From assembly GCF_010728725.1 (NCBI RefSeq), contig NZ_AP022606.1, forward strand, positions 4,402,001 to 4,466,000: a stretch of 64,000 nucleotides of DNA, given 5' to 3'. The stretch comes from Mycobacterium branderi. Lineage in GTDB: Bacteria; Actinomycetota; Actinomycetes; Mycobacteriales; Mycobacteriaceae. Position 1 is the first letter of the stretch, and each line of letters starts with the position of its first letter. Positions 1 to 64,000 of the stretch are shown piece after piece. A model generated the notes under the pieces. That model made no database searches and had not been told where the DNA came from. It saw only the letters and a program-made list of their open reading frames with translations. Made by a program: the position numbers and the translations under genes.

Positions 1-637
1 GGTTCCAGATCGGTTCGAACAACCCGTTAGCGAAGCGGAATGCGAGGATGTTCTGCGCGGGCTCCTTGCCGAGGAAATGGTCGATCCGGAAGATGCGTTC
101 TTCGTCGAATCGCTTGTGAATGGCCGCGTTCAGTTCTTGCGCGCTCTGCAAATCGGTGCCGAACGGCTTCTCCATGATCACCCGGGAGTGCTCTACCAGA
201 TCCGCCTGGTAGAGCGTTTCTAGTACGGCCATTGCCGCCGACGGCGGCACGCTCAAATAGTGCAGCAGCCGGGCGTTACCGCCGAGGGTCTCGAGCTGCT
301 CGCGCACGGCTTTCGCGAGGCCTTCCGGGCCGGCGTCTTGGGGCACGTACACCAAGTTCTGGGTGAATTGCTCCAACTGGTCGTCGCTGGCTTTGCGTCT
401 GGCGAACTCGCGGCAGGCCTTGTCGGCCAGGGTGCGAAAGCCGTCGTTGTCGAGATCGTCCAGCGACGTACCGACGATGCGGATTTCCGGAGCGAGGTTC
501 GAACGGGACAGGTGGTAAAGGCCGGGCAGCAGCTTACGGCGCGCTAAATCGCCTGTGGCACCGAACAAGACGACGACATGAGGCTCTGCCCGTTTGCCCG
601 TCTCCTTGGCCCCCCGGCCCTTTGCGGGATCGGTCAC
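1..637 (-). CDS. zwf1: Glucose-6-phosphate 1-dehydrogenase Zwf1, N-terminal part (cut by window edge)
   Basis: About 212 N-terminal residues are present; the rest lies beyond base 1. The enzyme oxidises glucose-6-phosphate to 6-phosphogluconolactone in the oxidative pentose-phosphate pathway, making NADPH or reduced F420-linked metabolites' precursor. The nucleotide-binding motif FGATGDLA is at residues 25-32 and the substrate-binding motif [10 protein letters not shown] near residue 182. The start is GTG at 637: no Shine-Dalgarno is visible, but a TACGAT hexamer sits six bases upstream, the geometry of a mycobacterial leaderless mRNA. It lies 50 bases downstream of sufT on the same strand but seems to have its own promoter. 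A second paralogue, zwf2, is at 24149. In M. tuberculosis, as I recall, zwf1 (Rv1121) is not next to suf, so this junction marks a rearrangement. Confidence 0.9.
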
Positions 638-643
638 AGCCCG

Positions 644-649
644 ATCGTA
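644..649 (-). promoter_or_regulatory. -10 hexamer of zwf1 (leaderless)
   Basis: TACGAT on the minus strand, fitting the mycobacterial TANNNT -10, ends six bases before the GTG start at 637, so transcription should begin at or within a base of the start codon. The same TACGAT-CGGG context precedes ctaA. Confidence 0.5.
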
Positions 650-686
650 GCCACCGCGGGGTGTGCGGCGAGGAGAAAACGGCGGT

Positions 687-1028
687 TCAGACCGTGAAGC
701 CGAGCGCGCGCAGCTGGTCGCGGCCGTCGTCGGTGATCTTGTCCGGGCCCCACGGCGGGTTCCACACCCAGTTGATCCGCAGCTCGTCGACGAGACCGGC
801 GCCGATCAGCGCGGTCCGCGACTGGTCTTCGATGACGTCGGTCAGCGGGCAGGCCGGCGACGTCAGCGTCATGTCGATCAGCGCGACGGTGCCCTCCTCC
901 CCCTCTTCCAGGTTCAGGCCGTAGACCAGTCCCAGGTCGACGACGTTGATGCCCAGTTCGGGGTCGACGACGTCGCGCATCGCCTCCTCGATGTCGGCGA
1001 GCAGCTCGTTATCCGGTGCGGCGGTCAT
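687..1028 (-). CDS. sufT: SufT-type Fe-S assembly factor (DUF59/MIP18 family)
   Basis: 113 residues, the size of M. tuberculosis Rv1466. A single DUF59 domain fills the protein, with the typical [18 protein letters not shown] segment and the SPACPLTD Cys motif that family members use in Fe-S maturation. It probably helps deliver clusters to apo-proteins in the cytoplasm. The ATG at 1028 is chosen over one six codons earlier because AGGAGG at 1035-1040 lies six bases in front of it. It overlaps the end of sufU by 20 bases and is the last gene of the suf operon. Confidence 0.92.
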
Positions 1029-1479
1029 CTGCAACCTCCTCTGCACTGGCCTGAGCCAGTGCGTCTTTAAACGCCATCCAACCGAGCAGCGCGCATTTCA
1101 CCCGGGCCGGGTACTTGGCGACCCCGGCGAACGCGACGCCGTCGCCCAGGATCTCCTCGTCACCTTCCACGTTGCCACGCGAGGACACCATCTCGGTGAA
1201 CGCCGCGACGGTTTTGATCGCCTGGCCGACGCTTTGGCCGATCACCTGCTCGGTGAGCACCGACGTGGCGGCCTGGCTGATCGAGCAGCCCTGCCCGTCG
1301 TACGAGACGTCGGCGATGTGCTCACCGTCGTCGGACAGCGCCACTCGCAGCGTCACCTCGTCGCCGCAGACCGGGTTGACGTGGTGCACCTCGGCGCCGA
1401 ACGGCTCGCGCAGCCCCCGGTGCTGCGGATGCTTGTAGTGATCCAGGATCACGTCCTGATACATCTGCTCGAGGCGCAC
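1009..1479 (-). CDS. sufU: Fe-S scaffold / Zn-dependent sulfur transfer protein SufU
   Basis: 156 residues. SufU accepts persulfide sulfur from SufS and passes it to the SufBCD complex. The conserved metal-site residues are all present: C38, D40, C65 and C129 (contexts NPVCGDE, GQGCSIS, VKCALLGW). The start is GTG at 1479, three bases after the sufS stop, with GGGGGAGAG inside the sufS 3' end as ribosome-binding site. The tight spacing shows cotranscription. Rv1465 is the M. tuberculosis counterpart. Confidence 0.93.
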   Translation of the reverse strand: MRLEQMYQDVILDHYKHPQHRGLREPFGAEVHHVNPVCGDEVTLRVALSDDGEHIADVSYDGQGCSISQAATSVLTEQVIGQSVGQAIKTVAAFTEMVSSRGNVEGDEEILGDGVAFAGVAKYPARVKCALLGWMAFKDALAQASAEEVADDRRTG

Positions 1480-1482
1480 TGC

Positions 1483-2727
<1,245 letters not shown>

Positions 2728-3507
2728 TTATGCCCCCGTGGCCGCCGCTTGCGTCTGGGTGAAGCGCACGTATCCCTGCTCTTCAAGCTCGTCGGCCAGC
2801 TCCGGTCCGCCTGACTCGATGATCTTGCCGCCGACGAACACGTGCACGAATTGCGGATGGATGTAGCGCAGGATGCGGGTGTAGTGCGTGATCAACAGGA
2901 TGCCGCCGTGGACTTCCTCGGCGTAGCGGTTGACGCCCTCGCTCACGACCCTTAAGGCATCGACGTCCAGGCCGGAGTCGGTCTCGTCAAGGATCGCGAT
3001 CTTGGGCTTCAGCAGACCGAGCTGCAAGATCTCGTGACGCTTCTTCTCACCACCGGAAAAGCCTTCGTTGACACTGCGTTCGGCGAAGGCCTGGTCGATG
3101 TCGAGGGCCTCCATCGCGGCCTTGACCTCTTTGACCCAGTGCCGCAGCTTGGGTGCCTCGCCGCGTACCGCGGTGGCCGCGCTGCGCAGGAAGTTCGACA
3201 TCGACACGCCCGGCACCTCGACGGGGTACTGCATCGCCAAAAACAGTCCGGCCCTGGCGCGTTCGTCGACGCTCATGTCCAGGACGCTTTCGCCGTCGAG
3301 GGTGATAGACCCGGACGTCACCGTGTACTTCGGGTGCCCGGCGATCGCGTACGACAGGGTGGATTTGCCGGATCCGTTGGGGCCCATCACTGCGTGGGTC
3401 TCACCGGAGCGCACGGTCAGGTTGACGCCGTTGAGAATGGGGATCTCTTGGCCGTCCGCCTGGTTTTCTACGCTGACGTGCAGGTCTTTGATTTCCAGAG
3501 TGGTCAT
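2728..3507 (-). CDS. sufC: Fe-S assembly ATPase SufC
   Basis: 259 residues. The ABC-type ATPase of the SufBC2D scaffold, soluble in the cytoplasm. Walker A GPNGSGKST is at residues 42-50, the signature FSGGEKKRHEIL in the middle of the second half, and Walker B ILDETDSGLD follows. ETDSGLD is the SufC-specific version of the D-loop region. The ATG overlaps the sufD stop as ATGA, so translation is coupled. Rv1463 counterpart. Confidence 0.96.
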   Translation of the reverse strand: MTTLEIKDLHVSVENQADGQEIPILNGVNLTVRSGETHAVMGPNGSGKSTLSYAIAGHPKYTVTSGSITLDGESVLDMSVDERARAGLFLAMQYPVEVPGVSMSNFLRSAATAVRGEAPKLRHWVKEVKAAMEALDIDQAFAERSVNEGFSGGEKKRHEILQLGLLKPKIAILDETDSGLDVDALRVVSEGVNRYAEEVHGGILLITHYTRILRYIHPQFVHVFVGGKIIESGGPELADELEEQGYVRFTQTQAAATGA

Positions 3508-4685
3508 GATGTCTTCGCTGTGTTTCTTTCTGAAATGGCCAGTTCGTGTTCGATGGCGTTGGTCAGGCGCTCGCGCACCTCGGGGACTGCGATCTTGGCG
3601 ATGATCTCGTTGAAGAAACCACGAACCACCAAGCGGCGGGCCTGCTCTTCGGGGATGCCGCGGGAGCGTAGGTAGAACAGTTGCTCGTCGTCGAATCGTC
3701 CGGTGGCGCTGGCGTGTCCGGCGCCGACGATTTCGCCGGTCTCGATTTCGAGGTTGGGCACCGAGTCGGCGCGCGCGCCGTCGGTGAGCACCAGGTTGCG
3801 GTTCACCTCGAAGGTGTCGGTGCCGGTGGCTTCGGCGCGAATCAGCACGTCGCCCACCCAGACGGTGTGTGCGTCGGGCAGGTTCGAGTCCGGAACTCCT
3901 TGCAGCGCACCCTTGTACAGCGCGTTGGACTTGCAGTCCGGGTGAGCGTGGTCGACCAGCAGCCGGGACTCGAGGTGCTGGCCGTCGTCGGCGAAGTACA
4001 GGCCGAGAAGCTCGGCATCGCCACCCGGCGCGGCGAATCGGACATTGGCCGACATCCGCACCAGCTCACCGCCCAGGGTGACGGCGACGTGCCGCAGCAC
4101 CGCGTCCTTGCCCAACGCGGCGTGGTGCATGCTGACGTGCACGGCGTCATCGGCCCAGTCGGCGATCCACACCACCGTGAGCCGGGCGGCGTCGCCGACG
4201 ACGAATTCGACGTTGTCGGCGTAGGTTCCGCTGCCGCGGTGATCGACGACGACGACGGCTTCGGCGAGTTCTTCCACCCGGATCTGCAGGTGGCCGTAGG
4301 CGGTTGCGCCCTCACCGGGACCCTCGATCGCGATGTCCACTGGCTCGGCGGCGTTGACGGTAACCACAGTGGCCGAGTTGAACGACGAAAACGCCTGCGC
4401 GGCAACCCGGTCGGCGGGCGCTCCGGCTTGGCCGAGTCGTTGGTCGCCGCGCCGCACCGTTTCCACGGTTACCCCGGGACGTTCGGCGACGGTGACCTTG
4501 GCGATGCCGGTGGCCGGCGCCGACCCGTCGTGCAGACCGCGCAGGCGTCGCAGCGGGGTGAACCGCCAGATCTCATCGCGGCCGTGCGGCACCTCGAAGG
4601 CGTCGACGTCGAACGAGGTGAAGACCTCGCCCTTGTTGGCTGCGGTCAGGGCCGAACCCTCGACCGCTTCGGTCAGATTCGTCAC
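3504..4685 (-). CDS. sufD: Fe-S scaffold protein SufD
   Basis: 393 residues, a parallel beta-helix scaffold subunit pairing with SufB. The C-terminal third carries the SufB/SufD signature, with ATGRFDDEQLFYLRSRGIPEEQARRLV in two adjoining parts followed by a GFFNEI segment. The start is GTG at 4685; its first G is the last base of the sufB TAG stop, so the two genes overlap by one base. The sufC ATG overlaps its end by four. Rv1462 counterpart. Confidence 0.95.
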   Translation of the reverse strand: MTNLTEAVEGSALTAANKGEVFTSFDVDAFEVPHGRDEIWRFTPLRRLRGLHDGSAPATGIAKVTVAERPGVTVETVRRGDQRLGQAGAPADRVAAQAFSSFNSATVVTVNAAEPVDIAIEGPGEGATAYGHLQIRVEELAEAVVVVDHRGSGTYADNVEFVVGDAARLTVVWIADWADDAVHVSMHHAALGKDAVLRHVAVTLGGELVRMSANVRFAAPGGDAELLGLYFADDGQHLESRLLVDHAHPDCKSNALYKGALQGVPDSNLPDAHTVWVGDVLIRAEATGTDTFEVNRNLVLTDGARADSVPNLEIETGEIVGAGHASATGRFDDEQLFYLRSRGIPEEQARRLVVRGFFNEIIAKIAVPEVRERLTNAIEHELAISERNTAKTS

Positions 4686-7207
4686 TAGCCGACCGCGCCT
4701 TCCATCTGCAGCTCGATCAGCCGGTTGAGCTCCAGGGCGTATTCCATCGGCAGTTCCTTGGCGATCGGCTCCACGAAGCCGCGCACCACCATCGCCATCG
4801 CCTCGTCCTCGGTCAGGCCGCGGCTCATCAGGTAGAACAGCTGGTTCTCGCTGACCTTGGACACGGTGGCCTCGTGGCCCATCGTGACGTCGTCCTCGCG
4901 GATGTCGACATACGGGTAGGTGTCACTGCGGCTGACCGTATCGACCAGCAGCGCATCGCATTTCACGCTGGAGCGCGATCCGTGTGCGCCCTTGTTGACC
5001 TGGACCAGGCCGCGGTAGGACGCCCGGCCGCCGCCGCGGGCCACCGACTTGGACACGATGTTGCTCGACGTGTTCGGCGCCAGGTGCAGCATCTTCGCGC
5101 CGGTGTCCTGGTGCTGGCCCTCGCCGGCGAACGCGACTGAGAGCACCTCGCCCTTGGCGTGCTCGCCCGTCATCCAGACCGCCGGGTACTTCATCGTGAC
5201 CTTGGAGCCGATGTTGCCGTCGATCCACTCCATCGTGGCGCCGGCTTCGGCGCGGGCACGCTTGGTGACCAGGTTGTAGACGTTGTTCGACCAGTTCTGG
5301 ATCGTGGTGTAACGCACGCGAGCATGCGGTTTGACGATGATCTCCACCACCGCCGAGTGCAGCGAGTCCGACTTGTAGATCGGGGCCGTGCAGTTGTGCA
5401 CCGCAAAGCCATACGCGAGATAGCTATCGGGCTTCTCGACGTCGAGGTTGTACACCGGCTCATGCGCCTCGCGCACCGACCGCCTCTTGATTGGCACGGC
5501 GAAGTAGTCGCCGCAATCGCGTGCTTGCTTCGGTCCATGGCCGCCCTCGGTCCACTGCACCTGATAGATGTCCTTGCGAGTAACGTTGCGGCCCATAATC
5601 ACGCCGGGACCAGCGGGGCGACGCAGTTCGACGGTCGCGTAGTGACCCAACCGTGCCAGGATCGACTGCAGCTGGAACGCCCAGATACGCGACGTCGTAT
5701 GTACGCGCTTCCACAGCGCACCACCACGCCGCGTGACGTTGCCATCGCCGTTGACATAGGCGTCGACAAGCTCGCGCAGAAACGTCTCGTCCTGGCGCAT
5801 CAGGGTGTCGGACAGCTTCTTGTTCGCCGAACCGGACCCGACGTGCTGACGCATCGCCGCGTATCCAGCCTTGGTATAGACGAGGACCCGTGCGGAATGC
5901 TTGTGCTCTTCGATAAGCACGGAGCCCGTCGTTTCGTACAACGACTTGCACGCCTGCTGCACCTCTTCGACGTAGTCGAACTCGTTGCTGTTAAACGAGA
6001 AGACAAGCGATTCAGCATGATTGGTGAGACAAGCGTGACCCTCGGCCAGGTAGTAACCAGCCAGCCGTGCGAACTCAAGCGGCAGAACCGTCTTGTGCGG
6101 GATCGGCTTCGGCTTCGGGTAGACCAAGAAGTCGCCCTCGTTGACGTCTTTAGCCGCAATCCAGCGCGGTTCGGCACATTTCAGCTTCGCGCTGTTCACC
6201 TCGGGCTGCCAACCATTGCGGGGCTGACGTCGTACCAGGACTTCATCGCGCGGAATAACGAGCAGCGGATGCTCCGCCGTCACGCTGAACTTGTTGGCGG
6301 GCGACATCGGCGTGAAGCTGAACAGTTCGCCGTTAAGGTCGCGCATTTGCACAGCTGTCACCCGATGCGGCCGCCCATCGTGACCCTGGACGCAGTCGCC
6401 GACCCGGATCGACTCGATCGGTCGCAAGTCGCCGTCAGCGGTGGTAATCAGCTCACCGGCCGGCAGGCAGCCCTCGACGTAGTGCACATAGGCGCCCTCG
6501 TCGGCGATGATTAGGGTTCGCTCGAATTGGCCCATGTTCTCAGTGTTGATCCGGAAGTAGGCCTGCAGCGGAATGTCGACGTGCACACCCGGCGGCACGT
6601 AAATAAAGGAACCGCCACTCCATACTGCCGTATTCAATGCAGAAAACTTATTATCGCCCGCCGGAATTACAGTTCCAAAATATTCCTTGAAAATATCTGG
6701 GTACTCCCGCAAACCAGTATCAGTGTCTAAGAATATGACCCCTTGGGCCTCTAAATCCTCTCTGATCTGGTGGTAAACAACTTCTGACTCATACTGAGCC
6801 GCTACTCCAGCAACTAATCTTTGCTTTTCCGCTTCCGGAATTCCAAGTTTGTCGTAAGTATTCCTGATATCCTCTGGCAAATCATCCCAAGTTGCCGCCT
6901 GCTTTTCGGTGGAGCGCACGAAGTACTTGATGTTGTCGAAGTCGATGCCCTCGAGGTTGGAGCCCCACTTCGGCATCGGCTTGCGCTCGAAGATCCGCAG
7001 CGCCTTGAGCCGGTTCTGCAGCATCCATTCCGGCTCGTTCTTCTTGGCCGAAATGTCGCGCACCACAGCCTCGGACAGGCCACGCTGCGCGCTTGCGCCG
7101 GCGATGTCGGAGTCGGCCCAGCCGTAGCCGTACCGGCCCAGCGAAGCGATGGCCTCTTCCTGGGACAGGGGTTCACCTATCGGGCGAACCTCGGGGGTGG
7201 TCGTCAT
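4685..7207 (-). CDS. sufB: Fe-S scaffold protein SufB with an in-frame intein
   Basis: 840 residues: 246 of N-extein, a 359-residue intein and 235 of C-extein, leaving a 481-residue SufB after splicing. SufB is the main scaffold of SufBCD, and its assembly function needs the spliced form. The C-extein has the SufB signature (SENQLFYLMSRGLTEDEA, then GFVEPIAKELP). The ATG at 7207 directly follows the sufR stop, with AAGGAG in the sufR 3' end as ribosome-binding site. The coding sequence for about residues 102-203 (roughly bases 6598-6905) has about 44% GC and rare codons, unlike everything around it (reported as a finding). Rv1461, also called Pps1, is the counterpart and carries an intein of the same length at the same place as I recall. 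Confidence 0.96.
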   Translation of the reverse strand: MTTTPEVRPIGEPLSQEEAIASLGRYGYGWADSDIAGASAQRGLSEAVVRDISAKKNEPEWMLQNRLKALRIFERKPMPKWGSNLEGIDFDNIKYFVRSTEKQAATWDDLPEDIRNTYDKLGIPEAEKQRLVAGVAAQYESEVVYHQIREDLEAQGVIFLDTDTGLREYPDIFKEYFGTVIPAGDNKFSALNTAVWSGGSFIYVPPGVHVDIPLQAYFRINTENMGQFERTLIIADEGAYVHYVEGCLPAGELITTADGDLRPIESIRVGDCVQGHDGRPHRVTAVQMRDLNGELFSFTPMSPANKFSVTAEHPLLVIPRDEVLVRRQPRNGWQPEVNSAKLKCAEPRWIAAKDVNEGDFLVYPKPKPIPHKTVLPLEFARLAGYYLAEGHACLTNHAESLVFSFNSNEFDYVEEVQQACKSLYETTGSVLIEEHKHSARVLVYTKAGYAAMRQHVGSGSANKKLSDTLMRQDETFLRELVDAYVNGDGNVTRRGGALWKRVHTTSRIWAFQLQSILARLGHYATVELRRPAGPGVIMGRNVTRKDIYQVQWTEGGHGPKQARDCGDYFAVPIKRRSVREAHEPVYNLDVEKPDSYLAYGFAVHNCTAPIYKSDSLHSAVVEIIVKPHARVRYTTIQNWSNNVYNLVTKRARAEAGATMEWIDGNIGSKVTMKYPAVWMTGEHAKGEVLSVAFAGEGQHQDTGAKMLHLAPNTSSNIVSKSVARGGGRASYRGLVQVNKGAHGSRSSVKCDALLVDTVSRSDTYPYVDIREDDVTMGHEATVSKVSENQLFYLMSRGLTEDEAMAMVVRGFVEPIAKELPMEYALELNRLIELQMEGAVG
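5393..6469 (-). mobile_element. SufB (Pps1-type) intein with LAGLIDADG endonuclease
   Basis: 359 codons inserted in frame at SufB VEG|CTAP. It starts with Cys (CLPAGELITTADGDLRPI), has the block-B motif TAEHPLLV, two LAGLIDADG-like helices (LAGYYLAEGH and LVDAYVNGDG) and ends AVHN before the +1 Cys of the C-extein. These are the residues needed for standard class 1 splicing: C1, the TxxH-type His, and a penultimate His plus terminal Asn. The endonuclease helices keep the acidic residues (E in AEGH, D in NGDG) expected of an active enzyme. Length matches the 359-residue M. tuberculosis Pps1 intein as I recall. Confidence 0.93.
6598..6905 (-). other. AT-rich block inside the sufB coding sequence
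   Basis: Bases 6601-6900 contain 133 G/C by hand count (about 44%), while the surrounding sufB coding sequence looks like normal mycobacterial DNA of about 65%. Both edges are abrupt. Codons rare in mycobacteria (AGA, AGG, TTA, ATA) are frequent only here. The reading frame is intact and the protein sequence is ordinary actinobacterial SufB. Confidence 0.85.
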
Positions 7208-7972
7208 CTACGACGCTCCTTGCTTGCTCGTGGTGGCTTCGACGCGGGCTGTGCGCCGAAGGGTCGGTAGCTTCTCGGGGTTCAGCGGGACGTGCGTGGT
7301 GCAGGCGCAGTCGCCGTTGACGATCGTCGCCAGCCGTTGCACGTGGGTCCCAAGCACCTCGGCCATGGCCTGCTGCTCGGTTTCGCACAACTCCGGAAAC
7401 TCCTCGGCCACATGCGACACCGGGCAGTGGTGCTGGCAGATCTGCACGCCGTGGATCGGTCCGTCGACCCGCGTGGTGGTGGCGACATACCCGGCTTTGG
7501 TCAGCGCGTCGGCAACCCGCTCGGCGGCAGCTTCCAGCTCGGTGTCCGTGTCAGACTTGGGCGCCTCGACACCGGACAAGATCGCGTCGATGCGCTGCCG
7601 GGCGAAGGTGCGGACCGCGTCCTCGCCGCCGATCTCGCGCAGCTGACGCATCGCCGCCGACGCCAGGTCGTCGTAGCTGTGGTCCAGCTTCGCGCGACCG
7701 GCCGCCGTCAGCCGGTACCGCTTCGCCGGACGGCCCCGCCCCACCTGCTGCCATGCCGCCGCGGGAACCGACTCGGCGTCACCGGCGTCGATGAGGGCGT
7801 CCAGGTGGCGTCGGACCCCGGCCGCGGACAGGCCGAGCCGGTCGCCGATCTGCCCTGCTGTGATGGTCCCGGACTCCAGCAGCAAGCGCACGACGGCGCT
7901 TCGGGTGTGGCCGTCGTGCGTCGAAGCAATGGCCGGCGCGTCCGCGCCGTCGACGTGGGCCGGGATTTTCAC
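7208..7972 (-). CDS. sufR: SufR, Fe-S cluster-sensing repressor of the suf operon
   Basis: 254 residues from GTG 7972. An N-terminal winged helix (TRSAVVRLLLESG, then LGLSAAGVRRHLDAL) is followed by a C-terminal cluster domain whose cysteines (ICQHHCPVSH, FPELCETE, NGDCACTTH) supply the 4Fe-4S ligands. In M. tuberculosis SufR (Rv1460) represses suf with a cluster and is released by NO or cluster loss. The GTG at 7972 is preferred to an in-frame TTG at 7990 because a CACACT hexamer lies six bases upstream, the leaderless spacing used by neighbouring genes, and because the longer version would start inside the operator. The stop abuts the sufB ATG. Confidence 0.9.
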   Translation of the reverse strand: MKIPAHVDGADAPAIASTHDGHTRSAVVRLLLESGTITAGQIGDRLGLSAAGVRRHLDALIDAGDAESVPAAAWQQVGRGRPAKRYRLTAAGRAKLDHSYDDLASAAMRQLREIGGEDAVRTFARQRIDAILSGVEAPKSDTDTELEAAAERVADALTKAGYVATTTRVDGPIHGVQICQHHCPVSHVAEEFPELCETEQQAMAEVLGTHVQRLATIVNGDCACTTHVPLNPEKLPTLRRTARVEATTSKQGAS

Positions 7973-7983
7973 AACACCAGTGT
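7969..7983 (-). promoter_or_regulatory. SufR operator (ACACT-N5-TGTGA) over the sufR promoter and start
   Basis: On the minus strand the bases read ACACT GGTGT TGTGA, exactly the ACACT-N5-TGTGA motif that I recall being reported for M. tuberculosis SufR. The left half overlaps a CACACT -10 hexamer (7979-7984) and the right half covers the GTG start at 7972, so bound SufR would block both the promoter and the first codon of a leaderless suf transcript. Confidence 0.75.
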
Positions 7984-8030
7984 GACGCAATTCCGGCGAC
8001 CGGTCCAGCCGGCCACGCCCACCCGGCGGT

Positions 8031-8036
8031 TACGCT
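8031..8036 (+). promoter_or_regulatory. -10 hexamer of mptB (leaderless)
   Basis: TACGCT ends six bases before the ATG at 8043, without a Shine-Dalgarno, as in the other leaderless candidates of this window. Confidence 0.5.
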
Positions 8037-8042
8037 GCACTG

Positions 8043-9743
8043 ATGGCTGCCCGCCACCACAACCTGAGTTCGTCGATTGCCCGCTGGCATGGCGACGAAC
8101 AGACCGTCGGGCCGCCGCTCGACCCTAGCGAGCTGGTCGCGGTCCGACGCACCCGGCTGTTCGGCGGCGCCGGCACGGTGCTGATGGCGATCGGCGCGCT
8201 GGGGGCCGGGGCGCGGCCGGTGGTCCAGGACCCGTCGTTCGGGGTCCGGCTACTCAACCTGCCGTCGCGGATCCAGACGGTGTCGTTGACGATGACCACC
8301 ACCGGCGCGGTGATGATGGCGCTGGCCTGGCTGATGCTGGGACGTTTCGCGCTCGGCGACCGGCGCATGTCGCGCGGCGAGCTGGACCGCACCCTGTTGC
8401 TGTGGGCGATCCCGCTGTTGGTGGCGCCGCCGATGTACAGCAAGGACGTCTATTCCTATCTGGCGCAAAGCCAGATTTGCCGCGAGGGGCTCGACCCTTA
8501 TCGAGTGGGTCCGGCTCCCGGGCTGGGCCTGGGGCACGTGTTCACGCTGTCGGTGCCCAGCCTGTGGCGCGAAACACCCGCCCCGTACGGGCCCCTGTTC
8601 TTATGGGTGGGACGCGGGATTTCGGCGCTGACCGGGGAAAACCTCGTCGCGGCGGTGCTGTGTCACCGATTGGTCGTGCTGGCCGGCGTGGGCCTGATCG
8701 TGTGGGCAACGCCGCGGCTGGCCCGGCGCTGCGGCGTCGCCGAGGTCAGCGCGCTATGGCTGGGCGCCGCCAACCCGCTGCTGATCATGCATCTGGTCGC
8801 CGGCATCCACAACGAAGCGCTGATGCTCGGGCTGATGCTCACCGGCACCGAATTCGCACTGCGGGGCGTGGACTCCACGCGGCGGCTGATTCCCGAACAT
8901 CGCAGCCGGTGGCGGGAGTGGGTGCCGCTGGCCGAACTGCTGGCCGGCGCGGTCCTGATCACGCTGTCCTCGCAAGTGAAGCTGCCGTCGCTCTTGGCGC
9001 TGGGGTTCGTCACCATGGCGTTGGCCTGCCGCTGGGGCAGCAGCCTGCGGGGCTTGCTGCTGGCGGGCGGGCTGATGGCGAGCTTGGCGCTGGCCGTGAT
9101 GGCACTGGTCGGCTGGGCCAGCCGGCTGGGCTTCGGCTGGATCTTCACCCTCGGTACCGCCAACGTGGTCCGCAGCTGGATGTCGCCCCCGACGCTGCTC
9201 GCGCTGGGAACCGGCCAGGTGGGCATTCTGCTGGGCCTGGGTGATCACACCACTGCCGTGTTGTCGCTGACCCGCGGTATCGGCGTGCTGATCATCGCGG
9301 TGATGGTGTGCTGGCTGCTGTGGGCGGTGTTCCGCGGCCGACTGCATCCGGTCGGCGGGCTCGGCGTCGCGCTCGGCGTCACGGTGCTGCTGTTCCCGGT
9401 GGTGCAGCCGTGGTACTTGTTGTGGGCGATCATCCCGCTGGCAGCGTGGGCCACCCGGGCCGGCTTCCGGATCGCGGCCATCGGCGTCACGATCGTCGTC
9501 GGCGTCTTCGGGCCGACCGCCAACGGCGACCGCTTCGCGCTGTTCCAGATCATCGATGCCACCGTCGCCAGCACGATCATCGTTTTGCTGCTCATCGCCG
9601 CGACCTACACCCGCCTGCCGTGGCGCCAATTGCGCAGCGAGGGCGCCGAACTGCTTCACGACGCGCTGACGCCGGATGTGCTGAGCGACACGAAGACCCG
9701 GCAGCCTGCGCCGGTGCCCGGCGCTTACGCTGAGTCCCCGTGA
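8043..9743 (+). CDS. mptB: Alpha-(1->6)-mannosyltransferase MptB (GT-C membrane protein)
   Basis: 566 residues, integral membrane throughout with about a dozen hydrophobic segments and no signal peptide. A GT-C glycosyltransferase using polyprenyl-phosphate mannose to extend the mannan core of lipomannan and lipoarabinomannan. The early loop contains the segment YSYLAQ followed by PYRVGP and TPAPYGPLF, typical of the MptA/MptB group. Counterpart of Rv1459c. Its stop overlaps the next gene as GTGA, so it is translationally coupled to the ABC transporter pair. It is divergent from sufR across 70 bases. Confidence 0.9.
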   Translation: MAARHHNLSSSIARWHGDEQTVGPPLDPSELVAVRRTRLFGGAGTVLMAIGALGAGARPVVQDPSFGVRLLNLPSRIQTVSLTMTTTGAVMMALAWLMLGRFALGDRRMSRGELDRTLLLWAIPLLVAPPMYSKDVYSYLAQSQICREGLDPYRVGPAPGLGLGHVFTLSVPSLWRETPAPYGPLFLWVGRGISALTGENLVAAVLCHRLVVLAGVGLIVWATPRLARRCGVAEVSALWLGAANPLLIMHLVAGIHNEALMLGLMLTGTEFALRGVDSTRRLIPEHRSRWREWVPLAELLAGAVLITLSSQVKLPSLLALGFVTMALACRWGSSLRGLLLAGGLMASLALAVMALVGWASRLGFGWIFTLGTANVVRSWMSPPTLLALGTGQVGILLGLGDHTTAVLSLTRGIGVLIIAVMVCWLLWAVFRGRLHPVGGLGVALGVTVLLFPVVQPWYLLWAIIPLAAWATRAGFRIAAIGVTIVVGVFGPTANGDRFALFQIIDATVASTIIVLLLIAATYTRLPWRQLRSEGAELLHDALTPDVLSDTKTRQPAPVPGAYAESP

Positions 9744-10672
9744 ACTCGGCCTCCAACGTCCCGGTGCGGTTGCGCGGGGTATCCAAGCAGTACGGGTCGA
9801 CGACCGCCGTGGACGGCTTGGACCTCGAGGTACATGCCGCCGAGGTCTTTGCGCTGCTGGGCCCCAACGGGGCCGGCAAGACGACGACGGTCGAAATGTG
9901 CGAGGGCTTTGTCCGGCCCGATGCCGGCACTATCGAAGTGCTGGGCCTGGACCCGATCACCGACAACGCCCGACTGCGGGAACGCATCGGGGTGATGCTG
10001 CAGGGCGGCGGCGGCTACCCGGCCGCCCGTGCCGGCGAGATGCTCGAGCTGGTGGCCTCCTATGCCGCCGACCCGCTGGATCCGCAGTGGCTGCTGACCA
10101 CGCTGGGCCTTACCGAGGCCGCCCGCACCACCTACCGGCGGCTGTCCGGCGGCCAGCAGCAGCGGCTGGCGCTGGCGTGCGCGCTGGTCGGCCGCCCCGA
10201 GCTGGTGTTCCTCGACGAACCAACCGCGGGCATGGACGCGCACGCCCGGTTGCTGGTGTGGGAGCTGATCGACGCGCTGCGCCGCGACGGCGTCACGGTG
10301 GTGCTGACCACGCACCAGCTCAAGGAGGCCGAGGAACTGGCGGACCGGCTCGTGATCATCGACCACGGGGCGGCCGTCGCCGCCGGAACGCCGACCGAGT
10401 TGATGCGCAGTGGCGCCAAGGACCAGCTGCGGTTCAGCGCGCCTCCCCGGCTCGACCTGTCGTTGCTGATCGCCGCCCTGCCGGAGAACTACCGAGCCAG
10501 CGAGCCGGCCCCCGGCGAGTACCTGGTCGAAGGACCCGTCGACCCGCAGGTGCTGGCCACGGTGACGGCGTGGTGCGCACAAATCGACGTGCTGGCCACC
10601 GACATGCGCGTCGAGCAACGCAGCCTGGAGGACGTGTTCTTGGATCTGACCGGCCGGGAGTTGCGATCATGA
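9740..10672 (+). CDS. ABC transporter ATP-binding protein (drug/lipid exporter type)
   Basis: 310 residues. Walker A is GPNGAGKTT about 45 residues in, the signature LSGGQQQRLALA follows near residue 140, and Walker B is LVFLDEPTAGMD. The C-terminal 80 residues form a DUF4162-like regulatory tail ending in SLEDVFLDLTGRELRS, common in DrrA-type export ATPases. The GTG start overlaps the mptB stop (GTGA) and the gene overlaps its permease as ATGA. Counterpart of Rv1458c. The substrate is unknown; position beside mptB suggests an envelope component, but that is inference. Confidence 0.9.
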   Translation: MNSASNVPVRLRGVSKQYGSTTAVDGLDLEVHAAEVFALLGPNGAGKTTTVEMCEGFVRPDAGTIEVLGLDPITDNARLRERIGVMLQGGGGYPAARAGEMLELVASYAADPLDPQWLLTTLGLTEAARTTYRRLSGGQQQRLALACALVGRPELVFLDEPTAGMDAHARLLVWELIDALRRDGVTVVLTTHQLKEAEELADRLVIIDHGAAVAAGTPTELMRSGAKDQLRFSAPPRLDLSLLIAALPENYRASEPAPGEYLVEGPVDPQVLATVTAWCAQIDVLATDMRVEQRSLEDVFLDLTGRELRS

Positions 10673-11445
10673 GCGAATCGCCTTTTCCCCCAGGAACTTT
10701 CACGCCCAACCCGCGACCCAGCGCGGTGCCGCGGATGCTCGCCGCGCAGTTCAGCCTCGAACTGAAGCTACTGCTGCGCAACGGCGAGCAGTTGCTGCTG
10801 ACCATGTTCATCCCGATCACGCTGCTGGTCGGGCTGACGTTACTGCCGCTGGGCTCCTTCGGCGACAATCGCGCGGCCACCTTTGTGCCCGCGATCATGG
10901 CACTGGCGGTGATCTCCACCGCGTTCACCGGCCAGGCGATCGCGGTTGCGTTCGACCGCCGTTACGGCGCCCTCAAACGGCTCGGCGCCACCGCGCTGCC
11001 GATCTGGGGCATCATCGCGGGCAAATCGCTGGCCGTCGTCACCGTCGTGTTCCTGCAGGCAATCGTCTTGGGGGCCATCGGTTTTGGGTTGGGATGGCGC
11101 CCCGGGCTTGCCGGGCTGGCGCTGGGGGCGGTGATCATCGCACTGGGCACCGCCGGGTTCGCCGCGCTGGGCCTGCTGCTGGGCGGCACCTTGCGCGCCG
11201 AGATCGTGCTGGCGGTCGCCAATCTGCTGTGGTTCGTCTTCGCCGGGTTGGGCGCGTTGACCGTGGAGACCAGCCTGGTGCCGACCGCCGTCAAGTGGGC
11301 CGCGCGGCTCACCCCGTCCGGAGCGCTCACCGAGGCGCTGTCGCAGGCGATGAGCGTGTCGGTCGACTGGTTCGGCGTCGCCGTGCTGGCAGCGTGGGGC
11401 ACGCTGGGCGCATTGGCCGCGCTGCGCTGGTTTCGCTTCACCTGA
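10669..11445 (+). CDS. ABC transporter permease (ABC-2 type)
   Basis: 258 residues from ATG 10669, which overlaps the ATPase stop as ATGA. A short cytoplasmic N-terminus with several prolines is followed by about six transmembrane helices and the ABC-2 permease pattern (FDRRYGALKRLGATALP, then WGIIAGKSLAVV). It forms the membrane channel for the ATPase encoded just upstream. Counterpart of Rv1457c. An earlier reading-frame opening exists but lies within the ATPase gene in another frame. Confidence 0.88.
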   Translation: MSESPFPPGTFTPNPRPSAVPRMLAAQFSLELKLLLRNGEQLLLTMFIPITLLVGLTLLPLGSFGDNRAATFVPAIMALAVISTAFTGQAIAVAFDRRYGALKRLGATALPIWGIIAGKSLAVVTVVFLQAIVLGAIGFGLGWRPGLAGLALGAVIIALGTAGFAALGLLLGGTLRAEIVLAVANLLWFVFAGLGALTVETSLVPTAVKWAARLTPSGALTEALSQAMSVSVDWFGVAVLAAWGTLGALAALRWFRFT

Positions 11446-11477
11446 CGACCTACTACGGCTTGTAGTTCTCGGTCGCT

Positions 11478-11483
11478 TACGAT
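11478..11483 (+). promoter_or_regulatory. -10 hexamer of ctaA (leaderless)
   Basis: TACGAT followed by CGGGTC and then GTG at 11490: hexamer plus six bases plus start codon, nearly identical in sequence to the zwf1 start region. Confidence 0.55.
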
Positions 11484-11489
11484 CGGGTC

Positions 11490-12461
11490 GTGACGACCAC
11501 GACCATGCCCGTCGGCCGCTGGCTGCTGCGGCTGGTGGATCTGCTGCCGCTGCCCAGCGTGCGCGCGCAGCGGGCGATCGCGGCGCTGGTCATCCTGAGC
11601 CAGGGCGGCATCGCCGTCACCGGCGCCATCGTCCGCGTCACGGCGTCCGGACTGGGCTGTCCCACCTGGCCACAGTGCTTCCCGGGCAGCTTCACCCCGG
11701 TCGCCGTCGCCGAAGTGCCGCGAATCCACCAGGCGGTCGAGTTCGGCAACCGCATGGTGACCTTCGCCGTGGTGATCGCCGCGGCGCTGGCGGTGCTCGC
11801 GGTCACCCGGGCGCGCCGCCGCACAGAAGTCCAGGTCTATGCCTGGCTGATGCCCGCCTCGACTGTGGCGCAGGCGGTGATCGGCGGCATCACCGTGCTC
11901 ACCGGCCTGCTGTGGTGGACGGTGGCCATCCATCTGCTGGCGTCGATGACGATGGTGTGGCTGGCCGTGCTGCTCTACGTCAAGATCGGCGAACCCGACA
12001 ACGGCGTGGTCAGCCAGACCGTGGTCAGGCCGCTGCGCGGGCTGACCCTGCTCAGCGCGATCACGCTGGCCGCCGTGCTGGTAACCGGCACGCTGGTGAC
12101 GGCGGCCGGCCCACACGCCGGCGACACCAGCCCGACGCGGATCGTGCCGCGGCTCAAGGTCGAGATCACCACGCTGGTGCACATGCATTCGTCGCTGCTG
12201 GTGGCCTACCTGGCGCTGTTGATCGGGCTGGGTTTCGGGCTACTGGCCGTACACGCTCCCAGGGCCGTGCTGCTGCGGCTGGGTGTGCTGGTGCTGCTGG
12301 TCTGCGGCCAGGGCCTGATCGGCACCGTGCAGTTCTTCACCGGCGTGCCGCCCGCGCTGGTGGCGGTGCACGTCGCAGGCGCCGCCTTGTGCACCGCGGC
12401 CACCGCCGCGCTATGGGCGTCGATGCGAGAGCGGACCCAACCCGAGCCGCTCCAGGGCTGA
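11490..12461 (+). CDS. ctaA: Heme A synthase CtaA (COX15 family)
   Basis: 323 residues with about eight transmembrane segments. CtaA oxidises the C8 methyl of heme O to give heme A for the aa3 cytochrome oxidase. Visible family features are the extracytoplasmic Cys pair in GLGCPTWPQCFPG, the heme-ligand His in IHQAVEFGNR, and further His residues in VHMHSSLL and LVAVHVAG. Counterpart of Rv1456c. Its functional partner ctaB (heme O synthase) lies 7 kb away at 19808, separated by the PPE cassette. Its 3' end overlaps the convergent gene at 12411 by 51 bases. Confidence 0.93.
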   Translation: MTTTTMPVGRWLLRLVDLLPLPSVRAQRAIAALVILSQGGIAVTGAIVRVTASGLGCPTWPQCFPGSFTPVAVAEVPRIHQAVEFGNRMVTFAVVIAAALAVLAVTRARRRTEVQVYAWLMPASTVAQAVIGGITVLTGLLWWTVAIHLLASMTMVWLAVLLYVKIGEPDNGVVSQTVVRPLRGLTLLSAITLAAVLVTGTLVTAAGPHAGDTSPTRIVPRLKVEITTLVHMHSSLLVAYLALLIGLGFGLLAVHAPRAVLLRLGVLVLLVCGQGLIGTVQFFTGVPPALVAVHVAGAALCTAATAALWASMRERTQPEPLQG

Positions 12462-13061
12462 CTCGACGCAGAGCGCGAACTGACGCTGCGCGTCCTGCCG
12501 CGTGGCGTCGTCCAGCAGCTCCCAGCCCAGCGACGGCGCGACCAGATCCAGGGTGGTCAACCGCCTGTCATCGGTGACGTCCGCGCGGGCGTACAGCAAT
12601 TCGTCGGTGCCGATCCCCACGTGTTCGGCGGCGGCCCGCAGCGCCGCATGCCCGACGTCCCACAGCTCGAAGTCGGCGTCGACCGGTCCCCGCGGGCCGA
12701 ATGCGTATGACTGCGTGCCGCCGAAAAAGACCAATGCGGCGGGGCTTTCGGCTTTCGGCTGCGTCGGCACCCCGGCGCGCTCGAGCGCGCGCAGGTACTT
12801 CCGATCGCTGTTCCAGGCGACGACGTCGGGGGCGTTGAGCAGGTTGGTCACCCGCCTGGTCCAGGCCAGAAACTCCTTACCCCGGTCGCCCGGAGCGTCC
12901 CGCAGGATGACCAGGTCGGCCCGCAGCGTGTCGGGGTCGTCCCAGGGGAGCGTCCGGGCGTGCAATCCGCGCGTGCGCAGGGCGGCGATCAGGCCGGCGT
13001 CGTCGCCCGATCCGGCCAGCACGATGCGGGGATGGCGAATATCGGGCCGGGCCAACTTCAT
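12411..13061 (-). CDS. Conserved mycobacterial protein (Rv1455-like)
   Basis: 216 residues from ATG 13061, which has GTGGAG six bases upstream; an in-frame ATG 11 codons earlier would lie over the divergent promoter. Counterpart of Rv1455, function unknown. The protein opens with a Rossmann-like strand-loop (PRIVLAGSGDDAGLIAAL) and continues with a segment NLLNAPDVVAWNSDRKYLRALERAG that resembles ATP-grasp enzymes (a carboxylate-amine ligase fold). No catalytic assignment is possible. It converges on ctaA with a 51-base overlap and is divergent from qor. Confidence 0.8.
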   Translation of the reverse strand: MKLARPDIRHPRIVLAGSGDDAGLIAALRTRGLHARTLPWDDPDTLRADLVILRDAPGDRGKEFLAWTRRVTNLLNAPDVVAWNSDRKYLRALERAGVPTQPKAESPAALVFFGGTQSYAFGPRGPVDADFELWDVGHAALRAAAEHVGIGTDELLYARADVTDDRRLTTLDLVAPSLGWELLDDATRQDAQRQFALCVESALERLGLGPLSHRRP

Positions 13062-13080
13062 GCGCGCTCCACAATTGCGG

Positions 13081-13086
13081 ATCATA
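13081..13086 (-). promoter_or_regulatory. -10 hexamer for the Rv1455-like gene, overlapping the qor promoter
   Basis: TATGAT on the minus strand lies about 20 bases before the ATG at 13061. The complementary strand offers CATAGT just before the qor ATG at 13093. The 31-base gap therefore seems to hold overlapping divergent promoters. Confidence 0.35.
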
Positions 13087-13092
13087 GTGGGC

Positions 13093-14070
13093 ATGCACGC
13101 AATCGAAGTCGCCGAAACCGGCGGACCCGAAGTCCTGCGTTACGTCGACAAACCGCGGCCTTCTCCCGCGGCCGGTGAGGTGTTGATCAAGGCCGAAGCG
13201 ATCGGCGTCAACTTCATCGACACCTATTTCCGGTCTGGGCAATACCCCCGCGAGTTGCCGTTCATCCTGGGCAGCGAGGTGGCCGGCAGGGTGGCCGCAG
13301 TGGGCGACGGCGTGGCGGCGCTCGCGGTCGACGACCGGGTGGTGACCGCCGCCGCGTCGGGTGCCTATGCCGAATTCTGCTCCGCGCCAGCCGATTTAGT
13401 TGCTCAGGTGCCTGCGGCGGTGGATTTCGACGTGGCAGCCTCAGCGCTGCTGAAGGGCATGACCGCGCACTACCTGCTCAAGTCGGTTTATCCGGTGCAG
13501 CCCGGGGACACCGTGCTGGTTCATGCCGGGGCAGGTGGCGTTGGTCTGATTCTGACGCAGTGGGCCACCAGTTTGGGGGTACGGGTGATCACGACGGTGT
13601 CTACGCCGGCCAAGGCCGAGTTGTCCCGGCAAGCCGGCGCCACCGACGTATTGGACTATCCTGGCGACGACGCCGACGAATTCGGCAGGCGGATACGGGA
13701 ATTGACCGACGGCGCAGGTGTGGCCGCGGTGTACGACGGGGTCGGGGCCAGCACTTTCGATGCCAGCCTGGCCAGCCTCGCCGTGCGGGGAACGTTGGCG
13801 CTGTTCGGCGCGGCAAGCGGACCTGTTCCGCCGGTCGATCCGCAGCGGCTCAACGCCGCCGGCTCGGTGTATTTGACCCGGCCGATGCTGGCCCATTTCA
13901 CCCGCACCGCTCAGGAATTCGCTTGGCGCTCAGAGGAGTTGTTCGACGCGATTGCCGCGGGCTCGATCAGCGTGACGGTCAGCGGCCGCTATCCGCTGGC
14001 CGACGCTGCTCAAGCACACCGAGACCTGCAGGGCCGCAAGACCGTCGGCTCGGTCGTGCTAGTGCCCTAG
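13093..14070 (+). CDS. qor: NADPH:quinone oxidoreductase (zeta-crystallin type)
   Basis: 325 residues, medium-chain dehydrogenase/reductase without the zinc site. The NADPH motif is [14 protein letters not shown] and the substrate-side motif [12 protein letters not shown] is typical of quinone reductases. Reduces quinones with NADPH. The ATG at 13093 gives the usual N-terminus ([15 protein letters not shown]). Counterpart of Rv1454c. It converges on the first PPE gene; both stops are read from the same four bases CTAG at 14067-14070. Confidence 0.93.
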
Positions 14071-15527
14071 CGTGGTTCACTGTCGTGCTCCCAGCTCCCT
14101 GGCAGCATCGGAGTCCTTGGGCCGGCAGCCAACTCATCAATCTCCAGCGTCGTCAACCCCGCGGCCCGCTCGACGGCATCGCTACGCACCGTCCCGGCGA
14201 AACCCAACGGCCCGGCCCCCTGCTCGGAGGCCATCGTCGGGCCGTCCCAGTCCGGGTCGAGCTCGACGTTCATATCCATGTACTTGTCGCCGCTCTCCGA
14301 CTGTCTCGTCCGCCGGCGACGACGCGCCCGCGCCTGCTCCCGCGCCGCCGACCCCGCGGCAGCCGCGGCCGAATCAGACTCCGGCGCCTTGCGTTTCGCA
14401 CTGGAGCTCGCACCGGTACTCATCCCCGACCCGACACCGATACCGGGCGGACCCACCACATAAGGCGGGAAAAACCCAGCCGCACCCGCAGCCGGCGGAG
14501 CGGGCGGTGCCGCCGAACCAGCGGCCGTGCTCACCGTCGCAGTAGCCGCGGGCGCCGGCGCCGTCGCAAAGGTTCCTGCAGGAGCAGCCGCCGTCGGGGC
14601 TACCCCAATTGCCGCCAACACATTCGGGGCCACCGCAACCGGCGCCGGCACCGGCGCGACCGCGGGCTGAGCCGATGCGGCCAATCCCGCCAACCCCGCC
14701 AGGCCGGCGAACGGACCAAGGCCGGCAATGACCAGGCCAAGAGCCGGCCCCATCAGCACCGGGGCGAACTGGAGCACGGTGGAGAGCAGCTGGCTCGCGT
14801 GGAATGCCAGGTCGGCCAGCACCATCGGAAGATCGGTCAGCAGCGCAGCCGGGTTGGTGAGTAGATCGTTCAGCAGAAGCTGACCGTATCGAGCCATCTC
14901 GCCGCCTACATCGATCCACCACTCTGGATCGGTGGGGCTCAGCTCGCCGTCATGAATCCCATCATCGCCGTGGTCATGGCCGCTGTGGTCGTGATCGAGG
15001 ATTTGCGGTGCGGTGGTGGTTTGTGGTGTCGACGCCACTGCGGTGTCCGAGACGGCCTGATAAGTGCTCATCGTGGTGGCGGCCTGAACCCACATCCGCG
15101 CGTAGTCGGCCTCGTTGAGCGCGATCGGAATCGTGTTGATACCAAAGAAATTCGTCGCCACCAACACCGTATGCACCGCATGATTAGCCGCCAACCCGCC
15201 CAGCGTCGGCATCGCCGCCAGCGCGGCGGTATACGCCCCCGCCACACTCTCATGCGCAGCAGCCGCCGCAGCACTGTCAGCACTGGCCTGACTCAGCCAC
15301 GCCAGATACGGCGCATGCGCCCCCACATACGCCTCGGCGGTCGGACCCTCCCACGCCCCGCCATGCACCGACGCCAACAACGCGCTCAGTTCCTCTGCCA
15401 CAGAAGCGTATTCAGAACTCAGCGACGACCACGTACCCGCCGCCGCCAACAACGGCCCCGGCCCCGGACCACTACTGAGCAACGCCGAATGCACCTCCGG
15501 CGGCGATGCCATCCACACCGGCGCCAT
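14067..15527 (-). CDS. PPE family protein, PPE-PPW subgroup, with His/Asp-rich segment
   Basis: 486 residues from ATG 15527. The N-terminal ~170 residues are the PPE domain (SPPEVHS, then the WEG turn [12 protein letters not shown]). The C-terminus has the PPE-PPW motifs GFAGT and PMLPGSW, preceded by a basic stretch RARRRRR. Residues about 177-192 read [16 protein letters not shown], a likely divalent metal-binding segment not present in the other two PPE proteins here. The first 526 bases are a near copy of the PPE gene at 16300. It is coupled to a truncated PE reading frame upstream through TGATG. Probably exported by an ESX system with a PE partner, but its own PE is broken. Confidence 0.9.
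14951..15001 (-). other. His/Asp-rich coding segment in the first PPE gene
   Basis: Codons for [17 protein letters not shown], with five His and six Asp in 17 residues, placed exactly where the near-identical copy shared with the neighbouring PPE gene ends. Such runs commonly bind Zn, Ni or Co; that function is inferred here. Confidence 0.7.
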
Positions 15528-15530
15528 CAC
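15004..15530 (-). repeat. PPE duplication, copy 1 (5' half of PPE gene)
   Basis: Matches 17336-17862 at an offset of 2332 bases with only three mismatches that I can find over about 527 bases, including at third codon positions. The match stops abruptly at the end of the PPE domain. Confidence 0.92.
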
Positions 15531-15616
15531 GATCGGCCGCCGGCGATCGAGCACGACGACAGCGCAGCGGCCGCCCGTCGCGCGGCCAGGATTTCACGCA
15601 CGACGCGCAGCGTCAT
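15527..15616 (-). pseudogene. PE family remnant (internally deleted, 29 codons)
   Basis: A frame starting MTLRVV and ending IAGGRS, that is the first and last pieces of a PE protein joined by a deletion of roughly 220 bases when compared with the intact PE at 17865. It keeps the PE ribosome-binding site (AAAGGAG eight bases before ATG 15616) and its TGA overlaps the next ATG (TGATG), so it could still be translated as a short leader coupling to the PPE. M. tuberculosis annotates a similarly tiny PE27A next to esxR, as I recall, so the truncation may be old and shared. Confidence 0.75.
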
Positions 15617-15709
15617 GCCAGATACTCCTTTCATTGTCTTCATCCCCCGTCGATACTTGCCTCACGGGAGCCGCCAGCTACAGCCGAATCTTGGTCGCTG
15701 ATAGGCTAT

Positions 15710-16000
15710 TTAGCCGCCCCATTTGGCGGCTTCGGCTTGGTCGCGGGCCAGCATCGAGACGGTGTTGGTCTCGTGCGTGCCGGCCATCGCGTGATAGGCC
15801 CGCACCAGATCGGCCATCGCCTGATTCCACTGCACCTGCCACGCCTGATAGGTCATCCCGGTATCGCCCTGCCACGCCGCCGACAACGCCGCCTGCTCGG
15901 ACGCGATATCCGCCCCCAACCCCTGCATCGTGGCCGCATAGGAGGCCATGTCCCCGGCATGCACCAGCATCGCCGGATAGTTGTACATAATCTGCGACAT
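15710..16000 (-). CDS. esxH: ESX-3-type WXG100 protein, EsxH/EsxR-like
   Basis: 96 residues, exactly the length of EsxH (TB10.4), with the WQGD turn of the WXG100 helical hairpin. It forms a 1:1 dimer with the EsxG-like protein and is secreted by ESX-3, a system tied to iron and zinc acquisition. H14, H70, H76 and E77, the residues reported as the zinc site of EsxG-EsxH, are all conserved. The ATG overlaps the esxG stop (TGATG). The local gene order PE-PPE-EsxG-EsxH-PE-PPE resembles the M. tuberculosis PE29-PPE47-esxS-esxR-PE27A-PPE46 group more than the ESX-3 locus itself, so esxR could be the better name. Confidence 0.93.
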
Positions 16001-16296
16001 CAGAAACCTCCCGTGTACGTCGACGCGGCCGCGGCATCGGCGGCCACATAGGTACCCGCCGCATCACCCAAATTGGCCTGCGCGACATCCAGCAGCGCAT
16101 TCACCTTCGCCGCCACCTCCACAAACCGGGCATGCGCGGCCTGAAACGCCGCCGCCGACTCCCCCACATGAAACGCCTGCGCCGACACCGCCTCCTGCTC
16201 GGCCTGACCGATCGTCGAGCGCATCAACCCCGCCTTAGCCGCAAACGCCGACTGCGACGCCACCAACTGCGGAATATGAGCATCCAACAAACTCAT
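16000..16296 (-). CDS. esxG: ESX-3-type WXG100 partner protein, EsxG/EsxS-like
   Basis: 98 residues, starting [18 protein letters not shown] as in EsxG. The family's WXG is replaced by SAAAF, as is usual for EsxG-type partners. It pairs with the EsxH-like protein, and the C-terminal TYTGGF end is typical. ATG 16296 is chosen over an adjacent GTG because it gives the standard N-terminus; GAGGAAAGGAAG in the PPE 3' end is the ribosome-binding site. It follows the PPE stop by three bases. EsxS is the alternative name. Confidence 0.92.
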
Positions 16297-16299
16297 CAC

Positions 16300-17859
16300 T
16301 TACTTCCTTTCCTCATCAACCACCCAACTACCCGGCACCATGGGAACCCTTGGGCCACCACCGAACTCATCACCACCCAACCTCGCCAACCCCCGCTCCA
16401 CAGCATCACCACGCACCGTCCCGGCAAAACCCAACGGCCCCGCCCCCTGCTCCGAGGCCACCGTCGGCCCGTCCCAGTCCGGGTCGAGCTCGACGTTCAT
16501 ATCCATGTACTTGTCGCCGCTCTCCGACTGCTTCGCCCGCCGGCGACGACGCGCCCGCGCCTGCTCCCGCGACCCTGCCGCCGCGGCAGCCGCCGCCGAA
16601 TCAGACTCCGGCGCCTTGCGTTTCGCACTGGAGCTGGCACTGGTAGGCATCCCCGACCCGACACCAATACCCGGCGGACCCACCACATAAGGGGGAAGAA
16701 AGCCCGTACCACCGGCGGGCGGCGGCGATCCCGGCAGCGGCGATGGACTGCCCGCCGTGCTCGCAGTGGCCGTGGGTGCGGGCGCCGGTGCGGTCGCAGG
16801 GGCCGCCGCGGCGGGCGCGGCCACCGTCGGAGCTATTGCGATGGCCGGCAGCGGGATGGGCATCGCGACCACCGGTGCGGGTGCCGGCGCAGGGGGCGCT
16901 GGCAGCCCGGCCAGGCCCGCCAACCCGGCGAAGCCACCTATTGCTCCGAAGGGCGCAATCGCGAAGATGGCGCCGGCCGCCAGCAACTCCGGCTGGGTTC
17001 CCAAAAACCCGGCTATCTGTGCGATATGGGTTGGCCAGTCGAACATCTCGAGCGCAACCAGATACTGAAAAGCCAACGCCGGATTTGTCTGGAGGTATAC
17101 GAAAAACTGTTGAAAATCCTCAAACAGTTCGAGGGCACGAACCACCCAGTAGATCGGTTGCCCCGGGTTGGTGTAGGCGTCGTAGGGCAGGCCGTTCACG
17201 GTGCCCTGAGCGGGGTTCCAATTGATCCCGAAGTTCTTCAGGACGTTCGCAATGAGATCGTCTAGCGGGTTGTCCACCGTTGGGTCGGGGAAGGGGTTTC
17301 CGGAGTCTTGGGTTGAGGCGTCGGACTTCTGAATCTGCGGTGCGGTGGTGGTTTGTGGTGTCGACGCCACTGCGGTGTCCGAGACGGCCTGATAAGTGCT
17401 CATCGTGGTGGCGGCCTGAACCCACATCCGCGCGTAGTCGGCCTCGTTGAGCGCGATCGGAATCGTGTTGATACCAAAGAAATTCGTCGCCACCAACACC
17501 GTATGCACCGCATGATTAGCCGCCAACCCGCCCAGCGTCGGCATCGCCGCCAGCGCGGCGGTATACGCCCCCGCCACACTCTCATGCGCAGCAGCCGCCG
17601 CAGCACTGTCAGCACTGGCCTGACTCAGCCACGCCAGATACGGCGCATGCGCCCCCACATACGCCTCGGCGGTCGGACCCTCCCACGCCCCGCCATGCAC
17701 CGACGCCAACAACGCGCCGAGTTCCTCTGCCACAGAAGCGTATTCAGAACTCAGCGACGACCACGTACCCGCCGCCGCCAACAACGGCCCCGGCCCCGGA
17801 CCACTACTGAGCAACGCCGAATGCACCTCCGGCGGCGAAGCCATCCACACCGGCGCCAT
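16300..17859 (-). CDS. PPE family protein, PPE-PPW subgroup (PPE4/PPE47-like)
   Basis: 519 residues. PPE domain in the first ~175 residues, then an about 200-residue variable middle with low-complexity Ala/Pro stretches, then the conserved end with RARRRRR, the [16 protein letters not shown] block, GFAGT and PMVPGSW. It should pair with the PE protein encoded directly upstream and be exported with EsxG/EsxH. The PE stop is five bases before ATG 17859, and a GTG one codon earlier is a possible alternative. Its first 527 bases are 99% identical to the PPE gene at 14067, its last ~300 bases about 90% identical, and the middle is unrelated. Confidence 0.92.
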
Positions 17860-17862
17860 CAC
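17336..17862 (-). repeat. PPE duplication, copy 2 (5' half of PPE gene)
   Basis: Partner of 15004-15530, same orientation, about three mismatches. A direct repeat of this length and identity only 1.8 kb away could recombine and delete the EsxG/EsxH genes between. Confidence 0.92.
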
Positions 17863-17864
17863 CG

Positions 17865-18173
17865 TCAGCCGCCGGCGATCCCATACGACGCCGCGGCGGC
17901 CGCGTCTTTGGCGGCGTAGCCGGCACCGGACTCGGCGACACCGACGCCGGCCCGACCCAATTCCTGCACACCGCTCGCCACCACCGCGGCATGTTCGCCG
18001 CCCCGCACGCTGAGTCCGGCGGCGCTCTGCAGCGACACCGGGTCAGCGGCGGGAGGCACCACCGCGGAGATCACCGGTGCCGCGCCGGCATGGGCGGCCG
18101 CCAACCGGGCGGTCAACGCTTCGACAGCCGCACTTGCCGCGGCCAGGCCTTCGGGCACCACACGCAACGTCAT
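17865..18173 (-). CDS. PE family protein (PE5/PE29-like)
   Basis: 102 residues, starting [20 protein letters not shown] with the PE motif at positions 7-8, and containing the ESX export signal YxxxD/E-like element near the end ([17 protein letters not shown]). No PGRS or other C-terminal domain. Heterodimer partner of the PPE downstream. ATG 18173 has GAGGAG eight bases upstream; an in-frame upstream ATG lies next to the Zur palindrome and is rejected. First gene of the Zur-marked transcript. Confidence 0.92.
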
Positions 18174-18198
18174 GCCGGCAACTCCTCGCACGCTCAAC

Positions 18199-18219
18199 TA
18201 ATGAACATGATTTTCATTA
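18199..18219 (-). promoter_or_regulatory. Zur-type zinc-repressor box upstream of PE-PPE-EsxG-EsxH
   Basis: A 21-base palindrome with arms TAATGAACAT and ATTTTCATTA around a central G (plus strand); only one arm position mismatches. The core TGAAAAT-C-ATGTTCA on the minus strand fits actinobacterial Zur boxes (TGAAAAT-N-ATTTTCA). It lies 26 bases upstream of the PE start and next to a GATAAT -10 candidate. In M. tuberculosis Zur controls both ESX-3 and the esxS/esxR group, as I recall. Confidence 0.8.
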
Positions 18220-18253
18220 TCTGGCATTGAATACGATGCGGCCCGGTATTTCA

Positions 18254-18270
18254 AGCCCGACGCACGGGCT
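18254..18270 (-). terminator. Hairpin after the third PPE gene
   Basis: AGCCCG, five-base loop, CGGGCT: a perfect six-base-pair stem starting 17 bases after the PPE stop at 18287. No U-tract follows, so at most a weak terminator separating this PPE from the Zur-controlled unit. Confidence 0.4.
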
Positions 18271-18286
18271 GGCGATCGTTTCGGGC

Positions 18287-19762
18287 TTACCGGTGATCGG
18301 CCTGGTCGGGCGCCCAGCTGCCGGGCAGCATCGGCAGGGCCGGGCCGCTGCCGAACCCGTCGCCGGCCAAGGTGGTCAGCCCGGCCGCCGCGGCAGCCGT
18401 TTTGGTGCGTATCGCGCCCGCGAAACCGACCGGCCCGGCACCTTGATCCGAGGCAACCGTCGACGTGCCGGGCCCGGCCCAGTCCGGCTCGACCTCGACG
18501 TTCATCTCCATGAACTCGTCGCCGTGCCCGCGCAGCCCGGCTCGCCGGCGTCGCCTCGCCCGCTTGTGCTCCCGCGCGGCTGTCGCGGCCGCCGCGGCGG
18601 CGTCGGGCTCCGGGGCCTTCCTCCTGGCACCTGCACGGTCGCTGGCGCTCATGCCGGAGTCGAATCCGATGCCGGGAGGCCCGACGAGGTAGGGAGCAGC
18701 GAAACTTGCGGCGGCCGGGGCAGGCGGTGCCGCCGGTGCACTGGCGGCGGTGACCGAGCTGGGCGCCGGCGTCGATGCGGTGGTCGTCGCCGGGGCCGGC
18801 ACCGTCGGCGCAACCGACGGCGACAGCCCGGCGGCCGGCAACGTCTTGGACGGAGCCGGCGCGGATACCGCGTGGGGTGCCGTCGCAGCGGCCGGTTGAG
18901 GCATGCCCGCCAAGCCGGCCAGCGCGGCGAAACCCCCTGCGAATCCGGCGTTGACGGCAGTGAGACCGACTGCGGCCGCGATCAGTTCCGGTTGGAACGC
19001 ATTGATGAACTCGCCCAGGTGACCGATTTCGTCGGCGATGAGTGCCGGGATATCGCTTTCCAGCTGCGATAGCGCCGCGGCGGGATTGGACGGAAACTCC
19101 GCGAAGTCCCTGCCGAGGGTGTCGGTGATTTCCGTGACCCGATTGACGTACCAACTCGGGTCGTACGGGTTGCCGCCGTCGTTGTCGATGATGTCCTGGG
19201 TACCGCCGTTGTTGGTGCTGTCGGATTTCTGGATCTGCGGCGCCGGCGCGGTACTGGGTGTCGACGCCACCGCGCTACCTGCGACGGCCTGGTAGGTGGT
19301 CATCGTGACGGCCGCCTGCACCCACATCCGGGCATAGTCGGCCTCGTTGAGCGCAATCGGAATCGTGTTGACACCAAAGAAATTCGTCGCCAACAACACC
19401 GCATGCATTGCATGGTTGGCCGCCAACTCGGCCAGCGTCGGCATCGCGGCCAGCGCCGCGGTGTAGGCCGCAGCCGCAATCTCGTGCTGGGCCGCCGCTG
19501 CTGCGCTGTCGGCGCTGGCCTGCGTCAGCCACGCCACATACGGCACATGCGCCGCCACGTACGACTCCGCGCTGGGCCCCTGCCATGCCGCGCCCTGCAC
19601 ATTGGCGAGCAGCGCGGTGAGTTCGTCGGCAACCGAGGCGTACTCAGCGCTCAAAGACGACCACGCGGCGGCGGCAGCCAACAACGACCCCGGTCCGGGA
19701 CCGCTGCTCAGCAACGCCGAATGCACCTCCGGCGGTGAAGCCATCCAGACCGGCGCCGTCAT
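18287..19762 (-). CDS. PPE family protein, PPE-PPW subgroup
   Basis: 491 residues, starting [20 protein letters not shown]. The PPE domain is clearly related to, but not copied from, the other two (many differences). Its end keeps PMLPGSW, while the first PPW motif is GFAGA rather than GFxGT. The basic segment is HKRARRRRR. It lies 45 bases downstream of ctaB on the same strand with no good ribosome-binding site visible, and upstream of the Zur box, so it is not part of the zinc-marked transcript and has no PE partner of its own. Confidence 0.9.
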
Positions 19763-19807
19763 CTGCAGGTAGTCGCCCGGCGGCGGGAAAAAGTTCCGTC
19801 GGATTTT

Positions 19808-20722
19808 CTAGAGCAGGGTCGGCAACGCGATCGCGGAGTCGAGCGCCAGCGCACAGAACACCACGGCCAGGTAGTTGTTCGACTGCAGGAACAGCCGCAG
19901 CGGCTTGACCGGCTCGCCGCGGCACACGCCGGCGTAGAGCTGGTGCGCCATCGCCAGGAACCACACCCCCGCCACGACCGCCACTGCCGTGTACAGCCAT
20001 CCGGCGGCCAGCGCCAGCACCAGCGTCGCCGCCACGGTCAGCCAGGTGTAGACCAGGATCTGCCTGGTGACGTGGCGCTCGGTCGCCACCGCGGGCAGCA
20101 TCGGCACGCCGGCCGCCTGGTAGTCCTCCTTGTAGCGCATCGCCAGCGCCCAGGTGTGCGGCGGCGTCCAGAAGAAGATGATCGCGAACATCACCAGCGC
20201 GGGCCAACCGATCGTGCCGGTGACCGCCGACCAGCCGATCATCACCGGCATGCACCCGGCCGCCCCGCCCCACACCACGTTCTGCGACGTGCGGCGCTTC
20301 AGCAGCAGCGTGTAGACGAACACGTAGAACGCGATCGTGGCGACGGCCAGCAGTCCCGACAGCAGGTTCGTCGTCCACCACAGCCAGAAGAACGAGCCGA
20401 CGCTGCACGCCAGACCGAACACCAGCGCGTGTCGGGTCGGCACGCTGGCCCGGGCCAGCGGCCGTCGTGCGGTGCGCTTCATCACCTTGTCGATGTCGGC
20501 GTCGGCGACACAGTTCAGGGTGTTGGCGCCACCGGCGGCCAGCATCCCGCCAATCAGCGTGTTGAGAATCGGCAACGGGTTCACCGTGCCGCGGTCGGCC
20601 AGCAGCATCGCCGGTATTGCGGTAACCAGCAACAGCTCGATGACCCGCGGCTTGGTCAGCGCCAGGTACGCCAAAACCGTGGTGCGTACCTTGCTCGGCG
20701 CGACGCGCCCGCGAACGCTCAC
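19808..20722 (-). CDS. ctaB: Protoheme IX farnesyltransferase (heme O synthase) CtaB
   Basis: 304 residues, UbiA-family membrane prenyltransferase with about nine helices. It attaches farnesyl diphosphate to protoheme to make heme O, the substrate of CtaA. The two Asp-rich motifs are [20 protein letters not shown] and the second-loop [13 protein letters not shown]. The GTG at 20722 is chosen because GAGGAG lies eight bases upstream and it gives the same start as Rv1451; a longer open frame upstream has no family similarity. A TACCAT -10 candidate is about 50 bases upstream. Divergent from tkt. Confidence 0.93.
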
Positions 20723-20929
20723 GCAATAACTCCTCGGGTCGCAGCAGCGCGCAGCTTCTACTACAGACGATGGTAGACCGCGCCCCCGCGCCGCCCACAC
20801 CGCAGGGTCGATTTGGCGCGCCGGTTTACCCGGCGAACGAAAGTGGTACGTCGAAATCTTCACCTGCCTCGACGCAGGATCCCGCACTAGGGTGGGAGTG
20901 GATTAGCTGCCGACCCGAGGAATTGAGTC
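20723..20929. promoter_or_regulatory. Divergent ctaB / tkt promoter region
   Basis: 207 bases without a gene. For ctaB a TACCAT hexamer is at 20771-20776 (minus strand). For tkt a TAGGGT hexamer around 20887 lies about 40 bases before the GTG start, which has GAGGAATTGAG as ribosome-binding site. No operator-like palindrome was recognised. Confidence 0.4.
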
Positions 20930-23017
20930 GTGACCACACTGGAAGACATCTCTGCGCTCACCCGACCGCACCACCCCGATGACTGGACCGAGATCGACTC
21001 GGCTGCCGTCGACACCGTGCGGGTGCTGGCGGCCGACGCCGTCCAGAAGGTCGGCAACGGCCATCCCGGCACCGCGATGAGCCTGGCCCCGCTGGCATAC
21101 ACGCTGTTTCAGCGGACGATGCGCCACGACCCCAGTGACACCACCTGGCTGGGCCGCGACCGGTTTGTCCTGTCGGCCGGGCATTCCAGCCTGACTCTCT
21201 ACATTCAGCTCTACCTCGGCGGGTTCGGCCTCGAGCTGTCCGACATCCAGTCTCTGCGCACCTGGGGCTCCAAGACACCCGGCCACCCCGAGTTCCGGCA
21301 CACCAAGGGCGTGGAGATCACCACCGGGCCGCTGGGCCAGGGCCTGGCGTCGGCGGTCGGGATGGCGATGGCATCGCGCTACGAGCGCGGCCTGTTCGAC
21401 CCGGACGCCGCCCCCGGAACCAGCCCCTTCGACCACTACATCTATGTGATCGCCTCCGACGGCGACATCGAGGAGGGCGTGACCTCGGAGGCGTCGTCGC
21501 TGGCCGCGGTCCAGCAACTCGGCAACCTGATCGTGTTCTACGACCACAACCAGATCTCCATCGAGGACGACACCAACATCGCGCTCTGCGAGGACACCGC
21601 GGCCCGGTACGAGGCTTACGGCTGGCACGTGCAGCGGGTCGAGGGCGGCGAGAACGTCGTCGGCATCGAGGAGGCCATCGCCAACGCCAAGGCCGTCACC
21701 GACCGGCCGTCGTTCATCGAACTGCGCACCATCATCGGCTATCCGGCGCCGAACGCGATGAACACCGGCAAGGCGCACGGCGCGGCGCTCGGCGAGGAGG
21801 AGGTCGCCGCGGTCAAGAAGGTCCTCGGCTTCGACCCGGACAAGACGTTCGAGGTGCGCGACGACGTTCTGGCTCACACCCGCAAGCTGGTGGACCGCGG
21901 CAGAGAGGCGCACGAGCGCTGGCAGCCGGAGTTCGACGCGTGGGCACAACGCGAACCGGAACGCAAGAAGCTGCTGGACCGGTTGACGGCCGAAGAACTG
22001 CCCGATGGCTGGGACGCCGACGTCCCGCACTGGGAGCCGGGATCCGCCGAGGTCGCCACCCGCAAGGCTTCCGGTGCGGTGCTGAACGCGGTAGCGCCCA
22101 AGCTGCCCGAGCTGTGGGGTGGTTCGGCCGACCTTGCCGAGAGCAACCTCACCACGATCAACAACGCGGATTCCTTTGGGCCGCCATCGATTTCGACCAA
22201 GGAGTTCACCGCGTCCTGGTACGGCCGGGTGCTGCATTTCGGGGTGCGCGAGCACGCGATGGGCGCCATCTTGTCGGGCATCGTGCTGCACGGCCCGACC
22301 CGGGCCTACGGCGGCACGTTCCTGCAGTTCTCCGATTACATGCGCCCGGCGGTGCGACTGGCGTCCCTGATGGACATCGACACCATCTACGTGTGGACGC
22401 ACGACTCGATCGGCCTTGGTGAAGACGGGCCGACCCATCAGCCCATCGAGCACCTCTCGGCGTTGCGGGCGATTCCGAACCTGTCGGTGGTGCGCCCGGG
22501 CGACGCCAACGAGACCGCCTACGCCTGGCGGTCAATATTGGCGCGCGGCAACGGCAGTGGGCCGGTCGGGTTGTGTCTGACCCGCCAAGGCCTGCCGGTG
22601 CTGGAGGGCACCAGCTACGAGGGCGTCTCGAAAGGCGGCTACATCCTCGGCGACGACGGCGGGGAACCCGACGTCGTGCTGATCGCCACCGGCTCGGAGC
22701 TGCAGATCGCCGTTGCAGCCAAGAAAGCTTTGGCGGACAAGGGTATTGCGGCGCGCGTGGTGTCGATGCCGTGTCTGGAGTGGTTCGAGTCGCAACCCGA
22801 GGACTACCGCGACAGTGTGCTGCCGCCGAGCGTGTCGGCCAGGGTGGCCGTCGAGGCCGGCGTCGCGCAATGCTGGCACAAGCTCGTCGGCGACACGGGT
22901 CAGATCGTGTCGATCGAGCATTACGGCGAATCCGCGGACTACAAGACCCTGTTCCGCGAATTCGGGTTCACCCACGAAGCCGTCGTCGACGCCGCCGAAC
23001 GGGCACTGGACAACTGA
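20930..23017 (+). CDS. tkt: Transketolase
   Basis: 695 residues, standard length. TPP enzyme of the non-oxidative pentose-phosphate pathway transferring two-carbon units. The N-terminal half has [16 protein letters not shown] and the TPP/Mg motif [13 protein letters not shown], and the central part has the transketolase signature [16 protein letters not shown] start with GAGGAA seven bases upstream. First gene of tkt-tal-zwf2-opcA-pgl, all overlapping or closely spaced. Counterpart of Rv1449c. Confidence 0.97.
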
Positions 23018-23033
23018 GAAGGAGGAAGTGCCA

Positions 23034-24152
23034 ATGACTCAGAATCCGAACCTCGCCGCGCTGAGCGCGGCGGGGGTATCCGTGTGGCTGGATGATTTGT
23101 CGCGAGAGCGGTTGCGGTCCGGCAACTTACAGGAACTGATCGACACCAGGAGCGTCGTCGGCGTCACCACCAACCCGACGATCTTCCAGAAAGCTTTCGC
23201 GGAGAGCGACGTGTACGACGACCAGCTGGCCGAGCTGGCCTCACGCGGCGCCGACGTGGACGCGACGGTCCGTACCGTCACCACCGACGACGTGCGCGAT
23301 GCCTGCGACGTGCTGAGGCGTGAGTGGGAGGCCTCCGACGGAGTCGACGGTCGGGTGTCGATCGAGGTCGACCCGCGGCTGGCGCACGATACCGACAAGA
23401 CCATCGCCCAGGCCGTCGAGCTGTGGAAGATCGTCGACCGGCCCAACCTGTTCATCAAGATTCCGGCCACCGAGGCTGGGCTGCCGGCCATCAGCGCGAC
23501 CCTGGCGGAAGGGATTTCGGTCAACGTGACGCTGATCTTCTCCGTGGAACGGCACCGCGCGGTGATGGACGCCTACCTCAAAGGCCTGGAGGCGGCCAAG
23601 AAGGCCGGTCACGACCTGTCCAAGATCCACTCGGTGGCATCGTTTTTCGTCTCCCGGGTGGACACCGAAGTCGACAAGCGGCTGGAGAAGATCGGCACCC
23701 CCGAGGCGCTGGCACTGCGCGGCCAGGCCGGGGTGGCCAATGCCCGGCTCGCCTACGCCGCATACCAAGAGGTGTTCGTCGGCGGGGATGCCTACGAGAA
23801 GCTCAAGGCCGACGGCGCACGGGTGCAGCGGCCGCTGTGGGCGTCGACCGGTGTGAAGAACCCCGACTATTCGGACACCCTCTACGTCACCGAGCTGGTC
23901 GCCCCCAATACGGTGAACACCATGCCCGAGAAGACGATTGAGGCCGTCGCCGATCACGGTGTCATCACCGGCGACACCGTTACCGGAACCTCAGCGGCGG
24001 CGCAGGAGGTGTTCGACAAGCTCGACGCGGTCGGTGTCGACCTGACCGACGTGTTCGTCGTGCTGGAGAACGAAGGCGTGCAGAAGTTCGAGGAATCCTG
24101 GAACGAGCTGCTGAAGGAAACCCAAGCCCAGCTCGACTCCACCAGCAAGTGA
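23034..24152 (+). CDS. tal: Transaldolase
   Basis: 372 residues, the longer actinobacterial form. It transfers dihydroxyacetone units between sugar phosphates. The Schiff-base lysine lies in [13 protein letters not shown], and the N-terminal signature is [17 protein letters not shown] is nine bases before ATG 23034, 16 bases after the tkt stop. Its stop overlaps the zwf2 GTG. Counterpart of Rv1448c. Confidence 0.96.
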
Positions 24153-25756
24153 GCCCGGCCGGTGCCCGGCTCGGTGCGGGGCAGTGGCAAACGCCCCGTG
24201 GCGATCGCAAGCGCGGCGAAGCCGGGCGCAGCGGGTCGCCACCAAACCCATTGCGGGACAAGCGCGATAAGCGGCTGCCCCGGATCGCGCCGTCGTGCGG
24301 CTTGGTGATCTTCGGAGTCACCGGCGACCTGGCCCGCAAGAAGGTGATGCCGGCCGTCTACGACCTGGCCAACCGGGGCCTACTGCCGCCCACGTTTGCC
24401 TTGGTCGGCTTCGCCCGTCGCGAGTGGGAGGACGAGGATTTTGCCCAGGAGGTGTACGAGGCGGTCAAGGAGCACGCCCGCACACCGTTTCGCCAGGCGA
24501 TCTGGGACCGGCTGGCCGAGGGAATCCGGTTCGTGCAAGGCACTTTCGATGACGATGCCGCTTTCGTCCGGCTGGCCGCGTGCCTGGAGAAGCTCGACGC
24601 CGAGCGAGGCACAGGCGGCAATCACGCTTTCTATTTGGCGATCCCGCCCAAGTCGTTCCCGACGGTCTGCGAGCAGCTGGACCGGTCGGGGCTGGCGCGT
24701 CCGCACGACGGCCAGTGGAGCCGGGTGGTGATCGAGAAGCCGTTCGGCCACGACCTCGACAGCGCCCGCGAACTCAACAAGGTGGTCAACAGCGTCTTCC
24801 CGGAGGAGTCGGTCTTTCGCATCGACCACTACCTGGGCAAGGAGACCGTGCAGAACATCTTGGCGTTGCGGTTCGCCAACCAGCTGTTCGACCCGATCTG
24901 GAACGCGCACTACGTCGACCATGTGCAGATCACCATGGCCGAAGACATCGGCCTGGGCGGGCGCGCCGGCTATTACGACGGGATCGGCGCCGCTCGCGAC
25001 GTGATCCAAAACCATCTGATGCAGTTGTTGGCTCTGACCGCGATGGAGGAGCCGGTCAGCTTCCAGCCCACCGAACTGCAGACCGAGAAGATCAAGGTGC
25101 TCTCGGCCACCCAACTGGCGCAGCCGCTGGACGAGACCACCAGCCGCGGCCAGTACACCGCCGGCTGGCAGGGCGGCCAGAAAGTGGTCGGCCTGCTCGA
25201 CGAGGAGGGGTTCTCGAAAGACTCGGTCACCGAGACGTTCGCGGCCATCACGCTGGAGGTCGACACCCGTCGCTGGGCGGGGGTGCCGTTCTACCTGCGC
25301 ACGGGAAAACGGCTGGGCCGCAGGGTGACTGAGATCGCACTGGTGTTCAAGCGTGCACCGCATCTGCCGTTCGACGCCACCATGACCGACGAGTTGGGCA
25401 CCAATGCGCTGGTGATCCGGGTGCAGCCGGACGAAGGGGTCACGTTGCGGTTCGGCTCCAAGGTACCCGGCACCGCGATGGAGGTCCGCGACGTCAACAT
25501 GGACTTCTCCTACGGCTCGGCGTTCGCCGAGGATTCGCCGGAGGCTTACGAGCGGTTGATCCTCGACGTGTTGCTGGGTGAACCGTCGCTGTTTCCGGTC
25601 AACGAGGAAGTCGAATTGGCTTGGGAGATACTCGATCCGGTGCTGGACAATTGGGCCGCTCACGGGAAACCCGAGCCGTACGAGGCCGGCACCTGGGGTC
25701 CGGCGTCGTCGTTCGAGATGCTGCGCCGCACAGGCCGGGAATGGCGGCGGCCGTGA
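24149..25756 (+). CDS. zwf2: Glucose-6-phosphate 1-dehydrogenase Zwf2
   Basis: 535 residues from GTG 24149, overlapping the tal stop by four. Coenzyme motif [11 protein letters not shown] near residue 55 and active-site motif [13 protein letters not shown] near residue 225. First committed step of the oxidative pentose-phosphate pathway. The first ~30 residues are a Gly/Arg-rich stretch not found in relatives, and family similarity begins at [15 protein letters not shown], so a later start is possible although no internal start codon there is obvious. OpcA, encoded next, is its activator in actinobacteria. Counterpart of Rv1447c. Confidence 0.95.
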
Positions 25757-26664
25757 TTATCGATATGCCGGACACCAGCACCACCGTCATCAACAAGAAG
25801 CTCGACGAGTTGCGGGAAAGGGTCGGCGCGGTAACGATGGGCCGAGTTTTGACGTTGGTCATCGCGCCGGACAGCGAAGCGGTACTGGAGGAGTCCATCG
25901 AGGCGGCCAACGCGGCCAGCCACGAGCATCCCAGCCGGGTGATCGTGGTGATGAACCGCGACGCCGACGCTCCCGTGGCACGGTTGGATGCCCAGCTGCG
26001 GGTCGGCGGTGACAGTGGCGCCGGCGAGGTGGTGGTGCTGTGGCTGTCGGGTCCGCTGGCCGGCCACTCCGCCAGCGTCGTCGTGCCGTTCCTGTTGCCC
26101 GACATCCCGGTGGTGGCGTGGTGGCCGGACATCGCGCCCGCGGTGCCGGCTCAGGATCCCTTGGGCAAGTTGGCGATTCGGCGCATCACCGACGCCACTA
26201 ACGGCGTGGACCCGCTGTCGGCGATCAAAAGCCGACTGCCCGGATACACGCCCGGCGACACCGACCTGGCCTGGAGCCGCATCACCTATTGGCGGGCGCT
26301 CCTCGCCTCGGCGGTGGATCAACCGCCGCACGAGCCGATCACGTCGGCGCTGGTGTCCGGCCTGAAGACCGAGCCGGCATTGGATGTGCTGGCCGGCTGG
26401 CTGGCCAGCCGCATCGAGGGTCCGGTGCGGCGCGCGGTCGGCGAGCTCAAGGTCGAACTGGTGCGCACCACCGAGACCATCACATTGAGCCGCCCACAGG
26501 AAGGGGTGACGGCTACATTGAGTCGCACCGCCAAGCCGGACGCACTGGTTCCCTTGCCGCGCAGGGAAACCCGCGAGTGTCTGGCGGAGGACCTGCGGCG
26601 GCTGGATCCGGACGCCATCTACTGTTCCGCGCTGGAAGGAATCGATCGGGTGGAGTATCTATGA
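25753..26664 (+). CDS. opcA: Glucose-6-phosphate dehydrogenase assembly/activator protein OpcA
   Basis: 303 residues from GTG 25753 (GTGA overlap with zwf2), the same length as Rv1446c. OpcA stimulates G6PDH and is always encoded beside it in actinobacteria. Conserved blocks include [23 protein letters not shown] and the C-terminal [13 protein letters not shown]. No cofactor motif. Overlaps pgl as ATGA. Confidence 0.93.
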
Positions 26665-27407
26665 GCACCAATGTTGAGACGTTTCCCGACAGCGACGCCC
26701 TGGCCGCCGCGGCTGGCCAACGATTGATCGACGTGATCGGGGCAGCGATAGCCGCGCGAGGGCGGGCGCTGGTGGTGCTGACGGGGGGTGGCAACGGCAA
26801 CCGGCTGCTGGGATACCTCAGAACGCAGCAACGGCGCATCGACTGGACACGAGTGCACCTGTTCTGGGGCGACGAGCGCTATGTGCCCGAGGACGACGAC
26901 GAGCGCAACGAGAAACAAGCCCGGGCCGCGTTGCTGGATCACATCGACATCCCGGCCCGCAACGTGCATGCCATGCCGGCCAGCGACGGCGAATTCGACA
27001 GCGACCTGGCCGCCGCGGCGCTGGCGTATGAACAGGTCCTGGCCGCCAACGCCGAATCCGGCGAGCCCGCACCCGATTTCGACGTCCATTTGCTGGGCGT
27101 GGGACCCGAGGGCCACATCAATTCCCTGTTCCCCGACGCACCCGCCGTGCGCGAAACCGCCCGGCTGGTGGTCGCTGTCGACGATTCGCCGAAACCGCCG
27201 CCGGAACGCATCACGTTGACCCTGCCCGCGGTCCGGAGGGCCCGCGAAGTCTGGCTGATGGTGTCTGGCGCGGAGAAAGCCGAGGCCGTGGCCGCAGGCG
27301 TCGGCGGCGCCGACCCGGTCTCGTGCCCGGCCGCCGGCGCGGTGGGACGGGAGAACACGGTCTGGTTTCTGGACAGCGAAGCGGCCAGCAAGCTGCCCAG
27401 TAGCTAG
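26661..27407 (+). CDS. pgl: 6-phosphogluconolactonase
   Basis: 248 residues. Hydrolyses 6-phosphogluconolactone made by Zwf2. Family motifs are [44 protein letters not shown] and the C-terminal [10 protein letters not shown]. Last gene of the pentose-phosphate operon; ATG overlaps the opcA stop. Counterpart of Rv1445c (devB). Its stop lies in the palindrome GCTAGC, shared with a short reverse frame. Confidence 0.95.
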
Positions 27408-27496
27408 CTCCGCTGCTCGGCCTGCCCGTCGGCGTAGCCCGCGGCATACTCCTCGAGCCGTCGAGCGGTGTCGCGTTGCGCGGCGCTGGGCGTCAT
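27404..27496 (-). CDS. Possible 30-residue protein converging on pgl
   Basis: A short frame encoding [20 protein letters not shown] and ten more residues, mostly one charged helix, ending RS before a TAG in the same CTAG as the pgl stop. Codon use looks mycobacterial. No ribosome-binding site or clear -10 was found, and the function is unknown. It could be chance. Confidence 0.3.
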
Positions 27497-27579
27497 GACG
27501 TGACGCCGATCCCGCTCACAGTGTCGCTGGTGCATACCCGATCAGATGCACTATCGGCGGCGGCGGTTCCGCGCGTGGT

Positions 27580-27585
27580 CATAAT
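27580..27585 (+). promoter_or_regulatory. -10 hexamer of the gene at 27593 (leaderless)
   Basis: CATAAT (five of six matches to TATAAT) ends seven bases before the ATG at 27593, with no Shine-Dalgarno between. Confidence 0.5.
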
Positions 27586-27592
27586 GATCGTC

Positions 27593-27976
27593 ATGGCCGA
27601 CAAATCCGAACGCGCGCCCCGGGAGCGAATCAAGACCCTCGCCCAGGCGGCGATGAACGCCGACATCACGGTGGCGCAACTCGAGTCGTTGCTGACAGGT
27701 CTCGGACCTACGCTGAACGATCTCAACGAGTCGCTGTCGGTCTTGAATGCCACCGTCGGACGCTTGGACGACGGCCTGGACCACTTCGAAGGCACGTTGA
27801 CCGGCCTGGACGACCTGGCGCGCCGGCTGGTCGCGCTGATCGAGCCCGTGGAGGCCATCGTCGAACGGATCGACTACATCGTGAGCGTCGGTGAGACGGT
27901 GATGTCGCCGTTGTCGGTGACCGAGCACGCCGTGCGCGGCATGCTCAACGCGCTACGGAACCGGACCGTGCGCTGA
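27593..27976 (+). CDS. Small conserved helical protein (Rv1444c position)
   Basis: 127 residues, all helical, with a heptad-like pattern (LTGLGPTLNDLNESLSVL, then LDDGLDHFEGTLTGLDDLARRL) suggesting a coiled coil. No membrane segment or cofactor motif. It resembles mycobacterial small proteins of unknown function downstream of pgl. A leaderless -10 supports ATG 27593 over an in-frame start 39 codons earlier. It converges on secG: the two stop codons, two bases apart, sit in the perfect palindrome CGCTGACGTCAGCG. Confidence 0.75.
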   Translation: MADKSERAPRERIKTLAQAAMNADITVAQLESLLTGLGPTLNDLNESLSVLNATVGRLDDGLDHFEGTLTGLDDLARRLVALIEPVEAIVERIDYIVSVGETVMSPLSVTEHAVRGMLNALRNRTVR

Positions 27977-27978
27977 CG

Positions 27979-28212
27979 TCAGCGGAATTTGATCAGCAGG
28001 GCCATCGCCACGATCGACACCAGCCAGATACCGGTGACGAACAGCGTCAACCGGTCGAGGTTTTTCTCCACCACGGTCGACCCCGACAGGCTCGACTGCA
28101 CGCCGCCACCGAACAGTGTCGACAGACCGCCGCCCTTGGCGCGGTGTAGCAGGACCAGGAGCACCACCAGCACGCTGGTGACCACCAGGATGATCTGCAG
28201 GGCCAATTGCAT
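27979..28212 (-). CDS. secG: Protein translocase subunit SecG
   Basis: 77 residues, two transmembrane helices (residues about 3-21 and 53-73) joined by the SecG loop HRAKGGGLSTLFGGG. Auxiliary subunit of SecYEG. The ATG at 28212 gives the standard N-terminus and has GGTGG upstream; a longer open frame upstream is not protein-like. Follows the questin-oxidase-like gene by ten bases. Counterpart of Rv1440. Confidence 0.93.
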   Translation of the reverse strand: MQLALQIILVVTSVLVVLLVLLHRAKGGGLSTLFGGGVQSSLSGSTVVEKNLDRLTLFVTGIWLVSIVAMALLIKFR

Positions 28213-28222
28213 GGCCGCCACC

Positions 28223-29281
28223 TTACCGGCTGCTGGCCGGCCGGCTGAAATGGATACGGTCCAGCGCCGCCTGGACCGCCGCAGGGAAGCGCGGGTCGGG
28301 TTGCAGCGCGTTCTCCCGGGCACAGGCTTCGGTGAACTTGATCACGTGCTCGTCGCCGTTCTCGGCTGTCCGTCCGAACAGCTCCTGCCACGACGGCGAC
28401 GCGCTGCGGGACGCGACCTCGAGACTCTGCTGCTCGGCGCCGACGTCCCGGGTGAACAGCGCCAACATCGCGAGGTGAACACGCCACATTGCGGCCACTG
28501 ACGCTTCGTGGAGATCCTCAGGTAGCTGAGCCAGCGCGATCCGCATCGCGGCCGGCGCCGTCACGCCGTGAACCATCGGCACCGGCGGGTCGTCCGGGTG
28601 GGCGAGGTAGACACCGGCGAACGTGGTCGTCATCTCGCTCAGCCGCCGTCCCGCATCCAGCGGGCTCAGCGCGCTGAGCGCTTCGACGTAGCCGGGGCTG
28701 CCTTCCAACTCCGACAAGTCCGAGCGGCCGCGGCCCACCCGTGTGATCGCCTCGGCGATCGTCTGCTCGCCGGCGAAGGCCACTTCGCCCGGCAGCCGTG
28801 CGTGGCGCGCCGCCCAGTAGGCCAGCCCGCGTGCCAATTCGGTCAGCGCCGCGTCGTCGGGGTGGGCGGCGGCGGTCAGGCACCGCACCGCGTGCGCGGT
28901 GCGGATCAGCCCGTGAGTCAAGGCCGCCAGCAGGCCCGGCACCAGCCGGGGCCACCAGGTGGCCAGCACTTCACGCCACGGCCGCTCGGCGAGTTCGCGG
29001 CGAAACAATGCTTCCCAATCACCGGCCCGCTCGAAGCGTCCCAAAGCCTCGCGCCAGGACTGCTCGTCGGACGGGTCGATCCGGAATCGGGGCTCGGGCG
29101 GGTCATGGTGGTCCATCCGACGCTTGTAGTGTTCGACCCACGACGCCACCTCGTCACCAAAACCCAAGGTGCACAACGCTTCAGCCGCCATCGGGCCGTG
29201 GTTGGCGAAGTCATGCGGGCCGCGTTCATAGCCGAGCCCGTCGAGACGCTGGTACGCCTCGGCCATCGCGTCGGAATACAT
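28223..29281 (-). CDS. Questin oxidase-like protein (DUF4243)
   Basis: 352 residues. Similar to the questin oxidase family (fungal Baeyer-Villiger-type enzymes such as GedK) and its uncharacterised bacterial members: an N-terminal GPHDFANHGPMAAEAL block, the WREVLATWWPRLVPGLLAALTHGLIRTAHAVR core with its conserved His residues, and HLAMLALF near the end. Bacterial substrates are unknown. It lies between tpiA and secG. ATG 29281 is chosen because a TAGCGT hexamer lies six bases upstream, so it seems to have its own leaderless promoter rather than only reading from tpiA. Confidence 0.75.
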   Translation of the reverse strand: MYSDAMAEAYQRLDGLGYERGPHDFANHGPMAAEALCTLGFGDEVASWVEHYKRRMDHHDPPEPRFRIDPSDEQSWREALGRFERAGDWEALFRRELAERPWREVLATWWPRLVPGLLAALTHGLIRTAHAVRCLTAAAHPDDAALTELARGLAYWAARHARLPGEVAFAGEQTIAEAITRVGRGRSDLSELEGSPGYVEALSALSPLDAGRRLSEMTTTFAGVYLAHPDDPPVPMVHGVTAPAAMRIALAQLPEDLHEASVAAMWRVHLAMLALFTRDVGAEQQSLEVASRSASPSWQELFGRTAENGDEHVIKFTEACARENALQPDPRFPAAVQAALDRIHFSRPASSR

Positions 29282-29287
29282 CACCCC

Positions 29288-29293
29288 ACGCTA
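29288..29293 (-). promoter_or_regulatory. -10 hexamer of the questin oxidase-like gene (leaderless)
   Basis: TAGCGT, then GGGGTG, then ATG at 29281 on the minus strand. Confidence 0.45.
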
Positions 29294-29334
29294 CGACCTC
29301 AACAGCAGTTGAGGTCAACCCGCGAGTCCGACGC

Positions 29335-30116
<782 letters not shown>

Positions 30117-30120
<4 letters not shown>

Positions 30121-31322
30121 GAGTCCAGCACCTCCAGGCCTGGCAACGATTTGCCCTCAAGGTATTCCAGTGACGCGCCGCCGCCGGTGGAAATGTGCGA
30201 GAAGCCGTCTTCGGGAAGGCCCAATGCGCGCACCGCGGCGGCGGAGTCGCCGCCGCCGACCACGCTGAACGCCCCCTTGGCTGTCGCCGCGGCGATCGCT
30301 TCGGCGACGCCCTTGGTGCCGGCGGCGAAGGCCGGGAACTCGAAGACACCCATCGGGCCGTTCCAGAAGATCGTCTGCGCGTTGGCGAGCAGCTTGGTGA
30401 ACCGTTCCACCGACCCGGGCCCGATGTCGAGGCCCATCTTGCCGTCCGGAATCTCGTCGGCTGCAACGACCTCCGGCGGCGAGTCGGCGGCGAACTTCTC
30501 GGCAACCACGATGTCCCTGGGCAGCCGCAGCACGTCGGCGTAAGTGTCCAGCAGCCGCCGGCAGGTGTCGATCATCTCGGTCTCCAGCAGCGAAGTTCCC
30601 ACCGAAAGGCCTTGCGCGGCAAAGAAGGTGAAGCACATGCCGCCGCCGATTACGATGCTGTCGGCCTTGGTCGCCAGCTTCTCGATCACTCCGAGCTTGT
30701 CGGAGACCTTCGAGCCGCCGAGCACGACGGCATAGGGCCGCTCCGTCGAACTGGTCAGCCGCTCAAGGACTTTCACCTCGTCTGTGACAAGCGTGCCGGC
30801 ATAGGACGGCAGGAGGGTGGCGACGTCGTACACCGATGCCTGTTTGCGGTGCACCACCCCGAACCCGTCGGACACAAAAGCGCCGTCATCTCCGACCAAT
30901 TCGACCAGTTGTTTTGCCAGCGCCAGACGCTCCGCGTCGTCCTTGCTGGTCTCGCGCGGCTCGAAGCGAATGTTCTCCAGCAGCAGGACATCTGAATCGG
31001 TGAGGCCCTCGGCGCGGGCCAGCGCATCGCTGCCGACGACATCGCCGGCCAGTTGCACGTGCTGCCCCAGTTGCTCGCCGAGCGCGGCCGCGACCGGCGC
31101 CAGCGACAGTTTCGGGTCGGGGCCGTCCTTGGGGCGGCCCAGATGCGCCGTCACCACCACCTTGGCGCCGGCGTCGACCAGCGCCCGCAGCGTCGGCGCC
31201 GATGCGGCGATGCGGCCGGGATCGGTGATGTTGCCGTCGTCGAGCGGAACGTTGAGGTCGGAGCGCACGAGCACGCCGCGCCCCGAAACCCCTTGTGCCA
31301 GAAGGTCTTCCAGCGTCTTCAC
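30117..31322 (-). CDS. pgk: Phosphoglycerate kinase
   Basis: 401 residues. Transfers phosphate from 1,3-bisphosphoglycerate to ADP. N-terminal [11 protein letters not shown] and [18 protein letters not shown] loop [13 protein letters not shown] and the hinge [14 protein letters not shown]. Starts three bases after the gap stop and overlaps tpiA. Counterpart of Rv1437. Confidence 0.97.
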
Positions 31323-31325
31323 GGC

Positions 31326-32393
<1,068 letters not shown>

Positions 32394-32402
32394 ATGGTGC
32401 AG

Positions 32403-33836
32403 CTACGGCGCCGCGAGGGCCGGTCCCGGCAGTCGCCGCAGTGCCGATGCGGCCGCGTGGTAGCCGCACAGTCCGTGGACGCCGGCCCCCGGCGGCGTGG
32501 ATTGCGAACAGAGGTAGACGCCCGGCACGCCGGTGAAGTAGGGATCGATCGCCAGGCGCGGCCGGAAGAGGACCTGCAACCGGTCGTTGGCGCCGCCGAT
32601 GATGTCGCCGCCGATGTAGTTGGCGTTGTAGTCCGCCAACTCCGCGGTGTTCTTGCTGACCATCGCCACGATCCGGTCGCGGAATCCGGGCGCGAACCGC
32701 TCGATCTGGTCGATAACGGCTGCGGTGGCGTCGCCGGTGTATCCGAACGGCACGTGCGCGTACGACCAGATCGGGTTGATAGCGCCCGCCGACCGCGACC
32801 GGTCAGCCAGGTATTGCTGCCCGACGAGGACGAATGGCCGCTGCGGCATCCGGCCCAGGGCGCGCTGGCGTTCCGTGTGGGCGATCTCGGCGAAGGTGCC
32901 GCCGAGATGGACGGTCCCGGCGCGACGGCACTCGGGGTTGGTCCACGGGACGTCACCGTCGATGGCGAAGTCGACCTTGAACGCCGATGAGCCTTCGCGG
33001 TAACGCCGATAGGAGCGTCTGATTCGGGCCGGCATCACGTCGCCGTAGATCTGCAACGCGGCGGCCGGGCTGAGGTCAAGCATGACGAGGTCGGCGTCAG
33101 GAATGTCGGCGCGGCCGCCGACCCTGACGCCGGTGGTGATCGTGCCCCCGTGGTCCTTCAACGCCGCGGCCAGCGCCGCGGTGATCGACCCCGATCCTCC
33201 TTCGGCGACCGGCCACCCGTAGCGGTGACCGCTCGCCAAGAACATCAACCCCAGCGACGCGGTCAGCGGCCGGTCCAGTCGGGTGAAAATGTGTGCCGCA
33301 GCCCCGCCGAAGAGCGCCCGGGCCTGCTCGGTGCGAAACCACCGCGCCAGCGCGGTCGCGGGTAGCAGCGCGCGCGGCCCAAAGGCGGCCAGCCGGATCG
33401 GGTGTTGCGGAATGTGCAGAACCGGGCGCAGCAAATCCTGGCCCAGGGCGTCGAACCCGGCCGCCAGGTCGCCCACGGCGAGCCGCCACCGGCGGCCGTC
33501 GGATCCCATTGCCGCCACGGTCTTTTCGATCCACTGATACAGCACGCCCGCGCTGCCATCGTCGAGCGGGTGCGCGCAATCGATCTCCGGCCATTTCCAG
33601 GTCAATCCGTAGCGAGGCAGGTCGATCTGTTTCCAGAACGGTGAGCCCACGCCCATCGGGTGTGCCGCCGAACAATGGTCGTGGATGACGCCGGGGACCG
33701 TCAGCTCGCCGGACCGCGCTCCCCCGCCGATGGTGTCCCGCGCCTCCAGCACTTGGACGTCAATCCCGCTGCGCGCCAGGTGAATCGCGGCCGCCAACCC
33801 GTTGGGCCCTGCGCCGACGACAACCGCGTTGGTCAT
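32403..33836 (-). CDS. FAD-dependent dehydrogenase, phytoene desaturase-like (Rv1432-like)
   Basis: 477 residues from ATG 33836. N-terminal FAD motif VVVGAGPNGLAAAIHLAR followed by the carotenoid-desaturase-like EARDTIGGGARSGE, and a C-terminal FAD-contact motif SQSTPPGAGVHGLCGYHAA. Oxidises or desaturates an unknown, probably isoprenoid or lipid, substrate. The dispersed repeat at 33837 provides its upstream region, and the start at the first codon after the repeat is chosen by similarity. It lies upstream of gap on the same strand and downstream of the DUF3556 gene. Confidence 0.88.
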   Translation of the reverse strand: MTNAVVVGAGPNGLAAAIHLARSGIDVQVLEARDTIGGGARSGELTVPGVIHDHCSAAHPMGVGSPFWKQIDLPRYGLTWKWPEIDCAHPLDDGSAGVLYQWIEKTVAAMGSDGRRWRLAVGDLAAGFDALGQDLLRPVLHIPQHPIRLAAFGPRALLPATALARWFRTEQARALFGGAAAHIFTRLDRPLTASLGLMFLASGHRYGWPVAEGGSGSITAALAAALKDHGGTITTGVRVGGRADIPDADLVMLDLSPAAALQIYGDVMPARIRRSYRRYREGSSAFKVDFAIDGDVPWTNPECRRAGTVHLGGTFAEIAHTERQRALGRMPQRPFVLVGQQYLADRSRSAGAINPIWSYAHVPFGYTGDATAAVIDQIERFAPGFRDRIVAMVSKNTAELADYNANYIGGDIIGGANDRLQVLFRPRLAIDPYFTGVPGVYLCSQSTPPGAGVHGLCGYHAAASALRRLPGPALAAP

Positions 33837-33953
33837 GAGCGCCGCTCTCCCCCGCAAGCGGGAGGGGCCCCCACCTCATCGCTCCGTCCCCCTCGCCGCT
33901 GCGCGGCTGGGGGTGCCCCCGCTGCATCGTCGCCGGCGCGGGTCATCGGGCAG
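33837..33953 (-). repeat. Dispersed intergenic repeat, copy A
   Basis: Shares a 40-base stretch with copy C at 48873 (starting GCCGCTCTCCCCCGCAAGCG on the plus strand, one mismatch within it) and the GCGACGATGCAG...GAGCGATGAGG core with copy B at 44995. It carries an extra G/C-rich insert of about 37 bases. It lies directly in front of the ATG at 33836 and offers a purine-rich GGGGGAGAG as ribosome-binding sequence. Confidence 0.7.
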
Positions 33954-35679
33954 CGTCGGTCTGTCGCGTCGTGACGTGGACCGGGAACTCATCGCCGGGT
34001 TCGGGCCAGGGCTGGCGGGCCAGCATGTCCTTGACGGTGACGTAGCCTGCCTCGATCAGGCCGGTCTTGGCGTCGACGATGCGGTACCACTGCCGTTGGG
34101 TCTGGATCGGCTGGCCTTCTAAGATGATGACCCGAACGTCGCCCTCGTCGAAGTGGCAGCGCTTTTGCACCGCCTCGACCAATTGCTCGTTGTGCAGGTG
34201 GCCTTCGCCGAAGTTCCAGCCGATCAGCGGCCCGGCGACGATTTCACCCTCCCGGATCGCATAGTCGGTCTCGTTCGCGATCGCGCGGGGCAGCAGCCCG
34301 CCCAGTGCCCGGCCATGCAGGTGCATGGCCCGAAACGCCCCCGGCACCTTGTCGGCCATGACTTCGGCAGTGGCCGGCCCGTAGAGTTTCGCCAATTGGT
34401 TGATGACGAGCGCCGAGCTTTTGACGATGTTGGCCTCGATCTTGTCCTCGGCGCCCGGCCGGAAGCACCACAGGCTGGTGGCCCAGTTCCCGGCGTAGTA
34501 GCGCATCCCAGGCAGGAACGAAATCTGTTGGGGGAACATGTTTCCCGCGATCACAGCGGTAGCAATCACGATGACCAGGGCGACTGCCAGCAGCGGGGAG
34601 CTCAGGTCGAAGACCGTGATGGACCCGTAGTGGCCGAACAAGTAGAACAGCGAGAAGATGAAGAACACGTTCCACTCCAACGGAACTCCCATCGGGAGGT
34701 TGGAAATGATGTTGAAGTGGAAGATCACCATGAAGGCGATGAGGAACCACCGCCACGGCTGGCCGTCGGCGACGAAGACCAGCACCGTCGGCACGATGAA
34801 TTCGGCTGTGGTGCCGCCAACGTGGGCCATGAGTTTCGGCAGCCGGGAGGGTCGCAGGTCGTTGACCGGGTCACGGTAGAGCTTGTGCTTGAACCACGTG
34901 AACATCTTGGGACGCAGCAGCGCGTTGTTGCTCGTCATCACGGCTACCACGTACGGGAAGTGGTGGTTGAGCTTGGAGGTCGCTGCGCCCCACCACAATC
35001 CGAGCATGATGATCTTGAACGCCGCGACCTGGTCGATGAACGGGAAGAAAAACACGAACAGCTTCAGCCAGTAGTGTTCGGCGCGGGCGGCCAGGAAGAT
35101 GGTTTTGTCGCGCAGCCCGAGCACCGCCAGCGCGACGATGGTCGGCACCACCAGCACCGGGTTGATCAGCCCGGCATTGTCGCCTGGCGACAGCAGCGCC
35201 CACACCCCGGAGATCAGCACGACGGCGTACAGCGCGATGTCGACGACGTTGCGGGTGTCGCCGGCGGTGAACGGAACCTTGTCCGGCCAGGGAGGCAGCC
35301 GAATCGTGTTGGGCCGCAACCAGTACAGGAATCCGCCGATCTGCGGCCAGAACCTCCCGGTCAGCGGGCCGGATCCGCAGCCCAGACCCAGCACTTCGAA
35401 CAGCAGGGTGAAGATGATGACCTTCTGGTACACGATCGGCTGGGTCCACCACTGCCCGATGTGGCCGAGGCCGCCCAGGCCCGGTGTCAGCGAGATGATC
35501 GCGGCGGGGGCGGCGATGTAGACGGCGATCTTGAACAGGTAAAGCAGGTAGACCGCGTACGGGGTGCCGAAACCGTGTTCGGCCCAGTGGCGGCTGCAGA
35601 CCTGGACCCGGGTGCGCCACGGCAAGGTGCTCCAGGTGCCGGGGTCGACATCCGGAACCGATGGTGTGATGAATCCCAT
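33943..35679 (-). CDS. DUF3556 transmembrane protein (Rv1431-like)
   Basis: 578 residues. N-terminal ~400 residues hold about nine transmembrane helices (first LLYLFKIAVYIAAPAAII; a long one VALVIVIATAVIAG), and the last ~180 residues look soluble (IREGEIVAGPLIGWNFGEGHLHNEQL). Function unknown; the family is found mostly in mycobacteria and relatives. The gene follows the acyl-CoA ligase at 35697 by 17 bases, with GAGG as ribosome-binding site, so the two are probably cotranscribed and may act on the same lipid. Confidence 0.85.
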   Translation of the reverse strand: MGFITPSVPDVDPGTWSTLPWRTRVQVCSRHWAEHGFGTPYAVYLLYLFKIAVYIAAPAAIISLTPGLGGLGHIGQWWTQPIVYQKVIIFTLLFEVLGLGCGSGPLTGRFWPQIGGFLYWLRPNTIRLPPWPDKVPFTAGDTRNVVDIALYAVVLISGVWALLSPGDNAGLINPVLVVPTIVALAVLGLRDKTIFLAARAEHYWLKLFVFFFPFIDQVAAFKIIMLGLWWGAATSKLNHHFPYVVAVMTSNNALLRPKMFTWFKHKLYRDPVNDLRPSRLPKLMAHVGGTTAEFIVPTVLVFVADGQPWRWFLIAFMVIFHFNIISNLPMGVPLEWNVFFIFSLFYLFGHYGSITVFDLSSPLLAVALVIVIATAVIAGNMFPQQISFLPGMRYYAGNWATSLWCFRPGAEDKIEANIVKSSALVINQLAKLYGPATAEVMADKVPGAFRAMHLHGRALGGLLPRAIANETDYAIREGEIVAGPLIGWNFGEGHLHNEQLVEAVQKRCHFDEGDVRVIILEGQPIQTQRQWYRIVDAKTGLIEAGYVTVKDMLARQPWPEPGDEFPVHVTTRQTDAAR

Positions 35680-35696
35680 GGTGACCTCGTCTCGAA

Positions 35697-37163
35697 TCAG
35701 TTGGCGGATAGGACGAATCGGCGCCGCAGTTCGGGTTTGTCGATCTTGCCGACCGGGTTCTTGGGCAGCTCGTCGACTATGACGATCTGCGCGGGCAGCT
35801 TGTATTTGGCCAAGGACTGGCGGATGTGCGCCAGCAGGCCGTCGGGAGTGACTTCGGCGCCGTCGCGCAGGGTCACGAACGCCACCGGCACTTCGCCGTA
35901 GACGGGATCGGGACGGCCGACGACGGCAGCCTCCCGCACGTCGGGGTGGGTGTAGATGACCGACTCGATCTCCTTGGGGTAGATGTTCTCCCCGCCGCGG
36001 ATGATCATGTCCTTGGCCCGATCGACCAGGGTGAGGTAGCCGTCGGCGTCGAGAAAGCCGATATCACCGGTGTGCAGCCAGCCGTCGACGATCGTCTTCG
36101 CGGTGTCCTGCGGCCGGTTGAGATAGCCGCGCATGACCGTGGGCCCTTTGATGACGACCTCGCCGGGTGATCCGTCGGTGATCAGCTCGCCTCCCTCGTT
36201 CATGATCGCGACCGTGATGCCGGGAAGCGCTATTCCCGCGGTGCCGGGTTTGCGTTCACCGTCGAGCGGGTTGCTGGTGGAAGCGCAGGTTCCCTCCGAC
36301 AGCCCGTAGCCCTCGACAATGGGTACGCCGTAGCGCTTTTCGAACCGATGAATCAGCTCGACCGGCATCGGGGCGGCCCCGCAGACGGCGTAGCGCACCG
36401 AACTCGTGTCCGGGGTGACCTCGGCCGGCAGCTCGGCCAGCATCCGGTAGATGGTCGGGACCGCCGAGAACGTCGTGGGCCGAACCCGTTCGACAATGTC
36501 GAAAAACGTTGCCGGGCTGAACCGTCCCGCCACTGTGGCCTGCCCGCCGGCCAGCAGCGGGGCCAACACGCTGACCACGATTCCGTTGACGTGGAACAGC
36601 GGCAGGATCAGCAGGCTGTGCGCGTCGGCACCCATCCCGGTGAAAGAGATCATCGATTGTGCCATCGCCATCATGTTGGCGTGGGTCAGCTCCACTCCCT
36701 TGGGTCGTCCGGTGCTGCCGCTGGTGTAAATGACCAGGGCCACAGTGTCTTCCGAGATGTCAGCAGTTGCGGCCGGTGTGTCGACCGGCTCGGACAGGTC
36801 GGCCAGCGTCAGCACCGTGTAGCCGGCGGCCGATGCAGAGTCGTCGTCGCACACCAGCACTCGCGCCTTGGAGTCGCCGAGCTGGTAGTCGGTCTCACTG
36901 GGCGTTAGCGCGGGATTGACCGGGGTGGCGGCGGCCCCCAGCCGCCACGCCGCGAACAACGCGATGATCAGCTCGACACGATTAGGCAGCGCCACCGCGA
37001 CGACGTCTCCGGCGCCGACGCCCGCCTTCAACAGATGCGCGGCCGCGGTCTGCACCCGCTGCAGCAGCCGGGCGTTGGTCAGCTGGCCGTTGTGCTCATC
37101 GGCCAACGCCGGGCCATCGGGATGATGTGCGGCGCGCTCGTCGGGCAACAGGGCGAAATGCAT
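35697..37163 (-). CDS. Acyl-CoA ligase (FadD-like, ANL superfamily)
   Basis: 488 residues. Activates a carboxylic acid as acyl-AMP and then acyl-CoA. AMP-binding motif IYTSGSTGRPKG, A5 motif GYGLSEGTC, WLHTGDIGFLD, and the C-terminal catalytic lysine in LPKNPVGKIDK. At 488 residues it belongs to the short- or medium-chain or aryl-CoA ligases rather than the long FAAL-type proteins. It differs from FadD12 of the corresponding M. tuberculosis region. GAGGTG lies five bases before ATG 37163. Confidence 0.9.
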   Translation of the reverse strand: MHFALLPDERAAHHPDGPALADEHNGQLTNARLLQRVQTAAAHLLKAGVGAGDVVAVALPNRVELIIALFAAWRLGAAATPVNPALTPSETDYQLGDSKARVLVCDDDSASAAGYTVLTLADLSEPVDTPAATADISEDTVALVIYTSGSTGRPKGVELTHANMMAMAQSMISFTGMGADAHSLLILPLFHVNGIVVSVLAPLLAGGQATVAGRFSPATFFDIVERVRPTTFSAVPTIYRMLAELPAEVTPDTSSVRYAVCGAAPMPVELIHRFEKRYGVPIVEGYGLSEGTCASTSNPLDGERKPGTAGIALPGITVAIMNEGGELITDGSPGEVVIKGPTVMRGYLNRPQDTAKTIVDGWLHTGDIGFLDADGYLTLVDRAKDMIIRGGENIYPKEIESVIYTHPDVREAAVVGRPDPVYGEVPVAFVTLRDGAEVTPDGLLAHIRQSLAKYKLPAQIVIVDELPKNPVGKIDKPELRRRFVLSAN

Positions 37164-37284
37164 TCGACACCTCTAAGCTGGTCGTTTCGTGCTAATGGCG
37201 GCAACCGTAACGCGCTGAATGTGGCCGGCACCATATGCGCGCATAACGAAGTGCACGATCACATTTGTGCTGTCCGCACGAACA

Positions 37285-38535
37285 CTAGGTGGCCGGCCGC
37301 AGCACCGCCCGCGCCATCCACCGGCAGGCCTCCAACGCGATCTGCACTTTCAACACGGCATCCGGATCGTCGAAATCCTGTCCGCACAGCTCCATCGCCT
37401 GGGTCACCCGGTATTGAATAGTGTTGCGGTGCAATATCATTGCCTCAGCTGTCGCCACATAGCTACGGTTGCGCACCAGAAACTCGCGGAGCGTCTCACG
37501 CAGCCATCGGTTGCGGTCGTCGTCGAGACCGAGATCGCCCAGCGCATCAGCCACGAACCGGCGCAGCTCCTCCAAATCGCCGGCCATCAACGCGACCGGC
37601 GCGACCTCGGCGTAGAAGCTGACTCGAGATGGTGGAGAAGCGCCGCCACCGAGGACCACCGATTGGACCCGTTCGGCCTGTTTGAGTGACCTGCGAAAGC
37701 CATCCAGGCCCGCGTCGGTATCGCCGAAAGCCACATATGCGGCGATTCCCGACGAGTCGAACGCTGCGCGCACGCGCGACCGGTCCAGGACAACAGGCGC
37801 CGGCACCGACAGCCACACCCGCACCTCGCGCTCGTCGGTGTGAACCATCAATGGACGGCCGATGGCGCCGAGTTCGGCGGCCACCAGTCTCCCTACCCGA
37901 TCCAACAACGTCGCCACGTCCCGGGTGGGCACCGCCACGTCGGCCCACGCGACAGCGGCGAGGTGCGTGCCGTCGAATCGGTACCGCAGCACCTCTTCGG
38001 CCCGCTGGATATCGACTGGCAGACCCGCGAGCAGCTGGCCGACCCACTGCTGTCGCAGGCCGCTGCGGCGACTCACCCAGCGATCGCGCTCCTGCTCGTA
38101 GGCCACTCCCACCTGATCGCATACCTGGTCGATGAAGCGGGCCGTGCGGTTCACCAGTTCGACGATCGTCGGCACCCGCGCGACGCCCTCCAGTGACGAG
38201 GCATATCGCATCGCGGCCTCCAAGAACCGCGCATGCCCGATCCGATACGCCCTGATCAATGCGGACAACGGAACATCGCGCTGGGCCAGCGCCCGCGCGT
38301 AGAACAAAGCGCCGGGCGGGGCCTGTACTCGCGATTGCGGCGCTTCGAGGTCTAGGTAGTGAATGCCGGCAACGACGACCTCGGTGATGCTCGCGGTCAG
38401 CAGGTCCGTCATCCGGGTGTCGTGATTCAGCGCCCGAATCTCGAGCTTCGTGACGTCAACCAGATCGGTGACGAACTCGTCGCGGTTGGTGTCCATATGT
38501 TGAGCCACCACCGACAGCGACTTGCCGACCTTCAT
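37285..38535 (-). CDS. PucR/CdaR-type transcriptional regulator (Rv1429-like)
   Basis: 416 residues. A C-terminal PucR helix-turn-helix (LREFLVRNRSYVATAEAM, then LHRNTIQYRVTQAMELCG) follows a GGDEF-like middle domain. The N-terminal ~170 residues are an all-helical sensor (RsbT co-antagonist-like). It probably controls the flanking lipid genes (fadD/WS-DGAT upstream, fadD/DUF3556 downstream), but no operator was recognised. Counterpart of Rv1429. Confidence 0.85.
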   Translation of the reverse strand: MKVGKSLSVVAQHMDTNRDEFVTDLVDVTKLEIRALNHDTRMTDLLTASITEVVVAGIHYLDLEAPQSRVQAPPGALFYARALAQRDVPLSALIRAYRIGHARFLEAAMRYASSLEGVARVPTIVELVNRTARFIDQVCDQVGVAYEQERDRWVSRRSGLRQQWVGQLLAGLPVDIQRAEEVLRYRFDGTHLAAVAWADVAVPTRDVATLLDRVGRLVAAELGAIGRPLMVHTDEREVRVWLSVPAPVVLDRSRVRAAFDSSGIAAYVAFGDTDAGLDGFRRSLKQAERVQSVVLGGGASPPSRVSFYAEVAPVALMAGDLEELRRFVADALGDLGLDDDRNRWLRETLREFLVRNRSYVATAEAMILHRNTIQYRVTQAMELCGQDFDDPDAVLKVQIALEACRWMARAVLRPAT

Positions 38536-38588
38536 CGGTCAAGTGTGCGCGCCACACCGCTCCGGCAAAACGTGGATCTCGACGCGCC

Positions 38589-40094
38589 TCACTTGATCGG
38601 GCCGCGGCGCGGGAACGCCGGTTGCGGGGGTTGAGCCCACTCGGCGCCGGTGGCCTCGAACAGCCGGCCGATCTCGGCGACGTGCATGTCGGCGAGGTCC
38701 CAGACATCGGGCACGAGTTCGCGGTCGGCGATGAAACCGAAGTCCAGCCGGTCCAGGTAGCTCACCACGGTGATGTTGAGGCCCTGCCCGTCGGTGACGA
38801 TAGACACCGGGAACTGGTGACACAGCTTCGCCCTGGCGAAATACAACGGCTGGCGCGGACCGGGCACGTTGGAGATCACCACGTTGAACGGCAGTGTTAC
38901 CCGGTCGGCCAACCGCAGCCGCGACGCCAGCCGCACGGCGGCGGTGGCCAGCACCGGCGTCGAATGCTGGGTGAGGTCGACCAGTTCGGCAGCGGGCACC
39001 AGGTCGTGCAGCCGCTTGGCCCGCTGCATCGCCGCACGGCAACGGGCGACCCGTTCGACGGGGTCGTCGCAGTCGGTGGGCAGTTCGGCGACGATGGCCG
39101 ACACCCGGTTGGTCCATGGGTCCGCTTCGTCGCCGGTGCGGATCGACACCGGGACCATGGCCCGCAGCGGGCGGTCCGGCAGCGCGTCGTGGGCCAGCAG
39201 GTATTGCCGCAGCCCGCCGGCGCAAATCGCCATCACGACGTCGTTGACGGTGCCGCCGGTGGCGTGCTTGAGCCGCTTGACGTTCTCCAAAGAGGTTGTC
39301 CGCATGGCGAATCGGCGGTGCCCACTGATCGTCTTGTTCCACGGTGTGGGCGGCGCGGTGGTTTTGGGCAGCGAGATGTTCGGCCGGTTGCTCCCGCCGA
39401 ACTGAGCGACCCACTTGACGGCCGCTCCGGCCCGGCCCGCGGCACTGCTCACGCCGTGGATTCCGGCGGCGTCGGCGAGCTGGCGCACGATCCGGGCCTG
39501 TACCCGCATCGCCTTGAATGGATTGGCGGTCAGGTGGATCAGTGTGCGGCGCAACAGTTCGGCGGTGCTGGGCAGCTGCTCGGGTTCCCACGACGGACCC
39601 TCCCCCGGCGCGGGAGCGCTGGGCTCGGTGTCGGTGACGATCTGCAACATCAGTTGCCCGGAGGCGCCGTCGATGGTGGCGTGGTGATATTTGGTCAGCA
39701 GCGCCCAGCGCCCATCCTGCAGCCCGTCGATGACGTAGACCTCCCACAGCGGCCGGGTGCGGTCCATCGGTCGCCCGACGATCCGGCACACCTGATCGGC
39801 CAGCTGGTCGACGAGACCCGGTCGGGCCAAGTGCGTTTCGCGGACATGGAACGCGAGATCGAAATTGGGGTCGGCCACCCAATAGGGATGGTCGAGCCCG
39901 AACGGCACCCCGACCAGGCGCCGCCGCAGTGGCTCGAGCTGGCCGACCAGCGAGGCGTACTTGGCGTACACCGCGGCGTATGGGTCGTAGTCGGGCGTGG
40001 GCCGCTCGAAGATCATCAGGCCCGTGACGTGGCCGAAGGTCGTCGGCGTCTCCATATACAGGAACGCGGCGTCCAGGCCGGTGAGTTGCTTCAC
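38589..40094 (-). CDS. Wax ester synthase / diacylglycerol acyltransferase (WS/DGAT)
   Basis: 501 residues. The acyltransferase active site is HHATIDG (HHxxxDG) near residue 140, and the second family motif is NVVISNVPGPRQPLYF near residue 405. Uses acyl-CoA to make triacylglycerol or wax ester for storage lipid. N-terminal LTGLDAAFLYMETPTTFGHVTG is typical of the mycobacterial Tgs group; Rv1425 is the likely counterpart. It follows the acyl-CoA ligase at 40108 by 13 bases, which could supply its acyl-CoA. Confidence 0.93.
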   Translation of the reverse strand: MKQLTGLDAAFLYMETPTTFGHVTGLMIFERPTPDYDPYAAVYAKYASLVGQLEPLRRRLVGVPFGLDHPYWVADPNFDLAFHVRETHLARPGLVDQLADQVCRIVGRPMDRTRPLWEVYVIDGLQDGRWALLTKYHHATIDGASGQLMLQIVTDTEPSAPAPGEGPSWEPEQLPSTAELLRRTLIHLTANPFKAMRVQARIVRQLADAAGIHGVSSAAGRAGAAVKWVAQFGGSNRPNISLPKTTAPPTPWNKTISGHRRFAMRTTSLENVKRLKHATGGTVNDVVMAICAGGLRQYLLAHDALPDRPLRAMVPVSIRTGDEADPWTNRVSAIVAELPTDCDDPVERVARCRAAMQRAKRLHDLVPAAELVDLTQHSTPVLATAAVRLASRLRLADRVTLPFNVVISNVPGPRQPLYFARAKLCHQFPVSIVTDGQGLNITVVSYLDRLDFGFIADRELVPDVWDLADMHVAEIGRLFEATGAEWAQPPQPAFPRRGPIK

Positions 40095-40107
40095 GACGTT
40101 CTCTTTT

Positions 40108-41634
40108 CTACTCGGGCGCGTCGAATGAAAACTGCTCGCGCAGCTGGCGTTTCAGTGCTTTACCCGTCGGGGTGCGCGGGATGACGTCGGTGAACACCGC
40201 ACGCTTGGGCAGCTTGAAGCGGGCGAGCTTGCCGCTGCAGTGCGCCAGCACCGCGGCCTCGTCAAGGTTGGGGTCGGCGAGTACGACTACCGCGAGTGGC
40301 GATTCGCCCCACTTGGCGGACGGCATCCCGATCACCGCAGCGTCGGCGATGCCGGGGTGGGACAGCAGGACGTCTTCGATCTCCGCCGGGTAGACGTTCT
40401 CTCCGCCGGAAATGATCATGTCTTTCAGCCGGTCCTGAATGTAGATGAAACCGTCGGCGTCGCGAACGGCGACATCGCCGGTATGCAACCAGCCATCGGT
40501 GATCGTCTCAGAGGTCGCATCCGGCCGGTTCCAGTAGCCCGCCATGATGTGTCGGCCACGCACCAACACCTCACCGGAAGCCTCGGGTCCGACGTCGGCA
40601 CCTTGGTCGTCGACGACGCGAACATCGGTGTGAAAGAACGCCTTTCCCGTCGAGCCGATGTGCGACATCGCATCGTCGGGACTGATCACACAGGCCGGGC
40701 CGCACGTCTCGGTGAGTCCGTAGACCTGATGGACCTCGTAGCCGAGGTTGGCGTAGGACTCGATCAACGACACCGGCACCGGGCTGGCGCCACTCATGAT
40801 CCAGCGAAGCGTCAGCGACTCACGCAGCCCCGGCCGATACGTCGGCAGCATGAAGTTCAGCATGGCGGGGACGGCCAGCGTGATCGTGACTTTCTCGTCG
40901 CGGAAGACGTCCCAGATCCGCTGGGCGTCGAAGTGGCGCAACATCACGATTGTTGCGCCCCGGTAGATGCAGCTCACCATCGGATTGAGCGCACCGACGT
41001 GAAACAGTGGAAGCGAGATCAGGTAGCGGTCGCGGAACCGGATGTCGACACTGGCCAGCACGGTGAGCACTGACCATTCCACGCTGTCGTGCGTGTGCAC
41101 CGCGCCCTTGGGTAGTCCGGTGGTGCCCGAGGTGTACATGATGAACAGCGGGTCGTCACCGTCGCCGTCGACGACCACTGGGTCGTGCGGTGCCTGTTCC
41201 ACCAAGGCTTCGAAATCCGCCGCCCAGCCGGGACCGTCGACCCCGACGCGCAACCAGTGCCGCACCGGTGTGCCGTGCTCGCGCAGGTCGGCGACGACGG
41301 CGTCGTACTCGGCGTCGAACACCAAAACCGTTGCACCGGAATCACGCAGCATGAATGCGAGCTCATTGGCTACCAGCCGCCAGTTCAACGGAACGACCGC
41401 CAGCCCGGATCGGGCGGCGCCGTAAAAGGTTTCGACGAAGTGGTGCCCGTTGGGCAGCAGCACGGCGACCCGGTCACCCTTGGCGAGCCCCAGCCTCGTC
41501 AGCGCGTGGGAGGTTCGGTCAGCGCGCTCGTTGAGTTCGGCGAAGCTGAACCGCAGGCCGGCGGCCTCGTCTACGAGCGCCTCCAGGCCCGGATTCAACT
41601 CGGCCCGCTTGCTCAGATGCGCTCCGACGTTCAT
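40108..41634 (-). CDS. Acyl-CoA ligase (FadD-like, ANL superfamily)
   Basis: 508 residues from ATG 41634, seven bases after GAAAGG. AMP-binding motif MYTSGTTGLPKGA, A5 QVYGLTETCG, WLHTGDVAVRD and the C-terminal IPRTPTGKALKRQL with the catalytic Lys. Activates fatty or aromatic acids. Likely cotranscribed with the WS/DGAT gene. The divergent TetR gene and the inverted repeat at 41721, which overlaps its AT-rich promoter, suggest TetR control. Confidence 0.9.
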   Translation of the reverse strand: MNVGAHLSKRAELNPGLEALVDEAAGLRFSFAELNERADRTSHALTRLGLAKGDRVAVLLPNGHHFVETFYGAARSGLAVVPLNWRLVANELAFMLRDSGATVLVFDAEYDAVVADLREHGTPVRHWLRVGVDGPGWAADFEALVEQAPHDPVVVDGDGDDPLFIMYTSGTTGLPKGAVHTHDSVEWSVLTVLASVDIRFRDRYLISLPLFHVGALNPMVSCIYRGATIVMLRHFDAQRIWDVFRDEKVTITLAVPAMLNFMLPTYRPGLRESLTLRWIMSGASPVPVSLIESYANLGYEVHQVYGLTETCGPACVISPDDAMSHIGSTGKAFFHTDVRVVDDQGADVGPEASGEVLVRGRHIMAGYWNRPDATSETITDGWLHTGDVAVRDADGFIYIQDRLKDMIISGGENVYPAEIEDVLLSHPGIADAAVIGMPSAKWGESPLAVVVLADPNLDEAAVLAHCSGKLARFKLPKRAVFTDVIPRTPTGKALKRQLREQFSFDAPE

Positions 41635-41720
41635 GACGGCCTTTCGGGTTGCGGGTAGAGCGGTCGCAGCTGTGGCGGCGACCGGAATGGCGTCCGCCGA
41701 CCGGGCTGGGCGGACAGGTT

Positions 41721-41742
41721 GCAGCATATCTATATATGTTGC
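41721..41742. promoter_or_regulatory. TetR-type operator between fadD and tetR
   Basis: Inverted repeat GCAGCATAT-CTAT-ATATGTTGC, arms matching at eight of nine positions, inside an AT-rich 201-base divergent region. It overlaps TATATAGAT, the best -10 candidate of the minus-strand fadD. On the plus strand GATAAA near 41786 is a -10 candidate for tetR. Confidence 0.6.
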
Positions 41743-41835
41743 ATGACCGCAATAGTTTTAGTTCTGTTTCTTTTGATGCGACTTTGATAAAGTGTTGCGA
41801 TCGCGAGACAGTATCCGGCCGCCGGGAGGTGCGAC

Positions 41836-42426
41836 ATCACCGAAACGCAGTTGTCCCGCCTGTTGGCGGCAGACCGTCGGCCGGACGCGTTGACCGCATT
41901 CCGCATCGCCCGCCGGTGGTTCATGACAGGCCGTCGGATCGAGATGCGGGAATTGGCCGCGGAGCTCGGCGTGAACCGCGCCACCCTGTTCCGCTGGGTC
42001 GGTAGCCGAGACGATCTGCTCGCCGAGATCCTCTGGTCGCTCGCCGAGCCGACGCTGGCGATGGCGGTCGACGGCGCACCGGGCCGCGGCGCTCAGCGCG
42101 TCGTGGCCATCATGGATCGATTCGCCACCATCCTCGACGAGGCCGACTACTTCCGGGAGTTTCTCCGCCGTGAGCCCGAGCGCGCGCTGAGAATCCTCAC
42201 CACGCGGGCCAGCGCGGTGCAGCAGCGGTTGGTCACCGCGGTGGAATCCCTTCTGCGCGAAGAGATCACGCACGGGCAGTTGAAGCCGCCATTACCACCG
42301 CACGACCTCGCATACCTCATCGTGAGGATCGTCGAATCCTTCCTCTATGCCGACATCATCACCGGCGGACAACCCGAAATCGGCAAGGCGCAACAGGCGA
42401 TCGCCGCCTTGCTCGGCCGCGACTAA
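41836..42426 (+). CDS. TetR family regulator, QsdR-like
   Basis: 196 residues if it starts at ATC 41836, or 191 from the first conventional codon, TTG 41851. N-terminal helix-turn-helix MRELAAELGVNRATLFRWVGSRDDLLAEIL in two adjoining parts, and a C-terminal ligand domain like QsdR-type TetR proteins. The ATC is proposed because GGGAGG at 41824-41829 sits six bases in front of it and ATC ACC GAA ACG CAG would give a normal M-T-E-T-Q start; the TTG has no ribosome-binding site at the right distance. Divergent from fadD and probably its regulator. Confidence 0.85.
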   Translation: MTETQLSRLLAADRRPDALTAFRIARRWFMTGRRIEMRELAAELGVNRATLFRWVGSRDDLLAEILWSLAEPTLAMAVDGAPGRGAQRVVAIMDRFATILDEADYFREFLRREPERALRILTTRASAVQQRLVTAVESLLREEITHGQLKPPLPPHDLAYLIVRIVESFLYADIITGGQPEIGKAQQAIAALLGRD

Positions 42427-42430
42427 TTGA

Positions 42431-42541
42431 CGGACACGACCCGGCCGAAAAGCTTCTGTCAGTCCACACGAACCCGAAGAACTACCGCCGGACTGGCAGC
42501 CGCTCCCACAAAAACCACTGCCCGAGGACCCACCCTTCTGA
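42431..42541 (+). pseudogene. Possible 3' remnant of an HNH endonuclease-type gene
   Basis: A 37-codon open run without a start, ending PPDWQPLP...LPEDPPF and TGA. Pro/Asp-rich tails of this kind end many mycobacterial HNH/DUF222 (13E12-type) proteins. Nothing else of such a gene is left. The gap between tetR and the secreted protein gene holds nothing else that I recognise. Confidence 0.25.
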
Positions 42542-42548
42542 GGGGCGG

Positions 42549-42914
42549 CTATAAGCCGGGCAGGCAGGTGACGAACGGGATGAGCCCGGGACACTGCTCG
42601 AATACGTTGGGTGGATTCGCTGGCGGCGGAGGCGGCGGGATGGGAGTTGGAAACAGGTTGGGCCCCTCCCAATAGTGGGCTGGAGCCTTGGTCCGCACGT
42701 CGTAGTCGAAGTAGTAGGTGTGGCAGACATTCATATCCCACACGAGATCTGCATCCGAGCGCGGCGGATCGTTCGGCATGTCTTGTCCGGGGCACCACTG
42801 GAATGGGCCGTACGTATAGGCATGGGCGGTACCAGCTCCCAGCCCCAAACCGGCCAGGCCGAAACCGCTGGACAACAACATCGTCGTTGCTATCGCTGCG
42901 GCGCGTCGTCGCAT
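42549..42914 (-). CDS. Small secreted protein, Cys- and Pro-containing
   Basis: 121 residues. Signal peptide MRRRAAAIATTMLLSSGFGL followed by LGAGTAHA, with cleavage likely after AHA at about residue 32. The mature part has four Cys (WCPGQDM, NVCHTYYFD, FEQCPGL, VTCLPGL) and a PPPPPPANPPN stretch, the pattern of small exported mycobacterial proteins of unknown function. A TACCCT hexamer seven bases before ATG 42914 suggests a leaderless mRNA. Confidence 0.75.
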   Translation of the reverse strand: MRRRAAAIATTMLLSSGFGLAGLGLGAGTAHAYTYGPFQWCPGQDMPNDPPRSDADLVWDMNVCHTYYFDYDVRTKAPAHYWEGPNLFPTPIPPPPPPANPPNVFEQCPGLIPFVTCLPGL

Positions 42915-42921
42915 AGACCGC

Positions 42922-42927
42922 AGGGTA
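42922..42927 (-). promoter_or_regulatory. -10 hexamer of the secreted protein gene (leaderless)
   Basis: TACCCT on the minus strand, seven bases before ATG 42914. Confidence 0.5.
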
Positions 42928-42945
42928 TTCCCGGCTGAGCGGGAA
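42928..42945 (-). terminator. Hairpin after whiA
   Basis: TTCCCG, six-base loop, CGGGAA: a perfect stem 20 bases downstream of the whiA stop and just before the next promoter. No U-tract. Likely end of the uvrC-rapZ-yvcK-whiA transcript. Confidence 0.45.
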
Positions 42946-42964
42946 GGCTGCGGAATCGCAAACC

Positions 42965-43942
42965 CTACGCGTCTTCGAGCAGATCCGGGGTCACCGCCGA
43001 TTCGGTGTCGGGGATGCCTTCCTGTTTGGCCTTGCGATCGGCCATCGACAGGAGCCGCCGAATACGGCCTGCCACAGCATCTTTCGTCATCGGCGGATCA
43101 GCCAGCCTGCCCAGTTCCTCCAACGACGCCTGCCGGTGCTCGACGCGCAGCTTGCCGGCCGCGGCCAGATGGTCGGGCACGGCATCGCCGAGGATTTCCA
43201 GCGCACGCTCCACCCGGGCGGCCGCCGCCACCGCGGCGCGCGCCGAGCGCCGCAGGTTGGCGTCGTCGAAGTTGGCCAGCCGGTTAGCCGTCGCCCGCAC
43301 CTCGCGGCGCATGCGGCGCTCCTCCCAGATCAGCCGGGTGTCCTGGGCGCCCATCCGGGTCAGCAGCGCGCCGATGGCCTCGCCGTCGCGCACCACGACG
43401 CGGTCGGCACCGCGCACCTCACGCGCCTTGGCGCTGATCCCGAGCCGGCGCGCCGCGCCCACCAGCGCCAAGGCCGCCTCCGGGCCCGGGCAGCTGACCT
43501 CCAGGGACGACGAGCGCCCCGGCTCGGTCAGCGATCCGTGCGCCAGGAACGCGCCCCGCCAGGCGGCCTCGGCGTCGGCGACGCTGCCGCCGACGACCTG
43601 CGCCGGCAGCCCCCGCACCGGGCGGCCCCGCAGATCCAGCAAGCCGGTCTGACGGGCCAGCGCCTCGCCGTCGTTGGCGACTCGCAACACATACCGGGTC
43701 TGCTTGCGAATTCCGCTGGCGGACAAGACATGTACGACGGCGTTGTAACCGTACAGGTCGAAGATGTCCTTGCGCAGCCGTCGCGCGATGCTGCCCAGGT
43801 CCACCTCGGCTTCGACAACCACCCGGCCGCCGACGATGTGCAGCCCGCCAGCGAACCGCAGCAACGAGGTGACCTCGGCACGCCGCGCGCTCACCGAGTT
43901 CACCACCAGGCGGCTCAACTCGTCTTTGACTTCGGCCGTCAT
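42965..43942 (-). CDS. whiA: Sporulation-type regulator WhiA
   Basis: 325 residues. N-terminal LAGLIDADG-like domain without endonuclease activity and a C-terminal helix-turn-helix ([25 protein letters not shown] in two parts). DNA-binding regulator of cell division in actinobacteria. ATG 43942 overlaps the yvcK stop as ATGA and gives the standard N-terminus; a GTG two codons earlier is better placed to GAGGTG and cannot be excluded. Counterpart of Rv1423. In a conserved cluster with yvcK, rapZ and uvrC. Confidence 0.95.
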
Positions 43943-44994
43943 TGCCACGCGTCGTCACCTCTCGGTCCGTCTGCGCCGGGTTGCTGACGTTCACCTTCAA
44001 TCGGCATCGGGGCTGTCACCGGGGACGCTGCCTGACCAGTGTCGCGCACACCCACCCCGTCCAGCGCCGCGGCCAGCTTGCCCGGGTCATGTAAAGGTGT
44101 ACCAGGCCGCGACACGTCGGCGAACCGAACCTCGGCGTCCAGCAGCTTCGCGGTGCGCCTCAGCTGGTCGCGCTCGCGCTCACTGGGCACCCGCTCGGCG
44201 TCGATGATGACGTCGTGCACGGTGAAATCCGGTGCGTGCTGCGCGAGCACGTGCAGGTGACGTTCCACCGAGAACCCGGCCGTCTCCCCCGGCTCGGCGA
44301 CCAGGTTGAGCACCAGCGCACGCCGGGCCGTGGTCGCCCGCAGCGCGGCGGCCAACCCCGGTACCAGCACATGCGGAATCACACTGGTGAACCAGGATCC
44401 GGGCCCCAACACCACCAGGTCGGCGGCCATGATCGCGTCGACGGCCTGCCGGGTGGCCGGCGGGTTGGCGGGCAGCAGCCGCACCCGGCGCACCTTGCCC
44501 GGCGTGGTCGCGATCGCCACTTGACCGCGGATGAGCCGGAACATCCGCGGGTCGACCTCCAGTCCGGAGACGTCGGCCTCGATCTGCAGCGCGATCGGGC
44601 ACATCGGCAGCACCCGGCCTTTGACGCCGAGGATGCGGCCCAGCTCGTCGAGCGCGGCGACCGGGTCGGCCAGCATCTCGGACAGGCCGGCCAGCAGCAG
44701 GTTGCCGATCGGGTGCCCGGCCAGCGCCCCGCTGCCGCCGAACCGGTGCTGCAGGACGGTCGCCCACAGCCGCCCGTGCGGACTGTCGGAAGCCAACGCC
44801 GCCAACGCCATTCGCAGATCACCGGGCGGGACGACGTCGAGTTCGCTGCGCAGCCGGCCCGAGGAGCCGCCGTCGTCGGCGACGGTGACGACGGCGGTGA
44901 CGTGCGGGGTCAGCCGCCGGGCTGCCGACAGCGTCGCGTACAGGCCGTGTCCACCGCCCAGAGCGACGATGCTGGGGCTTGTTCCGGGGGTCAT
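43939..44994 (-). CDS. yvcK: YvcK/CofD-like gluconeogenesis and cell-shape factor (CuvA)
   Basis: 351 residues. N-terminal [21 protein letters not shown] nucleotide-binding motif, then [17 protein letters not shown] and [20 protein letters not shown] CofD-superfamily protein binding UDP-sugars, involved in carbon-source use and cell shape in mycobacteria (CuvA). Starts at ATG 44994 just after dispersed repeat copy B, whose GATGAGGAGGAG supplies the ribosome-binding site. Counterpart of Rv1422. Confidence 0.94.
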
Positions 44995-45040
44995 GCGACG
45001 CTCCTCCTCATCGCTTCGCTCTGCATCGTCGCCGTCGCGG
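44995..45040 (-). repeat. Dispersed intergenic repeat, copy B
   Basis: On the minus strand GCGACGATGCAG...AGCGATGAGGAGGAGCG leads into the yvcK ATG. It is the shortest copy and contains a strong Shine-Dalgarno AGGAGGAG. Copies A and C share its core. Confidence 0.7.
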
Positions 45041-45042
45041 AC

Positions 45043-45951
45043 TCATTCGCGGCCCAGATCCCGGTGCAGCACCCGCACCGACAGTTGCTTATCGGGCTCC
45101 AGCAAGCGCGCCAGCGCTTCGGCGATGGCCACACTGCGATGCTTGCCGCCGGTGCAACCGATGGCGACGGTCATATAGCGCTTCCCCTCCCTGCGATAGC
45201 CGTCGACAACCAGGGACAGCAATCGATGGTAGGTGTCGAGGAACTCTGCCGCGCCGCTCTGGCCGAGCACGTAGTCACGAACCAGCGGATGTTGGCCGGT
45301 ATGCGGCCGCAGTTCGTCGACCCAGTGCGGGTTGGGCAGGAATCGCACGTCCATCACCATGTCGGCGTCCATCGGCAGGCCGTATTTGTAGCCGAACGAT
45401 TCGACGGTGACGCTGGTATGCGCGACGGTCTCGCCGCCGAAGGCGCGTTCGATGCTCTCCCGCAGGCCCCGCACCGACAGCGTGGACGTGTCGATGATCA
45501 GGTCCGCCGTGGCGCGGACCGGCGCCAGCATCTCCCGTTCCGCGGCGATACCTTCGGCCAGTGTCTGCTCGCCCTGCAGCGGGTGGCTGCGGCGATTCTG
45601 CTCGTAGCGGCGCACCAGCATGTCGTCGGAGGCCTCCATGAACAGCACCCGGGGGGTGATGTTGCGAGTGGCCAAGTCGTTGCGGACCCAGTCCAAATCA
45701 CCGGTGAACCCGCGCGAGCGCACGTCCATCACCACCGCCAGCTGGGTGATTCGCGAGCCCGCCGCCAGACCGAAGTCCACCATCCGGCTGATCAGCTGCG
45801 GCGGCAGGTTGTCGGCGACATACCAGCCGAGGTCCTCGAGCACCTTGGCCGCGGTACCGCGCCCAGCCCCGGACAACCCCGTCACCAGCACCACGTCTAT
45901 GCCGGATTCGGTTGAGCTCGAAGAGTTTTCGGCTTGGCTGCGGCTGGTCAT
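45043..45951 (-). CDS. rapZ: RNase adapter protein RapZ (nucleotide-binding)
   Basis: 302 residues. P-loop [20 protein letters not shown], Walker B-like [10 protein letters not shown], and C-terminal [15 protein letters not shown]. In enteric bacteria RapZ binds GlmZ RNA and UDP-GlcNAc; the actinobacterial role is unproven. The P-loop has GAGRGT where the classical one has GxGKS/T, so the usual Lys is Arg here. The ATG overlaps the uvrC stop. Counterpart of Rv1421. Confidence 0.94.
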
Positions 45952-47858
45952 CGTAGGGCCTCGAGTACCGCCGTCGCCGTCGCCACGCCGATGCCGGGCA
46001 CAGCGGTGATCTCCTCGACCGTGGCCTCCCGCAGCCGCGCCACCGACCCGAAATGAGTGACCAGCGCCTTGCGCCGGTGCTCACCGAGCCCCGGCACCGC
46101 GTCCAGCGCGGAAGCCGTCATCCGTTTGGACCGCTTGCTGCGGTGATAGCTGATGGCGAACCGGTGCGCCTCGTCCCGGATGCGCTGCAGCAGATAGAGG
46201 CCTTCGCTGTTGCGGGGCAGGATGATCGGGTCCGGCTCACTGGGCACCCACACCTCCTCCAGCCGCTTGGCCAGCCCGATCACCGCGACATCGGTGATGC
46301 CGAGCTCGTCGAGCACTTTACTGGCCGCGTTGACCTGCGGCGCACCGCCGTCGACGACGTACAGATTCGGCGGGTAGGCGAACTTACGTGACTTCCCTTC
46401 CGGCGCAAGGGTATTCGACTCCTGAAGGTGGCGGGCGAAGCGGCGACGCGTCACCTCGGCGATCGAGGCGACGTCGTCGGAGCGGCCCTGCCCTGCGGCT
46501 TCCCGGATCGCGAAATGACGATAGTCCGACTTGCGCGGCAGGCCGTCTTCGAATACCACCAGCGAACCCACCACGTCGGTGCCCTGCACGTGGCTGATGT
46601 CGACGCATTCTATGCGAAGCGGCGCCTCGGCCAAGCCGAGCGATTCCTGAATGTTCTGCAGCGCAGCAGATCTGGCGGTGAAGTCGCCCGCCCGCTTCAA
46701 TTTATGTTGCTGCAGCGCTTCTTTGGCGTTGCGCTGCACAGTCTCGGCCAGCGCGCGCTTGTCGCCGCGCCGCGGGACCCGCAGCGCCACCCGCGAACCG
46801 CGCAACTCAGACAGCCAGCTGGCCAGCTCGTCGGAGTTCGGCGGCAGGCACGGCACCAGCACCTCTCGCGGCACCGGGTTGGTGGATTCGTCGGCAGCGC
46901 CGTCGAGTTCGGCCTGCTCCGCGTAGAACTGGGTCAGGAACTGCTCGACCAGCCGCGCCTCGCCGGAATCGCCGGGGTCACCGGGCTTTTCGACGATCCA
47001 GCCGCGCTGGCCGCGAACACGCCCGCCACGGACGTGGAACACCTGCACCGCCGCCTCCAGCTCGTCGTCGGCGAATGCCACCACGTCGGCGTCGGTGCCG
47101 TCGCCCAGCACAACGGCCTGCTTCTCCAGGGCGCGCTTCAACGCCGACAAGTCGTCGCGCAGCCGGGCGGCGCGTTCGAAGTCCAGATGCTCGGCGGCGG
47201 TGTTCATCTGCTGTTCCAGGCTGCGCGCGTACCGGTCGGTCTTGCCGGACAGGAAATCGCAGAAGTCCAGCACGATCTGGCGGTGCTGCTCGGCGCTGAC
47301 CCGCCCGATGCACGGCGCCGAGCACTTGTCGATGTAGCCGAGCAGGCATGGCCGGTCGATTTGCTTGTGCCGCTTGAACACTCCGGCCGAGCAGGTGCGT
47401 GCCGGGAACACCCGGGTGAGCAGGTCCAGAGTTTCCCGGATGGCCCAGGCATGCGAATAGGGCCCGAAATAACGCACGCCCTTGCGCCGCGGGCCGCGAT
47501 AGACCATCAGCCGCGGGAATTCCTCGTTGAGGGTGACGGCCAGCACCGGATAGGACTTGTCGTCGCGGTAGCGGACGTTGAACCGCGGGTCGAACTCCTT
47601 GATCCAGTTGTATTCCAGCTGCAGCGCCTCGACTTCGGTGTTGACCACCGTCCACTCGACTTTCGCGGCGGTGGTCACCATCTGGCGGGTGCGCGGGTGC
47701 AGGCTGGCGACGTCGGCGAAGTATGACGTCAGCCGGCTGCGCAGGCTCTTGGCTTTGCCGACGTAGATGACGCGGCCGTGCTGGTCCCGGAATCGGTAGA
47801 CGCCCGGTTCGACCGGGATGGACCCGGGCGCGGGCCGATACGTGGCGGGGTCAGGCAC
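45948..47858 (-). CDS. uvrC: Excinuclease ABC subunit C
   Basis: 636 residues. N-terminal GIY-YIG nuclease ([21 protein letters not shown]), a CxxxxxCxxxC-like CSAPCIG region, the UVR helix near residues 205-240, the RNase H-like C-domain ([31 protein letters not shown]) and tandem helix-hairpin-helix at the end ([27 protein letters not shown]). Makes the two incisions in nucleotide excision repair. GTG 47858 is chosen over a longer frame since it gives the known N-terminus ([19 protein letters not shown]) and a TAGCCT hexamer is seven bases upstream. Counterpart of Rv1420. Confidence 0.96.
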
Positions 47859-47865
47859 GGTTTCT

Positions 47866-47871
47866 AGGCTA
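47866..47871 (-). promoter_or_regulatory. -10 hexamer of uvrC (leaderless)
   Basis: TAGCCT on the minus strand, seven bases before GTG 47858. Confidence 0.5.
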
Positions 47872-47927
47872 GTCTGCCGCCGCGACAAGACGCAGAATCG
47901 CATTGGCGCGGCGCCGCGGATGCGACT

Positions 47928-48945
<1,018 letters not shown>

Positions 48946-48961
48946 AGAGCCCCGCCGCGGC

Positions 48962-50248
48962 TCATAGGGCCCCGCCGAATTCGCCTGGCAAGTGGGCGGA
49001 TTCGTGATAGTCGTCCAGACCGATCAGGTCGTGGCCCATCCTGTCGCGCTTGGTCATCAGGTAGCGGATGTTCTCGGCGTTGGCCCGCACCGGCAACGGC
49101 ACCCGCTCGATGATGTGCAGCCCATAACCGTCGAGCCCGACCCGCTTGGCCGGGTTGTTCGTCAGCAGCCGCATCGAGCGGACCCCGAGGTCGACGAGGA
49201 TCTGCGCGCCAATGCCGTAATCGCGTGCGTCGGCGGGCAATCCGAGCTTGAGGTTGGCGTCGACGGTGTCGGCGCCGGCGTCTTGCAGCTGATAGGCCTG
49301 CAGTTTGTGCATCAGGCCTATGCCGCGGCCCTCATGTCCGCGCATGTACAGCACCACCCCGCGGCCCTCGCGGGCGACCATCGCCATCGCCGCATCGAGT
49401 TGCGGGCCGCAGTCGCAGCGGCGCGAACCGAACACGTCACCCGTCAAGCACTCCGAGTGCACGCGGACCAGCACGTCGTGGCCGTCGTAGTTGGGCCCGG
49501 CGATCTCACCGCGCACCAGCGCCACGTGTTCGACGTCTTCGTAGATGCTCGTATAGCCGACTGCGCGAAACTCCCCGTGCCGGGTCGGGATCCGGGCCTC
49601 GGCGACGCGCTCGATGTGCTTCTCGTGCTTGCGCCGGTACTCGATCAGGTCGGCGATCGCGATCATCGCCAGGTCGTGCTCGTCGGCGAAGACCCGCAGC
49701 TCGTCGGTCTGCGCCATCGCACCTTCGTCTTTTTGGCTGACGATCTCGCAGATCGCCCCCGCCGGCTGCAGGCCCGCCAGGCGCGCAAGGTCGACCGCAG
49801 CTTCGGTGTGGCCGGTGCGGCGCAACACGCCACCGTCCTTGGCGCGCAACGGGACAACGTGGCCCGGCCGGGTGAAATCGTCGGCAACGCTGGACGGGTC
49901 GGCCAGCAGCCGCATCGTGGTGGCGCGGTCGGAAGCAGAAATCCCGGTTCCCACACCGTTTTTCGCATCGACGGTGACCGTGTAGGCGGTGCCGTGCTTG
50001 TCCTGGTTGACCGCGTACATCGGCAACAGGCCCAGCCGGTCGCAGATGGCGCCGTCGAGCGGGACGCACAGGTACCCGGAGGTGTAGCGCACCATGAAGG
50101 CCACCAATTCGGGGGTCGCCATTTCGGCGGCGAAGATCAGGTCGCCCTCGTTCTCGCGGTTCTCATCGTCGATGACGACCACGGCCTTGCCCGCCGCGAT
50201 GTCGGCAACCGCCCGCTCGACGGAGTCCAACCGCGTCATCTGTGCCAC
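48962..50248 (-). CDS. ribBA: Bifunctional DHBP synthase / GTP cyclohydrolase II
   Basis: 428 residues. N-terminal ~200 residues are 3,4-dihydroxy-2-butanone-4-phosphate synthase ([19 protein letters not shown] acidic motif, [30 protein letters not shown]). C-terminal half is GTP cyclohydrolase II with zinc Cys residues in [17 protein letters not shown] and [16 protein letters not shown]. Supplies both precursors for RibH. AGGTGG is seven bases before ATG 50248. Counterpart of Rv1415 (ribA2). Confidence 0.96.
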
Positions 50249-50260
50249 CTAGTCTCGGAC

Positions 50261-50279
50261 GAGCCCCGTCGCAGGGCTC
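50261..50279 (-). terminator. Hairpin between ribE and ribBA
   Basis: GAGCCC, seven-base loop, GGGCTC. It lies 13 bases before the ribBA start and 51 bases after the ribE stop. Without a U-tract, it could be a weak terminator or a leader structure for ribBA. It does not fit the FMN riboswitch. Confidence 0.35.
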
Positions 50280-50330
50280 ATGCGTTGCATTCAGTATGAA
50301 CCACGAGGATGGCGCCGATATTGCGGTGGC

Positions 50331-50930
50331 CTAATCAGCGGGACGTAAAACCAGCCGTTCGACATACTTGGCGACGACGTCGACCTCGAGATTCACCGGT
50401 GTGCCCACTGGGGCACTGCCCAGCGTGGTCAGCTCCCGAGTGGTCGGGATCAGCGAGACCTCAAACCAGTCCTCCCCCAGCCCGGAGACGGTCAGCGAGA
50501 TGCCATCGACGGTGATAGAGCCCTTTTCCACGACGTAGCGGGCCAGCGCGGCGGGCAGCGAGATCCGCACCACCTCCCAGTGTTCGGCCGGGGTGCGCGC
50601 CAGGATCTGCCCCGTGCCGTCGACGTGGCCCTGCACGATGTGTCCGCCCAGCCGGCTGCCCAGGGCCGCGGCGCGCTCCAGGTTGACCGGACTGCCGACC
50701 CTCAGCCGACCCAGGCTGGACCGGTCGAGTGTCTCGCCCATCACATCGGCGGTGAACTGGCCGCCGGGAAGCACCTCGACCACGGTCAGGCACACCCCGT
50801 TGACGGCGATCGAATCGCCGTGGCCGGCATCGGCGGTCACGACCGGGCCGCGGATGGTGAGCCGCGCGGAATCGCCCAGGTCATCCTTGTCGACGACTTC
50901 ACCCAATTCTTCGACGATCCCGGTGAACAC
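50331..50930 (-). CDS. ribE: Riboflavin synthase alpha chain
   Basis: 199 residues. Two tandem lumazine-binding repeats, each beginning with a MFTGIVEELGEV- or NLERAAAL..GHIVQGHVDGTG-type block; NGVCLTVVEV and DGISLTVSGL mark equal places in the two halves. Dismutates two lumazines to riboflavin. GTG 50930 is preceded by TAATCT at six bases, so leaderless. Counterpart of Rv1412 (ribC). Divergent from lprG. Confidence 0.95.
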   Translation of the reverse strand: MFTGIVEELGEVVDKDDLGDSARLTIRGPVVTADAGHGDSIAVNGVCLTVVEVLPGGQFTADVMGETLDRSSLGRLRVGSPVNLERAAALGSRLGGHIVQGHVDGTGQILARTPAEHWEVVRISLPAALARYVVEKGSITVDGISLTVSGLGEDWFEVSLIPTTRELTTLGSAPVGTPVNLEVDVVAKYVERLVLRPAD

Positions 50931-50936
50931 CGCCTC

Positions 50937-50942
50937 AGATTA
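50937..50942 (-). promoter_or_regulatory. -10 hexamer of ribE (leaderless)
   Basis: TAATCT, then GAGGCG, then GTG at 50930 on the minus strand. Confidence 0.5.
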
Positions 50943-50987
50943 GTGACTCACGCTTCCGCGCGCGACGCCGCCGCTGCGGGCACCCTC

Positions 50988-50993
50988 TACGAT
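50988..50993 (+). promoter_or_regulatory. -10 hexamer of lprG (leaderless)
   Basis: TACGAT ends seven bases before ATG 51001; an earlier in-frame ATG at 50992 overlaps the hexamer and is therefore unlikely to be used. Confidence 0.5.
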
Positions 50994-51000
50994 GCAACGT

Positions 51001-51714
51001 ATGCAGACGCCGCGGAAAAGTAGCCGCCTCATCGCCGTCCTTGCCGCCCTCAGCTTCGCCACCGCCCTGGTCGCTGGCTGTTCGTCGGCGTCCAAAAAGA
51101 ACAGCAGCCCGCTGCCGGATGCGGGCACGCTGGTCAAGCAGTCCAGCCAGACCACCAAGAACGTCCGCAGCGTGCATGTTGTGCTGTCGACGACCGGAAA
51201 GGTGAAGGGGCTGCCCATCAAAACGCTTACCGGTGATCTGACCACCGCACCCAGCACGGCCGCCAAGGGCAACGCCAAGGTCGTCGTGGGCGGGTCTGAC
51301 ATCGACGCCGACTTCGTGGTGTACGACTCGAACTTGTACGCGACGCTCACCCCGAACGTATGGACGGACCTCGGCCCGGCCGCCGACATCTACGACGTTT
51401 CCACCATCCTGAATCCCGACAATGGCCTGGGAAACGTGCTGGCCAATTTCACCGACGCCAAGGCCGAAGGCCGCGAGACCGTCGCCGGTCAAAACACCGT
51501 CCGCATCTCCGGAAAGGTCGCCCCCGACGCGCTGAACCGCCTTGCGCCGTCGGTGAATGCGACCCAACCTCTGCCGGCCACGGTCTGAATTCAGGAGAAC
51601 GGCGATCACCAGCTGGTGCAGGCGAAAATGGAGCCGAGCTCGGGCAACACCATCCAGATGACGCTGTCCAACTGGGGTGAGCAAGTCCAGGTCACGAAAC
51701 CGCAGGTGAGCTGA
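51001..51714 (+). pseudogene. lprG: Lipoprotein LprG gene interrupted by an in-frame TGA
   Basis: LprG carries triacylated lipids and lipoarabinomannan to the cell surface with the P55 transporter encoded next. The signal peptide has the lipobox LVAGC, with C27 lipidated. The LppX/LprAFG fold follows, clearly LprG ([29 protein letters not shown] LGPAADIYD). After PATV the codon expected to be Trp (M. tuberculosis reads PATVWIQETGDHQL, from memory) is TGA at 51586-51588. The frame then continues intact for 41 codons (IQENGDHQL...VTKPQVS) to a TGA at 51712. Product would be 195 residues instead of about 237. Possibilities are a real nonsense mutation, readthrough or a base-call error. Confidence 0.85.
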
Positions 51715-51718
51715 GTTC

Positions 51719-53251
51719 ATGCAGGCTGGACGCAGAATTGCGATCAGCGCCGGCAGCCTCGCCGTGCTGCTCGGCGCGTTGGACACGTATGTCGTCGTCA
51801 CGATCATGCGCGACATCATCAGCACGGTCGGCATCCCGGTTAACCAGCTGCAGCGGATCACCCCGATCATCACCTGGTACCTGCTCGGCTACATCGCCGC
51901 GATGCCGCTGCTGGGGCGCGCCTCGGACCGGTTCGGCCGCAAACTCATGCTGCAAGCCAGCCTGGCCGCGTTCGCGGTCGGCTCGGTGGTCACCGCACTG
52001 TCCGGCAATCTGCATATGTTGGTGGTCGGACGCACCATCCAGGGTCTGGCCGCGGGAGCGCTGCTGCCGATCACGCTGGCCCTCGGCGCCGACCTGTGGT
52101 CGCAGCGCAACCGGGCCGGGGTTCTCGGCGGTATCGGTGCATCCCAGGAACTCGGCAGCGTGCTGGGCCCGCTGTACGGGATCTTCATCGTCTGGCTGAC
52201 CAGCCGCTGGCAGGACGTGTTCTGGATCAACGTGCCGCTGGCCGCGGTCGCGATGGTGATGATCCACTTCAGCCTGCCGTCGCGGAACCGCACCGCCGAG
52301 CCGGAGAAGATCGACCTGGTCGGTGGAGTGCTGCTGGCAATCACGTTGGGCCTGGCCGTGATTGGGCTCTACAACCCGAACCCCAACGGCCACGACGCGC
52401 TGCCCAGCTACGGCTGGCCGCTGGTGATCGGGGCAATCATCGCCGCGGCGGTGTTCGCGGTGTGGGAACGTTTCGCGCGCACCAGACTGATCGAGCCGGC
52501 CGGCGTGCACTTCCGGCCATTTCTAGCCGCGCTGGGCGCGTCGGGAGCGGCCGGCGCCGCGCTGATGGTGACGCTGGTCGACGTGGAGCTGTTCGCCCAG
52601 GGCGTGCTCGGCAAGGACCAGGACCAGGCGGCGATCATGCTGCTGTGGTTCTTCGCCGCATTGCCCATCGGCGCGGTGGTCGGTGGGTGGATCGCGACCA
52701 AGATCGGCGACCGGGCGATGACGTTCATCGGGCTACTCATCGCGGCCGGCGGTTATTTGCTGATCTCGCACTGGCGGCTCGACCTGCTGACCGACCGGCA
52801 CAACATCTTCGGCTTGTTCTCGCTGCCGGCGCTGGACACCGATCTGGCGATCGCCGGGATCGGGCTGGGCCTGGTGATCGGACCGCTCTCATCGGCCAGC
52901 TTGCGGGTAGTCCCGTCGGCCCAGCACGGCATCGCGGCCGCCCTGGTGGTGGTGGCCCGGATGACCGGCATGCTGATCGGGGTGGCGGCGCTCAGCGCCT
53001 GGGGGTTCTACCGGTTCAACGAGATCGTCGCGACCAAGTCCGCGCAGGTCCCGGCCAACGCCAGCCTCGTGGAACGGATCGCGCGTCAGTCAGTGCTTTA
53101 TCGGGAATCGTTCGCGGAGATGTACGGCGGGATCTTCACGGCCACCGCATTCGTGTGCGTGGTCGGTGCGCTGCTTGGGCTGTTGCTGTCCAGCCGCAGT
53201 GTTCACGCCGAGGAGCCCGAGCTGCCGGAGCACGAGGCCGTCGACGCGTAA
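51719..53251 (+). CDS. p55: MFS efflux pump P55 (Rv1410c-like)
   Basis: 510 residues, 14 transmembrane segments (DHA2-type major facilitator). Motif A is [10 protein letters not shown] after helix 2, and [15 protein letters not shown] is the helix-1 motif D. Works with LprG in exporting lipids and in drug efflux. ATG 51719 lies four bases after the original lprG stop codon; no separate promoter is evident, so it depends on the lprG mRNA, now with a premature stop upstream. Frame is intact, arguing that at least P55 remains under selection. Confidence 0.93.
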
Positions 53252-53254
53252 GCG

Positions 53255-54274
53255 CTACCGGGGCACCAGGCTGAGCAGTAAATCCGGCCCGACGCGCTCG
53301 ACCCCGTCGAAGCGCCACCGCAGCGCCCGCGCGATGCTGGGCACCCCGACGTCGTCGACCGCGGTGATCGGCCCGCCCAGCAGGATCGGCGCGACGTAGG
53401 CCAGGATGCGGTCGATGGCCCCGGCCCGCAGAAATGCCCCGGCCAACGTCGGGCCGCCCTCGAGCAGGACGTCCGTGCGATCCGACAGCGCCTTGAGCAC
53501 TTCCGCCGGGTCGTGGGTGCGGATCACCATGGTGCGCGAGTCATCGTTGAGAACCTTTGCTTCCGAAGGGATTTCACGCTTTCCGACCACCACCCGCAGC
53601 GGCTGTCGATCTGCGAGCGTGCCGTCGGCCAGCCGCGCGGTCAAAGTCGGGTCGTCGGCGAGCACAGTGCCGGTGCCCACCACGATGGCGTCGGCGGCGG
53701 CGCGACGGCGGTGCAGGTCGGCCCGCGCCGCCTCGCTGGTGATCCACTGACTCGAGCCGTCGGCGGCCGCGCTGCGCCCGTCGATGCTGGTGGCGTACTT
53801 CCAGGTCACATGGGGCAGGCCGGTGCGCTGCTTGTGCAGCCACTCGCGCAGCGGTCCGGCGGCTACCAGTTCGGGCTCCACATCGCACACGACACGCACA
53901 CCGGCCGCCGCCAGCCTGGCCGCACCGCCGGCGGCCAGCGGGTTGGGATCGGCGACGGCATAGACCACGGTCGCGATGCCGGCGTCGAGCAGGGCGTCGA
54001 CGCACGGCGGGGTCTTGCCGTGATGGTTGCACGGCTCCAGGGTGACGACGGCGGTGCCACCGGCGGCCAGATTGCCCGCTCGACGCAGCGCCACTACTTC
54101 GGCGTGCGCGCTGCCGGCCGGTCCGGTACCGCCCACGCCGACGACCCGGCCGTCGCGATCCAAAATGACCGCTCCGACAGGCGGATTCGGGTACGTTGCG
54201 CCTTTGACTAAGTCGGCGTGCTCGACGGCGAGGCGCATGGCGGCGTCGTGGCTGATGGCCGCCTGGGCGCTCAT
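53255..54274 (-). CDS. ribD: Bifunctional riboflavin deaminase/reductase
   Basis: 339 residues. N-terminal zinc deaminase ([10 protein letters not shown], then [15 protein letters not shown]) and C-terminal NADPH-dependent reductase ([49 protein letters not shown]). Second and third steps of riboflavin synthesis. ATG overlaps the rpe stop (ATGA), so it belongs to fmt-rsmB-rpe-ribD. Converges on P55 with three bases between stops. Counterpart of Rv1409 (ribG). Confidence 0.96.
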
Positions 54275-54951
54275 CGGAGGCGCAGGTGCGGTGATGCCGC
54301 ACTGGCCCGTCGCCGCAGCGCCTCGACGGCGGCTTCGGGGTCATCCGCGTTGTAGACGGCCGATCCGGCGACAAAGCAGTCGACACCGGCCTCGGCGGCC
54401 TGCTCGATGGTGTCGGCGTTGATGCCGCCGTCGATCTCGACCAGGATGGTCAGCTCGCCGGAGTCGACCATTTTGCGCACCGTGCGGACCTTGTTCAACA
54501 CCTCGGGGATGAACTCCTGGCCGCCGAACCCGGGCTCGACCGACATGACCAGAAACGTGTCGAAGTCCTTGAGTATCTCCAGATACGGGTCTAGCGGAGT
54601 CCCGGGCTTGATCGACAGGCCGGCCTTGGCGCCGGCGGCCCGGATGTCGCGGGCCACGCCGACGGGGTTGTCGGTGGCCTCGGCGTGGAAGGTGACGTTG
54701 TAGGCGCCGGCCTCGGCGTACGGCGGGGCCCACCGGTCCGGGTCCTCGATCATCAGATGACAGTCCATCGGGATGTCGGTGTGCTTGAGCAGGCTTTCCA
54801 CCACGGGCAGACCGATGGTCAGATTCGGCACGAAATGCGCGTCCATGACGTCGACGTGCAGCCAGTCGGCGCCGTCGACGGCGGCGGCCTCGTCGGCCAG
54901 CCGGGCGAAATCGGCGGCCAGGATCGACGGTGCGATCAGAGGTCGATTCAT
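54271..54951 (-). CDS. rpe: Ribulose-phosphate 3-epimerase
   Basis: 226 residues from ATG 54951; the open frame extends much further upstream but that part is an antisense-frame of rsmB. TIM barrel with the metal-site residues in [23 protein letters not shown] and [10 protein letters not shown], and [11 protein letters not shown]. Links ribulose-5-phosphate and xylulose-5-phosphate for the tkt/tal pathway. Counterpart of Rv1408. Confidence 0.96.
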
Positions 54952-54956
54952 GGTGG

Positions 54957-56303
54957 TCAGCCTACTTGTAGCGCCGCGGCGAACATGGCGTCGGTGCCGT
55001 GCCGGTGGGGCCACAGCTGCACGTACGGACCGTCGCCGAGATCGCCGGCGGGCTCGAACAGCGGCCGGGTGTCCAAGGCGGATACCGGGTGGCGGCGCAG
55101 CGCGTCGGCGACGACGCCGACGGTCTCGGCCAGGTGCGGCGAGCAGGTGGCGTAAAGCACCACACCGCCGGGGCGGGTGAGGCTTATCGCCGCTCCGAGC
55201 AGTTCGCGCTGCAGCTTTGTGAGCACCGGGATGTCGGCGGGCTGACGCCGCCAGCGGGCTTCGGGGCGACGACGCAACGCGCCTAAACCGGTGCACGGCA
55301 CGTCGACCAGTACCCGGTCGAAGCTGGGCTCCAGCCCCGTGTCGCGTCCGTCGGCGCGCAGCACCTCGACCGGCAGGCCGCGGGTGTTCTGCTCTACCAG
55401 GTCGGCACGGTGCGCGGCCGGTTCCACCGCGGTGACCGTGGCCCCGTTCCCCAACGCCGCCAGCAGCGCGGTCTTGCCGCCCGGGCCGGCGCACAGGTCC
55501 AGCCAGCGGCCGGTGTCGCCGTCGACCGGTGCCAGCGTCAGCGCGCGGGCGACCAGCTGGCTGCCTTCGTCCTGAACCAGGGCCCGGCCGTCACGCACTG
55601 CGGGCAACTCCCCCGGGTCACCGGCCGGCAGGTACACCGCGTACGGCGAATAGCGTCCGACCGTGCCGTGCACAGCCTCGGCCAAGTCCTCGGCGGTCAG
55701 CGCCCCCGGACGCGCGGCCAGGTGAACCTGCGGGCGTTCGTCGTCGCTGGCCAGCACGGCGTCCAGCTCGCCGGCAGCCGCCCCGAGCGCGTCGGCGAAG
55801 GCCTGGGCGATCCAGCGCGGATGGGCGTGCACGAATGCGGCGTGCCCGACCGGGTCGGCCGCCGGGTCTGGAGCCAGCTCGTCGACCCAGGCCTTTTCGT
55901 CGCGTCCGCTGATGGTGCGCAGCACGCCGTTGACGAAACCTGCACGCGCGGAATCGAATTCGATTCCGGCTTGCTCGACGGTGGTGGATACTGCGGCGTG
56001 TGTTTCGACGCGGGTGCGCAGTAGTTGGTAGGTGCCGAGTCGCAGCAAGTCGAGCAGCACCGGGTCGATGGCCTCCGGTTTTCGTCCGGCGGCCGCACCG
56101 ATGACCGCGTCGAGCAGGCCGCGAGTACGGCATGTGCCGTAGGTGAGCTCGGTGGCGAAGGCGGCGTCGCGCCCGGTGATGTGGCGTTCGCGCAGCAGCG
56201 CGGGCAGCGCCAGGTTCGGGTAGGCGTCGCGTTCGCTGACGGCACGCAACACGTCGAAGGCGGCTTGGCGTGCCGGGTCCAAGGGCCGACGTATGCGTTT
56301 CAT
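54957..56303 (-). CDS. rsmB: 16S rRNA (cytosine-967) methyltransferase RsmB (Fmu)
   Basis: 448 residues. N-terminal NusB-like helical domain ([23 protein letters not shown]) and a C-terminal SAM methyltransferase: [16 protein letters not shown] binds SAM, and the two catalytic Cys are in [16 protein letters not shown] and [11 protein letters not shown]. The ATG overlaps the fmt stop. Counterpart of Rv1407. Confidence 0.95.
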
Positions 56304-57226
56304 GTCGCCCGCACCCCGGCGGCCAGGCGGGCGCCGCGCGCCCAGTCGACGGCGTTCATGAATTTCTTTCCGGGCGGCTGGATTTCGCCGAGCTGAACCG
56401 GTTGTGAGCCGGTGCCGATCCGCACATTGTGACGATCGATCTGAATCTCGCCCGGCTGCAAGGAGTTTGACATGCCGATTTGTACCGGCCCGAGCTTGAT
56501 TCGTAGGTCGCCGATCATCGTCCAGGCGCCGGGATGCGGGGTGACGGCACGGATGCGCCGCTCCACGACGTGGGCCGGCAGGTCCCAGCGCACCCGGGCG
56601 TCGTCGACGGTGACCTTGGGCGCGAAGCTGACCCCGTCGGCCGGCTGCGGCACCGGCGTCAGCGCGCCGTCGGCGATGCCGTCGAGCGTGGTCTCCAGAA
56701 GCGCCGCACCCGAAACCGCAAGGCGCTCAAGCAGATCGCCGGCGGTGTCGGTGGGCTGGATCGTTTCGGTGACGACGCCGTAGACGGGGCCGGAATCCAG
56801 GCTCGGCTCGATGCGGAAAGTGGTTGCGCCGGTGACCGTGTCGCCGGCGGCGATCGCGGCCTGCACGGGGGCGGCGCCGCGCCACGCGGGCAGCAGCGAG
56901 AAATGCAGGTTGATCCAGCCGTGCGGCGGCACGGCGAGCAGCTCGTCGCGCAGCAGCGCGCCGTAGGCCACCACGGGGCAGCAGTCGGGCGCCAGCGCCG
57001 ACAGTTCGGCGACGAACTCGGCGGTGTTGGGCCGGGGCGGACGTAGCAGCGGGATGCCTTCGTCGAGCGCGAGGCGGGCCACCGGCGACGGCTGATGGTG
57101 GCCGCGCCGGCCGGAGGCGGCGTCGGGCCGGGTGAGCACCGCGACGACCTCGTGGCGCGGCGAGGCGATGAGCCGGCGCAGCGCGGGCAGCGCGGGTTCG
57201 GGGGTGCCGGCGAAGACGAGACGCAC
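56300..57226 (-). CDS. fmt: Methionyl-tRNA formyltransferase
   Basis: 308 residues. Formylates initiator Met-tRNA using 10-formyltetrahydrofolate. Active-site signature [20 protein letters not shown] and the D-containing [17 protein letters not shown]-terminal [21 protein letters not shown] 57226 has TACACT six bases upstream. Head of fmt-rsmB-rpe-ribD. Counterpart of Rv1406. Confidence 0.96.
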
Positions 57227-57232
57227 CGGGCC

Positions 57233-57238
57233 AGTGTA
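57233..57238 (-). promoter_or_regulatory. -10 hexamer of fmt (leaderless)
   Basis: TACACT, then GGCCCG, then GTG at 57226 on the minus strand. Confidence 0.5.
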
Positions 57239-57306
57239 TTAAGGCCGGTTCCGGCGCCGCGACACTTAAACGGTTGCGACGACACGCCGATCACGTTGGT
57301 AGTGAT

Positions 57307-59259
57307 TTAAGTCTCGGCGGCCAGCCGTGCGATCAGTCCACCGGCTAGCACGTCCTTGACCTGCCGCGGCGAAAGGCGGTGCCGCACAGTGAAAGACGTG
57401 TCCTTGGTGAGGTTGTCGACTTTCAGGGTGTCCTCTTTTGCGAGAGCATCGCGCAGATTCTGCAGGCGCAGCACGTCCTCCTGGTCGATGCTGTCGTAGT
57501 CGTCGGGGTTGTCGAACTCGAGCGCCAGCACCCCGAAGTTCGCGAGGTTCTGCCAGTGGATGCGCGCGAACGACTTGGCGATCACCACTCTTAGCCCCAG
57601 GTACCGCGGCGCGATCGCCGCATGCTCGCGCGAGGAGCCCTGGCCGTAGTTCTCGCCGCCGACGATGATGTGACCGGCCTCGCCGGCCTGCTGCGCGCGT
57701 TCGGGGTACGACTCGTCGATCTGGGTGAAGCTGAACTCTGCCAGCTTCGGGATGTTGGAGCGCAACGGCAGCGCCCGCGCACCGGCGGGTGAGATCTCGT
57801 CGGTGGAGATGTTGTCCTCCACCTTGAGCAGGACCGGCGCCTCGATCTCGTCGGGCAGCGGATCGAGCTCCGGAAGGTCGGAAACGTTGGGGCCTTTGAC
57901 GGGCTCGACCTTCTTCGCCTCCTTTTCCGGTAACGGCGGCACCAGCATTGCGGTGTTGACCGAACTCTTGTCGGGCAGCTTGAGTTTCGGATACTCCACG
58001 TTCTGCTCGCGTGCCCACTCGCAAGGATCGGTGATCACCCCCGTCAGCGCCGACGCGGCAGCGGTTTCCGGCGAGCACAACCACACCGAGTCCTCTTTGG
58101 TGCCCGACCGGCCGGGGAAGTTGCGCGGCATGGTGCGCAACGAATTGTGCCCGACGGCCGGGGCCTGACCCATCCCGATGCAGCCCATACATCCGCTCTG
58201 GTGGATCCGCGCGCCCGCCATGACAAGCTCGGTGGTCCCGCCCATCTTGGTCAGGTCGGCCAGGATCTGCCGCGAAGTGGGGTTGATGTCGAAGCTGACC
58301 TGCGGCGCGGTCTGCCGGCCTGCGACGATCGCGGCGGCGATCGCGAAGTCGCGCAATCCGGGATTGGCGCTGGATCCGATCACCACCTGGGCGACTTCCT
58401 CACCGGCGACCTCGCGGACCGGCACCACGTTGCCCGGCGACGACGGCTTGGCGATCAGCGGCTCGAGCTGCGACAGGTCGATGATGTCCTCGACGTCGTA
58501 TTCGGCGCCGTCGTCGGCGAGCAGCTCTACCCAGTCGTCTTCGCGGTCCTCGGCCCGCAGAAAGTCGCGCACGGCGCCGTCGCTGGGGAAAACCGTTGTG
58601 GTGGCGCCTAGTTCGGCGCCCATGTTGGCGATCACATGCCGGTCCATCGCCGTCAGGGTTTGCAGCCCCGGCCCGTAATACTCGATGATGCGGTTCACTC
58701 CGCCCTTGACGTCGTGGCGGCGCAGCATCTCCAGAATCACGTCTTTGGCCGAGCACCATTGCGGCAGTTCGCCTTCCAGGCGCACACCCCACACCTCGGG
58801 CATGCGGATGTGCAGCGGACGGCCCGTGATGGCCAGCGCCACCTCCAGGCCGCCGACGCCGATCGCCAGCATGCCCAGCGAACCGGCGGCCGGCGTGTGT
58901 GAGTCCGACCCCACCATCGTCTTGCCGGGAATGCCGAACCGCTGCATGTGGGTGGGATGGGATACACCGTTGCCGGGCTTGGAGAACCACAGCCCGAATC
59001 GCTGTGCGGCGGTGCGCAGATACTCGTGGTCCTCGGCGTTCTTCTCGTCGGTCTGCAGCAGGTTGTGGTCGACGTACTGCACGCTGACTTCGGTGCGGGC
59101 GCGATCGAGTCCGAGCGCCTCGAGTTCCTGCATCACCAGCGTGCCCGTCGCGTCCTGCGTCAGCGTCTGGTCGATATGGATGGCGACCTCTTCGCCCGGC
59201 GTCATCTCACCGGATTCCAAATGCGACTCGATCAACTTTTGGGTGACGTTGAGGGGCAT
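57307..59259 (-). CDS. Aconitate hydratase, 650-residue type
   Basis: 650 residues, much shorter than the ~940-residue AcnA (Rv1475c) that mycobacteria normally use, and closer to the short mitochondrial or Aquifex-type group. Substrate motifs include VGSDSHTPAAGSLGMLAIGVGG and FTQIDESYPERA, with the swivel-domain signature GGENYGQGSSREHAA. Two Fe-S cysteines are in QSGCMGCIGMGQ (about residues 357 and 360). The place of the third, normally IGSCTN, reads VVIGSSANPG, with Ser. It may be a second aconitase or a related hydro-lyase (homoaconitase or isopropylmalate isomerase-like). AGAGG lies directly before the ATG; the 47-base gap to mazE is short. Confidence 0.88.
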   Translation of the reverse strand: MPLNVTQKLIESHLESGEMTPGEEVAIHIDQTLTQDATGTLVMQELEALGLDRARTEVSVQYVDHNLLQTDEKNAEDHEYLRTAAQRFGLWFSKPGNGVSHPTHMQRFGIPGKTMVGSDSHTPAAGSLGMLAIGVGGLEVALAITGRPLHIRMPEVWGVRLEGELPQWCSAKDVILEMLRRHDVKGGVNRIIEYYGPGLQTLTAMDRHVIANMGAELGATTTVFPSDGAVRDFLRAEDREDDWVELLADDGAEYDVEDIIDLSQLEPLIAKPSSPGNVVPVREVAGEEVAQVVIGSSANPGLRDFAIAAAIVAGRQTAPQVSFDINPTSRQILADLTKMGGTTELVMAGARIHQSGCMGCIGMGQAPAVGHNSLRTMPRNFPGRSGTKEDSVWLCSPETAAASALTGVITDPCEWAREQNVEYPKLKLPDKSSVNTAMLVPPLPEKEAKKVEPVKGPNVSDLPELDPLPDEIEAPVLLKVEDNISTDEISPAGARALPLRSNIPKLAEFSFTQIDESYPERAQQAGEAGHIIVGGENYGQGSSREHAAIAPRYLGLRVVIAKSFARIHWQNLANFGVLALEFDNPDDYDSIDQEDVLRLQNLRDALAKEDTLKVDNLTKDTSFTVRHRLSPRQVKDVLAGGLIARLAAET

Positions 59260-59321
59260 AGCCTCTGCTTACCCCGATAGGGCGGCAGCCACGCCCCGGC
59301 AGGTTCGTGACGCTAGATGAG

Positions 59322-59336
59322 GTCTACCAAGTAGAC
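59322..59336. promoter_or_regulatory. mazEF operator
   Basis: GTCTAC-CAA-GTAGAC, a perfect inverted repeat that overlaps the TAGACT -10 hexamer (59332-59337). A third GTCTAC half-site lies at 59347-59352, over the mazE start codon. Arrangement fits autorepression by a ribbon-helix-helix antitoxin. Confidence 0.6.
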
Positions 59337-59337
59337 T
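59332..59337 (+). promoter_or_regulatory. -10 hexamer of mazE (leaderless)
   Basis: TAGACT, seven bases before ATG 59345, no Shine-Dalgarno. Confidence 0.5.
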
Positions 59338-59344
59338 ACTGATC

Positions 59345-59581
59345 ATGTCTACTCCAACGACTACTATCAGGGTTCCGGTCCAGACTCGTGACAAGCTAGC
59401 CGCCCAGGCCCGCGAGCGAGGTGTCTCTATCGCTGCGCTGCTAACGGAGCTGGCTGCCCGCGCCGAACGCGAGGCGATCTTCCGCGCCGAGCGGGATGCC
59501 ACCCGCGCTGAGGCGGCGCTGCAAGCCGTACGCGATGAGAACCGCGATTGGGACACCACGGTGGGCGACGGCCTTGCCTGA
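59345..59581 (+). CDS. mazE7: Antitoxin MazE7
   Basis: 78 residues. N-terminal ribbon-helix-helix ([20 protein letters not shown], then [14 protein letters not shown]) for DNA binding and dimer formation; the C-terminal acidic tail ([15 protein letters not shown]) should block the toxin. Very similar to M. tuberculosis MazE7 (Rv2063) as I remember it. ATG 59345 is fixed by the leaderless promoter. Overlaps mazF by eight bases. Confidence 0.88.
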
Positions 59582-59924
59582 CCCGCAACGCGGCGACCTT
59601 TGGCTCGTCGCCCTGGGCGCCGCCCGCGCCGGCGAACCCGGCAAACACCGCCCCGCCGTCGTCGTCTCCGTTGACGACATACTCACCGGCATCGAAGACG
59701 AACTCATCGTCGTGGTACCGGTGTCGAGCTCAGTGACCCACAACCCGTTGCGGCCGCACATCTCACCCAGCGAAGGCGTGGACACTAAAAGCGTCGCCGT
59801 CTGCCGCGGCATCCGCGCCGTCGCTCGCACGCGCCTACTGGAGAGACTGGGCACCGTGGCGCCCGACACGATGGACCAGATCGAACGCGGCCTCGCATTG
59901 ATTCTGGGCATCCAAATCGCCTAG
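59574..59924 (+). CDS. mazF7: Toxin MazF7, sequence-specific endoribonuclease
   Basis: 116 residues from TTG 59574. PemK/MazF fold: [27 protein letters not shown], then [16 protein letters not shown] with the usual catalytic Thr/Ser region, and [15 protein letters not shown]. Closest to MazF-mt9 (Rv2063A), reported to cleave tRNA-Lys. TTG is chosen because the product then starts [11 protein letters not shown] like the M. tuberculosis protein; ATG 59535 in the same frame is the alternative. Translational coupling through the overlap with mazE. Confidence 0.88.
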
Positions 59925-59979
59925 AGGCCAACTCGGTTGATCCCCCAGTAGTTCAGCCACGCTTAACGCCGCGCTGTAA

Positions 59980-59995
59980 AGACCTTCCAAGGTCT
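59980..59995 (-). terminator. Bidirectional hairpin between mazF7 and the P450 gene
   Basis: AGACCTT, two-base loop CC, AAGGTCT, followed on the minus strand by TTTA right after the P450 stop. It serves convergent transcripts, and the short U-run fits a P450 terminator. Confidence 0.55.
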
Positions 59996-61412
59996 AGGTT
60001 TGCGCGATACGTGAATCATGGCTCCGGAACCCGGCTGGAGTTGAGGCCCGCGCATGAACACGAGCAACGATCGGCTCGGCGGCGACGGTGAACGGTGTGG
60101 CCAACGGGAAGTCGTCCTTGAGCGACTCAATGCGGGCGGCGCGGACGATGGTGGCCAACGCGAGCGTGGCTTCCATCATCGCGAAGTGGTCGCCGATGCA
60201 CGACCGGGGTCCGCCGCCGAACGGCAGATACTGCCAGCGGCTGCGACCCTTTGAGCGCTCCGGCAGGAACCGATCCGGGTCAAACCTCAACGGGTCGTCC
60301 CATAGTTTGGGGTCTCGGTGCATGGCGTAGAAGCTGACCACCGCCATGGTGCCGGCCTCCAAGCGGTAGCCGTCGACCACCAATTCCGTTTTGAGCAGGC
60401 GCGGCGTTCCGGCGCCGGGCGGGCATAGCCGCAAAGCTTCGTGCAGCACCCGCACGGTGTGGCCAAGGTGGGGCACGTCGTCGGGTGTCAGCCGCCGGTC
60501 GCCGAGTGCACTCACCTCGTCGAACACCCGCTGTTGGATGTTCGGATGGCGGCCGAGCGCCCACAGCGAGTACGTGAGCGTGGTCGACGTGGTGTCGTGA
60601 CCGGCGAGCATGAACAGCACCAGCTCGTGGCAGATGTCGTCATCCGAGAGTGGTTGGCCCGTAAGCGGATCGGTTGCAGCGATCAATGCACGCACCAGCG
60701 GCGCGTCTAGCGCGGAGTCGGCTCGTACCGCGGCGAGGATGTCGGCGGCGAGCCGATGCAGAGCCGCGTTAGCGCTGCGGGCTCGCTGCTGGCCGCGGGT
60801 TGGCAGCCATTGCGGCAGATTCACCGGGCGGGTCGCACGGTCGGCGACCCACGTGAGCGCCGTGCGCAATGCCGGCCCGATGATGTCTGCCCTGGCATCG
60901 AGGTCCAGTCCGAGCACCGAATGCCCAAGCGCCCGCAGGGTAAGCGCGCGGCATTCGGTGTCCAGGTCTACGGTCGCGCCGTCGCGCCAGCCGTCGACCA
61001 CCGTCTGCGCCGCCGCCGCCATGTGGCCGGCGTAGCGCGGGACGCGCTGTTTGGTGAACATCGGCTGCAGGGTGCGGCGCCGCGGTAACCATTGGCGGTG
61101 CGACAGATTCAGCAGGTTGCCGCCCATCAGCCGCTGCAACTGGAGCATGGTCGTCGTCCCGCCTCGGTCGGCGATTTCGTCGGTGCGACCCAGCACGTCG
61201 CGCGCGCCCTGCGGTGAGGCGATCAACACCGCCGTCGGAAAAAGCCATTTGGGTGCGAGCACGATACGAGTGACCGGACCGCCGGCATCGATGAGTTCCT
61301 GGAAACCGTCGACGAGAGACCGCACGGCCCCGAGCTGGCGCAGGTAAGGCAGTGGATTCTTCGGCGCCAGCGGCAATTTGGCAACGTCGGTCGATTCCAG
61401 CACATCAAGCAT
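59994..61412 (-). CDS. Cytochrome P450
   Basis: 472 residues. I-helix oxygen motif AGHDTTSTT, K-helix EALR (ExxR), and heme-Cys loop FGGGPRSCIGDHFA near residue 405. Soluble-type sequence without a membrane anchor. The substrate and CYP family are not assigned; it does not look like CYP132, the P450 of the corresponding M. tuberculosis region. ATG 61412 has AGGTGAG six bases upstream, so a leadered mRNA. No redox partner gene is adjacent. Confidence 0.92.
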   Translation of the reverse strand: MLDVLESTDVAKLPLAPKNPLPYLRQLGAVRSLVDGFQELIDAGGPVTRIVLAPKWLFPTAVLIASPQGARDVLGRTDEIADRGGTTTMLQLQRLMGGNLLNLSHRQWLPRRRTLQPMFTKQRVPRYAGHMAAAAQTVVDGWRDGATVDLDTECRALTLRALGHSVLGLDLDARADIIGPALRTALTWVADRATRPVNLPQWLPTRGQQRARSANAALHRLAADILAAVRADSALDAPLVRALIAATDPLTGQPLSDDDICHELVLFMLAGHDTTSTTLTYSLWALGRHPNIQQRVFDEVSALGDRRLTPDDVPHLGHTVRVLHEALRLCPPGAGTPRLLKTELVVDGYRLEAGTMAVVSFYAMHRDPKLWDDPLRFDPDRFLPERSKGRSRWQYLPFGGGPRSCIGDHFAMMEATLALATIVRAARIESLKDDFPLATPFTVAAEPIVARVHARASTPAGFRSHDSRIAQT

Positions 61413-61528
61413 GGCAGCTCACCTCGAATCAACGTTGTCAGCGTCCCGCGCTGAGCACATGCGTAGTGGACTACCTGTTCGGCTGTTCGGGTAGCCGAGT
61501 GTGCATCCTGGGTTTCGCCGTAGCGGCC

Positions 61529-63514
61529 CTAGCCGATGTGCAGCGGGTCGATTTGCACGCGGACCGGCTCGTGATCCTGGTGGGCGCTGAGCACACCCGT
61601 GGCGCGGCGCAACGCCGCCGCCAGGGCCAGGCCCTGCTCGCGCGGCACCCGAACCAGCATCCGGATCACGTCGCCGCTGACACCGGCCGGCCGGCGCGCG
61701 CCCGCAGGCAGGTCCACCGGGCCGAGCAAGTCGGCGCCGTCGGGCAACTCGGCCTGCTCCAGCAACGCCGCCACCGCATCGGCGGGACCGTCGAGCGCGG
61801 CCATGTGCACACTGGGCGGCAGGCCGACCTCGGCGCGGGCCGTCAACTCGGCCTCCGCGTGCCCGACCGGATCCCAGCGGACCAGCGCTTGCACGGTCGG
61901 GATCGACGACTCGGCGACTACCGCCACTACCCCGCCGTCGCCGCGGGTCCGCACCAGCGCCGCGGCGGCCATCCAGCGTCGCAGCGTGTCCTCGGCGGCA
62001 CGCAGATCCTGCCGGCCCAGCAGCGCCCAGCTGTCCAGCAGCAGTGCCGCCCCGTAGCCGCCGCAAGCCCGCGGTTCGGCGCCCGGGGTGGCCACCACCA
62101 ACGCCGGACGATCGGCGACCTCGGCCACGACCGCATCGCCGCCGGACGTGATCACCGTGGTTCCCGGGAACGCGCGGCCAAGTTCCTCGGCGGTGCGCCG
62201 GGCGCCGACGACGACGGCGCGCACCGCGTCCGACCCGCAGCGCGGACAGCGCAGCGCCGCGTCGACCCGGCCGCACCAGCGACAGACGGCACCCGATGCG
62301 CCGTCGGGCAGCGACAGCGGCCCCGTGCAATGCCGGCACCGGGCGATCGCCCGGCAGCGGCCGCAGGCCAGCGACGGCACGTAGCCGCGGCGCGGCACCT
62401 GCACCAGCACCGGAGTGGCGGCATCCAGCGCGGAGCGAGCGGCCCGCAACGCCACCGACGGCAGCCGGGCGCTGCGGGCGGCGGGGTCGCGTTCGTCGAC
62501 GCGCTCGTCGAGCGCAACGACCCGCGGGGTGCAGGTACGCACCACTTGACGCGCCGCGACGACGTCGTGGGCCCACCCGCTGCGCACCAGCGCCTGCGCC
62601 TCGGCGGTGCGGGCATACCCGCCGATCAAGGCGGCGCAGCGCATCTGGTGCGCGCGCAGCATCGCCACTTCCCGGGCGTGTGGGTACGGGGCCCGCGGCT
62701 CGGCGAGCGTGTCGTCGCCGTCGTCCCACACCATGACCAGCCCCAGGTCGGTCACCGGCGCGAACACTGCGCTGCGGGTGCCGATGACCAGCCGGGCGCT
62801 GCCGCGCAAGGCAGCGAGCCAGCGCCGATAACGCGCGGCCGGCCCCAGCCCCGCCGACAACGCCACCACCGCGGCCTCGCCGAACAGCGTTGCCGCGGCG
62901 TCTGATAGCGCGTCGACGTCGCGCTGGTCGGGCACGATCGCCAGCACACCGCGCCCGGTCAGCACGGTCTGCGCGGCGGCCTCGGCGAAGCGGTCTGCCC
63001 ACGGGTCGCCGGGCAGCGCCTGCCAGACCGCGCGGGCCGCCCGCGACTCGGCCAACGCCGTCAGGAACTGACCGCCACGGCCGTAGGTCTCCCAACGGCT
63101 GCGGTCGACCGGTACGACGACGGGTTGGCTTGGCGCCGTTGAGGTTTCGCGTTCCACCCGGGCGTGCCGGGCGGGTATCGCCAGCCGCAGCACGTCGGCG
63201 CGGGTACCGGCGTAGCGCGCGGCCACCGCGTCCACCAGGCGGTGGATCTCGGGGGTGAGCACCGGCTCGGGTGACACCACCCGGTCGAGCCAGGCCAGCT
63301 TGCCGACGTGGTCGGTGTCGGTGCGGCGTTCCAGCACGAATCCGTCGACCAGCCGGCCGTGGAACCGGACCCGCACCCGCACCCCGGGATGGGCGTCGTC
63401 GGATTGTTCGGCGGCCACCAGGTAGTCGAATTCGCGGTCCAGGTGCGGCACCGACAACATCGGCAGCACCCGGGCTATCGGCTCATGCTCGGCGGGTTGC
63501 CGGGTGGTGCTCAC
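61529..63514 (-). CDS. priA: Primosomal protein PriA, helicase motifs missing
   Basis: 661 residues from GTG 63514, which overlaps the YhhN stop (GTGA). N-terminal DNA-binding domain ([27 protein letters not shown]), a zinc cluster of eight Cys ([24 protein letters not shown]), and the C-terminal domain ending with [14 protein letters not shown]. Where other PriA proteins have Walker A and DEAH, this one has no GxGKT and reads WDDGDD, as is known for actinobacterial PriA. It probably helps assemble the replisome without unwinding DNA. Counterpart of Rv1402. Confidence 0.92.
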
Positions 63515-64000
63515 TGTTCGTCGGCGGCGTCCGCGCGGCCGAAGAAGAAGCCGGCGGTGATCAAAATCTGGGCCGTCGCATAGGCCCACCAGATCGGCAC
63601 CGCCAACGCCTCGTTGCCCAACACGAACCGGCCGATCCCGATCATCGCGTCGGAGACCGCAAAGCACACCGCGCCGACCGCGGTCCAGATCGTCGGCAGC
63701 CGCGCCAGCAGCGCCGCGCACACCATGGCGCCCAGTACCACCATGTACACCACGACCGGCACCGTCAGCCCGTCGCGGGCGAGGCCCGGCCAGAACCACA
63801 CCAGCAGCGCCACACACGCCACCCAGACGACGGCGACGGCGACCAGCCGCCGCCCCGACCGGCGCGCGAGCGGGATCAGCGCGCCAAGAAAACACAGGTG
63901 CGCCAGCAAAAACGCGGACAGCCCGAGCACGAACGACGCCGTCCACCACGGAATCGCCAGCAGCACATCGCCGACCGCCGAGAACACCAACGCCAACATC
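63511..64000 (-). CDS. YhhN/TMEM86-type membrane protein, C-terminal part (cut by window edge)
   Basis: 163 residues visible, all but the last ten in about six transmembrane helices. YhhN family motifs [11 protein letters not shown] and [12 protein letters not shown] mark lysoplasmalogenase-like enzymes, which cleave vinyl ether lipids; the mycobacterial activity is unknown. The ATG at 63999 is unlikely to be the true start, since the family normally has about 40 more N-terminal residues, which would lie beyond base 64000. Counterpart of Rv1401; overlaps priA. Confidence 0.85.

Follow-up and report, generated by a model that had tools for sequence, protein, structure and literature searches.

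The genes between ctaB and qor in the window (the whole 64,000-nucleotide stretch of Mycobacterium branderi DNA that was analyzed) very probably form a satellite of the ESX-3 locus, in which a PE-PPE pair, an EsxG-EsxH carrier, and an extra PPE are joined into one unit behind a Zur-controlled promoter.

Gene content of the cassette

The features of the region are as follows; the names of the two flanking genes are those of the first-pass annotation.

13093-14070, plus strand: qor-like flanking gene, convergent with the cassette
14067-15527, minus strand: PPEb, 486 aa
15527-15616, minus strand: PE remnant ORF, 29 codons and a stop, preceded by a Shine-Dalgarno-like AAAGGAG
15707-16320, minus strand: esxG-esxH block, homogenized with other copies in the genome
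15710-16000, minus strand: EsxH-like WXG100 protein, 96 aa (EsxR 3h6p_C, E 1.9e-48; EsxH 2kg7_B, E 8.8e-48)
16000-16296, minus strand: EsxG-like WXG100 protein, 98 aa (EsxG 2kg7_A, E 1.9e-46; EsxS 3h6p_A, E 7.4e-45)
16300-17859, minus strand: PPEa, 519 aa (PF00823 and a PPE-PPW C-terminus, PF18878)
17865-18173, minus strand: PE, 102 aa (PF00934, E 1.1e-17)
18199-18219: predicted Zur box, TAATGAACATGATTTTCATTA, a near-palindrome of 21 bases, 25 bases upstream of the PE start
18287-19762, minus strand: PPEc, a third PPE, located between the box and ctaB rather than downstream of the box
19808-20887, minus strand: ctaB-like flanking gene, longest ORF

Read along the minus strand from the box toward qor, the order is thus box, PE, PPE, EsxG, EsxH, PE remnant, and second PPE; all of these parts, as named in the first-pass annotation, are present, and five of the ORFs are intact. 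The junctions of 0 to 5 bases reported for most pairs are also present: PE and PPEa are separated by 5 bases and PPEa and EsxG by 3, and there are one-base overlaps between EsxG and EsxH and between the remnant and PPEb, where the stop of the remnant lies on the PPEb start. The sole long junction is that from EsxH to the remnant, at 93 bases. PPEb and qor converge, and their stop codons overlap. The ORFs found from ctaB to qor make up the whole unit, and no ESX machine gene is among them, as had been claimed. The assignment to the ESX-3 type likewise stands, given the matches to both the EsxG/EsxH and EsxS/EsxR chains and the separate ESX-3 core in the genome; for PPEa, the best solved-structure chain is PPE4 (6uuj, E 5.6e-71). 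PPEc had gone unreported, and because it lies between the box and ctaB, it would be outside the control of the box. A consensus scan of 13900-19900, which may not suit mycobacterial promoters, returned no sigma-70-type promoter.

The second PE retains its first and last codons with the middle lost, and no intact copy is present in any of the four cassettes of this kind. The first 175 residues of PPEa and PPEb differ at one position, and because of this near identity, the single intact PE probably serves both PPE proteins.

The predicted Zur box and its probable regulator

The identification of 18199-18219 as a Zur box is a well-supported prediction. The palindrome described in the first-pass annotation is present, with arms complementary at 9 of 10 positions, at a distance from the PE start of 25 bases rather than the 26 originally given. 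Compared by eye, it matches the Zur box that PMC2660348 prints for M. tuberculosis at 19 of 21 positions; the minus-strand site, also judged by eye, agrees with the Zur consensus of PMC7174638 in 20 of 24, and the exceptions are three outer positions and one core position. If as many as 3 mismatches to the 15-base core pattern are allowed, 0.18 sites are expected per window and two were found, the box with 1 mismatch and another site with 3. The complete genome of 5.98 Mb contains five sites with 2 or fewer mismatches, and the cassette box is the only one with 1; the reversed-pattern control gave none. With a matrix trained on 58 boxes, from which the source genome and eight fetched loci with ctaB-site boxes were left out, the box scores 43.7 of a possible 46.9 and the next site in the window 4.2. 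The mismatch counts against expectation, the reversed control, and the matrix score led us to reject a chance palindrome. Sites with two mismatches occur at three other places in the genome (L003, L004, and L005), where no zinc gene was seen by eye.

A plausible repressor is encoded in the source genome, where a Fur-family gene follows an ArsR/SmtB gene and overlaps it by 4 bases. No NCBIfam model above cut-off names the 130-aa Fur-family protein, and we call it Zur because of its SmtB-like neighbor. Taken together, the identity to the printed box, the occurrence of the pattern before zinc genes, the conservation of an 18-base core, and the smtB-zur-like pair support the Zur control proposed in the first-pass annotation. 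When sites were matched to a 19-base IdeR consensus, the closest one upstream of eccA3 deviated at 5 positions, compared with 10 for the closest one upstream of the cassette, and control of the cassette by iron through IdeR was rejected on this basis. The eccA3 box of the source genome is weak, with a score of 23.7 against 40.2-46.9 for 23 comparison eccA3 boxes, which were chosen by exact match and belong to the matrix training set; the secretion machine itself may therefore respond less to zinc.

Conservation of the box across the genus

The palindrome is conserved in related species that carry the cassette: its 18-base core is unchanged in all six related ctaB-site cassettes found through CtaB alone, and the flanks differ between relatives while the 18-mer stays the same. 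Two further cassettes (G147 and G188) share the 18-mer; of the nine boxes compared, these two were identified by the pattern search itself and so provide no independent test of conservation. The exact Zur pattern occurs in 58 of 248 genomes of the genus, with no reversed-control site in the 248. In the 57 genomes other than the source there are 67 such sites, and 65 lie within 400 bases before named gene classes (eccA3, 25; PE/PPE, 19; PE-PPE-domain, 2; CobW/ZnuABC, 19), the CobW, ZnuA/B/C, PE-PPE, and melibiase queries having been taken from next to boxes and the family names from Pfam. The exact pattern before CobW, ZnuABC, and eccA3 genes in other mycobacteria supports Zur control. Six of the 19 sites preceding PE/PPE genes belong to ctaB-site cassettes. 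No similar box occurs within 700 bases upstream of PE in any of the 11 satellites fetched from other sites, a subset of those that exist; the highest score there is 2.7, and the PE starts of G221 and G091 were placed approximately.

Among 80 named ctaB loci fetched, six have PE-PPE behind ctaB, and EsxG was seen in five; the sixth is that of M. celatum, where the contig ends before the EsxG position. Eight ctaB loci with PPE matches only (L025, L031, L033, L035, L041, L075, L086, and L090) contain no site with 1 or fewer mismatches. L025 has one site with two. In the Mycolicibacter loci L087 and L095 and in G022, the box stands at the ctaB site with PPE genes and no EsxG-EsxH match between ctaB and qor. 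On a quick tree with a midpoint root and open deep forks (84 loci given, 81 kept after those with a transketolase match of less than 600 residues were dropped), the cassette with the box occupies nine rows in two clades: all six rows of the celatum/kyorinense/shimoidei clade and three of the four rows of the other. As the arrangement is common to a clade, a recent insertion in the source species alone was rejected. Both the window and MFM001 have the second PPE, which is missing from M. kyorinense E861 and M. shimoidei, a pattern suggesting that on the tree it came or went more than once. The contigs of M. kyorinense and M. shimoidei break in esxG-esxH. In M. tuberculosis, the corresponding chromosomal place is, we assume, occupied by PE_PGRS genes.

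Copies of the cassette in the genome

The genome contains one ESX-3 core and three satellite cassettes, and among the satellites only the one at the ctaB site has the box. The core, with EccA, EccC, EspG, and EccD, lies at about 1,114,000-1,127,000 of G000:C1 (L012); L011, situated between dTMP kinase and adenosylhomocysteinase genes, was considered as the core locus and rejected. The esxG-esxH block of the window shares 98.2% identity with the core copy (609 bases compared), 97.5% with L013 (605 bases), and 94.2% with L011 (777 bases), and the cassette EsxH is 99% identical to that of the core. In each of the two genomes compared, esxG-esxH is homogenized and the PE genes are locus specific, the ctaB-site PE being 90% identical to the PE of MFM001 at the same site. 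This homogenization is incomplete, since esxG-esxH of the MFM001 copy L192 is 95.2% identical to that of the window, as close as the window's own L011.

Proposed function and alternatives

When zinc is plentiful, Zur bound at 18199-18219 would shut the unit off, and when zinc is scarce, Zur would leave and the unit would be made, presumably as a single transcript. The unit would probably be made without iron starvation, since nothing resembling an IdeR site was seen upstream. The products would most likely be exported by the ESX-3 machine from its distant locus, with recognition through the EsxG/EsxH type and the PPE domain; an M. tuberculosis esxH mutant fails to secrete PE5. The earlier statement that the cassette must borrow this machine is favored by the separate core, yet "must" goes too far, because the genome has four EccD genes and export by another ESX system is possible.

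The palindrome might instead bind a different repressor, from the Fur family (for example, FurA-like or PerR-like) or unrelated to it, with the cassette responding to iron or oxidative stress. Fur-family boxes resemble one another and the genome has three PF01475 matches, but the exact pattern before CobW and ZnuABC genes and the near equality to the box printed in PMC2660348 make this improbable, and the iron version also conflicts with the poor IdeR match before the cassette relative to eccA3. It is about equally unlikely that the cassette is a decaying relic with a recognizable promoter and products without function. The PE remnant, the overwriting of the PPEb domain by PPEa sequence or the reverse, the absence of the second PPE in two relatives, and the near identity of the esxG-esxH copies, by which one locus could carry the load, would all fit decay; however, the five ORFs are intact, the 18-mer is unchanged in the six relatives found without it despite differing flanks, and PE-PPE is kept in two clades, with the PE closely matching that of MFM001.

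Two further readings accept Zur control. The main product could be EsxG-EsxH dosage topping up the ESX-3 carrier, with PE and PPE as passengers, which the near identity of esxG-esxH to the core copy would suit; we regard this as rather unlikely, since in L087, L095, and G022 the lack of an EsxG-EsxH match leaves the switch before PPE alone. We offer tentatively the proposal of one ESX-3 channel with metal-specific loads, in which the esxG-esxH copies are kept alike by gene conversion and each copy has its own PE/PPE and promoter, the PE, PPEa, and PPEb of the ctaB site being specific to zinc. The promoter sites differ by copy: at the core, an IdeR-like site accompanies a weak Zur box; at the ctaB-site cassette, a strong Zur box stands alone; and the two others have neither. 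Under the metal-specific proposal, one PE would serve two PPEs with different middle parts, and together they are perhaps an outer-membrane component of zinc uptake.

Both iron and zinc have been linked to ESX-3, and the cassette bears on the question of how its substrates divide between the two metals. A satellite with a predicted zinc switch and no iron switch by our scan, beside a core with both, offers a natural comparison, and deletion of the cassette should affect growth without zinc and not growth without iron. The opposite histories of PE and esxG-esxH also offer a test of the idea that the copies share EsxG-EsxH as a carrier and differ in their specific PE/PPE load.

Comparison with known systems

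The cassette shares the PE-PPE-EsxG-EsxH block of the ESX-3 core locus (eccA3...pe5-ppe4-esxG-esxH-espG3-eccD3) but lacks its machine genes and IdeR-like site, and its strong Zur box directly precedes PE, whereas the core box is weak and precedes eccA3. For the core, PMC2660348 describes a Zur-dependent mobility shift (EMSA) of the M. tuberculosis rv0282 (eccA3) promoter fragment, and PMC4298942 describes a MAP3778-3788 ESX-3 cluster in M. avium paratuberculosis that is induced by zinc starvation and for which a Zur box is predicted at position -236 relative to MAP3778; that cluster is a core locus, whereas the window holds a satellite.

The cassette is of the same kind as M. tuberculosis esxR/S/Q, in the ESX-3 duplicate Rv3022A-Rv3017c (PE29-PPE48/47-esxS-esxR-PE27A-PPE46-esxQ), which is of the PE-PPE-EsxG/H type found here. 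We take the gene order of that locus, PE-PPE-EsxG-type-EsxH-type-(damaged PE)-PPE, to be the order of the cassette, its chromosomal site to differ from the ctaB site, and its esxQ to have no counterpart that we saw in the cassette. What is new here is the site, its conservation, the partition of promoters between copies, and the split evolution of PE and esxG-esxH. PMC1660551 counts the Rv3022A/Rv3021-22c and Rv3018A/Rv3018c pairs among the duplicates of region 3 and states that the N-terminal region of PE27A has been lost, so that a damaged PE before the second PPE is common to both loci, although the second PE of the cassette has lost its middle and kept its ends. The M. tuberculosis esxG, esxH, esxQ, esxR, and esxS genes are Zur dependent according to PMC2660348, and the dependence of esxQ, esxR, and esxS resembles the control predicted for the cassette.

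Results

The first-pass annotation had described a PE-PPE-EsxG-EsxH-(PE)-PPE cassette behind a palindrome between qor and ctaB, and all of its parts were found.

Cassette beside ctaB and its surroundings
18287-19762, third PPE gene (PPEc), across the box from the cassette
18199-18219, near-palindrome of 21 bases, ending 25 bases before the PE start
17865-18173, minus strand, PE, first gene after the box, between ctaB and qor
16300-17859, minus strand, PPEa, best solved match PPE4
16000-16296, minus strand, EsxG, matching solved EsxG-EsxH and EsxS-EsxR pairs
15710-16000, minus strand, EsxH, matching the same solved pairs
15527-15616, minus strand, PE remnant of 29 codons
14067-15527, minus strand, PPEb, last gene of the cassette, on the qor side

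The near-palindrome is a candidate site for the zinc repressor Zur. The M. tuberculosis Zur box is printed as TATTGAAAATCATTTTCATTA in a report that also describes an EMSA shift of an rv0282 (eccA3) promoter fragment by Zur (PMC2660348), and the window minus strand, TAATGAAAATCATGTTCATTA, compared with it by eye, agrees at all but two of the 21 positions. By chance, the core pattern would turn up 0.18 times in the window if as many as three mismatches are tolerated. With up to two mismatches it occurs at five sites in the window genome, of which the box alone has one mismatch, and the reversed pattern at none. On a matrix built from 58 of the exact-pattern boxes described below, excluding the window genome and eight loci with a box at the ctaB site, the box scored 43.7 of a maximum 46.9, and the runner-up in the window 4.2.

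Across the genus, the exact pattern AATGAAAATSATKTTCA was present in 58 of 248 genomes, and its reversed control in none of the 248. Apart from the window genome, the other 57 contain 67 such sites, and the surroundings of every one were fetched. Within 400 bases downstream were eccA3 (25 sites), PE/PPE genes (19, including six ctaB-site cassettes), CobW or ZnuA/B/C genes (19), PE-PPE-domain proteins (2), and a melibiase-like gene (1), with no recognised gene at the remaining site. Loss of Zur or zinc starvation is described as raising ZnuABC, CobW-like proteins, and ESX-3 in mycobacteria (PMC7174638). The exact boxes upstream of the melibiase-like gene and the PE-PPE-domain proteins (L130:9831, L170:9907, and L175:9876) mark possible further Zur targets.

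Among 80 named ctaB loci, six have PE-PPE genes behind ctaB; they come from M. celatum, M. shimoidei, M. sp. MFM001, the MAG Actino1, and two strains of M. kyorinense. As the first-pass annotation required of relatives carrying the cassette, the palindrome is conserved, its 18-base core TAATGAAAATCATGTTCA standing upstream of PE in all six, which were located independently of the box. Two further genomes, G147 and G188, located through the box search, likewise carry the cassette between ctaB and qor. With the window included, the 18-mer is identical in the nine aligned sequences, and across the 110-base upstream alignment the only other invariant positions are six single columns. In a transketolase and CtaB tree, the nine fall into two clades (SH-aLRT 95 and 98) inside the slow-growing side. 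Two Mycolicibacter loci (L087 and L095) and genome G022 have the same box at the same site, preceding PPE genes. Overall, nine of the 80 ctaB loci have a box with up to two mismatches, and the reversed control is absent from all 80. In other species ctaB and qor lie near each other, their match ends being 2 bases apart in L040, for example.

The second PPE varies inside the clade: M. kyorinense E861 (G094) and M. shimoidei (G190) have qor directly after the end of EsxH. Among the fetched loci, a PPE does follow EsxH in four genomes (the window, MFM001, G147, and G188), and none of the four has an intact PE in the interval. Read by eye, the interval in the window holds a 29-codon ORF with its middle gone; MFM001 has six codons of a PE start that merge into the PPE, G147 retains a C-terminal piece, and G188 shows no recognisable trace. 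M. tuberculosis PE27A is described as having lost its N-terminal region (PMC1660551). One PE serving both PPEs would be the simplest reading. The PPE domains of PPEa (17336-17859) and PPEb (15004-15527) are nearly identical: over the 521 bases that come after the start codon they differ at three positions, and 174 of 175 residues are equal; beyond this DNA identity falls to 63%, and the middles are dissimilar. An overwrite within the cassette looks recent, because the two MFM001 domains are just 86% identical.

The window genome holds four close EsxH copies, namely the ESX-3 core (L012), the window copy, and two other satellites, L013 and L011, the latter flanked by genes for dTMP kinase and adenosylhomocysteinase. 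About 150 bases upstream of eccA3, the core carries a Zur-like box of lower score (L012:15974-15994), 23.7 versus 40.2-46.9 for 23 exact-match eccA3 boxes that were themselves in the training set. It also has an IdeR-like site, which departs from the consensus at 5 positions. Neither type of site was found upstream of PE in L011 or L013. In nine genomes, 11 satellites fetched from other chromosomal sites likewise showed no comparable box within 700 bases upstream of PE (top score 2.7). Separately, G073, G149, and G022 (L198, L199, L208, and L209) have an EsxGH block immediately upstream of eccA3-eccB3-eccC3; G073 shows this arrangement twice, which would fit a duplication of much of ESX-3.

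The esxG-esxH pair is homogenised inside each of two genomes, and the adjoining PE genes are locus-specific. Among four loci each in the window genome (window, L011, L012, and L013) and MFM001 (L018, L190, L191, and L192), the nearest relative of every PE (8/8) is its same-site counterpart in the other genome (90-93% versus 70-76% for other loci), whereas that of every adjoining esxGH (8/8) is another copy within the same genome (95.7-99.8% versus 92.8-93.8% for same-site counterparts). The window esxGH, at 95.2% identity in both cases, is no closer to the L011 copy of its own genome than to MFM001 L192. In the window, the tract shared with two of the copies spans 15707/15712 to 16311/16320, and the one shared with L011 extends further. 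For M. kyorinense, M. shimoidei, and a MAG, draft contigs (L019, L021, L024, L027, and L200-L206) stop inside esxG or esxH, as expected because short reads cannot resolve several near-identical copies.

Discussion

As far as sequence can show, the earlier reading of a Zur-controlled cassette borrowing ESX-3 appears right. Zinc scarcity would release the cassette, with iron scarcity not required. In the window genome, a Fur-family gene adjoins an SmtB-like gene. Among the Zur-regulated genes of M. tuberculosis under zinc limitation, the ESX-3 cluster is described as the least expressed, which is put down to dual control by Zur and IdeR (PMC8121289), and a satellite under Zur alone would escape this dual restraint.

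Gene conversion among M. tuberculosis esx genes is known and was reportedly described by Uplekar in 2011. Our literature search found no description of homogenised esxGH with locus-specific PE in satellites, though one may already be in print. This kind of cassette is already known from M. tuberculosis; what is new is its site, the conservation of that site, the way promoters are divided among the copies, and the separate evolutionary courses of PE and esxGH.
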